From a bacterium (lineage in GTDB: Bacteria; Bacteroidota; Ignavibacteria; Kapaibacteriales; UBA2268), in assembly GCA_030431515.1 (NCBI GenBank), contig JAUIIX010000026.1, forward strand, positions 1 to 40,663: a stretch of 40,663 bases of DNA, in the 5' to 3' direction. Position 1 is the first letter of the stretch, and each line of letters starts with the position of its first letter. Below the pieces are notes generated by a model. The model was not told the origin of the DNA and searched no databases. It saw only the letters and a program-made list of their open reading frames with translations. Both the position numbers and the translations under genes were made by a program. Of the stretch, positions 1 through 40,663 are shown piece after piece.

Positions 1-666
1 TCCCTGTAACATATAAATATCACCTTTATTTAAAGTTTTAGAAACTGATGTTCCTAATGTTCTTCCTTTCAATGTTGTATATCCTTGTCCTCTTCCTTTT
101 AAGTCTATAGTTATTTTTGTTTTATCTTGAGAAGATAAAACTATCAATCCAGTTTTATAAGTATTAGCTTCATCAAAATCCCAATAAGAACAATGTATGT
201 ATTCATTTCCCCAAGCATTTACTGGGATTGCAAGGTAACCTTCACTTGTTGTCCTTTTTGAGTTTATTACATAAACTGAAATAGGTTTTTCAGATTCTAT
301 TACGAATCCGTTTGCTGTAACTCTATCTTCTTCTCTGTTCTCAAATTGCCAGTTTAAGTCATTATCAGTACTTAATGCGATAATACCCATTTTTGGTACA
401 GTATAACTTCTGTCAAAACCGCTTGGGTTATAAACTCTTATTTGCGTTTCTTCTGAAGCTGCAATAAAAATTCCTAACAATTGTTTTGGAAAAGTTTCTG
501 TTACTTCATTTGGAGGAAATGCTATTACAAACTGACGTCCTAAAGCATTACTATTTAATAAATTTTCTTTTAGTTTTGCTTTTACTTTTGGTGGAACTTC
601 TTCCTTTGAAAATGTAATACTCGAACAAAGTATTACTAATAATGCAGTTAGTATAAAATTTCTCAT
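1..666 (-). CDS. IgGFc-binding-like secreted protein, N-terminal part (runs off the left edge)
   Basis: Read on the minus strand from ATG at 666; 222 codons are open to the window edge, so the C-terminus is missing. A GGAG Shine-Dalgarno (plus 673-676) lies 6 bases before the ATG. Residues 1-20 form a signal peptide (MRNFILTALLVILCSSITFS). The mature start contains GRQFVIAFPPNE, which resembles the G-x-F-x-x-AFP-x-N onset of the IgGFc-binding N-terminal domain common in secreted FCB-group proteins. Alternating beta-type segments follow. The role in bacteria is unknown; surface adhesion or structure is an inference. Such proteins often end in a T9SS sorting domain, which cannot be seen here. 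A 23-base palindrome lies about 50 bases upstream of the start. Confidence 0.75.
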   Translation of the reverse strand, partial: MRNFILTALLVILCSSITFSKEEVPPKVKAKLKENLLNSNALGRQFVIAFPPNEVTETFPKQLLGIFIAASEETQIRVYNPSGFDRSYTVPKMGIIALSTDNDLNWQFENREEDRVTANGFVIESEKPISVYVINSKRTTSEGYLAIPVNAWGNEYIHCSYWDFDEANTYKTGLIVLSSQDKTKITIDLKGRGQGYTTLKGRTLGTSVSKTLNKGDIYMLQG

Positions 667-714
667 ACTATTCTCCTATAAATTTTAAAATTTGTTTTTT
701 CCATATATTCTATA

Positions 715-737
715 AACAAAATAGAGGCTATTTTGTT
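715..737. repeat. Perfect inverted repeat between two minus-strand genes
   Basis: Arms of 10 bases (AACAAAATAG and CTATTTTGTT) flank a 3-base loop. It lies between the end of the LD-carboxypeptidase gene (795) and the start of the IgGFc-like gene (666). It could end the upstream transcript, although only a short broken T-run follows on the minus strand, or it could be an operator for the downstream gene. The sequence does not decide between these. Confidence 0.5.
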
Positions 738-794
738 ACATTTTATATTAATTTATTTTTTTAAATTATAAAAAATAAAAATAAGGAAAAAGAT

Positions 795-1829
795 TTATAT
801 TACCAAAGCTTTTTCACTAAATATTAAACTCTTATCATCTGTATTTATTGTAATTTCTATTCCTAAAGGTAAAATAAATTGTGAATTTGTATGACCAATT
901 AAATGGCCATACATAATTGGAATATTGTAAGTCCTTAATAAATCATAATATACTTCCATTTCACTCATATCCCAAGTATTATTAGATTTTGAATTACAAT
1001 CGTTACATTTTCCAATTATTAATCCCTTTATACTGTCAATTTTTTTACTAACAATTAACTGTGTTAACATTCTATGAAGTTTATAAGGTTCTTCACCCAC
1101 GTCTTCTATAAACAATATTTTGTTTTTAGTTTCAATTTCATACTTAGTTCCCATAAGTGAACAAATTAAAGTTAAATTTCCTCCAACTAATTCACCATTG
1201 GCTTTTCCTGCTTTAATAATATGAATTGGATTATAATTTCGTAATTTATTTGACTCAGGGTTTTTATATTCTATTAGCTCATTTTCAAAAAATACTTTCT
1301 CAAAAGAATTGATTGTAATATCATCAAATGCTGATAACATTACTGGTCCATGAAATGTAACTAATCCAGTAAGTTTATATATAGCTAAATGTAATGCAGT
1401 AATATCACTATAACCACAAAATATCTTAGGATTATTTTTAATAATTTCAAAATCAATACTATCTAATAATGATGCTGAACCATAGCCACCTCTTATACAA
1501 AAAACTGCATTAATTGAATTATCAGAAAATGCCCAATGAATATCATCAACTCTTTCTTTTACTGATCGAGTTTTATAACCACTGCCTGATTCAACATTTT
1601 TACCAAAAACTGCTTCTAGCCCAAAATAATCAGCGACATCTCTAACTTTTTTTATATCATCAGGGGAACTCACAGCAGTACCTGGAGCTATAATTGCAAC
1701 TCGATCTCCCTTGTTAAGTTTTTTTGCTTTAATTTTAGGATTATTTTCTTTCGACGCTAAACTCATTAAATTAAACGAACTAAGTCCAGCACCAATTCCT
1801 AATAATTTTAAATAATTTCTTCTTTCCAT
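795..1829 (-). CDS. LD-carboxypeptidase, peptidase family S66, with Tat-like signal
   Basis: Predicted 344-residue serine peptidase of the LdcA/MccF family, which removes D-Ala from the L,D bond of muropeptide tetrapeptides during peptidoglycan recycling, or cleaves related amide bonds. The start is ATG at 1829. The frame stays open upstream to 2078, but that stretch covers the divergent RSH gene and has no family match. Residues 1-25 look like a twin-arginine signal (ERRNYLKLLGIGAG then LMSLA), so export is likely, unlike cytoplasmic LdcA. GDRVAIIAPG (41-50) is the family onset. The catalytic triad is visible: nucleophile Ser141 in GYSDITAL, Glu242 in FIEDVGE and His313 in IGHTN. RGGYGS (113-118) is also conserved. 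Length is normal for the family. Only 55 bases separate it from the divergent RSH gene. Confidence 0.9.
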   Translation of the reverse strand: MERRNYLKLLGIGAGLSSFNLMSLASKENNPKIKAKKLNKGDRVAIIAPGTAVSSPDDIKKVRDVADYFGLEAVFGKNVESGSGYKTRSVKERVDDIHWAFSDNSINAVFCIRGGYGSASLLDSIDFEIIKNNPKIFCGYSDITALHLAIYKLTGLVTFHGPVMLSAFDDITINSFEKVFFENELIEYKNPESNKLRNYNPIHIIKAGKANGELVGGNLTLICSLMGTKYEIETKNKILFIEDVGEEPYKLHRMLTQLIVSKKIDSIKGLIIGKCNDCNSKSNNTWDMSEMEVYYDLLRTYNIPIMYGHLIGHTNSQFILPLGIEITINTDDKSLIFSEKALVI

Positions 1830-1884
1830 ATATTTATTTATTTTTGTTTTTATTAAATTGTAATTTAATATTTTAAATTGTGTT

Positions 1885-3654
1885 ATGGAAATATTTTTTG
1901 ACTTAGAATTTGAAGAAACCCTACCTATTGGAGATGACCAAAAGGAAGATTTAGAACTATTACTAAAAACAGCCCAAATAAAATTAGAATCAAAAGGTCT
2001 ATATAATGAAGAATTGATTGTTAAGTCATTTTGGTATTGTGTTGAAAAACATAAAGATGTAATTAGAAAATCTGGCAAGCCATACTATTCTCATCCTTTA
2101 AAGGTTGCTATAATACTTTTGAATGTATTTCCTTTTAGTGATTCAGAATCTGTATCAGCTTGTTTACTTCACGATACTATCGAAGATGTAGATGATGTTA
2201 CTTTTGAATCTATTGCAAATGAATTTAATTATGATATAGCAGTTTTAGTAGATGGTGTTACTAAAATATCAACTGATAATACAAGTAAAGAGAAAAATAA
2301 AGCTCTAACATATAAAAAAATCTTTACTGCTTTAGTTCAAGATATTCGAATAATAATGATAAAACTAGCAGACAGATTGCATAATATCAGAACATTACAT
2401 TATTTAAAAGAAGAAAAGCAAAAAGTAATTGCATTAGAAACATTAAATTTTTACACACCAATCGCACATCGTCTTGGTCTATCAAGAATTAAAATGGAAC
2501 TTGAAAATTTATCATTTTATTTCCTTGATAAAGAAACATATCAAGCTATAAAACAAGCATTAAGTGAAAAAAGAAAAGAATTTATCAACTATATAAAAAT
2601 CTTTACTGATAATATTCAAAAATCATTAAACGATAATAATTTAAGTCATACTTTAAGTATTGTTCATAAACATGAATATGAAATATATAAAATGCTTCAA
2701 GATGGGATATCACTTTCAGATATTGATAATTTCTATTCTATTGTAATAATACTTAACTCTAATGATATCACTGATTGTTACAAAGCCCACGGAGTACTTG
2801 CTAATGTATTTACAACAATTAATTTCTTAGATTATATTTCTTCTCCTAAACTTGACTGGAATAGATCTTTAAACTCAGAATTATATGGTCCTGACGGTAA
2901 AAAAGTTGAAATAATTATTAGAACTGAAGAAATGGAGAGTATTGCAGAAGAAGGATACTTATCTAACAAAAAAAGTAAAATCGAATCAAAAAAAATATTC
3001 AAAAAAAATGAAGTCGAGAATTGGGGAGATTGGGTTAGTGATATAATCGAATCAAAAGGTGAACAAGCAATTCCAATTATATGGAATTCAATAAAAACAA
3101 ACCTATTTGATTCAGGAATAAAAGTATTTGATAAAAATGGAGTATCTTACACTATTCCAGAATCATCTTCAGTTTTAGATTTTGCTTTTGAAATATATGA
3201 AAATGATGGTATTCATTGCACTTCTGGGAAAGTTAATGGAATAATTAAAGATATAGGTTATAAATTAAAAGATGGCGATCAAGTAGAAATAATTATTTCA
3301 AAAAAATCATTTCCAAAACCAGATTGGAATAAATTTACTGTTACTAATAAAGCAGTTGTTGGCTTATATCGTTACTTCAAAGAAATTAACAAAGAACTTG
3401 CAGAAAATAATGGTGAAAAAGAGAAATATGAATTTGCAATTCAAATATCAGGTGAAGATAGAGAAAGTATGCTTCAAAAAATAACTGAAGCAATTGGTAA
3501 AAATAATATGTTAAAATTAGATGTTGACACAACCGGGAATATGTTTTCTGCTTTTATGATATTAAAGTTAAATAGCAAAAAAGAACTGAATATTATTTTT
3601 AAAAGATTATTCTTAATTGAAGGAATTCGGTCAGTTGAAAGAATAATAAAATAA
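1885..3654 (+). CDS. RSH (RelA/SpoT) protein: intact (p)ppGpp hydrolase, degenerate synthetase, TGS and ACT domains
   Basis: 589 residues, against about 730-750 for a usual long RSH. The HD hydrolase domain (about 45-200) keeps RKSGKPYYSHP (His70), LLHDTIED (His96, Asp97, Glu100, Asp101) and LADRLHNIRT (Asp163, Asn167), so (p)ppGpp hydrolysis is expected. The synthetase domain (about 250-365) is recognisable by layout but altered at key positions. The region matching the catalytic Asp and Arg of D-x-x-A-x-R reads NFYSIVII. The segment matching PK-x-NGY-x-SLHT reads PKLDWNRSLNS, so the guanine-stacking Tyr is Asn326. E-x-Q-I-R-T reads EIIIRT. A TGS domain (about 411-472) and a C-terminal ACT domain (about 516-589) remain; the regions usually between them are mostly missing. 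I infer a SpoT-like, hydrolase-only, ribosome- or ACT-regulated enzyme. A TATTTTTG element at 1839-1846 may be its -7 box. Confidence 0.88.
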   Translation: MEIFFDLEFEETLPIGDDQKEDLELLLKTAQIKLESKGLYNEELIVKSFWYCVEKHKDVIRKSGKPYYSHPLKVAIILLNVFPFSDSESVSACLLHDTIEDVDDVTFESIANEFNYDIAVLVDGVTKISTDNTSKEKNKALTYKKIFTALVQDIRIIMIKLADRLHNIRTLHYLKEEKQKVIALETLNFYTPIAHRLGLSRIKMELENLSFYFLDKETYQAIKQALSEKRKEFINYIKIFTDNIQKSLNDNNLSHTLSIVHKHEYEIYKMLQDGISLSDIDNFYSIVIILNSNDITDCYKAHGVLANVFTTINFLDYISSPKLDWNRSLNSELYGPDGKKVEIIIRTEEMESIAEEGYLSNKKSKIESKKIFKKNEVENWGDWVSDIIESKGEQAIPIIWNSIKTNLFDSGIKVFDKNGVSYTIPESSSVLDFAFEIYENDGIHCTSGKVNGIIKDIGYKLKDGDQVEIIISKKSFPKPDWNKFTVTNKAVVGLYRYFKEINKELAENNGEKEKYEFAIQISGEDRESMLQKITEAIGKNNMLKLDVDTTGNMFSAFMILKLNSKKELNIIFKRLFLIEGIRSVERIIK

Positions 3655-3723
3655 GTAAATTATTATTGAATATTCTTGTCTTATTTCCGTCTATACAATT
3701 TTAATATAATTAAATAGAATTTA

Positions 3724-4485
3724 ATGCCTAAACATAAATTATCATTTAAAGGTACGAACAACAACACCTTAATCGCAGAATTTGATACACCAGACAATGT
3801 TGAACAAAGATTTATAGCACTGTATGCACCTTGTTTTACTTGTACTAAAAACTTAAGAGCTATAAAATATATCTCTAAAATGCTAAATAAAAAAGGGATT
3901 TCTCTATTTAGATTTGATTTTCCAGGTTTAGGAGAGTCAGAAGGGGACTTTAGTCAATCTAATTTTTCTACTAATCTTGAAAACATTAAACATGCTTACA
4001 ATTACCTTAAAGACAATTACGAAGCTCCTAAGCTATTAATTGGTCATTCATTAGGTGGTGCTGCAATGTTAAAAATGACAATGGAATTACCTGAAGTTGT
4101 TGCAACAGCTGTAATTGCTGCTCCTGATACGCCTTCACATTTAATTGGAAAACTAAAAAGAAATAAAGAAGAAGCTGAAATCTACGGAGTTTCAAAAAGA
4201 AACATTGGTGGAGAGGTATTTTCACTTACCAAAGGATTTTTTGATAATTTAATATTAAATTCAGAAGATTTTGATTTGAGTAAAATCACTAAACCATTAT
4301 TAGTAATGCATTCTCCTGACGATGATACTATTGATTTAGATTATTCTTTAAAGATTTTTAATCAAGTATCTGGTCATAAATCATTTATAACATTAAATAA
4401 TGTTGGACATTTAATGATGAAACCTAAAGATGCCGAATATGTTGGAAAACTCATTACTACTTGGATTGGTACATATTTAGACTAA
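3724..4485 (+). CDS. Alpha/beta hydrolase of the type usually fused to OsmC, here without OsmC
   Basis: 253-residue serine hydrolase. The catalytic residues are visible: nucleophile Ser109 in LIGHSLGGAA, an acid in HSPDDDT (Asp199-Asp201) and His229 in NVGHLM. The N-terminal half (APCFTCTKNLRA at 35-46, then FRFDFPGLGESEGDF at 62-76) follows the pattern of the hydrolase half of bifunctional alpha/beta-hydrolase/OsmC proteins of about 400 residues. The polypeptide ends right after the hydrolase fold (TTWIGTYLD), so the peroxide-handling OsmC half is absent. The substrate is unknown. There is no signal peptide, so it should be cytoplasmic. It lies 69 bases after the RSH gene and 72 before pepE and may share a transcript with the RSH gene. 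Confidence 0.85.
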   Translation: MPKHKLSFKGTNNNTLIAEFDTPDNVEQRFIALYAPCFTCTKNLRAIKYISKMLNKKGISLFRFDFPGLGESEGDFSQSNFSTNLENIKHAYNYLKDNYEAPKLLIGHSLGGAAMLKMTMELPEVVATAVIAAPDTPSHLIGKLKRNKEEAEIYGVSKRNIGGEVFSLTKGFFDNLILNSEDFDLSKITKPLLVMHSPDDDTIDLDYSLKIFNQVSGHKSFITLNNVGHLMMKPKDAEYVGKLITTWIGTYLD

Positions 4486-4524
4486 AATAATTTATATAAA
4501 TTTTACCAATAAATTAAATTTTCT

Positions 4525-4532
4525 TATCTTTG
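4525..4532 (+). promoter_or_regulatory. Candidate -7 element TATCTTTG before pepE
   Basis: TATCTTTG matches the Bacteroidota TAnnTTTG -7 consensus exactly and lies 25 bases before the chosen pepE ATG, which gives a short leader. No clear TTG -33 box is seen at the expected spacing, and the AT-rich background makes chance matches possible. Confidence 0.45.
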
Positions 4533-4557
4533 TTTTTATTTATAATTGAAAATCGAA

Positions 4558-5271
4558 ATGAAAGTATTACTATTATCTACATCGACCGTTCACGGAAAGC
4601 CTTATTTAGAATATTGTAATGAATTACTTGAACAATATTATCAAAATATAAAAAATCTTTTATTTATTCCATTTGCAAGACCAAGTGGAATTTCTTGTGA
4701 GGATTACACTTCAAAAGTTAGAGAGAGATTCGATAAACTAAATATTAAAACTACTGGATTAAACGAATATGAAGATAAAACCGCAGTTGTAAATGAATCA
4801 GAAGCAATTTTCGTAGGTGGTGGAAATACTTTTTTACTCTTAAATGATTTGTATAAGTATAAAATTATACAAGCTATTAGAGATAGAGTAAAATCTGGGA
4901 ATACACAATATATGGGTACAAGTGCTGGTTCTAATATTGGTGGACTTACTATAAATACAACAAATGATATGCCTATAATTTATCCTCCATCTTTTGAAGC
5001 ACTATCCTTAGTAAAGTTTAACTTAAACCCACACTATTTAGATCCTGACCCAACTTCAACTCATAAAGGTGAAACAAGAGAGACTCGTATTAACGAGTTT
5101 CATTCCTTAGATAATAATAATCAAATAGTACTTGGATTAAGAGAAGGTTCTGGATTATTAATTGAAAATAATAAGATTAGTCTGACAGGTGAACATTCTA
5201 TGAGAGTATTCGAAAAAAATAAAAGTGCTTACGAACTGAACAATTCTGATGATTTATCGTTTCTATTATAA
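4558..5271 (+). CDS. pepE: Dipeptidase E (alpha-aspartyl dipeptidase), peptidase family S51
   Basis: 237 residues from ATG at 4558. An in-frame TTG at 4546 would add four residues, but the ATG places MKVLLLSTST exactly where PepE proteins begin. The enzyme cleaves dipeptides with N-terminal aspartate in the cytoplasm. Visible are GGGNTF (87-92), the nucleophile elbow GTSAGSN with Ser122, Asp137 in NDMPI and His159 in NPHYLDP. These agree closely in spacing with the Ser/Asp/His triad of the E. coli enzyme (120/135/157). R-x-x-RI-x-EF after the His is also typical. There is no signal peptide. A lipoprotein gene starts 19 bases downstream. Confidence 0.93.
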   Translation: MKVLLLSTSTVHGKPYLEYCNELLEQYYQNIKNLLFIPFARPSGISCEDYTSKVRERFDKLNIKTTGLNEYEDKTAVVNESEAIFVGGGNTFLLLNDLYKYKIIQAIRDRVKSGNTQYMGTSAGSNIGGLTINTTNDMPIIYPPSFEALSLVKFNLNPHYLDPDPTSTHKGETRETRINEFHSLDNNNQIVLGLREGSGLLIENNKISLTGEHSMRVFEKNKSAYELNNSDDLSFLL

Positions 5272-5290
5272 TAACAAATGAGAATAATAG

Positions 5291-7246
5291 ATGAAAATCA
5301 GTTATAAAATAATTTTACTTTTTGCTTTATTGGCATTAATAGCTTCATCATGCCCAGAAGAGAATCCTGATTTAGTATCACCACCTTCTTTTAGTGAATC
5401 AGTAAATATTCGATTTATGAATATGAATAAAAATGCTGAATTTGCTTTAGCTTTTGATGGAAATACTGTTTCTACTACTAATTCATTGTATCAAATATCA
5501 AAGTATTTCAATCCAGATAACGATTCTGCTTTTGTTTCTTTATTATTAAACAATAATAAAGTAAATGAATTATCAAGAGTTACTTATTTTCAAAGAGATA
5601 TAAACTATATTTTTGCTTCAGTTCCACATCCTAATGATTTAAATAAAGACACAATCTTTACATTTACTAATTTGGGTGATATTGTAGTTACGGAAGTGCA
5701 AGCATCTGTCAAATTTGTAAATTTCTATGCAGATACTAAAACAAATTTTTCAATAATAGAAGGATGCCCAGGTGGTACTAATTTAACAAAATCACCTTTA
5801 AACTATTTAGATTATACTTCCGCTGAACAATTAAAAGCAGGTGAAGAATATGTTTTTTCAGTTATAAAATACTTAAACGAAGGATATGAAATTGTTGGTA
5901 CTTTCAAATCAATATTTATTCCTCAACAAGAATATTCTATTATTATTGCTGGTAGAGAAGATGAAGAAGTTAAGTTATTCTTATTAGATGAGTTAAATTT
6001 AGAAAGTACATTAATCGAATTAGAAAAAGTTAATACTCAAACTGCTAAAATTAAATTAAATAATTTAACAGAAAATAATCAAATTTTAACTTTAAATAAC
6101 ACTCAATTAATTCAAACTCAGTCTCTTTATCAATCTGAATTTAAAGACATTCCCGCTTGTCAATCAGCAAATTCAGAAACTTTTACCATTGAATCAAGCT
6201 CAAAAGTTGAATTTTCACCTGTAGTAAATCAAACTTACAACGCAATAGCATTTAATGTTTCTAATACTTATAATACTGAACTGATGATTATTCCTCCGCC
6301 TGAACTTTCAAAAAATAGAATTGATAAAGCTGTTGTGCGATGTATTAATTTAGGAGCTGAAGATATAGGTTTAAATATTTCAATAGGAGCAAATTCTAAC
6401 TTTGTAAATACAAATAGTTCTGACACTATAAGAAATTATAGTTCAGGATTAGCTTTAACAAATAAATTACTTTATAAAAAAACTTCAAACCCTGTATTAA
6501 TCGAAAGCGGATTATTACCGATATTAGTTTTCAACTCTAAAGAACCTTCTGATTACTTATATTCTTTTGTTTATAATTTTGAAAAAAACAAAAATTATTT
6601 AATTGTTTCTTACAAAATGAATAATGAAACCAAATATACTGTTATCGAAGAAGAAATTGATAATTTTGACTTAGTCCAACTTGAAGAAGCAAGTATAGTT
6701 AATATAATTAATGGTAATTTAGATTCCAAAGAACAATTAATTACAATGTCAAATTCTAATGGTAAAATCCTTAACAATGCTAAACTTAGCTTTGGATATA
6801 CTTTAACAAGTTTAATCAATGCATCTTTAACTACAATTTCATTTGATAATAACAGTCAAGATATAAATATTGAATCTGGGAAAAGAGTTTTAGTAGTAAA
6901 TACTAATAATCAAATTTATGATTTTCAGACTAATCGTCAAATATCAGATGAAAATAATTTTCAAATTAGAATTGCAAACTTCTCAGATTATGAAATTGTA
7001 AGAGTAAAAACATTAGCAGGAATTGATACTACACAAAGATTTGATGCTATTGATAAAAACATTCTAAGTAATTATATTAAAGTAAATAGTCAAGGTCGAA
7101 TATTTGTTATATTTGAAGATAGACTTTCTGAAAAAATATTTTACACAAGCCCAGAAGTTAATGTTAGTCGAAGAAAAATATATACTTTAGTTCTTTTAGG
7201 AAATAGAGAAAAAGGATATAATTTAGTAACTATTCAAGATTATTAA
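5291..7246 (+). CDS. Lipoprotein with about six DUF4397-like beta repeats
   Basis: 651 residues. Residues 1-20 form a lipoprotein signal with Cys21 in LIASSCPEEN, so it is probably lipidated; no lysine-rich export signal follows the cysteine. Roughly every 90-120 residues a segment begins with a V/I-x-I/F-x-N pattern: VNIRFMN (about 38), VKFVNFY (140), KIKLNNL (252), VVRCINLG (347), IVNIING (469) and IRIANFS (556). This resembles the onset of DUF4397-type beta-sandwich domains. No catalytic motif is visible and the function is unknown. An envelope structural or binding role is an inference from localisation only. It sits 19 bases after pepE and 3 bases before cysS, so it probably shares their transcript. 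Confidence 0.75.
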   Translation: MKISYKIILLFALLALIASSCPEENPDLVSPPSFSESVNIRFMNMNKNAEFALAFDGNTVSTTNSLYQISKYFNPDNDSAFVSLLLNNNKVNELSRVTYFQRDINYIFASVPHPNDLNKDTIFTFTNLGDIVVTEVQASVKFVNFYADTKTNFSIIEGCPGGTNLTKSPLNYLDYTSAEQLKAGEEYVFSVIKYLNEGYEIVGTFKSIFIPQQEYSIIIAGREDEEVKLFLLDELNLESTLIELEKVNTQTAKIKLNNLTENNQILTLNNTQLIQTQSLYQSEFKDIPACQSANSETFTIESSSKVEFSPVVNQTYNAIAFNVSNTYNTELMIIPPPELSKNRIDKAVVRCINLGAEDIGLNISIGANSNFVNTNSSDTIRNYSSGLALTNKLLYKKTSNPVLIESGLLPILVFNSKEPSDYLYSFVYNFEKNKNYLIVSYKMNNETKYTVIEEEIDNFDLVQLEEASIVNIINGNLDSKEQLITMSNSNGKILNNAKLSFGYTLTSLINASLTTISFDNNSQDINIESGKRVLVVNTNNQIYDFQTNRQISDENNFQIRIANFSDYEIVRVKTLAGIDTTQRFDAIDKNILSNYIKVNSQGRIFVIFEDRLSEKIFYTSPEVNVSRRKIYTLVLLGNREKGYNLVTIQDY

Positions 7247-7249
7247 GAT

Positions 7250-8695
7250 ATGCAAATCAAAATTTTTAATACTTTATCAAAAGAAATAGAAGAATTCAAA
7301 CCTATCAAGAAAGAATATGTAAGTATTTATTCTTGTGGTCCTACAGTTTATAATTATGCACACATAGGAAATATGAGATCCTTCCTATTTGCAGACTTAT
7401 TATATAGAGTTTTAAAAACAGTAGGGGATTATGATATAAAATGGGTTATGAATATCACCGACATTGACGATAAGACTATCAGAGATTCTAATCCTAAAAA
7501 TGGAAATTGGCTTGACGCTATGAAAAAATCAAGCAATGATCCATTTGAAAATATTAGAAATTTCACTGAGTTTTATATAGATTCATTTATCGATGATATT
7601 CAAAAAGTAGGAATAGACACAAATAATATATTTGAATTTCCAAGAGCTACTGACCATATTGAAGAAATGATAGAGTTAATTAAGTTAATATATAATAATG
7701 GTTATGCATATATTGCTGACAATAATGTTTATTTTAATGTATCTAAATGGAAAGAATACAAACAATATGGCAGATTAAAAAAAATTGATTTTGATAATTT
7801 TAAAAAAGGAGTTAGAATTGATGCTGATGAATATGAAAGAGAAGAAGTAAGTGATTTTGTGCTTTGGAAAAACAAAAAAGAAGAAGAGCCATTTTGGGAT
7901 TTTGAATTAGATGGAAACAAACTATCTGGCAGACCAGGTTGGCACTTAGAATGTTCTGCAATGGAAAAAAAGTTCTTTGATCTACCTTTTGATATTCATA
8001 CAGGAGGTATTGATTTACAATTTCCACATCACGAGGATGAAATTGCTCAAAGTCATGCTGGATATGGGATAGACCCTACAGTTTATTGGTGCCATTGTGA
8101 ATTCCTTGAAGTTGAAGGAAAAAAGATGAGCAAAAGCTATGGCAATTATTATACTATTAGAGATTTAGAAGAAAAAGGATTTGATACATTAGATATTAGA
8201 TTCTCAATAATATCACAACATTATAGAACAAAATATAATTTTACATTTGATGGAATAACTGCTGCATCTAAAGGGAGAAAAAGAGTACAGGACTTCATTT
8301 ACTCATTGCTAAATCAAAGTGAAGGTGATGAAGATTGTGATGTAAATGCTTTAAAAGAGAAAATATATTCTAATTTAGCAAATGACTTACATACACCAAA
8401 AGCATTAGCAGAAATTTTTACTTTTATTAATTCAAATAAAAATAAATTATTTAATAATAAATCTAAAAATGAATTATTAGAATTATTTAAAGAACTAAAT
8501 AATATATTCAATATTTGGGAATTTGAAATTAAATCTGAATCTATTCCATCAGAAATTATAAAATTAGCTGAGGATAGGGTGGAAGCAAAGAAAAATAAAA
8601 ACTATTCATTAGCAGATGAATTAAGAAACAAAATAATTGAATTAGGATATTCAATTAAAGATACTAAAGAGTCTTATGAACTAACAAAAGATTAA
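7250..8695 (+). CDS. cysS: Cysteinyl-tRNA synthetase
   Basis: 481-residue class I aminoacyl-tRNA synthetase that charges tRNA-Cys with cysteine using ATP. The HIGH-type signature is HIGN (38-41), a known variant in CysRS, and KMSKS is intact (292-296). Predicted zinc ligands that also select the cysteine thiol are Cys29 (YSCGPTVY), Cys235 (GWHLECSAM), His260 and Glu264 (FPHHEDEIAQS). MNITDIDDK (67-75) and GGIDLQFPHH are family hallmarks. The C-terminal helical anticodon-binding region ends normally. It begins 3 bases after the lipoprotein gene. Its stop is immediately followed by the stop of the convergent HDOD gene with no spacer. Confidence 0.97.
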   Translation: MQIKIFNTLSKEIEEFKPIKKEYVSIYSCGPTVYNYAHIGNMRSFLFADLLYRVLKTVGDYDIKWVMNITDIDDKTIRDSNPKNGNWLDAMKKSSNDPFENIRNFTEFYIDSFIDDIQKVGIDTNNIFEFPRATDHIEEMIELIKLIYNNGYAYIADNNVYFNVSKWKEYKQYGRLKKIDFDNFKKGVRIDADEYEREEVSDFVLWKNKKEEEPFWDFELDGNKLSGRPGWHLECSAMEKKFFDLPFDIHTGGIDLQFPHHEDEIAQSHAGYGIDPTVYWCHCEFLEVEGKKMSKSYGNYYTIRDLEEKGFDTLDIRFSIISQHYRTKYNFTFDGITAASKGRKRVQDFIYSLLNQSEGDEDCDVNALKEKIYSNLANDLHTPKALAEIFTFINSNKNKLFNNKSKNELLELFKELNNIFNIWEFEIKSESIPSEIIKLAEDRVEAKKNKNYSLADELRNKIIELGYSIKDTKESYELTKD

Positions 8696-9568
8696 TTAAC
8701 TTTTTAATAATTCTAAAAAATTCTTAGTATTTTTAAATTCTTCTTCTAATTCAATTGTAAATAATTCTAAATCAAATGATTCTAATCTTGGGTTTAGACT
8801 TTTTAGTACTTGCCAATATGTTTCTTTTTGGATATCAACTTCTTTTATACCACCATAGAAACCACTTCCCCATATTTCACAAAATACATTTGCTAAAAAT
8901 ACAACAGCAAGAATATTTTTTTCGTTATCATCTTTACACTTTGTAAAATCTCTGCTTATAATACGAATGAAATCTTTAGGCATATTCCATTTTTCTAATA
9001 TTGCATGAGTAACTTCAATATGATTGCAATCAAAAAACTTCATATTAGCTATTAAAGGTTTTTCAAAGTCAAACTCAATTAATTCAATTACTTTAATATA
9101 TTCATCTGACTTATATTGAAGCATAGCTAATTTTCCAATATCATGCAATAAACCTAAGATAAATTCTTTTTCATTAAAATTTAAACCTAACTTTTTAGAT
9201 ATTGATTTAGCCACAATTCCAGTACAAGATGAATGCCACCAGAACTGATTTACATAATCAACTAACTTAGAATTTTCTAAAATAACAAATTTAGAGAATA
9301 TTGAAACAGCTAAAACTAAATTAGCTACTCTGTTCATACCTAATATTTGCACAGCTTGTTGGATTGAATCAATCTCAGCTCTTGTAGCAAACATAGGTGA
9401 ATTAGCCACTTTAATCAACTTGATAGATAAAGCAGGGTCAGCTTCAATTAACTTAGCTAAATCTTTGAAGTTAAAATCTTCTCTTTCAATATATTGCAAT
9501 ACTTTAGTAGTTACTTGTGGTAAAGTAGCAAATTCTTGAATATTTAAGATACTTTGTAAATCATTCAT
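8696..9568 (-). CDS. HDOD-domain signalling protein
   Basis: 290 residues, a stand-alone HDOD domain of the kind used as a regulatory or scaffolding module in bacterial signalling. The N-terminal half has the family pattern LPQVTTKVLQYIE, then LIEADPALSIKLIKVANS (41-58) and IQQAVQILGMNRVANLVLAV (69-88). GLLHDIGKLAML (139-150) keeps an HD pair (His142, Asp143), but the set of metal ligands of true HD-GYP phosphodiesterases is not complete, so enzymatic activity is doubtful. No receiver or output domain is attached. It is the last gene of a four-gene unit, 29 bases after the ATP-grasp gene, which suggests a functional link with that protein. Confidence 0.88.
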   Translation of the reverse strand: MNDLQSILNIQEFATLPQVTTKVLQYIEREDFNFKDLAKLIEADPALSIKLIKVANSPMFATRAEIDSIQQAVQILGMNRVANLVLAVSIFSKFVILENSKLVDYVNQFWWHSSCTGIVAKSISKKLGLNFNEKEFILGLLHDIGKLAMLQYKSDEYIKVIELIEFDFEKPLIANMKFFDCNHIEVTHAILEKWNMPKDFIRIISRDFTKCKDDNEKNILAVVFLANVFCEIWGSGFYGGIKEVDIQKETYWQVLKSLNPRLESFDLELFTIELEEEFKNTKNFLELLKS

Positions 9569-9597
9569 ATTTTTTTCAATTTTAAAAATGCAATTTA

Positions 9598-11934
9598 TTA
9601 AATTAATTTAACTATACCAATAGCTTCAGAATTTTCTCCATTCATATACACCATTAATTTACCATTTTTCATAAAGTAATTTACTTGAATTAGTTTTACT
9701 ACATCCAAATATTTATCTTCACAATCAACAAAATTAGATAGTGAATTTGGAGTGTCATTAAAAAACTTAGTGTTAAAAATATTATCTTTTTCATCTGGAT
9801 AAAGAGGCAAATACTTTATATTTGCTTCAACTAAATCTTGGAAAAAATGAGTTCCAAATGATAATTCAGGCACATAATCAGATTTCTTTTTCGCATATTC
9901 AACTAAAATTGCTGTTTTATTAATATCAGAATAATTAATTGGAACACCTAATTTTATATCACCTTTAGAACCCCAACGACCTGGACCAATTAAAATAAAT
10001 TTCTTGTCAGGCAACATGTAATTAAGTTTGCTTACTATTTTTCCAACATGTCTCATTTCCTCTTCACTTTCCAATTGAGAATAACCATTATGGTCAACAT
10101 AAACAACAAAATCAATATTATCTACCAAACCATTACTAATAAATTTATTAGCAGTAAATATTTTATTTTCATCAGGTATATTAGCTGGTAAACTTACAAT
10201 TTCATCTATTTCAGCTTGACTTTGCGGACGACATTGAAGTAAATATAATTTCTCACCATCAGAAGCAAACTCAATATCAACAGGTCCACTATAAGCTTCT
10301 GATAATTCAAGTAAAATCTCTCTTATTTGAGAAATAAAATCTGTTTTTTGTATTAAATTATTAAAAGTTATAATTGGTTCTTCTTTTTGAAAATCAGCCA
10401 ACATACTAATCGGCTCAGTTAACATATTTCCTTTTATAAAAGAAAATATTTTTTCAATAGCAGGGAAAGTGCCACCACCTTCATTTATCAATTCTTCAAC
10501 AGTAATATTCTCAAAAGACTTTGACTCTAAATTTATAACATCTAAATATCTCTGTGTATATTTTATTGCATCTTTTACTGTATGATTAACCCTAATATCA
10601 GGTTTCCCTGGTGAAATCAAAATAGGGTAGTCGTCCATTGTTCTATCAACTGCTCTAGTTCCAAGTCCAGCAACTATACGAATAACTCCGTCTTCTCTTT
10701 TTATTCTATTTGACCAACGAAATTCATTATGGCTTAATGCAACTCCAGCATAACTTGGCATAAAATATTTACCTATTTTATTTCCAACTACTTCTTGAAT
10801 TAATATACCCATTTCTTCTCTAAAGTCAATTAAGTTGTTTTTCTTACGGTATTCAATTGCATCTGGATTAAATGCTGAAGCATAAACCTCTGCTATAGCA
10901 TCCATTAAAGCACTTAACCTTTCTGATTTGGTACCTGTATTTGATAAAAATAAACTCTTATATTTTCCAGTAAATGATGCTTCAAAGCTATCTTCTAATA
11001 AAGAAGATGACCTTACTACAATAGGACTAAGCTTAATATCTTCTAATATCTGTGAAAAAGAAAATATAGCTTCTGGTGTAAAATGGGATTGCTTAAATAC
11101 ATATTCTAAAAAAGGATATTCAATTTTAATCTCATCTAAGCTTTGGTACTTTGAAAATGCAAATTCATCTAAAGCATTATAATTAATAAATTCAAGTATT
11201 CCATCAGAAGTTAAAAACCAACTTTTTGGAGTATAAACATTCTTTAATTTTGGATTACTTTGTTTTTTAAATTTTAATATTTCATTTGCAAGTATCATTC
11301 CAGCAGATTTTCCACCTACTTTCCCAGCACCATAAGAAGGACCAATAAATCTATTAAAAATCTTCTCAATTGCTAACAAAGTAATGAAATTCTTTGATAT
11401 GTTTATATATCTAAGATTTTCTGACAAGAATCTTGTAATTATAGAAACTCTAACACCAATCCTTTCATCTTCAGAAGTAAATTCTCTACTACCACCTAAT
11501 TCAAAATATTTTTTTAAAGCATCAACTACATCATTAAGAGGAGCATTTCTTCTATCCAATACTTTTGATAAATTTCTTAACTTCTCTTTATGAATCCATA
11601 AAGTAATTAAATTAGTAATTTCATCATCTGGAATATATTTATCAGCTATATCAAATACATTTGCTATAACTTCATTTGCTATAAAAGGATTACCCTTTGG
11701 TGATGGCCAATTATGCCCATTACTTAATACTTCATCATTTCTAATAATACCAGGATTTAATTCTTGAATTAGAAAATGTATTTCAGATACCCTCATCCTT
11801 TCCAAATGAATTATCATCTTTCTGCAAATACGATAAGTCATTGACTGATCTTGGAAAATAATATGATCTAACACTATTTTCCATTCTGGTTTTTTTGGAA
11901 ATACTCTATTCTCTTTCACAATATAATCACTCAT
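9598..11934 (-). CDS. PEP synthase/PPDK N-terminal-type ATP-grasp protein without phosphohistidine or PEP domains
   Basis: 778 residues. Residues 1-195 form an alpha-rich N-terminal region I do not recognise. The PPDK/PEP-synthase nucleotide-binding domain follows (about 200-570): YGAGKVGGKSAGM (201-213), IVVRSSSLLEDSFEASFTGKY (305-325 region) and VDIEFASDGEKLYLLQCRPQ (552-571). The swivelling phospho-His domain and the PEP/pyruvate TIM barrel of true PEP synthase are absent. In their place is a C-terminal domain (about 600-778) with the striking motif GPGRWGSKGD (650-659). It may therefore phosphorylate or bind an unknown partner with ATP rather than make PEP. It is cytoplasmic, with no signal peptide. 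It lies 12 bases after the OmpA-type gene and 29 before the HDOD gene. Proteins of this layout occur widely in Bacteroidota without a firm function. Confidence 0.82.
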   Translation of the reverse strand: MSDYIVKENRVFPKKPEWKIVLDHIIFQDQSMTYRICRKMIIHLERMRVSEIHFLIQELNPGIIRNDEVLSNGHNWPSPKGNPFIANEVIANVFDIADKYIPDDEITNLITLWIHKEKLRNLSKVLDRRNAPLNDVVDALKKYFELGGSREFTSEDERIGVRVSIITRFLSENLRYINISKNFITLLAIEKIFNRFIGPSYGAGKVGGKSAGMILANEILKFKKQSNPKLKNVYTPKSWFLTSDGILEFINYNALDEFAFSKYQSLDEIKIEYPFLEYVFKQSHFTPEAIFSFSQILEDIKLSPIVVRSSSLLEDSFEASFTGKYKSLFLSNTGTKSERLSALMDAIAEVYASAFNPDAIEYRKKNNLIDFREEMGILIQEVVGNKIGKYFMPSYAGVALSHNEFRWSNRIKREDGVIRIVAGLGTRAVDRTMDDYPILISPGKPDIRVNHTVKDAIKYTQRYLDVINLESKSFENITVEELINEGGGTFPAIEKIFSFIKGNMLTEPISMLADFQKEEPIITFNNLIQKTDFISQIREILLELSEAYSGPVDIEFASDGEKLYLLQCRPQSQAEIDEIVSLPANIPDENKIFTANKFISNGLVDNIDFVVYVDHNGYSQLESEEEMRHVGKIVSKLNYMLPDKKFILIGPGRWGSKGDIKLGVPINYSDINKTAILVEYAKKKSDYVPELSFGTHFFQDLVEANIKYLPLYPDEKDNIFNTKFFNDTPNSLSNFVDCEDKYLDVVKLIQVNYFMKNGKLMVYMNGENSEAIGIVKLI

Positions 11935-11946
11935 TATTATTACTCT

Positions 11947-14064
11947 TTATTTTATAGGAGTTTCAATCGTTATCTGAACCGTTCTACTCAAACTTCTACC
12001 AACCTCAGTATCATTATCATATAATAAAACAGAATTTCCATAAGGAATTTCGATAAATTCTTTTGCAGGAACATTTATTAATTTTCTAATTGCTTGAATT
12101 CTACGTTTTGCTAAATTCTTATTATACTCCTCGTCACCAGTTCTATCAGCATACCCGGCAATTGTTACTATAGAATTAGCTTTAATACTTTCCTTAACCT
12201 TCTTTATAACATCTAAATGTGTAGCTTTTAGCTTGGCACTATTATAATCGAACACAATTAAAGAATATTTTTCTAATTTTTTATCATCTTTCAATACTTC
12301 ACGTTTCTTTTTAATAGTAAGTTGTTTGATTAATAAATCATCTTTAATATTAAATTCAGCATTCAATTCATCTTTAGCGTCGAAATTAAAATTAACATTT
12401 TTCTCTAATAAAGGAATTGGCTCTTCTTCTAAGTTCCATATTTTTGTAAACTTTAAATCTTTTCCATTGTAGTCTCTTAATGGTACATTATTCTGCTCTA
12501 TAGTTAAATTCCAATCAATAGGAGGGTTCGAAGCAATTACTTCAACATCAACTCCTACTTTCGGAGGATTAGAACTCTTAATTACTTCTTTTAAATAAAC
12601 TGGTTGGTTTACTTTTAAATCGTTAGAAAGCATTTCTATTCTACTTGCCTCTTTAAAAATATCATCTTTTTGATTAGTTTCTTTCAAATCTACATCAACG
12701 ATTTCAGTTTTAACATTTGCTTCGCTAATTCCCCAAGTATCAGTTAGATAACTTTTAACTGTATTTAATCTATTTTCAACGATTTTTTTATCCTGAATTA
12801 AGTCTTTTCCTATAATTCTATTACCAATTAGTTTAATTGATTTATTATTATCTTTCAATCTTTTAGCAATAATATTCAAATTATTATTATATATATCAAA
12901 AGCATCCCATTTTAACTTATTCTCATCAAATGAGTTTACTTCAGATTTGTCAAGTAATACTTGATTAGTTTTACTTAAATCACCATTACTATAGTCAAAG
13001 AAAATATAAGGCAAAATAGGAAATCCTTGTTCAGATTCAATTTCTTCAATAGTTATAGTTGGATTTTCTTGAATACTACCATCAGTATCTATTCCATATA
13101 TTCTCATTTTTGCTGTTATAGAACTTTGTTCATAATTTTTGTTTTCATATTTTTCAAGAATAGTGTACTTATAATAGATAGTAGATTCATCTTCAATTTC
13201 TTCCTTTTTCATTTCAGAATCAATTAATTTTACTCCAACTTCATCTTTATTATAAACAATCAAATCTGTAGTATCTCTTTGATAGTTAGTATCTCGTTTA
13301 ATAATTTTATCTTTCTTTGGATAAATAGGGTATTGGTAAGAAACACCAGCAAATAAATTATTTACTTTCCAATCAACTGTTTCAATATTTAAAAAAGATT
13401 GATAATATTTTAATTCAATATTCAAGAATTTATCTTTACCCATTTCAATAGCATAAGCTCCACCTAAATATACTTGAAATTGAAAATTATTTAATTCATT
13501 TATTTTAGCATTATCATAAGTATTTCTTACTTTAGATTCATTTTCAGCAAACACAACATTGTTTGGGCTTACTAATTTCTCGCTTTGTGAAAAACTACCC
13601 TGTAATATATAATTTGGACTAATTCCACCCAAAATTGAAATATTATTTAAAATAGAATATTCTACTCCAATATCTAATCCAAATAAATCCATAGTGGGGG
13701 ATACTGAAATATCTGTCAATGCATCTACTGTGAAAATACTTCCATTAGGATCAATTACTTGTGTGTTTCCAATCTTTTGTGTTTCAGTAAATTCTCCACC
13801 ATAAGGTCTATAATTTAATCTCAAATCTAATTTTAAATTATCTTGAATTTCATATTTGAATAAAAATCCTAAATAATAAGAAATTCCTAAACCACCCTTA
13901 AATCCTTCTGAGCAGCATTCATAACCTGTAAATGAATTGAAATCTGAACTATTAATATTCAAATTTAATCCAGCATTAGCACCGATCCAATAAGATGGCT
14001 TTTCTTCTTCAGCAATTAAGCTTACTTGCAATAATATTAAAACAATAATAATATACTTTGTCAT
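11947..14064 (-). CDS. OmpA-family outer-membrane protein with two OmpA-like domains
   Basis: 705 residues. A signal peptide (1-18) precedes an N-terminal beta-barrel-like domain (about 25-245, starting YWIGANAGLNLNIN). The C-terminal OmpA domain (about 598-702) has FDYNSAKL, GYADRTGDEEYNKNLAKRR and SRTVQITI, with the Asp and Arg (Asp640, Arg654/655) that bind meso-diaminopimelate, so it should anchor to peptidoglycan. A second, degenerate OmpA-like domain lies at about 348-482 (ILPYIFFDYSNGDLS, then IGNRI, then ENRLNTVKSYL and ASRIEML); it keeps the fold pattern but lacks the Asp of the binding motif. A region of extended strands links the two. It is 12 bases from both neighbours, within a tight four-gene unit behind a giant T9SS protein that it may help hold at the envelope. 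Confidence 0.87.
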   Translation of the reverse strand: MTKYIIIVLILLQVSLIAEEEKPSYWIGANAGLNLNINSSDFNSFTGYECCSEGFKGGLGISYYLGFLFKYEIQDNLKLDLRLNYRPYGGEFTETQKIGNTQVIDPNGSIFTVDALTDISVSPTMDLFGLDIGVEYSILNNISILGGISPNYILQGSFSQSEKLVSPNNVVFAENESKVRNTYDNAKINELNNFQFQVYLGGAYAIEMGKDKFLNIELKYYQSFLNIETVDWKVNNLFAGVSYQYPIYPKKDKIIKRDTNYQRDTTDLIVYNKDEVGVKLIDSEMKKEEIEDESTIYYKYTILEKYENKNYEQSSITAKMRIYGIDTDGSIQENPTITIEEIESEQGFPILPYIFFDYSNGDLSKTNQVLLDKSEVNSFDENKLKWDAFDIYNNNLNIIAKRLKDNNKSIKLIGNRIIGKDLIQDKKIVENRLNTVKSYLTDTWGISEANVKTEIVDVDLKETNQKDDIFKEASRIEMLSNDLKVNQPVYLKEVIKSSNPPKVGVDVEVIASNPPIDWNLTIEQNNVPLRDYNGKDLKFTKIWNLEEEPIPLLEKNVNFNFDAKDELNAEFNIKDDLLIKQLTIKKKREVLKDDKKLEKYSLIVFDYNSAKLKATHLDVIKKVKESIKANSIVTIAGYADRTGDEEYNKNLAKRRIQAIRKLINVPAKEFIEIPYGNSVLLYDNDTEVGRSLSRTVQITIETPIK

Positions 14065-14076
14065 TTTTTTAAGATT

Positions 14077-17000
14077 CTATTTGTTAATAATTATTTTTTG
14101 AGTTAATACATCATTAGGAGTTGTTAATCTAATAATATATAAACCAGTACTTAATTCATTTACATCATATTCAAAGTTAAATTCTTTATCCCCACCAATT
14201 TCTCTAATCCAATTATGAGAAAATATACTCTTACCATCAATTGAAATAATATCTAACTGATTATATCCTGATTCAATAATACTACCATTCATAACTAATA
14301 GACTATTCAAATTAGCCACTTTTAATTCAATTATGTCATTGTTTTTAAGTAGTCTATCACCGTCTGCTTTACATATTATTAATTCAACATTAGCAGTTTG
14401 ATATATAAAATTACTAAATATCCCACTTTTATCTACTACCATATCACTTAAAGTAATTGAACTGAACTCAGTATTACCTAATAAAGGAACAGCATAAAGT
14501 GAAGAAATTTGTTTTAATTCAGTTCCAACTTCAACATCATCAATAGAAATACTAATTGAAAATTCATTCTGGTTAGGATAAGTAATACTGTTTATTCTAC
14601 CTTTAGATAAGTTTTTAGGATGGAATGTTGTTCTATCCATAGTCAATGTAAAATCTTGAATATTAAATTTAGGAACACTTGTTAATCCATTAGTTATTTG
14701 TGCCATAATAGGCAATTCAACATAAGCTAAAGTTGGATCAATCACTTGATCAGGTATAAACAAAGTCAACTCAGAAGCAGGCATACCTTCGCCCTTTAAT
14801 ATTACAGTTATAGTATCTTGACAATTTCCATTTATTAAATAAGCAACCTTTATCGAATCTTCATAAACGCCTACAGCTGGAGGTGTAAACATTATATTTA
14901 CTGTTTCTAATCCAACTATTGTTTTACCATCTAAACTTGCTTCATCAAAAGAAAAAGTAGGGAAGGATTGTACTTGTAGCATATCTTCTAAAACAATACT
15001 CCAATTATGTTGATTCTCTAAATCTATATCTAAATTATAGCTCAAAGTAGAAACAACTTGACCAAAGTCTAATATTATCGGATTAGATTTTACACCTTTA
15101 CTAACTATAGTTGTAACTGGAATTTTATATGTTGTATCTTTGCCATTTTCAGTAATATTCACAGCTACATTAGCAGTAAAAGTTCCATAAGAATCATCAA
15201 TATTAGTAAATGATAAATCATAGTTTACTATTTCAGCGACATTAATATCATCATTACTTGTAAAAGGCGATAAAGTATAATATGTAGCATCTGTCCCTTC
15301 TAAAGTAATATCATTCAATACTATTGGAACTTCACCTATGTTTTCTATAGTGAAAGAGCTTGATTCATTTGTTTCACAAATATTTAAAATACCAAAATCA
15401 ATATTACTTGGATTAATCTTAGTTTCACCTTTTATACCGAATGCTTTTGCCTGCATAGTATAAGTTGCAGGACAGTTATTGCTTCCAAAAGTATCAAATA
15501 CTAATTCAAAATCACTTTCATAATTTCCAACTTCACTCAATTTAACAGTAACTTCAATTTGCTTAGTTTCACCAGGAGCAAAAGTTTGATTTACTCCATT
15601 ATACATTCTAAATTCGCCTGGTTTTATTTGATTTAATGTTCTGGTCAAACCTGTCGAATTATTAGTTACATTTAAAGCAATTTTAATTGATTCTTCATTA
15701 ATAGGTGAGTTTCCAAAATCAATTAATGGATTAGGTAAAACTGAAATTTCTAATCCTTCTTTATAAGCTTTCAATTGTATAATAATTAAATGTTTACTTG
15801 GATCACTTTCAGTTGGAAGCGAAATATCATCTGTTGGAATTTTAAGAATAGCAGTTTTTGGTCCATCAACTCCAATATCAGCTTTATATCTAATATCAAA
15901 ACTAAGTTCACCACCATTTTTAGCAATTAAATTACCATTTGATGGAATATTATTTGTGATTTCCCAATTCTCTGGATTAACTCCTGTGATTGTATGGCTT
16001 CCATTTATTTTTACATCAAATGTAGAATTATTTTTGATAATTATAGTACTATCAGGTCTCGAATGACAACTCTGAACACTTTTCCAATCAATTTCATAAG
16101 GGAATTCTAAATTAGATTCAACTCCATTCCCACGTAATTCAAAAGTACTTGTTTGATTACACCCATCAAATTTATCTGTAAGGTTTAATATTAAATTATC
16201 GATCTGAGTTCCTTCACTTTGAGGTGAAAACTTAACTACAAATTCTACTTCTTCTCCAGGTAATAAAATAAGAGGAAAGATTTTATTACTACTTACTAAT
16301 TCGTAAGGAGGGAGTAAAGTTGGTTCATTTTCAATATAAGCTGGTGCATTCCCTTTATTTATAACTGTTATAGTCTTTTGTGAACTTGAAACAATATTAA
16401 CATTCCCAAAATCAACAAAACTATTACCATCGCTTAATTCTAAAAGTGCTTCTTTTACATTAAAAACAATAACTAAAGAATCAACTAAATTATCACATTC
16501 ATCAACTTCAAAATAAATTGTATTTGTAAATGTACCTGTTGCAGCACTTGCTTGGTTATATCCAACTTGAATATTAGAACTATTTCCAACTTCAACTACT
16601 TCATTCAAATAGGACAATGTATAGTCACTATTTGTTGATTTGTAAGTCACATTCTTAATAGTGAAATCAATATTAGATTCATTTCGTAAAGATAAACTTT
16701 CAGCAAAACTATCATTTAAACATAAATCCACTTTCAAAGTATCATTAATTAAAGTACCATCACTTCTATACCAATTTACTTTCAAATTACTAATATCAAC
16801 ATTATATTCTATTTTATAAATATCATCAACACTTCCCAAATTTTTTCCATAGGGAATTGACAAAGTATTTGAAATAATTCCCACTTGACCAGGTGTATGA
16901 GTATATCTTACTATAAATCTCATAGAATCTTTTTCTTCAATTGGAACATCTACTGAAGGAAATAACAAAGTAAACCCATTATTACCATTATCCCAAGTAT

Positions 17001-18906
17001 GATCTTCCACAAATAATTCAGCTCTATATATATTACCTCTATTTTCTACCCAAACTGTATCGTAAACCACACTTTCATTGCAAGTTGATAAGTACATATC
17101 TCTTGGTTGGTCACAATACAAATCTATAGCAGCTATTCTAAATATATTTCCAGCTGCTTGCGATAATAGTCTTTTGGGTACTTGTTTGTATTCTTCTTCA
17201 CTTCCAGTATATTCAGTTGATTGTACTGCCATACCATAGAAAATCGTATCAGTATATGCACTTAAATCAATATTAAACTGTTTTGTAGTTTGAGGTATAT
17301 CAACAAAAGAAAATGCTCTAAACCACTCTCCATTTTCCGGTTTGATATAATAGTCCATAACTTCATTTGAATTCTTCTTAACAAACAAACTAAATTGTCT
17401 TTCAACATAGTCAAAATCTTCAGTTGCTATTGTTGAAATACTTTGACTTTGATCATTATTAGGAGGAATTATAGATGGAAAATCATTTCTTGAATCAAAT
17501 CTAAATCTACCATATCCAGCTCTACTATTTCCACGTGCTGCAGATACGGAAACATTATTGACATTACTTTTTACACCTACTTCTACATATCCTCCAGATC
17601 CAGCTCCTCCATTAGGACTTCCGCTCTCTCCAGAATTTCCATCGGCTTCAAAAGTAACATCATTAATATTTGTGGCAAAAACCCTTATGGCACCACCACC
17701 GCCACCTCCGTAACCAGATTTAGCAACAAATAACGGAAAACTTCCTTGGGGATTCCCACCACCACCACCTGAGCCACCAGATATTGGGATACCATATCTA
17801 TTTCCATGAGCTTTTCCACCATTATTTGCAGATGTACCACTTTCATTTTGTGCTGATGTTGAAAATCCACCTGAACCACCAATTCCTCTATCTTTATTAC
17901 CACTACCACCACCATATTCACCTTCACATTCATCACATGCAGCCCAAGAAGCTATTCCACTTTTTCCAAATGGATGTCCTGTTCCACCAGCAGATGATTC
18001 ATAAGCACCAACATTACATATTGCTCCAGGTACACCATTTAAACTATATCCTGCTATATTTTGACCATTTGAATTAATTTTATAAACACTTCCGGTACCT
18101 ATACCAGGTAATTCGTAACTGCCACTTCCAAGTGTATTTCTTCCTCCATTTCCACCTCCAGAAAAACCATCACCACCATTCGTTCCATTATCTAAATCAG
18201 CAAATCTACCACCACCACCACCACCACCAGGTCCACCATTTCTACCTGATGCACTTACACTTATTTTAGAGTTACTTGTACCTTTAATATCACCTTTTGT
18301 TAATAGAATAAAAGGTAAATACCCTTGATTTCCATCAGTATTTGGGTCGCAATCATTTTTAGAAACTGTGTAAGTATCTCCCGCTAAAATCATTTCATCA
18401 ACTATCATTGCACCACGGGGTGATCTTTTCCCTAAATTTCCTTGACCTAAAACTCTTTCAGCATCACCTGTTCTATCACCAAAAGGAAATGGTTGTACTA
18501 TATAAAATGTATGATTTTCATTTGCTAACGGAATACCATTTTTAACTATTTGAATAGGTATTTTCCATTCATTAATAAGTGCACTCCAGTCCCAAGAGTT
18601 AGGAGTTAAATCAGGTTTCACAAAAATCTGACCACTAATCATTCTTCCATTCCAAGAAACAACAATTGGTCCAAATGTAACTTTATTAGTATCAATTAAA
18701 TTGAAAGGCAAAACTCTTAATGGATCACCTTCTTCATTATTAAGAAATCCATCTGTGCCATATACATCTTTTAAATCATGCACACCAATAATTTCATAAT
18801 ATATTGACATTCCGGGAGACCCAATATCAGGAATCATATAGCTTTGTTGTGATTTAGCAATATTACTAATCATTACAAATAAAATAACAATAAATATGCT
18901 TCTCAT
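14077..18906 (-). CDS. Giant T9SS-secreted protein: glycine-rich region, ASPM-SPD2-Hydin repeats, C-terminal sorting domain
   Basis: 1609 residues. The signal peptide is MRSIFIVILFVMISNIAKSQ. Domains in order: N-terminal domain (20-215); glycine-rich region (about 215-445); beta-rich linker; about seven choice-of-anchor D (ASPM-SPD2-Hydin) Ig-like repeats (about 590-1375) with recurring FGN or DFG onsets such as VDFGNVNIVSSSQKTI and IDFGILNICETNE; a cohesin-like segment (about 1375-1520); and a type A T9SS sorting domain (about 1520-1609, NSLLVMNGSI to LSTGLYIIRL and QKIIINK). It should cross the outer membrane by T9SS and be attached or released. No catalytic motif is visible; a large adhesin or surface-layer role is an inference. 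A TAATTTTG -7 element and AAAAGGA lie upstream. It leads an operon with the OmpA-like, ATP-grasp and HDOD genes. Confidence 0.87.
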   Translation of the reverse strand: MRSIFIVILFVMISNIAKSQQSYMIPDIGSPGMSIYYEIIGVHDLKDVYGTDGFLNNEEGDPLRVLPFNLIDTNKVTFGPIVVSWNGRMISGQIFVKPDLTPNSWDWSALINEWKIPIQIVKNGIPLANENHTFYIVQPFPFGDRTGDAERVLGQGNLGKRSPRGAMIVDEMILAGDTYTVSKNDCDPNTDGNQGYLPFILLTKGDIKGTSNSKISVSASGRNGGPGGGGGGGRFADLDNGTNGGDGFSGGGNGGRNTLGSGSYELPGIGTGSVYKINSNGQNIAGYSLNGVPGAICNVGAYESSAGGTGHPFGKSGIASWAACDECEGEYGGGSGNKDRGIGGSGGFSTSAQNESGTSANNGGKAHGNRYGIPISGGSGGGGGNPQGSFPLFVAKSGYGGGGGGAIRVFATNINDVTFEADGNSGESGSPNGGAGSGGYVEVGVKSNVNNVSVSAARGNSRAGYGRFRFDSRNDFPSIIPPNNDQSQSISTIATEDFDYVERQFSLFVKKNSNEVMDYYIKPENGEWFRAFSFVDIPQTTKQFNIDLSAYTDTIFYGMAVQSTEYTGSEEEYKQVPKRLLSQAAGNIFRIAAIDLYCDQPRDMYLSTCNESVVYDTVWVENRGNIYRAELFVEDHTWDNGNNGFTLLFPSVDVPIEEKDSMRFIVRYTHTPGQVGIISNTLSIPYGKNLGSVDDIYKIEYNVDISNLKVNWYRSDGTLINDTLKVDLCLNDSFAESLSLRNESNIDFTIKNVTYKSTNSDYTLSYLNEVVEVGNSSNIQVGYNQASAATGTFTNTIYFEVDECDNLVDSLVIVFNVKEALLELSDGNSFVDFGNVNIVSSSQKTITVINKGNAPAYIENEPTLLPPYELVSSNKIFPLILLPGEEVEFVVKFSPQSEGTQIDNLILNLTDKFDGCNQTSTFELRGNGVESNLEFPYEIDWKSVQSCHSRPDSTIIIKNNSTFDVKINGSHTITGVNPENWEITNNIPSNGNLIAKNGGELSFDIRYKADIGVDGPKTAILKIPTDDISLPTESDPSKHLIIIQLKAYKEGLEISVLPNPLIDFGNSPINEESIKIALNVTNNSTGLTRTLNQIKPGEFRMYNGVNQTFAPGETKQIEVTVKLSEVGNYESDFELVFDTFGSNNCPATYTMQAKAFGIKGETKINPSNIDFGILNICETNESSSFTIENIGEVPIVLNDITLEGTDATYYTLSPFTSNDDINVAEIVNYDLSFTNIDDSYGTFTANVAVNITENGKDTTYKIPVTTIVSKGVKSNPIILDFGQVVSTLSYNLDIDLENQHNWSIVLEDMLQVQSFPTFSFDEASLDGKTIVGLETVNIMFTPPAVGVYEDSIKVAYLINGNCQDTITVILKGEGMPASELTLFIPDQVIDPTLAYVELPIMAQITNGLTSVPKFNIQDFTLTMDRTTFHPKNLSKGRINSITYPNQNEFSISISIDDVEVGTELKQISSLYAVPLLGNTEFSSITLSDMVVDKSGIFSNFIYQTANVELIICKADGDRLLKNNDIIELKVANLNSLLVMNGSIIESGYNQLDIISIDGKSIFSHNWIREIGGDKEFNFEYDVNELSTGLYIIRLTTPNDVLTQKIIINK
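17570..18260 (-). repeat. Glycine-rich low-complexity coding segment
   Basis: This segment codes for residues about 215-445 of the giant T9SS protein and is locally richer in GC than its surroundings because of GGN codons. Runs such as GGPGGGGGGGRF, GGSGGGGGNPQG and YGGGGGGAIRVFA recur. Their pattern resembles glycine-rich domains that pack as polyglycine-II-like helices or edge a beta-helix. Two apparent open frames within it on other frames (17685-17936 and 17784-18077) are by-products of the low complexity and are not genes. Confidence 0.75.
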
Positions 18907-18936
18907 TTTTTATAAATCCTTTTAAAATATACGTAA

Positions 18937-18944
18937 CAAAATTA
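18937..18944 (-). promoter_or_regulatory. Candidate -7 element TAATTTTG for the four-gene envelope unit
   Basis: Reading the minus strand, TAATTTTG fits the Bacteroidota TAnnTTTG consensus about 30 bases before the ATG of the giant T9SS gene. It is followed by an AAAAGGA ribosome-binding site 10 bases before the start. No convincing -33 TTG is present. The call is by eye. Confidence 0.4.
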
Positions 18945-19014
18945 ATAAAAAAAAACTAAATACATTGTATTTGTTAATAATTAATTACATTATTAAAAAT
19001 TTTAAATAATGTTA

Positions 19015-19054
19015 AATTAAAAAAAGTAGTTCCAAATTTATTGAAACTACTTTT
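19015..19054 (-). terminator. Rho-independent terminator after speA
   Basis: A perfect 10-bp stem (AAAAGTAGTT at 19022-19031 with AACTACTTTT at 19045-19054) has a 13-base loop. On the minus strand it is followed by an uninterrupted T-run. It lies about 30 bases past the speA stop and separates speA from the giant T9SS unit. Confidence 0.75.
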
Positions 19055-19082
19055 AAAAATACTATTTACAATTACATTTTAA

Positions 19083-20972
19083 TTACTCTAAGTATGTATA
19101 ACCGTATAAACCAGAACGATAATTTGCTAAATACTCTTTTCCTTCTACTGAACTAATAACTCCAGATTTAACGGACTTTGTAACCCATGTTTCCATTTGT
19201 TTTACTAATGACTTTGCGTTAAATCCAACATAAGATAATACTTCATCAACTGCTTCACCTTCAATTATTTTAGTGATTTTATAAGAATCTTCTAAAATCT
19301 CAACATGAGCAGTATTAGTATCTCCAAATAAATTATGTAAATCACCTAAAATTTCTTGATATGCTCCAACCATAAATGCAGCCAAATAATAAGTTTCACC
19401 TCTCTTTAGCTTATGAACTGGCAACCATTTTTCAATATAATTATGTGCGACAAATTTATCAATCTTACCGTCCGAATCACAAGTTATATCTTGTAAAGTA
19501 GCTCTATTTTCTGGCTTCTCATTCAATCTATGAATTGGCATAATAGGGAAGAGTTGGTCAATTGCCCATGAATCCGGCAAAGACTGAAATATTGAAAAAT
19601 TACAAAAATACTTATCAGTTAATAACATTGAAGCTTGGTCTAATTCTTCTGATTTAATATCATTCTCGATAGCTAAGTTTCTAAATTTATTAGCAATAGA
19701 CCAAAATAATCTTTCAGTTAAAGCTCTTGTTTTTAAATCCAAATTAGTCAAAGTAAACAAAGTATTATTTTCTTCTCTAATTTGATTAGCATCGTGATAA
19801 TGCTCAAACATATTTTTAAAACTAATAGTCTTAAAAATATTAAATAACTCTTTCACATTTTCATGAGTATCTTTTTCTAATTCAAATTTTTCATCAATAA
19901 ACGGTGGAGTCATTGTTTCCAACACATCAAAAATTAAAACGGAATGATGAGCAGTAATAGCTCTTCCTGACTCAGTAATTATTTTCGGATGAGGTAAATT
20001 ATGTTTATTAGAAATATTAACTATTGCAAAAATAATATCATTTGCATATTCTTGAACATCATAATTAACAGAAGAAGGATTTGATGAATTAGTTCCATCA
20101 TAATCAACTCCTAATCCACCTCCAACATCAACATACTCAACCATACAACCTAAATTTCTAAGTTGATAATAATATTGAGCTGCTTCTCTTAATGCTATTT
20201 TTATTCTTCTGATTTTTGTTATCTGCGAACCTAAATGAAAGTGAATTAACTTTACACAGTCTAACATATCAGCTTCTTTAGCAATCTCAACAGCATCTAT
20301 TAATTCTGATGGACTTAATCCAAATTTACTTTTATCACCACCTGAATCTTCCCATCTACCTGATCCAGCACTCGTTAATTTAATCCTAATTCCAATATTA
20401 GGCCTAATATTTCTTTGTTTAGATATTTTAATAATAAGTTTTAATTCATTTAATTTTTCAACTACAATATGTATATCTTTACCCATCTTTTTAGCAAGTA
20501 AAGCTAACTCTATAAACTCTTCATCTTTATAACCATTACATATAATCGGTGCTTTATCATTTTCTGCAGTAGCTAATACTGCATGTAATTCAGGTTTTGA
20601 TCCAGCTTCTAAACCAATATTATATCGTTTAGAACAACTAACAACTTCTTCGACAACTTGTTTCATCTGATTAACTTTAATCGGGTAAACAGTATAAGTT
20701 TCAGAAGTATAATTAAATTCTTTCGCTGCATTTTTAAATGAATCCGAAATTAGTTTAATTCTATCTTCCATTATATCTGGAAATCTTAATAAAATAGGGG
20801 AGTTTATATCTTTAAATCCTAAATCATCTATAATATCAATTAAAGGAATTTGATTATTATTAAATGGAGATTTAACGTTAACATTTCCTTTCTCATCAAT
20901 AGTAAAATAATTATTTCCCCAACCATTCAAATTGTAAGCATCAGAAGCATCGTTTATTGACCATTTTTTCAT
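19083..20972 (-). CDS. speA: Biosynthetic arginine decarboxylase (PLP-dependent)
   Basis: 629 residues, normal for SpeA (about 630-660). It decarboxylates arginine to agmatine, the first step of putrescine and spermidine synthesis. The fold type III barrel is complete. WSINDASDAYNLNGWG is the conserved start. Lys99 in YPIKVNQ should carry PLP. LEAGSKPEL, KFGLS, HFHLGSQ and DVGGGLGVDYDG are family motifs in order. Active-site Cys498 is in ITCDSDGK from the other half of the dimer interface. The C-terminus ends in GYTYLE after the usual helical domain. There is no signal peptide. A DUF481-like gene ends 32 bases upstream on the same strand, so the two may be co-transcribed. A strong terminator follows. 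Confidence 0.96.
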   Translation of the reverse strand: MKKWSINDASDAYNLNGWGNNYFTIDEKGNVNVKSPFNNNQIPLIDIIDDLGFKDINSPILLRFPDIMEDRIKLISDSFKNAAKEFNYTSETYTVYPIKVNQMKQVVEEVVSCSKRYNIGLEAGSKPELHAVLATAENDKAPIICNGYKDEEFIELALLAKKMGKDIHIVVEKLNELKLIIKISKQRNIRPNIGIRIKLTSAGSGRWEDSGGDKSKFGLSPSELIDAVEIAKEADMLDCVKLIHFHLGSQITKIRRIKIALREAAQYYYQLRNLGCMVEYVDVGGGLGVDYDGTNSSNPSSVNYDVQEYANDIIFAIVNISNKHNLPHPKIITESGRAITAHHSVLIFDVLETMTPPFIDEKFELEKDTHENVKELFNIFKTISFKNMFEHYHDANQIREENNTLFTLTNLDLKTRALTERLFWSIANKFRNLAIENDIKSEELDQASMLLTDKYFCNFSIFQSLPDSWAIDQLFPIMPIHRLNEKPENRATLQDITCDSDGKIDKFVAHNYIEKWLPVHKLKRGETYYLAAFMVGAYQEILGDLHNLFGDTNTAHVEILEDSYKITKIIEGEAVDEVLSYVGFNAKSLVKQMETWVTKSVKSGVISSVEGKEYLANYRSGLYGYTYLE

Positions 20973-21004
20973 ATTTTTCTACACTTTTTAAATAAATGAT
21001 AATT

Positions 21005-21763
21005 TTAAAACTCTAATTTAACACCATTTTTAAATTCATAATCAAATTTTTTCAATTCTCGAATTGGTGGCTGATTGTCATATCTATAATTAAATGATAA
21101 TACAACACTTAACATTTTATTAAATTTTATATTTATACTGGAGATATTTAAGAATCTATAATCCTTATAATTAAAAATATCCCATTGATAGTATAGAACC
21201 GAAGATAGATTGAATTTATTGTTTGGAATCCAAGATATATTAAAATAACTTGAAGATCTTATTAAATTTGTACTATATTTATCCTTAATATTAAGCAATT
21301 CATTTTCATACATTATTCCACTTCCTAAATAAATATGAAATAATCGTTTAACACTATCTTTTATATCAAATGAAAATCTTACACCTCCACCGATTAAATT
21401 TCTATCTTTTAATCTTTGAAAATAATCAAATTGTTTTTGCAAATAAGCTTCTTTCGAAAAATATTCATCCCATTTTTCCAAATATCTTAAATGTATAAAA
21501 CCAGCCCTTTGGAAAACACCATTTTTATTATCTTGATAAGATAAATTACCTACGCCATAGATGTGATTACTATCAGTAACATAATCAGCACGATAACTTA
21601 AAGATAAAGCAAAATATTCAGTATTTCCTTTTTTTAATCCAATATTTGTTAATAAATTTTGATTTAGTCCAACTTCTGAGTCAATTTTTCGTAAAGATTC
21701 TGTATCAACTTGAGAATAGACTATTTGTATTGATAATATTATACTTATAAGAATAATTTTCAT
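21005..21763 (-). CDS. DUF481-like outer-membrane beta-barrel protein
   Basis: 252 residues with a signal peptide (MKIILISIILSIQIVYSQ) and a mature part made almost entirely of amphipathic strands, ending in an aromatic residue (KLEF) as barrels do. LIGGGVRFSFDI and HIYLGSGIMYENELL fit the DUF481 (YdiY-like) pattern, as does YLQKQFDYFQRLKDR before them. The function of the family is unsettled. It should lie in the outer membrane. It starts 111 bases from the divergent DUF2723 gene and is followed after 32 bases by speA; no metabolic link with speA is apparent. Confidence 0.75.
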   Translation of the reverse strand: MKIILISIILSIQIVYSQVDTESLRKIDSEVGLNQNLLTNIGLKKGNTEYFALSLSYRADYVTDSNHIYGVGNLSYQDNKNGVFQRAGFIHLRYLEKWDEYFSKEAYLQKQFDYFQRLKDRNLIGGGVRFSFDIKDSVKRLFHIYLGSGIMYENELLNIKDKYSTNLIRSSSYFNISWIPNNKFNLSSVLYYQWDIFNYKDYRFLNISSINIKFNKMLSVVLSFNYRYDNQPPIRELKKFDYEFKNGVKLEF

Positions 21764-21874
21764 TTATTGTTCAAAAGAAATTTAATTTGAAAAACATTAA
21801 ATTTATAAAAGTCAATATAAATTATTAATTTGAATTTTTTATTTCTCAAAATTATAAAAATTAATTGGAAAAAG

Positions 21875-24800
21875 ATGAGCAACAAACAATTAAAACAGAT
21901 ATTCGGACTACTAGCATTTGTAATAGCAACGACTGTTTATTTACTAACCGTTCAAGATTCAGTACCTTTTTGGGATTGCAGTGAATTCTCAGGAGCAGCA
22001 ATTTGGCAACAAGTGCCACACCCTCCAGGAGCACCGTTATTCTTAATGATCGGTAAAATGTTTGATGTCTTAATTCCTTTTGGCGATCCAGGTTGGAAAA
22101 TTAACTTAGTATCTGTATTCTCAAGTTCATTTACTGTGTTCTTACTTTATTTGATTACAACTTATGTAATTAAAAATTTTAAAGGTGGCGAACCTAAAAA
22201 CACTGCAGAAGCTTTTGCAGTATATGGTGGAGCTTTTGTAGGTGCATTAGCATTTACATTTAGCGATACATTTTGGTTTAATGCTGTTGAATCAGAAGTT
22301 TATGCAATGGCTACATTATTCGTAGCAATCGTTGTTTATTTAATGATGTTATGGAACGATAGAGCCGATGAAGTTGGAAGTGAAAAATATTTAATGCTCA
22401 TCGCTTATATAATTGGATTATCGACTGGTGTCCATTTGCTTGCTATATTAGCAATATTTTCAATAGTTTACTTAGTTTACTTCAGAAAATATACTTATAG
22501 TCATTTAGGACTAATATATACTTCAGTTATTGCCTTAGTTTTATTTGCAACAATTTACCCAGGTGTTGTTAAATGGATTCCTGCTTTACTTGCGGGTCAT
22601 ACTCCTGATAGAAACGCTGCAAGAGAATATATGATTAGTGATAGTACAGGATTAACTTTTGTAACTATTATGTTTATTGTTGGAGTAGTAGCATTATTCG
22701 TATATGGATACAAAAAGAACAATCAAATAATTAAACTTGTTTCCTCATCTTTCTTGCTAATATTGTTAGGATATACTACTTATACTCAAATCTTAATTAG
22801 ATCAAACTCAAACCCTCCTATGAATGAAAATGAACCAAAAACATTTACTTCATTAGCTTCATACTTAGGTCGTGAACAATATGGTTCATTAGAAAGTTGG
22901 CCAAGAAGAGCCCAAAACGAAGATAGATTCATTCAAGAATACAGAAGAAAAACTGCTAATGGTGAATATTATTATGGTCCTTGGGAAGAGCCAGATAGAG
23001 AAGAAGTAAGAACAAGTGATGGTAGAGGTTTTTATAAAGAAGTTTATAATGATATTAATATCTTCAAAAAGCCAGAAATATTCTGGGGAGAAGTAAATTA
23101 CTTATGGAAATATCAAATTGACCACATGTATCTCCGCTATTTCTTATGGAATTTTTCTGGAAGAACCTCTGATGTCCAAGATGCAAGTGCATTTGTGCTT
23201 TCAGCAAATAAACAAGAATTGGAAAGAGACAACTTTAACAATGGTTATGCTCATATATTTCCTATTAATTTCTTTGCAATACCATTATTAATTGGTCTTT
23301 TAGGATTATATTTCCATTTCAGCAAAGATAAAAAAATGGCTTTTATATATCTATTAATGTTTTTAATGATGGGTGTATTAGCTGCAATAGCACAGCAACA
23401 ACAAAATCCTCAACCACGAGAAAGAGATTACTTCTATACCGGATCCTTTATGATATTCTCTATGTGGATTGGAATAGGAGTTTATGCCTTAATAGAAATG
23501 GCATCAAATAAGAATTTTAAATCAGCTGTATCATTAGGAATAATTGCCATATCAACTGTTTTAGTTCCAGTAAATATGGCTTATGGTGGATGGGAATTAC
23601 ATGATAGAACAGGTAATTATGCACCATTTGATTATTCATATAATATTTTACAATCTGCTGAAGAAAACGCTATAATTTTCACAAATGGTGATAATGATAC
23701 ATTTCCTGTTTGGTATATCCAAGATGTAATGGGTGTTCGTAGAGATGTTAGAATTGTAAACTTATCTCTTGGAAATACACTTTGGTATGTAGATCAACTT
23801 AAAAATAGAAGACCTTGGGGAGCTGAAAAAATTCCTTTAAGTTTCTCTGATGAATCTTTACAAGTAAAAGATGAAATGGATGAAAATGCTCTTACTTATG
23901 AAAGAGCTAAAACGAGAACATTAAATATTCCAGTCAACAGAAAAATTCTTGCTAAATATACAACAGATAATGAAATAGTTGAAAATGGAATGTTCACTGC
24001 TGAAGTTACTGGACGTGCTTATGGAGAAGGATACTATCTTTATAGAGTCCAAGATAAATTGATTTTTGATATCCTTGAGCAAACTAAATTTGAAAGACCA
24101 ATTTACTTCTCTACAACTGTAGGACCTGATGCTTTTGCTGGTTTAGAGCCATTCTTTAGACATGAAGGGATGTTAATGAGAATTTGTCCAGCTCCACAAT
24201 TTGGATCAGATAGAAGCCCTGCAGTCGATATTGATATAATGATGGAAAGTTTAATGAATGTTGATAATACTGAAAATTATAGTAAAACACCAAAGTATGG
24301 ATTCAAAATTCGTAATTACAGTAACTTAGATGTTTATTATGATGAAGTACATAGAAGATTATCATCTACTTACAGAGAATTATATTTAATGCTAGCAAAA
24401 GCCATTATTCAAGAAGATAGAGGTAATCAATTAGCTATAGATGTTTTAAATAAAATGGGTGAAATGATTTCAAATGAACAATTCCCAATGCCTTATTATA
24501 CATCTTATGAAATTTCTGAAATTTACAAAAATTTAGGAAATACAGAAAAAGCAGATGAATATAGAAATATAGCTATTAAAGATTTGAATACAATAATTAA
24601 CAATGATAACATTGAAGTAAGAATAAAAACAATGGAAGCTACTCAAAGGGTATTAGGTCCTCATAGATTAGCTGCTATGATTCATGCAGATGCAAAAGAT
24701 TATCTTTCTGCTAAAGAAGTAATGAAAAAGTTTATTTCTTATATGAAATCTTATGAAATGGCTCTAAGAGGAGATGCTCAAGCATCTCAAATGTTACAAG

Positions 24801-25039
24801 CAAGTATAATAGACTCAGAATTACAGCTTGTTGAGTATGAGATTGATGCATTAGTTGCGAAAGATAAATTCAAAGAAGCTATGGATTTAATCAACAATGA
24901 AATAGAAAAATACTCTGCATCTGGTGAAGAAGGATTAATCAGGTATGTTGGTGGAAGATTATATCAAAAAACATCTGAAATCAATCAAAAAATGGGAATT
25001 AGAGATAAAGAAATTGGTGATTCAATCTCTGAAAACTAA
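21875..25039 (+). CDS. DUF2723 (TMEM260-like) polytopic membrane protein, probable GT-C glycosyltransferase
   Basis: 1054 residues from ATG at 21875; an earlier in-frame TTG at 21830 adds residues with no family match. The N-terminal half has many membrane segments. The first loop, VPFWDCSEFSGAAIW then QVPHPPGAPLF, is the DUF2723 hallmark, with an acidic pair (Asp and Glu) placed like the catalytic loop of GT-C glycosyltransferases. A large soluble insert with QQNPQPRERDYFYTGSF precedes the last helices. The C-terminal third is soluble and helical, TPR-like (about 820-1040). The human homologue TMEM260 is an O-mannosyltransferase, so transfer of a sugar from a lipid carrier to envelope proteins is plausible but not shown for bacteria. 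A terminator follows at once. Confidence 0.85.
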   Translation: MSNKQLKQIFGLLAFVIATTVYLLTVQDSVPFWDCSEFSGAAIWQQVPHPPGAPLFLMIGKMFDVLIPFGDPGWKINLVSVFSSSFTVFLLYLITTYVIKNFKGGEPKNTAEAFAVYGGAFVGALAFTFSDTFWFNAVESEVYAMATLFVAIVVYLMMLWNDRADEVGSEKYLMLIAYIIGLSTGVHLLAILAIFSIVYLVYFRKYTYSHLGLIYTSVIALVLFATIYPGVVKWIPALLAGHTPDRNAAREYMISDSTGLTFVTIMFIVGVVALFVYGYKKNNQIIKLVSSSFLLILLGYTTYTQILIRSNSNPPMNENEPKTFTSLASYLGREQYGSLESWPRRAQNEDRFIQEYRRKTANGEYYYGPWEEPDREEVRTSDGRGFYKEVYNDINIFKKPEIFWGEVNYLWKYQIDHMYLRYFLWNFSGRTSDVQDASAFVLSANKQELERDNFNNGYAHIFPINFFAIPLLIGLLGLYFHFSKDKKMAFIYLLMFLMMGVLAAIAQQQQNPQPRERDYFYTGSFMIFSMWIGIGVYALIEMASNKNFKSAVSLGIIAISTVLVPVNMAYGGWELHDRTGNYAPFDYSYNILQSAEENAIIFTNGDNDTFPVWYIQDVMGVRRDVRIVNLSLGNTLWYVDQLKNRRPWGAEKIPLSFSDESLQVKDEMDENALTYERAKTRTLNIPVNRKILAKYTTDNEIVENGMFTAEVTGRAYGEGYYLYRVQDKLIFDILEQTKFERPIYFSTTVGPDAFAGLEPFFRHEGMLMRICPAPQFGSDRSPAVDIDIMMESLMNVDNTENYSKTPKYGFKIRNYSNLDVYYDEVHRRLSSTYRELYLMLAKAIIQEDRGNQLAIDVLNKMGEMISNEQFPMPYYTSYEISEIYKNLGNTEKADEYRNIAIKDLNTIINNDNIEVRIKTMEATQRVLGPHRLAAMIHADAKDYLSAKEVMKKFISYMKSYEMALRGDAQASQMLQASIIDSELQLVEYEIDALVAKDKFKEAMDLINNEIEKYSASGEEGLIRYVGGRLYQKTSEINQKMGIRDKEIGDSISEN

Positions 25040-25064
25040 AATCCTTGTATCTTTGTAAAAACTT

Positions 25065-25091
25065 AAAAGGAGGCGTTTAGTCTCCTTTTTT
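25065..25091 (+). terminator. Rho-independent terminator after the DUF2723 gene
   Basis: Stem AAAAGGAG (25065-25072) pairs with CTCCTTTT (25082-25089) around a 9-base loop, followed by a T-run. It lies 25 bases past the stop codon. Confidence 0.8.
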
Positions 25092-25169
25092 GTATTGTAT
25101 TTTAAATTTATTTCTTAAGAATATTCTTTTAATTTCTTAATTTACTTTTTTAATTAAAATATTATTAAA

Positions 25170-27143
25170 ATGAAATTTAACCCTAAAAACTTAACTAACT
25201 CACAATTAATTGAATTTTATACAAAATTACTATATCCTCGATTAGTAGAAGAAAAAATGCTTTTACTATTACGTCAAAATAAAATATCTAAATGGTTCTC
25301 AGGAATTGGGCAAGAAGCTATTTCTGTTGGAACTACTTTAGCACTTGATCCTGATGAATATATTTTACCAATGCACAGAAATTTAGGATGTTTTACTACA
25401 AGGGAAATACCTCTAACTCGACTTTTTTCACAATGGCAAGGAAAAGCTAATGGTTTTACAAAGGGGAGAGACAGATCATTTCATTTTGGAACTAACGAAT
25501 ATCATATTGTAGGAATGATTTCACATTTAGGACCTCAATTAGGCGTTGCCGATGGTATAGCTTTAGCTTCAAAATTAAAAAATGAGAATAAAATAACTAC
25601 GGTATTCACAGGAGATGGAGGAACATCGGAGGGAGATTTCCATGAAGCAATTAATGTTGCAGCAGTTTGGGAATTACCAGTTCTATTCATAATTGAAAAT
25701 AATGGATATGGGCTTAGTACACCTTCTAATGAACAATATACATTTGATTCGTTTAAAGTAAAGGGACCTGCTTACAATATAAGTTCTTATTCCATTGACG
25801 GTAATAACTTGCTTGAAGTTTACAAAACAGTAAAGAAAATTAAAAAAGAAATCTTAAAAACTCAAAAACCAGTGATACTTGAATGCAGAACATTCAGAAT
25901 GAGAGGTCATGAAGAATCTTCTGGAACTAAATATGTTCCTCAACATTTATTTGATGAATGGATAGAAAAAGACCCAATTTCTAACTACGAAAAGTTTATT
26001 TTAGAATCAAATATATTAAGTCCAAAAGAAATAGAAGATATTAGAAAATCAATAAAATCTCAAATTAATGAAGATATAGATAATATCTTGAATGAAGAAG
26101 ATATAAAAGTTGATACCGAAACTGAATTGTTAGATGTTTATGCACCTCATGAATTTATTAAAGTAAATGAAAGTTCTGAAACAAATAACTTAAGATTTGT
26201 TGATGCAATTAAAGAAGGACTTGACCAATCTCTTGAAAAACATCCCAATCTAATAATTATGGGTCAAGATATTGCAGAATATGGTGGAGTATTCAAAATT
26301 ACTGATGGTTTCCTTGATAAATATGGAAAAGAACGAATTAGAAACACGCCATTATGTGAATCTGCAATTCTGGGAGCAGGTCTTGGATTAAGTATTAAAG
26401 GGATGAAAGCAGTAGTTGAAATGCAATTTGCTGACTTTGTTTCATCTGGTTTTACACAAATAATAAATAATTTAGCGAAAATTCATTACCGATGGGGACA
26501 AAATGCTGATGTAGTCGTTAGAATGCCAACTGGAGCAGGAGTTGGTGCAGGACCTTTCCATTCTCAATCAAATGAAGCGTGGTTTATTAAAACCCCTGGT
26601 TTAAAAGTTGTTTATCCTTCTAATCCTTACGATGCAAAAGGTTTACTAATATCATCAATTGAAGATCCAAACCCAGTAATGTTTTTCGAACATAAATACT
26701 TATATAGAAAAATATTAGGAGAAGTTCCTTCAAATTATTATAATTTTGAGTTAGGAAAAGCAAAAATAGTAAAAGAAGGAACTAAAGCGACAATCATAAC
26801 TTATGGTGCTGGTGTACATTGGGCATTAGATTATATTAAAAAAGAAAATTTAGATGTTGAAATTATTGATTTACGCACATTAGTTCCTTTAGATTGGGAA
26901 ACTGTAGAAAAATCGATAATCAAAACAAATAGATGTTTAATATTACACGAAGATACTGAAATTATTGGCTTTGGTGCAGAATTATCAGCTCAAATATCTC
27001 AAAAATTATTTGCTTATTTAGATGCACCTATAATGAGATTAGGAAGTCTTAATACACCTGTTCCATTTGCAAAAGGGTTAGAAGATAATTTCTTAGCCAA
27101 TAGAGGATTAGGGGAGACACTTAATAATTTATTAACCTATTAA
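25170..27143 (+). CDS. Fused alpha/beta E1 subunit of a 2-oxoacid dehydrogenase
   Basis: 657 residues joining E1-alpha (about 10-300) and E1-beta (about 340-657), a fusion common in Bacteroidota. It performs TPP-dependent oxidative decarboxylation of pyruvate or branched-chain 2-oxoacids and passes the acyl group to a lipoyl E2. The TPP motif is visible in alpha as TGDGGTSEGDF to IIENNGYG (147-180). Alpha also shows LPMHRNLGCF and RGHEESSGTKY. Beta shows MGQDIAEYGGVFKIT, the TPP glutamate in TPLCESAILGAGLG, MQFADF and MPTGAGVGAGPFHSQ. E2 and E3 are not in this window. Substrate (pyruvate or 2-oxoisovalerate) cannot be set by eye. It follows a terminator and overlaps the convergent membrane-protein gene by 4 bases at the stop codons. 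Confidence 0.92.
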   Translation: MKFNPKNLTNSQLIEFYTKLLYPRLVEEKMLLLLRQNKISKWFSGIGQEAISVGTTLALDPDEYILPMHRNLGCFTTREIPLTRLFSQWQGKANGFTKGRDRSFHFGTNEYHIVGMISHLGPQLGVADGIALASKLKNENKITTVFTGDGGTSEGDFHEAINVAAVWELPVLFIIENNGYGLSTPSNEQYTFDSFKVKGPAYNISSYSIDGNNLLEVYKTVKKIKKEILKTQKPVILECRTFRMRGHEESSGTKYVPQHLFDEWIEKDPISNYEKFILESNILSPKEIEDIRKSIKSQINEDIDNILNEEDIKVDTETELLDVYAPHEFIKVNESSETNNLRFVDAIKEGLDQSLEKHPNLIIMGQDIAEYGGVFKITDGFLDKYGKERIRNTPLCESAILGAGLGLSIKGMKAVVEMQFADFVSSGFTQIINNLAKIHYRWGQNADVVVRMPTGAGVGAGPFHSQSNEAWFIKTPGLKVVYPSNPYDAKGLLISSIEDPNPVMFFEHKYLYRKILGEVPSNYYNFELGKAKIVKEGTKATIITYGAGVHWALDYIKKENLDVEIIDLRTLVPLDWETVEKSIIKTNRCLILHEDTEIIGFGAELSAQISQKLFAYLDAPIMRLGSLNTPVPFAKGLEDNFLANRGLGETLNNLLTY

Positions 27144-28162
27144 GAAATATTATTTATAAAAATATATGCTTTGTCTAATTTACCTTCTTTTTCATAAGGA
27201 ATATAGTCAATGATATATTTATCATTTATTTTCAAATTTGTAATAGTTTGATTTTTATCAATTAATTTAAATAATTCAAATGTAAAAATATCTAAATCTT
27301 CATCAATATGACCACCACTATTTTCAATTAAATAGTTAGTATTTTTACTATCAAATTTCAATACATAATAAAAAATACTCTTGTTAATTAAAACATCTAA
27401 CCATTTTAATTTATGACTGTTAGAATCTATTTCATTTGTAAAAGACTTGATTTTTTGAATATAACTATTATTTTCATCTTTATATTTGTCAATCGTGTTT
27501 CTAAATTTTCTTAACTCATATTTCAACCTATTACTTGTCCTATGAGCTAATATTTGATGCATAAAAAATAAAATAATAATTATTATATAATTCAAATTAA
27601 ACATAAAAACAATATTGCTATAACTATATGAAGATATTTCGCTTATATTTCCTTTGGTAAAGTAATCAACCCCAAAGTAATTTAATAGATACTCAAATGA
27701 AAAATATATCAAAATATTAAAGAATAAAGCAGGATAGAAAACTTTTTTATTTGAAATTGGTATAAATATGGCAACTGCAATAAATGCAATTATTAAAGTA
27801 ATCTTTGGTAAAATATATTCTTCAATTCCAACAACTTCTAATTTTTGCTTAGCAATAATATTAGCAACTAAAATAGCGAAGGAAAGGAAAAAACCAATAT
27901 TAAAATAGTGCAAATACTTTTTAATATTACCTTTCAGAAATAAATAAAGTACAAATGTAAAAAGAAATGCAGAAATAGCTAATGCTTTTTCAACATTTCC
28001 AATAAAAAAGTATAAATAGAAAATTGCAATAAGAATAACTGGAGCTGTTAATAACACAACTACATTCATCAATTTCATTTTCTGAGTTAATTCTTCATCA
28101 AATGTATTCGAATCTAAATTAATCTTTCCAATCAAAAACAATATATTTTCTAAAAAGGACAT
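27140..28162 (-). CDS. Six-TM membrane protein with cytoplasmic coiled coil, unknown function
   Basis: 340 residues I do not recognise. Hydrophobic segments lie at about 32-54, 57-77, 85-104, 118-137, 141-162 and 184-203, followed by a charged coiled-coil stretch (about 208-250) and a small mixed alpha/beta domain (about 255-340). The plan resembles a membrane sensor whose output domain has been replaced, since there is no kinase, GGDEF or HAMP motif. It lies 40 bases after phoH on the same strand. A TAGTTTTG box (plus 28179-28186) could give it its own promoter, but with a leader of only about ten bases. Its stop overlaps the stop of the convergent E1 gene. Confidence 0.7.
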   Translation of the reverse strand: MSFLENILFLIGKINLDSNTFDEELTQKMKLMNVVVLLTAPVILIAIFYLYFFIGNVEKALAISAFLFTFVLYLFLKGNIKKYLHYFNIGFFLSFAILVANIIAKQKLEVVGIEEYILPKITLIIAFIAVAIFIPISNKKVFYPALFFNILIYFSFEYLLNYFGVDYFTKGNISEISSYSYSNIVFMFNLNYIIIIILFFMHQILAHRTSNRLKYELRKFRNTIDKYKDENNSYIQKIKSFTNEIDSNSHKLKWLDVLINKSIFYYVLKFDSKNTNYLIENSGGHIDEDLDIFTFELFKLIDKNQTITNLKINDKYIIDYIPYEKEGKLDKAYIFINNIS

Positions 28163-28202
28163 TTGTATTTTAAATTGTCAAAACTATAATTAAAAAAATA
28201 AC

Positions 28203-29159
28203 TTATTTTTGATTATTTTCTAATTTCTCATAAGCACGAATAATATCAGCTACTAACTTATGTCTAACTACATCATTATTATCAAAATGAATAAAATCTA
28301 TTCCCTTAATTCCTTTTAAAATACTTTCAATTTCAACTAATCCTGATTGAGCTTTTCTTGGCAAATCAATTTGAGTAATATCACCAGTAATTATTGCTTT
28401 AGATTTAAATCCTAATCTTGTTAAAAACATTTTCATCTGAGAACTTGTAGAATTTTGTGCTTCATCTAATATAATAAAAGCATTACTCAAAGTTCGTCCT
28501 CTCATATATGCTAATGGATTAATTTCAATAATATTTCGTTCTTTCAATGACTTTAATTTTTCTGGAGATAACATGAATTGAAGTGCATCAATTAAAGGTC
28601 TCAAATAAGGATCAATTTTTTCATTTAAGTCACCTGGTAAAAATCCCAAAGATTCTCCTGCTTCAACAGCAGGACGAGTAAGTATAATACGACTCACTTC
28701 ATTGTTCTTAAGAGCGTTCAACGCCATTGCAACAGCTAAAAAAGTCTTTCCTGTTCCAGCTGGACCAATTGCAAACACAATATCATTATTAAGCACTTTA
28801 CTTAAATAATCTTCTTGTTTTTTATTTTTAACTTTAACTGAATCTTTATATCCATTATAAACTATTTTAGTTTCAACATTAACATAAGTGTCAACATCTT
28901 CATCTTTTTTAGAAAAGTCTATTAATTTCTTTAAATCTTCATCAGTAATACTTCCATTTTTAATATAAATGTAGTTCAATTGATCAATAATCTTTTCAAT
29001 CACTTCAACTTCACTTTTCTGACCTACAGTAATTATACTATTACCTCTTAAAATAACAGTAGAATCAAACCTTCTTTCAAGTTGATCAAAGAATTGCTCT
29101 TGACTAAAAGCACTAACCAAATCTATATTATCTAATAAAAAAGTCTTCTTAATTTCCAT
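28203..29159 (-). CDS. phoH: PhoH-family ATPase
   Basis: 318 residues from ATG at 29159. The frame continues upstream to a GTG at 29198, but that stretch lies inside a perfect terminator hairpin, and GAGAGG sits just before the ATG, so the shorter start is chosen. A KH-like N-terminal domain (about 30-80) is followed by the P-loop domain: Walker A GPAGTGKT (132-139), TRPAVEAGESLGFLPG, Walker B FIILDEAQN (228-236) and TGDITQIDLP. PhoH/YbeZ proteins are RNA-associated ATPases, usually paired with YbeY in rRNA maturation; ybeY is not adjacent here. It is cytoplasmic. The terminator of the LysM gene ends 10 bases before its ATG, so expression depends on read-through or an internal promoter. Confidence 0.94.
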   Translation of the reverse strand: MEIKKTFLLDNIDLVSAFSQEQFFDQLERRFDSTVILRGNSIITVGQKSEVEVIEKIIDQLNYIYIKNGSITDEDLKKLIDFSKKDEDVDTYVNVETKIVYNGYKDSVKVKNKKQEDYLSKVLNNDIVFAIGPAGTGKTFLAVAMALNALKNNEVSRIILTRPAVEAGESLGFLPGDLNEKIDPYLRPLIDALQFMLSPEKLKSLKERNIIEINPLAYMRGRTLSNAFIILDEAQNSTSSQMKMFLTRLGFKSKAIITGDITQIDLPRKAQSGLVEIESILKGIKGIDFIHFDNNDVVRHKLVADIIRAYEKLENNQK

Positions 29160-29168
29160 ATTCCTCTC

Positions 29169-29209
29169 AAAAAAAAAGTCTTTTGTAAGAAAACTCACAA
29201 AAGACTTTT
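29169..29209 (-). terminator. Strong terminator between the LysM gene and phoH
   Basis: A perfect 13-bp stem (AAAAGTCTTTTGT at 29174-29186 with ACAAAAGACTTTT at 29197-29209) has a 10-base loop. On the minus strand a nine-base T-run follows. It lies 21 bases past the LysM-protein stop and only about 10 bases before the phoH ATG. Confidence 0.85.
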
Positions 29210-29230
29210 ATTTAAAATAATTTAATATTA

Positions 29231-30022
29231 TTATTCATTACCAACTGTACCAGTTTGAGCATCTTGACTTACAGTTTCTTTTTTCATTCTGTAATATTTT
29301 CTTTCTGCTTTTAACTCTTCAGCATTTTTAGGAGAATTGTTAGGTAAAGTTAATACTTGACCAGGGAAAATAACATCAGGGTTTCTGATAATATCTGTAT
29401 TAGCTTGCCAAATTTTTGGCCATAAATGTGGGTCATTGTATATTTCTTTTTTACCGGCAATGTTCCATAAACAATCTCTGTTTTCAGCCCAAGTACCAAC
29501 TGTATAAGTAGTAACTTTTTTCTCTCTGTATAAACCTTTAATATCTTTAGCTAAAGATATAATTTTATTATAAAATTCAGGTAATAAAGAAATTTTGTTA
29601 GTTCTTAATTTATTTAATTCACCTTCTAAAGCAACTACATCAGCTCTTCTATCAGCTAATTCATCGTTAGATAAACCTTGCATAGCTCTAACTTTACCAG
29701 CGATTATACCTAATTGTTGTCTGAATGCATCTAAATCAGCTTCGTTTGCTCCAAGCATTGCTAATAAAGCATCTTGACAATCTTTTAAATCACGTTTAGC
29801 TTGTTCAATTTCTTGCATTAAAGAAGTCTTATCTGATTCTAATTTTGCTAATTTGGTTTCCAATTCTGTAACTTTTTCAATCCAAGATTTTATTCTTAGA
29901 ACTGCTTCTTCTTTAGTTAATTCCACATCTGGTTTAGATGCTGGAGGCATTTGCTGAGAGAAACCTAACTCAAATGCAAATACTAAAATTATTAATGATA
30001 TTATTATATTCTTCATTTTCAT
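29231..30022 (-). CDS. Secreted coiled-coil protein with C-terminal LysM domain
   Basis: 263 residues. The signal peptide (about 1-22, ending GFSQ) is followed by a long coiled coil (about 45-165) with regular heptads and a single Cys in RDLKDCQDAL. A LysM domain follows (about 188-243): YTVGTWAENRDCLWNIAGK, then IWQANTDIIRNPDVIFPGQVLTLP. LysM binds N-acetylglucosamine polymers, so it should attach to peptidoglycan in the periplasm. The tail is basic and then polar. Two ATG codons six bases apart (30022 and 30016) are both possible. It is 16 bases after the small coiled-coil gene and shares its DLK-x-C motif. Codon use is slightly richer in GC than its neighbours, as expected of an abundant protein. 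A strong terminator ends the pair. Confidence 0.85.
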   Translation of the reverse strand: MKMKNIIISLIILVFAFELGFSQQMPPASKPDVELTKEEAVLRIKSWIEKVTELETKLAKLESDKTSLMQEIEQAKRDLKDCQDALLAMLGANEADLDAFRQQLGIIAGKVRAMQGLSNDELADRRADVVALEGELNKLRTNKISLLPEFYNKIISLAKDIKGLYREKKVTTYTVGTWAENRDCLWNIAGKKEIYNDPHLWPKIWQANTDIIRNPDVIFPGQVLTLPNNSPKNAEELKAERKYYRMKKETVSQDAQTGTVGNE

Positions 30023-30038
30023 TCCAATTGTTTAATAA

Positions 30039-30353
30039 TTATTTATTTTCTGAATTAGGAGACCAATCAGGCCATACATCAGGCCAATTCTTCATTTTTT
30101 CTTCTACAAATGCTTTATCTTCATTGCATTTTTTCAAATCACCATTTAATGAGCTTAATTCTGCTCTTAATTTTGATAATTCAGAATTTATGTCTGCAAT
30201 TTTATCGTTTAAACTGCTTTCACGTCTTTTTAGTTCTTGCAACTCTTGTAGCTGTTCTTGTGTTATTTTAGAAGTACAATCTGTTATTAGTAGTGTACTT
30301 GCGAATAACAATGACGAAGCTACAATTGTTCTAGCAACATTTTTAAATCTCAT
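30039..30353 (-). CDS. Small coiled-coil envelope protein (Lpp-like in plan)
   Basis: 104 residues. A hydrophobic signal (about 8-25) ends in LLITDCTSK. This would be a lipobox but for Asp at -1, so lipidation of Cys26 is uncertain. Residues about 30-90 form a continuous coiled coil (LQELKRRESSLNDKIADI, then LSKLRAELSSL) with a second Cys in GDLKKCNEDK, ending in a Trp- and Pro-rich tail (NWPDVWPDW). The plan recalls Braun's lipoprotein, but without a C-terminal lysine-linking site. GGAG (plus 30361-30364) lies 7 bases before the ATG and TATATTTG further upstream. It heads a two-gene unit with the LysM protein. Confidence 0.8.
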   Translation of the reverse strand: MRFKNVARTIVASSLLFASTLLITDCTSKITQEQLQELQELKRRESSLNDKIADINSELSKLRAELSSLNGDLKKCNEDKAFVEEKMKNWPDVWPDWSPNSENK

Positions 30354-30397
30354 TATTGTTCTCCAATAAATATTATTAATTAGTTAAAATTATAACG

Positions 30398-30405
30398 CAA
30401 ATATA
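30398..30405 (-). promoter_or_regulatory. Candidate -7 element TATATTTG for the coiled-coil/LysM pair
   Basis: On the minus strand TATATTTG matches TAnnTTTG exactly, 44 bases before the ATG of the small coiled-coil gene, and is followed by a GGAG ribosome-binding site. It stands in the 218-base divergent gap (30354-30571), which otherwise holds only AT-rich sequence. Confidence 0.5.
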
Positions 30406-30571
30406 CGGAAATTGTTTTATAAAATAAAAAATATTTTAATTAACATTTGAATTTAAAATAACTTAAAATTCATATTTTAAATAAATTTTTAAACCTTTTA
30501 GAAATAATATGTAACTATTTCAACTAAATTTTGTTATTAGTATATATGTCAAACTAAATTTAAAGTGCCTT

Positions 30572-33340
30572 ATGAAACGTATTTACAAAATCAACATATT
30601 GATTTTCTTGTTTTTTGCCTCAAGTATTACTTATGTATTTTCAAATGGAAGTGGAAAGACTGGACAAACTAACACTGGTTGTGGGACAGGTTCTTGCCAT
30701 GGTTCATCAAACTCAAATACTACTGTTACTGTATCAAGTGCTAGTGGATTTGAAGTTGATCCAAATTCTACAGTTAATTTAACTGTTACTGTTGAAAACT
30801 CCTCTGGTCAATCAAAAGCAGGAGCTAATATATCTGTACAAACTACATCAGGAGGAGGTTCAAATATTGGAACATTAACAGCTGGGAATGATTTAAAAAC
30901 TCAAAGTAACGAATTAACTCATAAAACAAATGGAGGAAAAGCTCTAACAAATAATAAAGCTACATTTGATTTTGAATGGAAAGCACCTTCAACTGCAGGT
31001 GAATATTACATAAAAGCAGCAGGAAATGCTACAAATGCAAATGGCAATACTGGTGGTGACCAATGGGCATTAATGATTCCTAAAAAAATAACAGTTAGAG
31101 GGATTACATTAACTTCATTATTAGGTGGTCAAGAATTATGTGCAGGGACTTCAACTAATATTACTTGGAATCAATTTGCAATTGCAGATGTTAAAATCGA
31201 GTTATCTACTAACGGTGGATCTTCATTTGATGAAACTATAGTACCTTCTACTCCAGGAGCTTCTGGAACTTATGTTTGGAATATTCCATCTAATTTTAAT
31301 GCTGATAACTATAGAATTAGAATTTCAGATGCTTTAAATTCTAGTATAAACGCTTCTTCGACAAGTAATTTTTCAGTTTCAGGTGAAACCGCAATTACTA
31401 CTCATCCTCAAAGTACACAAGTGTGTTCAGGTGAGAATGTTAATTTATCAGTAATTGCAAGTGGGAGCAACTTAACATATCAATGGTATAAAAATGATAA
31501 TAAAATGACTGGTAAAACTGCAGATAATTTAGCATTTACTAATGTAATTTCTGATGATGCAGCTGCTTACTATTGTGAAGTTTCAAGTTCTTGTGGGAAT
31601 CCTATTAATTCAAATATTGCAAATCTAACAGTATTAGAAAGTCCAAAAATTACTTCAATTTCTAATAATAAAAGTCTTTGTATAGGTGAAAATTATTCGA
31701 TTGAAGTAATTGCTACAGGTAACAACCTAACTTATCAATGGTATAAAGATGATAACATTATCCAAAATGAAACGACTTCAATCCTTCAAATTAATAATGC
31801 GAAAGAAAGCGATGATGCAAATTACAAAGTTCAAATCACTTCTCCTTCATGTGGAAATATAACATCAAATCTCGTTAAAATTACAGTATTAAAAGAAGCT
31901 CAGATAGTAAATCATCCATTAGATACAATAGTATGTGAAAGTGGAACATTACTTCTATCTACAACGGCTACTGGTTCAGCTTTACAGTATCAATGGAAGT
32001 TAAATAATCAAGATATTCCAAATGCTAATAATCCTAACTTAATAATAGAAGGATTCTCAAATAGTCACGTTGGTAAATACAAATGTAGTGTTAAAAATCT
32101 ATGTGGAGAAATATTTACAAATGAAGCAAATGTTTCTATTAAGTTCTTACCAACAATAACTAATAAATCAAAAGATGTAAGTGTAAAAGAAGGAGTTGCA
32201 ATTACTCTATCTGTTGATGCTACTGGAGAAGATTTAATTTATGAATGGTATCTCAATACAAAGAAAATTAGTAATCAATCAGGTAAAGATATTATTATTA
32301 ATAATATAAGAAAAGCTGATGCTGGAGATTATGTATGTAGAGTTTATAATGATTGTGGTTTTGTAGATTCTGAACCAATTAAAGTTACTGTTACAAACCC
32401 TGGAACTGGAGGAATATTAACGTTGTCTGAAACTAAAATAGATTTTGGGCAAGTTTTAATTGGACAAAAGAAAGATTTATTATTCAAAAAATTCTTTAAA
32501 AATATTGGTGATGATATAATTACAGTATCAAGTGTAAAAATTAAATCAACAAACTCAGTATTTTCTTTAAAAGAAATATTTTCATTTGGATTAGATCCAG
32601 AAGAAGAAAGGGAATTATTAGCAACTTTTAGACCCACAAATGTCTCTGAATTCAAAGATACATTAGTAATTACTATAAAAGACCAAACTGAACAATTATT
32701 AATTCCGATGAGCGGTATTGGAGTTGAAGTTGATAATTCAGCTAATGTAGTTGCATCTGCTTCTTCTTTAAATTTTGGTGATATTGTTGCGGGTACTTTC
32801 TCAGAGAAAGAGCTTGAGCTTGATAATAAATCTACTAATAATTCAGCAACATTAACTTCTATTGATTTTTCAATTCCAGAGTTTAAATTAAAAGAAAGTT
32901 TAACTTTTCCTTTAGTGCTTGATAAATCTTCTAAAATGAAATTTGAACTTATGTTTGCACCAACTAACGAAGGTGTGTTTGAAGGAAAAACTACTTTTAA
33001 TTTCTCAAATTCTGATAAAATTGATGTTAGTTTAAAAGGAACAGCAACAATTGCATCTGTTTCAAATTACTTTGAGTCAATAAATGTATTCCCTAATCCA
33101 AGTAATGAGTATATTACTTTAAATATTAATTCTAAAAATCACCAAGAATTTACTGTTAAGATAATTGATATAAATGGTAATTTAGTTTATAGTTTAGGTA
33201 ATCAAACCTTTACTAAAGGTAACAATAAATTAAATTGGAATGGATATGATTCAAATGGAAACAAAGTTGCAAATGGAGCGTATAACTTGTTAATTATGAA
33301 TGATAAAGTTAATATTGTAGAAAAAATTATAGTAAAATAA
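30572..33340 (+). CDS. T9SS-secreted protein: choice-of-anchor V, Ig-like, ASPM-type and FlgD-like sorting domains
   Basis: 922 residues. The signal peptide (1-24) is followed by GCGTGSCHG (36-44), the start of a choice-of-anchor V (Reeler-like) domain to about 178 (APSTAGEYYIKAAGNATN). CGTGSCH has C-x4-CH spacing, so covalent haem or metal binding is possible. A further beta domain (about 180-270) precedes four Ig-like repeats (about 274-355, 356-440, 442-524 and 526-608) with LTYQWYK, LQYQWK and LIYEWY cores and paired Cys. Two ASPM-SPD2-Hydin repeats follow (about 615-720 and 725-825, with DFGQV and NFGDI). The C-terminal sorting domain (835-922) has VFPNPSNEYI, NGYDSNGNKVANGAYNLLI and ends IIVK. 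It should be surface-exposed; the function is unknown. Two terminators follow. Confidence 0.88.
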   Translation: MKRIYKINILIFLFFASSITYVFSNGSGKTGQTNTGCGTGSCHGSSNSNTTVTVSSASGFEVDPNSTVNLTVTVENSSGQSKAGANISVQTTSGGGSNIGTLTAGNDLKTQSNELTHKTNGGKALTNNKATFDFEWKAPSTAGEYYIKAAGNATNANGNTGGDQWALMIPKKITVRGITLTSLLGGQELCAGTSTNITWNQFAIADVKIELSTNGGSSFDETIVPSTPGASGTYVWNIPSNFNADNYRIRISDALNSSINASSTSNFSVSGETAITTHPQSTQVCSGENVNLSVIASGSNLTYQWYKNDNKMTGKTADNLAFTNVISDDAAAYYCEVSSSCGNPINSNIANLTVLESPKITSISNNKSLCIGENYSIEVIATGNNLTYQWYKDDNIIQNETTSILQINNAKESDDANYKVQITSPSCGNITSNLVKITVLKEAQIVNHPLDTIVCESGTLLLSTTATGSALQYQWKLNNQDIPNANNPNLIIEGFSNSHVGKYKCSVKNLCGEIFTNEANVSIKFLPTITNKSKDVSVKEGVAITLSVDATGEDLIYEWYLNTKKISNQSGKDIIINNIRKADAGDYVCRVYNDCGFVDSEPIKVTVTNPGTGGILTLSETKIDFGQVLIGQKKDLLFKKFFKNIGDDIITVSSVKIKSTNSVFSLKEIFSFGLDPEEERELLATFRPTNVSEFKDTLVITIKDQTEQLLIPMSGIGVEVDNSANVVASASSLNFGDIVAGTFSEKELELDNKSTNNSATLTSIDFSIPEFKLKESLTFPLVLDKSSKMKFELMFAPTNEGVFEGKTTFNFSNSDKIDVSLKGTATIASVSNYFESINVFPNPSNEYITLNINSKNHQEFTVKIIDINGNLVYSLGNQTFTKGNNKLNWNGYDSNGNKVANGAYNLLIMNDKVNIVEKIIVK

Positions 33341-33368
33341 CCTCCTTATTATTTTACTCTTACCAAAC

Positions 33369-33397
33369 GGGCTTTCTTTTAAAGAGAAGCCCTTTTT
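33369..33397 (+). terminator. Rho-independent terminator after the choice-of-anchor V gene
   Basis: GGGCTTTCTTTT pairs with AAAGAGAAGCCC (one mismatch) in a compact hairpin at 33369-33392, followed by TTTTT. It lies 28 bases past the stop. Confidence 0.8.
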
Positions 33398-33401
33398 ATT
33401 A

Positions 33402-33436
33402 AAAAACACCAATCAGTAAATTTGATTGGTGTTTTT
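33402..33436. terminator. Bidirectional terminator between convergent genes
   Basis: A perfect 13-bp stem (AAAAACACCAATC at 33402-33414 with GATTGGTGTTTTT at 33424-33436) has a 9-base loop. It has A and T runs on both sides and can serve the plus-strand T9SS gene and the minus-strand M1 peptidase gene. Confidence 0.82.
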
Positions 33437-33463
33437 ATTTTAATTAATATATTCTTTAAAGTT

Positions 33464-35533
33464 TTAATTAATTATTAGTTTACTTACTTTTTGATTAATT
33501 CCATTAACTCTTATAAAATAAACACCTTTATTTAGTCCTTTAGGTAAATTTGTAGAATGACTAAAAGTACCTTCTACTAAATTACCTTCAAATACTGAAT
33601 ATCTAATAGTCCCAGTAAAATCAATAATATCAATAGAATAAAAGCCGTTTTTTTCAATTTCAACATCGATATTGAGTGCTTCAGAATTAATAATTGGGTT
33701 AGGATAACTCTTTAATCCAGAAACTTCGATTCTGCTATTTACGTTTAAAATAATACTATTTGTTTGAAAAAATGAAAATGCTTCGTTTAATCTAACTGAG
33801 TCAGGTTGAAAATCTAGTTCAATACTATTAACTTTATATTCTTCATCAACAATCAAAGTATCTTTATATAAGTTACCATCTATGTAATAATCAATAACTA
33901 AAGGGAATTCATACATATCCAATGTTTTAGAGTGTTTTCTTGCGTCATTTTTTTGTATTTGTTTTACATTCATATTAAATATAAACTTATCTCCATCTGG
34001 TAAAATTTCATACCTGAAATCTATAATAGGATGTCCTGCAGAATACAAAAACTGGTCAAAAAACTTTCTAATTGGAATTAATGGGTTACTTGCTCTATCT
34101 TCAAAATATTTTATCATAACTTCACCATCAATTGAAGTATATGCATATTCTTGTAAATAATCTTTTAAAATTTCAAAAAATTCCTCTTTACCAATAAAAT
34201 TTCTCAATTGATGATATATCCAAGATGATTTCTGATAAATAATATACCATCTATTATTTCCAAAAACAGTAGATTCAATATCTTCAAGATAAATAGGGGG
34301 TTGTGCAATACCCGTATTAGGAGCATATTTTAAATAGAATTGTTTAATATCAACCATTTTATAGTTATAAGCACTATCATTATTTCTTCCTTCCCAAAGT
34401 GCTTCAGACCATTGAGCCCCACCTTCATTTAACCATATATCTCTCCAGGTAGTAGGACTTATTAAATCACCCAACCACATGTGAGCTAACTCATGAGCTA
34501 ATAATCCATCTTCACCATTTAAAGCACGTCGTCTAATTGTTTGGATAGATTGATGTTCCATTCCTGCAGCCCAAAAATTTTCTACAACTACTGTCCCAAA
34601 TTTTTCAAAAGGATAAGGTCCAAACAAAGTTTGAAAATATGTAATCATATCAGGTAATACATCTAAAGTTTTATCAGCATAATACTTAGACCCATCATCA
34701 TCGCTCAAAGTATAATCAACTTCCCATATATAATTATCAATTAAAATTGAATCTTGATTATTCTCAATTCTAGCAACTTTATTTTCATAAGTATAAAATT
34801 TAGACGCATTTGCTACCATCAAATATGATGCTATTGGATATTCATGTTCCCAATAAAACTCGTTATAATCTTTATTAAAATTCTTTTCTTTATATAGACC
34901 ATTCGATGCACCTATAAACTCACTTGGTACTCTTAATCTTAGTGTAAACATTTGCTTTTCATAAGGAGTATCATTACATACTAACCAATGTCTTGCATCA
35001 TTAGGTTGCGACATTGTATATGCTAATCTTTCAGGTGCATCTTCTTGACCGACTAATACAAAACCAATATTTTCTTTACCAATATAAGTATATCCAATAT
35101 CAAAGATTAAGGTATCTCCAACGATTAAATCTTCTTGAAAAGTTAATTCTAATTTTAAGTTATTTATAAAGTTAAATTTATAGTTTTTATTACTTAGTTT
35201 TACCGAATCAATTCTAATACTTTTAACATCAAATTCTATTTTGCGAGTATTCGCCGAATCAATTACTAATGTGATTTTTTCATTTGCTGACCAATATCTA
35301 TCAGTTCCAACAGTTGTTTCTGCATTAAGAGGATTTCTCCAATCCATCTCTAAATCTATCTGTAATATATCATAATTCCTTCTATTAAATTCAATTGCTG
35401 AGTTTAGCTCATAAGATTTTATATGTTTGAAGTCATGAAATTTACCACAGCCATCATGCTGATGCTCCAGACTTTGAGAATACAAAGCAGAACTAATTAA
35501 GAAAGTAAATAAAACTATGTACCTTAATGACAT
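33464..35533 (-). CDS. T9SS-exported M1-family zinc aminopeptidase
   Basis: 689 residues with a signal peptide (MSLRYIVLFTFLISSALYSQ) and an N-terminal beta domain. The gluzincin catalytic domain shows LLAHELAHMWLGD (zinc ligands His347 and His351, catalytic Glu348), and the third ligand Glu370 in DIWLNEGGAQWSEAL. The exopeptidase motif GAMEN is replaced by GMEHQ (324-328), so N-terminal recognition may differ from classical aminopeptidases. A C-terminal T9SS sorting domain (about 610-689) has YPNPIINSEALN, LNKGVYFIRV and VSKLIIN. It should act at the cell surface or outside, releasing amino acids or peptides. GGAG lies 7 bases before the ATG. It follows the TonB receptor gene by 44 bases and may use the metal that the receptor takes up. 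Confidence 0.9.
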   Translation of the reverse strand: MSLRYIVLFTFLISSALYSQSLEHQHDGCGKFHDFKHIKSYELNSAIEFNRRNYDILQIDLEMDWRNPLNAETTVGTDRYWSANEKITLVIDSANTRKIEFDVKSIRIDSVKLSNKNYKFNFINNLKLELTFQEDLIVGDTLIFDIGYTYIGKENIGFVLVGQEDAPERLAYTMSQPNDARHWLVCNDTPYEKQMFTLRLRVPSEFIGASNGLYKEKNFNKDYNEFYWEHEYPIASYLMVANASKFYTYENKVARIENNQDSILIDNYIWEVDYTLSDDDGSKYYADKTLDVLPDMITYFQTLFGPYPFEKFGTVVVENFWAAGMEHQSIQTIRRRALNGEDGLLAHELAHMWLGDLISPTTWRDIWLNEGGAQWSEALWEGRNNDSAYNYKMVDIKQFYLKYAPNTGIAQPPIYLEDIESTVFGNNRWYIIYQKSSWIYHQLRNFIGKEEFFEILKDYLQEYAYTSIDGEVMIKYFEDRASNPLIPIRKFFDQFLYSAGHPIIDFRYEILPDGDKFIFNMNVKQIQKNDARKHSKTLDMYEFPLVIDYYIDGNLYKDTLIVDEEYKVNSIELDFQPDSVRLNEAFSFFQTNSIILNVNSRIEVSGLKSYPNPIINSEALNIDVEIEKNGFYSIDIIDFTGTIRYSVFEGNLVEGTFSHSTNLPKGLNKGVYFIRVNGINQKVSKLIIN

Positions 35534-35577
35534 AAAAATTCTCCAATTCTAAAATAAAATAGGCAAGACGTTATTAA

Positions 35578-37773
35578 TCAAAAATAATTATTTAATCCAA
35601 TCGAAATGTTAATTCCTGACTCTGGCATTATATCTTTTATTCTTGATAAGTGATTTCTGTAACTTGTATTAAATATATTCCTTACATTTAATACAATTTG
35701 ATTTTGAGAACCAAAAAGATAGATATAATAATTAGATTTTAAATTAAAAATAAGATAAGAATTTGTTTTTGTTTCAAACTCATCAATTTTACCTTGTTTA
35801 TTAGCGAATTCTGAAATTATACTAATATCATACTTCTCTTTTTTAAATTTTATTTCTAAAATATTTTTTAGTGGTGGTATCATAGGTAAATAGAAATCAC
35901 TTTCTAAATTTCTTCCGATAGTATATTGTACTACGTTTTTAAAAATAAAATTTTTATAATTCAAATTTAATTGATATTCAAATCCATTTAGATTAGCTCT
36001 AATTCCTTGATTTTCATAAATAGGAAGTCTTGTTTTTATTAAATCTATTTCGCCAGTGTTTCTTGGAGTGATAAAATTAAAAAAATAGTAATTAAAGAAA
36101 TTAAATGAATTTTCAATTTCTATTTCCTTATAACTATTTTTAATACTGTACATTAATTCTACATTTAAAGAGTTTTCAATTTTTAAATTTTGATTACCAA
36201 TATCATAGGAATATGAAGCCAAATGAGGTCCCATTGAATATAGTTCTTCTAAAGTAGGGATTCTTTCATCATAAGACATAATTAAACCTAAAATAGAGTT
36301 CTTTAACTTTTTATAAACACTAGAAAATGAGAATGTTGTTATATTATAACTTTTGTCATAAAAAGTTGAATTTTTGGAAACACTTTGATCTTTGTTTGTT
36401 AAGTAATTTTTGTTTTCTTGTCTTAATGCAAATGAAATATCAAAATCATTTAGTTCATAATCCTGAATAAGATAAAAAGCAAAATTAAAATCTATCACTT
36501 CAGGAGTTCTAACTGCAGCACCTGCATCATAATAATTGCGAGAAAAGTTAACTCCAAAATCACTATCATCTGCACCTAAAATATTTTCAGATTCAAAATC
36601 TAATCTAACTACATGATTTTGAACAATATATTTTGCACCTAAAATTCCACTTGATTCATACTCATTATGTTCTAAATGATTATACAAATAATTGAATTTT
36701 ATGTCCTTAATAAACTTATTATCGTGAAAATGATAATTATAATTAGTTTTAAAATTATTTTTGAACATTTCTATATTAACACCCTTAGAGTGTGTTCCTT
36801 TAGGACCTGGAGGTATTCCATAATCATTTTGATAGTAATCATATACAACACCATAATCATAGTTTTTAGAATGATTACCTAAACCAATTGAGTAATTACT
36901 TGAATTAATTTGAGAGTTTATTAATTCTAAATCAGGAGTATTTATATTTTGCGAATTTACTAATGATACTTTTCCTTTTATATTAATATCTTCATAAATA
37001 TTAGAAGTATTTTCTATATAATTCATTACTGCTAAGTTATTACTATGATAATAGTTTTTGATGTCAGTAATGCTTTTATCTACTTTTTCTATAGGAATAT
37101 CATTCTTCACTAAATCTATTACACCAGCTGAAGAAGATGAAGAATATTTAAGTGTTTTAGGTCCACGTAAAATACTAATTCCCTTAATCGATTGAGGGTC
37201 TATAGCTACATTATGGTCTGGTGAATTTGCTGATAAATCTAAATTAGCAAATCCGTCAGAATTAATTTTTAATCTATCATTAGATAAACCTCGAAAAACT
37301 GGGCGAGTAGGGGCAGAACCCATTGCACGAATATCCACACCTTTAATTGCCTGCATCGACTCACCAAATGATGCTTGTAAATTTGAATTAACTTCTTTAC
37401 TACTTAATTTGTAAGATGATAATATAAAAGAATCCAAAGTGCTGTGTTCTTTCTCACCACTTACTATAATATTATGTAAATGAAAGTCAAGAGGATGCAT
37501 TGGTAATATGAAAGTGTTATTAATATTACTCAAATCAACGTCATAATGTTCAAACTTATAAGACAATTTATATAAATCTATGTGAACTTTATTCTTATTG
37601 CTTTTAAATTCAATGATACCCTTGTCATCTGAATATAAAGTATCTTTATTATCAATAATAACTTTAACTTGAGGTATATATTTTTTAGTATAATCATCAA
37701 AAATACTGGCTTTGTATTTGTTTGCAAAGCCAGTACTTATTAAAAGAACATAGATTGAAATTAATAATTTCAT
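35578..37773 (-). CDS. TonB-dependent receptor, ZnuD-like (metal uptake)
   Basis: 731 residues. A signal peptide (1-17) precedes a carboxypeptidase-regulatory-like domain (about 20-92), the plug (about 110-230) and a 22-strand-type barrel ending in an aromatic (GLNNYF). The plug reads VFRGLSNDRLKINSDG (159-174), then SANSPDHNVAIDP (181-193, His187) and ILRGPKTLKYSSSSSAGVID. The S-x-DH-x-V-x-x-DP pattern is characteristic of ZnuD-type receptors for zinc or other transition metals; the Zn assignment itself is an inference. The ATG overlaps the end of the His-rich lipoprotein gene by 4 bases (ATGA), so the two are translationally coupled. A matching inner-membrane transporter is not in the window. 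Confidence 0.88.
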   Translation of the reverse strand: MKLLISIYVLLISTGFANKYKASIFDDYTKKYIPQVKVIIDNKDTLYSDDKGIIEFKSNKNKVHIDLYKLSYKFEHYDVDLSNINNTFILPMHPLDFHLHNIIVSGEKEHSTLDSFILSSYKLSSKEVNSNLQASFGESMQAIKGVDIRAMGSAPTRPVFRGLSNDRLKINSDGFANLDLSANSPDHNVAIDPQSIKGISILRGPKTLKYSSSSSAGVIDLVKNDIPIEKVDKSITDIKNYYHSNNLAVMNYIENTSNIYEDINIKGKVSLVNSQNINTPDLELINSQINSSNYSIGLGNHSKNYDYGVVYDYYQNDYGIPPGPKGTHSKGVNIEMFKNNFKTNYNYHFHDNKFIKDIKFNYLYNHLEHNEYESSGILGAKYIVQNHVVRLDFESENILGADDSDFGVNFSRNYYDAGAAVRTPEVIDFNFAFYLIQDYELNDFDISFALRQENKNYLTNKDQSVSKNSTFYDKSYNITTFSFSSVYKKLKNSILGLIMSYDERIPTLEELYSMGPHLASYSYDIGNQNLKIENSLNVELMYSIKNSYKEIEIENSFNFFNYYFFNFITPRNTGEIDLIKTRLPIYENQGIRANLNGFEYQLNLNYKNFIFKNVVQYTIGRNLESDFYLPMIPPLKNILEIKFKKEKYDISIISEFANKQGKIDEFETKTNSYLIFNLKSNYYIYLFGSQNQIVLNVRNIFNTSYRNHLSRIKDIMPESGINISIGLNNYF

Positions 37774-38228
37774 TCTATGTAAATAGGAATTTGTGGGGTA
37801 ATAATATCTGAATGATCACCATGCATAATAATCAATTTAAAAGCAGTACTTCCTTTAACTAAGGAATTTATAGTAAAAGCAAATTTAGATGTACTATTTG
37901 TATTTTTGTTTATTGAAATAAAACTATCTAAAATCTCCCAACTAAGACTAATTTCATCTTCATCAGATTCAATGAAATTTCCATCTTCATCTTTAAATAA
38001 AATATCAAAATTTAAAGTATCATTTAGTTTTAAATTTATCACTTTATTATATTCATCACTAATTACCCCTTTATCAATGTGCATATAAGTTGTATCATTT
38101 TGAGTTATAATCCATTCAACAGGTTCGAAATGGTCATCATGATGCTCGTCTGCATCTTTATCTTCACATGAAGAAATTAAAAACATAGCTGTAATAACAA
38201 CTAAAAAAAGCCATACTTTCTTAAGCAT
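37770..38228 (-). CDS. His/Asp-rich lipoprotein coupled to a ZnuD-like receptor
   Basis: 152 residues. The lipoprotein signal ends FLISSC (Cys21), followed by an acidic stretch EDKDADEHHDDHFEP with His29, His30 and His33, which looks like a metal-gathering site. The rest is a single beta-sandwich-like domain that closes with IMHGDHSD (His136, His139) and PQIPIYIE. I recall lipoproteins with a similar HGDH-aD end next to metal TonB receptors, without a known function; this is from memory and not a search. It is probably on the periplasmic or outer face of the outer membrane, handing a metal to the receptor or holding it. An AAAGGA site precedes the start. It is coupled to the receptor gene by an ATGA overlap. 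Confidence 0.8.
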   Translation of the reverse strand: MLKKVWLFLVVITAMFLISSCEDKDADEHHDDHFEPVEWIITQNDTTYMHIDKGVISDEYNKVINLKLNDTLNFDILFKDEDGNFIESDEDEISLSWEILDSFISINKNTNSTSKFAFTINSLVKGSTAFKLIIMHGDHSDIITPQIPIYIE

Positions 38229-38277
38229 AGTTAAATCCTTTATTTATTATAAAAATGTTATTTTTAGAAATAGAAAC

Positions 38278-38577
38278 TTAATAAAAAGGATAAAAAGGGG
38301 GGGCTTTGATTGAAAAGAAATAATCTAGTATTTCTAATTTTAATGATTCTAAAATTATATTAGTATCAATTCTTTCTACAAATAGAAGAAATGAAAGCTG
38401 TATATTGCAACAGAATTGTTTGTTGGACTTAATTAATTCACATAATTTACAGTCAATTATATCTTCAGTATTTGTTAATTTAGTATTTGAATTATAATCT
38501 ATATTATGGTGATGGAATACCCCTATAGAACTTATATTAGTAAACGCAAATAATAATATATATATAATTAATTTCAT
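38278..38577 (-). CDS. Small secreted His/Cys-motif protein, DUF2946-like in plan
   Basis: 99 residues. An N-terminal hydrophobic signal is followed by HHH (22-24), a CxxC (Cys43-Cys46 in DCKLCEL), a CC pair (56-57) and the tail SIKAPPFYPFY. The order FHHH, CxxC and a C-terminal (R/K)APP recalls the DUF2946 group of small proteins found beside copper or zinc transporters in Proteobacteria; relation by descent is not shown. The His and Cys residues suggest metal binding or sensing at the envelope. It lies 22 bases after queA and 49 before the His-rich lipoprotein gene. It may mark the start of the metal cassette while sharing queA transcription. Confidence 0.72.
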   Translation of the reverse strand: MKLIIYILLFAFTNISSIGVFHHHNIDYNSNTKLTNTEDIIDCKLCELIKSNKQFCCNIQLSFLLFVERIDTNIILESLKLEILDYFFSIKAPPFYPFY

Positions 38578-38599
38578 TAATATTTAGACGAATTATTGA

Positions 38600-39805
38600 T
38601 TATAATATTATAGATGAATCGCCATAAGATAAAAATCTAAAATCATTTTCTAAAGCAAATTGATATGCTTCTTTAAATAAATCATCACCCATAAATGCAG
38701 CTGTTAAAAGAATTAAAGTACTATATGGTTGATGGAAATTTGTAATAACAGAATCAACTAATTTAAATTTATATGAAGGAACAATAATTAACTGAGTATA
38801 ACCTATCAATCGTTTTAAATTCTTATTCATCATATACTTTTTTAAATTCTTCAATAAGCTTAGTTTATCTTCGAACTTCATTTCATAAGATTCCCATTGT
38901 TCAATAAAAACTTCACCTTCGTAAGAATTTAATAACTTTTGAGAAAAAATCATAAGTGATTCTAATGTTCTAACTGACGTAGTACCAACAGCTAATATTT
39001 TTTTTCTACTTTTTACTTGTACAATCAAATCTTCAAGAAACTCCAAACTAACTGAGAAAAACTCTTCGTGCATCGGGTGTTCTTCTACCAACTCAACAAA
39101 AAGTGGTTTAAAAGTTCCTGCTCCTACGTGAAGTAATATTTCATTATAAGTAATATTATTTTCTTTCAGATTTTTAAATACTTTCTCTGTAAAATGAAGT
39201 GCAGCAGTAGGTGCAGCAACAGAGCCATCTTCTTTAGCAAATACAGTTTGGTATCGTGTTTTATCACTTTCTTCTAAATCTCTTTCAATATATGGTGGTA
39301 AAGGAATTTGCCCAAGACTATTAATTATCTCAAAAAATGAAGCATCTTCAGTCCAATTAAACTCTAATGTAAAATGACTTTCAATAATATCTAAGACTTT
39401 AGCACTTAATGTGTTATATTCTTTTGAAATATTTTTAAACTCATCACCGATTTTAATTTTCTTACCTTTTAAAATACAATTCCAAGTAACTTTATATTTC
39501 GCAAGTAATGAAATTTGAGGGTCAATAGAAGGTAAAATAGGATTTAAACAAAATATTTCAACTATCTTGTTATTTTTCCTTTCCATATAAAACCTGGCGG
39601 GAATAACCTTAGTATTATTAAAAACTAAATGATAAGTGTTATCAATAACTTTATGTAAGTTTGAAAACTTATCTATTTTAAAAGAATTATCTGCTCTATT
39701 AATAATTTGAAGCTTAGATTCATCTCTATTTTCTAAAGGGTATAAAGCAATCTTTTCAGCTGGCAAAACATAATTGTAATCATTAATATTTATTTTTGGA
39801 ATCAT
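38600..39805 (-). CDS. queA: S-adenosylmethionine:tRNA ribosyltransferase-isomerase
   Basis: 401 residues, longer than the usual 340-360 owing to internal insertions. It transfers and isomerises the ribosyl part of SAM onto preQ1 in tRNA, giving epoxyqueuosine at the wobble position. Family motifs in order are NDYNYVLPAEKIALYPLENR (start), VFNNTKVIPARFYMER, VAAPTAALHFTE, HVGAGTFKPL, HPMHEEFFSVS, AVGTTSVRTLES, TNFHQPYSTLILLTAAFMG and FRFLSYGDSSII. It is cytoplasmic. It follows batE by 6 bases and leads into the small His/Cys protein after 22, so the Bat operon, queA and the metal genes may share a transcript. Confidence 0.96.
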   Translation of the reverse strand: MIPKININDYNYVLPAEKIALYPLENRDESKLQIINRADNSFKIDKFSNLHKVIDNTYHLVFNNTKVIPARFYMERKNNKIVEIFCLNPILPSIDPQISLLAKYKVTWNCILKGKKIKIGDEFKNISKEYNTLSAKVLDIIESHFTLEFNWTEDASFFEIINSLGQIPLPPYIERDLEESDKTRYQTVFAKEDGSVAAPTAALHFTEKVFKNLKENNITYNEILLHVGAGTFKPLFVELVEEHPMHEEFFSVSLEFLEDLIVQVKSRKKILAVGTTSVRTLESLMIFSQKLLNSYEGEVFIEQWESYEMKFEDKLSLLKNLKKYMMNKNLKRLIGYTQLIIVPSYKFKLVDSVITNFHQPYSTLILLTAAFMGDDLFKEAYQFALENDFRFLSYGDSSIIL

Positions 39806-39811
39806 AATCTA

Positions 39812-40555
39812 TTAATACAGCAATACATTATCAGAATAAATCCAACCAATATTGCCATCTGCTAATTTAACTTGATTCCAATTTCTTTCTTCCTTAATCA
39901 AGTCAAATGTTGCTCCTTCGTGAAGAATTAAAATATCAGTACTCTGTTGGTCAGGTTCAGACTTAATATAAGCTGAAGGGCTTATAATCACTCCATTAGT
40001 CATAGAATGTTGGTAGCTTGACTGTTTGTTTGCAAAGTAAAAACTTAAAACAAATAAAACTGAAAATATTATCGAAAAATTCAAGAATAATTTTTTACTA
40101 AACAAATCTCTACTATTATAAAATAAAGCTATTAAAACTAAAGCGATTATAAATATAAAAGTAGATATAAATGTCCAAGTTTTTTCATTAAACCAATTTG
40201 AAATAGTAAATGAAATATTATCTAAAAAGAAATCAGGAATTTCGTCAAATTTATCAATTGTTTTAAGTTTTGTTAATTCTAAATTGAATTTAGCATCTTC
40301 ATTATCAGGGTCTATTTTTAATGCTTTATGATAGTTGTATATAGCATGACCAATATTTTCAATACGATAATATGAATTTGCCAAATTATAATATATTTCA
40401 AATGATACTACATTATTATTTATTAAATCTTCATAAATAACTATTGCTTCTTCATAATTTGCACTTTGATACAACTTATTTGCATCTATAAATTTAGTGT
40501 CAATAGATTGAGAGTAACAAAGCGAACTAAATAAGAAAATTAATAACTGAATCAT
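39812..40555 (-). CDS. batE: BatE-like TPR/SH3 membrane protein
   Basis: 247 residues. A signal or first membrane segment (1-16) is followed by TPR repeats (about 22-95, with NLANSYYRIENIGHAIYNYH). Two membrane helices lie at about 127-145 and 157-174, and a C-terminal bacterial SH3 domain at about 185-247 (AYIKSEPDQQS to NIGWIYSDNVLLY). This order is that of BatE in the Bacteroidota Bat (aerotolerance) operon, where BatA-E form an envelope complex with MoxR. A GGAGG site lies 7 bases before the ATG, inside the upstream gene, and the ATG overlaps its TGA by 4 bases. Confidence 0.85.
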   Translation of the reverse strand: MIQLLIFLFSSLCYSQSIDTKFIDANKLYQSANYEEAIVIYEDLINNNVVSFEIYYNLANSYYRIENIGHAIYNYHKALKIDPDNEDAKFNLELTKLKTIDKFDEIPDFFLDNISFTISNWFNEKTWTFISTFIFIIALVLIALFYNSRDLFSKKLFLNFSIIFSVLFVLSFYFANKQSSYQHSMTNGVIISPSAYIKSEPDQQSTDILILHEGATFDLIKEERNWNQVKLADGNIGWIYSDNVLLY

Positions 40556-40663
40556 AATTTATCCTCCAATTTAGCAATTATATCACTAATCTCTTCATAA
40601 ATATTGCTCAAATTATCATCTCCTAAATTAGGAGCATATCTAACATACTCGCATTTATCAATA
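40552..40663 (-). CDS. batD: BatD-like protein, C-terminal fragment (runs off the right edge)
   Basis: 36 residues plus stop on the minus strand, open to the edge: IDKCEYVRYAPNL, then SNIYEEISDIIAKLEDKL. The C-E-x-x-RYAP then IYEEA-like helix ending in LE-x-KL matches the C-terminus of BatD proteins, and the gene lies exactly where batD precedes batE. The stop TGA overlaps the batE ATG. The assignment rests on the short sequence together with its position. Confidence 0.65.
   Translation of the reverse strand, partial: IDKCEYVRYAPNLGDDNLSNIYEEISDIIAKLEDKL

Follow-up and report, generated by a model that had tools for sequence, protein, structure and literature searches.

How a bacterium may control the uptake of a metal when its genome gives no match in a search for the Fur family (PF01475; control positive in 13/14) is the question raised by a locus of the Kapaibacteriales, in which a small protein, a His/Asp-rich lipoprotein, a TonB-dependent receptor and an aminopeptidase are encoded one after another. 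The window, that is, the whole 40,663-nucleotide stretch of contig JAUIIX010000026.1 that was analysed, holds all four open reading frames on its minus strand, as a sequence-only reading had reported, and their positions are given below with each protein. The reading favoured here, to which a probability of about 0.7 is assigned, is that of a metal-acquisition operon, most likely for Zn(II), which would be run by an arrest leader and an RNA switch at a start site.

The small open reading frame, the lipoprotein gene and the receptor gene recur together as a conserved cassette across Bacteroidota and phyla related to them. A lipoprotein gene lies immediately upstream, on the same strand, of 92 of the 96 receptors scoring above 590 bits, and of none of the 26 receptors scoring 356-590 bits, a set for which the list was taken down to 356 bits with at most two receptors scored per genome, and from which G211, a split gene that has the lipoprotein, stands apart. 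Among the named loci, the lipoprotein is present in 76/80 and accompanied by the small open reading frame in 70 of these 76. Within the 92 survey loci (93 minus G350, at a contig end), an open reading frame with a [RK][ASG]PP tail stops at most 500 nt upstream of the lipoprotein gene in 82, against 6/1146 for control open reading frames elsewhere in the same loci; the ten loci where the strict form is absent are counted against the model. The families do co-occur in other genomes, which upholds the proposal of a metal-acquisition cassette in which a single receptor has two small partners. A genome scan with the window receptor as sole query returned no matches.

The fourth gene, which had been counted with the cassette, is a neighbour and not a member. 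Its product, a T9SS M1 aminopeptidase (689 aa; 33464..35533, minus strand) assigned by profiles, with a T9SS tail at 32 bits over the TIGR04183 cut-off of 23, was seen among 173 loci only in the window's own, plus a weak match (1.8e-6) in L158, and when downstream neighbours are clustered, M1 aminopeptidases are absent from the ten largest groups listed; this survey rules out its membership and makes it particular to the window genome. At the other end of the cassette, queA lies 22 nt upstream of the small open reading frame in the same orientation, and the leader may therefore not be the first gene of its transcript in the window, which is counted against the model; in 73 of 129 loci, the nearest upstream open reading frame of at least 90 aa runs in the opposite direction.

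Profiles identify the receptor (731 aa; 35578..37773, minus strand) as a ZnuD-like TonB-dependent receptor, and the reported overlap of its start with the lipoprotein stop is confirmed, at 4 nt. When aligned by profile to 4rdr, D186-H187 (37213..37218, minus strand) correspond to the ZnuD zinc ligands Asp99-His100, E371 (36661..36663, minus strand) to Glu340 and H517 (36223..36225, minus strand) to His499; all four ligands are kept, and the ZnuD-type plug already suspected is found as NSPDHNVAIDP. Comparison across the family gives D186, H187 and E371 in 174/174 rows and H517 in 173/174, with one gap, these rows overlapping and some genomes being counted twice; the pattern used to retrieve the 80 named loci contains H517, so a free test of this residue comes from the survey loci alone. 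The receptor family profile aligns best with ZnuD (4rdr, 5.7e-71), far ahead of the copper receptor OprC (5.2e-26), with heme, siderophore and B12 receptors also behind, which speaks against a plug of the siderophore or vitamin type. ZnuD of Neisseria meningitidis likewise has the SPDH plug and an Asp-His-Glu-His high-affinity zinc site (PMC4557270; PDB 4RDR). In contrast to ZnuD, the window receptor scores far below the NCBIfam cut-off (NF038289, 130.2 against 950 bits), no Zur is found in the genome, and a lipoprotein and a leader are added; on its profile scores it is ZnuD-like and not ZnuD proper.

The lipoprotein (152 aa; 37770..38228, minus strand), described by family searches and AlphaFold2 (model pLDDT 90.5), is rich in His and Asp and has a lipobox Cys21 and one Ig-like domain, and searches of Pfam and NCBIfam with the window protein gave no match above cut-off. 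C21, H33, G126, H136, H139 and D141 are invariant across 42 aligned sequences (alignment A4 comprises 41 of the 76 named lipoproteins, namely the single-domain ones). The last three of these belong to HGDHSD (residues 136-141; 37806..37823, minus strand), a motif that had been recognised correctly but placed at the end of the protein, whereas it sits 11 residues before the C-terminus. The fold was discarded as a guide to function, as its best matches (Foldseek E 2.1e-4, an SbsC S-layer domain; best Z 9.5, a nuclear pore protein) reflect a common Ig-like arrangement that shows no function. Judged from its conserved residues, the lipoprotein probably captures metal for the receptor.

The first gene of the cassette, recognised as an upstream open reading frame with orthologues, encodes the candidate arrest peptide and metal sensor (99 aa; 38278..38577, minus strand). 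An N-terminus that is hydrophobic and signal-like, as judged by eye, is followed by HHH (residues 22-24; 38506..38514, minus strand), putative metal ligands matching an orthologue motif, by CKLC (residues 43-46; 38440..38451, minus strand), a putative metal site picked out by its spacing, and by KAPP (residues 91-94; 38296..38307, minus strand), a putative ribosome arrest motif that aligns with the RAPP, RSPP or RGPP of orthologues and opens the tail KAPPFYPFY. In the 82 orthologues, H-x(0-2)-H precedes the Cys zone in 80, while a Cys 45-50 residues before [R/K]xPP and the placement of this motif 1-7 residues from the stop are found in all; Cys occurs in 0-3/82 in zones 15-40 residues before the motif and in 2-22/82 in zones 51-75. 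The spacing from Cys to the motif is 44 in the window, where the motif is KAPP and not RAPP, and 41-45 in those 39 of 93 loci that have a strict CxxC. RAPP or RGPP is present in 65/82 orthologues. Two points on the motif weigh against the model: K replaces R in only 3/82, and KAPP is absent from the available text of the leading article on arrest motifs of this kind (PMC12992588). Little else is conserved, mean column identity being 18% in 40 sequences (alignment A5 comprises 39 of the 70 named leaders), and dN/dS is 0.09-0.50 in those close pairs for which it could be computed.

Similar arrangements have been described in Proteobacteria. CruR of Bordetella pertussis is a copper-responsive upstream open reading frame of the DUF2946 family in the operon CruR-BfrG/CrtA-BP2921 (PMC9426467, PMC12914433) and arrests ribosomes in vitro with its two Pro codons in the P and A sites (PMC12992588). 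As would hold for the present leader too, the gene in front specifies a short exported protein in which a CxxC lies about 45 residues (45 in CruR, PMC9426467) before a C-terminal RAPP, and it precedes a TonB receptor. Unlike the CruR operon, the present cassette has a lipoprotein gene between leader and receptor, and a ZnuD-like protein is the receptor. Loss of the second Cys is, moreover, frequent: CxxC is kept in the window and in 40/82 orthologues and its second Cys substituted in 42/82, which the copper precedent does not predict and which is counted against the model. The suggested kinship of the 99-residue protein with DUF2946 (PF11162) was not recovered either, as a Pfam search gave no match for the window protein, nor was one found in G000; weak matches occur in 5/40 orthologues (best 2.7e-4), and the leader beside the lipoprotein of G055 matches at 2.5e-3, below cut-off. 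NCBIfam LIC10965 and DUF2946 are the commonest, though weak, matches of the leader family (5/40 each). RAPP and RGPP arrest ribosomes, RSPP and RDPP in part, and open reading frames with RAPP or RGPP upstream of TonB-receptor genes are a known class in Gram-negative groups, encoding small secreted proteins (PMC12992588). The window differs from that class in its KAPP and its intervening lipoprotein gene, and the available text of that paper was found to hold neither a lipoprotein cassette nor start-site pairing, nor the words "zinc", "ZnuD" or "lipoprotein". Another parallel is CutF-CutO-CutG of Rhodobacter capsulatus, with an exported Cys-motif leader, a Pro-rich C-terminus and a stem-loop on the next Shine-Dalgarno (PMC9973294). 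In that system copper switches a copper oxidase on, whereas here metal is expected to switch uptake off, and the cassette differs further in its RxPP with fixed spacing and in its phyla.

From these comparisons we infer arrest, metal binding, the direction of control and the identity of the metal, as follows. The nascent chain of the leader would stall the ribosome at the C-terminal [R/K]-x-Pro-Pro, while its exported His and Cys residues would read how much metal is available. Under metal scarcity, the ribosome stalled there would sit on the leader's final codons and keep them from pairing, as they otherwise do, with the region around the lipoprotein start; the start site freed in this way would allow the lipoprotein and the receptor to be made. 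When metal is plentiful, the nascent chain would bind it, the stall would be released, the hairpin would close and the operon would be off. The lipoprotein, in which three His and one Asp are invariant, would hand captured metal to the receptor, which would import it via the ZnuD-type Asp-His-Glu-His site.

Conventional control was also sought. The search for a Zur operator that had been suggested earlier came out negative: upstream of the leader in 133 loci, matches to Zur, Fur or copper-type operators equal those in shuffled sequences, and these operators were rejected as candidates. De novo dyads upstream of the leader gave none recurring in more than three loci, and promoter-like sites in the window are no more frequent than in shuffles. 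The presence of ZnuA was rejected as a sign of zinc, there being no association (15/21 receptor-bearing relatives against 38/59 others).

Taking the receptor site as a guide, the imported metal is most likely Zn(II). The best-surviving rival keeps the same switch and changes the metal, so that the leader would be a Bacteroidota-type CruR and the receptor and lipoprotein would import Cu(II) for respiratory oxidases. It can appeal to the copper sensing of the characterised relatives CruR and CutF, to the weak DUF2946 and LIC10965 matches and to the CxxC of about half of the leaders and of the window; a heme-copper oxidase is also present in 93/94 genomes with a receptor above 590 bits, and in 21/21 receptor-bearing relatives against 51/59 others (p 0.10). 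These oxidases are, however, near universal in the sample (374/395), so the association says little, and it was set aside as a sign of copper, being uninformative except in G084, a single-contig genome that has the cassette and no heme-copper oxidase match. The full set of ZnuD zinc ligands, a window receptor without any Cys and a family profile that fits OprC so much less well than ZnuD all argue against copper, as does the description of CrtA, the receptor linked to CruR, as clustering separately from the receptors whose structures are known (PMC12914433). On this balance, copper import appears possible but rather unlikely.

The switch itself is suggested by the RNA. Minimum-free-energy pairing in the window gives a leader hairpin whose 5' arm (38279..38291, minus strand) consists of the last codons of the small open reading frame, partly within the footprint of a stalled ribosome, and whose 3' arm (38235..38249, minus strand) includes the SD-like AAAGGA of the lipoprotein gene. 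Across the family, the 25 nt from the codon preceding the two Pro codons were paired with the start region of the same locus's lipoprotein gene. Of 133 loci, 118 remained after removal of 15 without an assignable lipoprotein start, and 95 after removal of 23 near-duplicates; in these 95 the pairing energy is -11.77 kcal/mol for the own start region, -7.78 for mismatched loci and -7.61 for shuffled sequences (p 9.5e-12 and 2.5e-14, respectively). Own pairing is also stronger than that of evenly chosen synonymous recodings (p 2.6e-13) and of recodings by the codon usage of the receptor gene (p 2.4e-12), and control segments 60 nt upstream and just past the stop give no pairing signal. A second set is provided by ZnuD-like receptors without the lipoprotein (40 receptors, 13 of which score 319-355 bits, G301 and G423 at 356-590 bits not being among them), 22 of which are preceded by an RxPP open reading frame; in these, the leader is complementary to the start of the receptor gene itself (p 3e-4 and 1.6e-5 for 22 loci; p 1.0e-3 and 1.9e-4 for the 18 dereplicated ones). 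By this comparison, the complementarity of arrest site and start site is family-wide.

Fifteen hand-picked loci of the window's own family show the pairing as a set (p 3e-4), and still do when near-duplicates are removed and 13 are left (p 1.2e-3). For the window taken singly, the pairing is no stronger than expected by chance (-6.7 kcal/mol, with p 0.34 relative to shuffles and 0.53 relative to usage-weighted recoding; z of the leader 0.08), and L173, a Kapabacteria contig, shows no pairing whatever; that the weak hairpin of the window works is presumed from the family. Simulating how accessible the start site is when a ribosome is stalled on the leader and when none is lends at best weak support: 12 of 111 loci (7 of the 118 having been dropped for spacing) exceed all spacer-shuffled nulls, where 8.5 are expected, and 33 do so when the arrest segment is shuffled too, against the same 8.5, while accessibility in the window goes from 0.38 to 0.29, opposite to the direction of the model.

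In the SecM-secA system, a stalled ribosome opens an RNA structure that masks the secA start. The proposed switch resembles it, and the RAPP arrest peptides ApdA/ApdP, in that a stall near the end of a leader would open RNA hiding the next start, but those leaders (PMC10951233, PMC10987492) read protein export, whereas the present one carries candidate metal ligands. CruR acts through Rho (PMC9426467), and this precedent allows that the leader here blocks Rho-dependent termination within itself and does not free a start site. Rho-type C-rich bubbles in the leader regions are slightly above shuffles, with a slight excess of C over G (54/82 above the mean of their own shuffles), and the window hairpin is weak. 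Such control would leave the start-site complementarity of the leader family unaccounted for, and between the stop of the small open reading frame and the start of the lipoprotein gene the gap is usually short (49 nt in the window; range 33-363 nt across 118 loci) compared with 162 nt in B. pertussis (PMC9426467); control by Rho seems improbable.

It is for the fixed distance between Cys and [R/K]xPP, the motif near the stop, the gene order and the complementarity of the arrest-site RNA that the small protein is read as a leader. Its earlier description as half of a metal-loading or sensing pair at the outer membrane stands as to sensing, the better half, and falls as to loading. A secreted metallochaperone or loading factor for the lipoprotein and receptor, with the Pro-Pro as a structural element, would suit the metal-ligand residues, the signal-like N-terminus, the protein-level selection seen in dN/dS and the constant place of the gene beside the receptor operon; it would be hard to reconcile with a sequence that is barely conserved around a nearly fixed Cys-xPP distance and an invariably near-terminal xPP, and it would need none of the selection on the codons themselves to pair with the next start site, which makes it a still more doubtful proposition. 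Translational coupling by hairpin opening is common, and the hairpin here would be opened by any ribosome that arrives at the stop of the leader, but mere coupling with no metal-regulated arrest is the least likely account, as it leaves unexplained the fixed Cys spacing, the H-H and the RxPP tail, all conserved where the rest is not. On its motifs and RNA, the small protein is best read as a CruR/CutF-type arrest peptide with a regulatory role and not as a metal-loading partner.

Experimental tests of metal sensing by nascent chains, in the available parts of the literature covered, concern proteobacterial copper systems only, and neither the lipoprotein cassette nor the RNA switch was found described in the literature searched. 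The cassette would carry such sensing beyond these systems, to a receptor of the zinc type and into several further phyla, and it picks out a widespread lipoprotein family as the standing partner of ZnuD-like receptors. The proposed RNA mechanism is concrete and testable and would explain the conservation of the leader's last codons. In its fullest form, which we hold tentatively and at somewhat less than even odds, a zinc-responsive arrest peptide would do the work of Zur in bacteria lacking the Fur family, through an RNA switch between arrest codons and start site and with an Ig-like, metal-binding lipoprotein as the receptor's so far unnamed partner. Such a system would span Kapaibacteria, Ignavibacteria, Balneolia, other Bacteroidota, Gemmatimonadota, Latescibacterota and Zixibacteria. 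For the bacterium of the window, it suggests a route to the control of zinc uptake without Zur, in which a paused ribosome may serve as the switch for metal uptake.

In the window, five genes follow one another on the minus strand, namely, in order of transcription, an ORF that we take from its sequence to be queA (38600-39805), a 99-aa ORF referred to here as the leader (38278-38577), the genes for a lipoprotein (37770-38228) and a TonB receptor (35578-37773), and that for a T9SS M1 aminopeptidase (33464-35533), with successive gaps of 22, 49, -4 and 44 nt. The 99-aa protein and the lipoprotein have zero matches in Pfam, and neither was matched above cut-off in NCBIfam. The receptor is best matched by the zinc receptor ZnuD, both in NCBIfam (9.8e-38, below cut-off) and in the PDB (4rdr, 3e-23 with the single sequence), and the receptor family profile matches the same structure at 5.7e-71. 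Divergently from these genes, positions 30572-33340 (+) encode a 922-aa repeat protein with an early GCGTGSCHGSS and, by eye, a T9SS-like tail. A strikingly His-rich 97-aa ORF at 17784-18077 (+), antisense to the Gly-rich part of a 1609-aa gene, is most likely an artefact.

The receptor is present in 21 of 80 relatives (own genome counted), and its locus carries an identified upstream lipoprotein in 19 of the 21 and a small ORF whose tail reads [R/K]xPP in 16. In a survey sample of 395 genomes across the phylum, the lipoprotein profile matched 99 genomes at 1e-3, and 156 were matched by the receptor profile at 1e-60. The co-occurrence of the three families, which the sequence-only reading proposed to check, is borne out there: receptors above 590 bits have a same-strand upstream lipoprotein in 92 of 96 cases (median gap 74 nt), against 0/26 for receptors of 356-590 bits, and the small ORF is present in 82 of 92 survey loci. 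The four exceptions are genome G055, with the lipoprotein on a different contig, G410 and G373, which are second copies beside a first, and G435, where 96 nt separate the receptor from the end of a contig. A named collection, with 80 loci retained out of 249 matches and titles including Kapaibacterium, Ignavibacteria, Melioribacter, Fodinibius, Zixibacteriota, Gemmatimonadota, Latescibacterota and Calditrichaeota, has the lipoprotein in 76 of 80 loci and the small ORF in 70 of those 76; four of the other six have less than 430 nt of upstream sequence. The two collections overlap, and removal of repeats before pooling left 133 loci. The aminopeptidase, which the same reading had counted in the set, drops out of it, being found at none of 172 other loci save for a weak match in locus L158; in the window its mature part opens with its own His/Cys stretch, LEHQHDGCGKFHDF. 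In genus g24 (loci L014, L015, L018) a MazG-like ORF, named by eye, stands between lipoprotein and receptor.

The 82 survey leaders are ORFs ending in [RK][ASG]PP plus 1-7 residues, with the stop at most 500 nt upstream of the lipoprotein; of 1146 ORFs in the same size range at other places in these loci, 6 have such a tail (p 1e-95). The motif is RAPP in 51, RGPP and RSPP in 14 each, KAPP in two and KSPP in one. In all 82 the motif is preceded, at a distance of 45-50 residues, by a Cys, against 0-3 in zones 15 to 40 residues and 2-22 in zones 51 to 75 residues before it; position +3 from this Cys is occupied by a second Cys in 40, by Ser in nine and by His in eight, and H-x(0-2)-H lies upstream of it in 80. 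The remainder is scarcely alignable (mean column identity 18%). Because dN/dS is 0.09-0.50 in close pairs, the leader is, by this measure, a translated protein under selection. Ten survey loci lack a strict ORF: three hold variants (a longer tail in G084, RDPP in G140, a split over two frames in G327), and the others are G101, G177, G184, G195, G289 and G439 (family groups f34 and f50), plus G052. In Balneolia (L091, L090 and L100 of genomes G156, G315 and G427; also L197 and L203), the receptor is immediately followed by another small HxH/CxxC ORF with a KSPP end, and this ORF stands at the head of a second TonB-receptor gene (804-811 aa, identified by eye), with no lipoprotein.

RAPP ORFs before TonB receptors are an already published class, RAPP/RGPP ORFs being reported to precede such genes throughout Gram-negative bacteria (PMC12992588). 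CruR of Bordetella, which belongs to DUF2946 and has its CxxC 45 residues ahead of RAPP, is described as heading a TonB-receptor operon, sensing copper and regulating the operon via RAPP (PMC9426467), and its arrest was demonstrated in vitro (PMC12992588); the present family shares with it the Cys about 45 residues before a C-terminal RAPP-type motif, in a small ORF upstream of a TonB receptor. With CutF, described as an exported leader with a Cys motif and a stem-loop that spans the start site of the next gene (PMC9973294), it shares the Cys-bearing leader and a predicted RNA structure at that site. In the comparison with DUF2946 suggested earlier, the 99-aa protein matches neither DUF2946 nor NCBIfam LIC10965, whereas among orthologues DUF2946 is the commonest Pfam match, though weak (5/40), and LIC10965 is equally frequent (5/40, best 6.7e-4). 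Loci L226-L228 (genomes G053, G074, G079), from the same taxonomic order as the window, encode DUF2946 proteins that score above the Pfam cut-off and carry CxxC and a RAPP tail. In the open-licence literature of PubMed Central we found neither the lipoprotein family, nor its tie to ZnuD-like receptors, nor the Cys/His layout in these phyla, nor the pairing described below.

The zinc ligands reported for ZnuD (Asp99, His100, Glu340, His499; PMC4557270) map to receptor residues D186, H187, E371 and H517, invariant among the family rows, and the window receptor has zero Cys. For the lipoprotein one Ig-like domain is predicted (pLDDT 90.5, pTM 0.74), with H33, H136, H139 and D141 invariant in 42 single-domain sequences; orthologue lengths are consistent with one to three domain copies. 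The conserved ligand set, the Cys-free receptor and the invariant lipoprotein His/Asp point to Zn(II) as the probable metal. Copper is a less probable alternative: the precedent leaders are copper sensors and a heme-copper oxidase occurs in 93 of 94 genomes with a close receptor, though none was matched in the single-contig genome G084, which carries the cassette. The window's own genome, rated 100% complete, encodes a ZnuA-like protein and has no Fur-family (PF01475) match, a control search being positive in 13 of 14 genomes, so metal-dependent control there would have to come from elsewhere.

The RNA that runs from the final codons of the leader to the start of the lipoprotein gene folds more stably than its shuffles (127 loci; mean z -1.76, 44% below -2). 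When the 25 nt that begin one codon ahead of the Pro-Pro pair were matched with the own lipoprotein start region (-25 to +12), the energy was -12.23 kcal/mol, against -7.69 with GC-matched mismatched loci (118 loci, p 1.7e-16), and 43 of 118 loci fell in the best 5%, where 5.9 were expected; control segments 60 nt upstream or just after the stop gave no effect. With near-duplicates removed (95 loci), pairing still exceeds that of mismatched loci, of shuffles and of evenly recoded sequences, as it does when synonyms are drawn according to the codon usage of the receptor gene (p 2.4e-12). The effect peaks with 16-nt windows starting 0, 6 and 12 nt past the first Pro codon and, on the start side, with those starting 30 to 12 nt ahead of the start codon; windows at least 18 nt further downstream or upstream have no or a slight opposite effect, except a weak start-side window at -54. 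This stretch is close to the footprint of a ribosome whose P and A sites hold the two Pro codons. As the paired sequences vary between loci, it is the pairing that is conserved and not the letters. Among ZnuD-like receptors without an adjoining lipoprotein, 22 of 40 are preceded by such a leader, in which the corresponding segment is complementary to the start region of the receptor itself (p 3e-4 and 1.6e-5; 18 dereplicated loci, p 1.0e-3 and 1.9e-4), four of the 22 loci being from genomes also in the first set.

In the window, 38279-38291 and 38235-38249 (-) are the two arms of a predicted leader hairpin that takes in the SD-like AAAGGA. In this AT-rich sequence it is not above chance (p 0.34 and 0.53, leader z 0.08), an accessibility simulation shifts in the wrong direction and the motif is KAPP; the mechanism is therefore carried over to the window from the family, by position, spacing and partner genes, as a putative one. 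Fifteen loci chosen by hand because their family or title is that of the window pair as a group (p 3e-4), most strongly in L003. For the family, comparative evidence makes a stall/start-site switch a well-supported candidate mechanism, in which the leader would act as a ribosome arrest peptide and metal sensor whose stall would free the lipoprotein start site.
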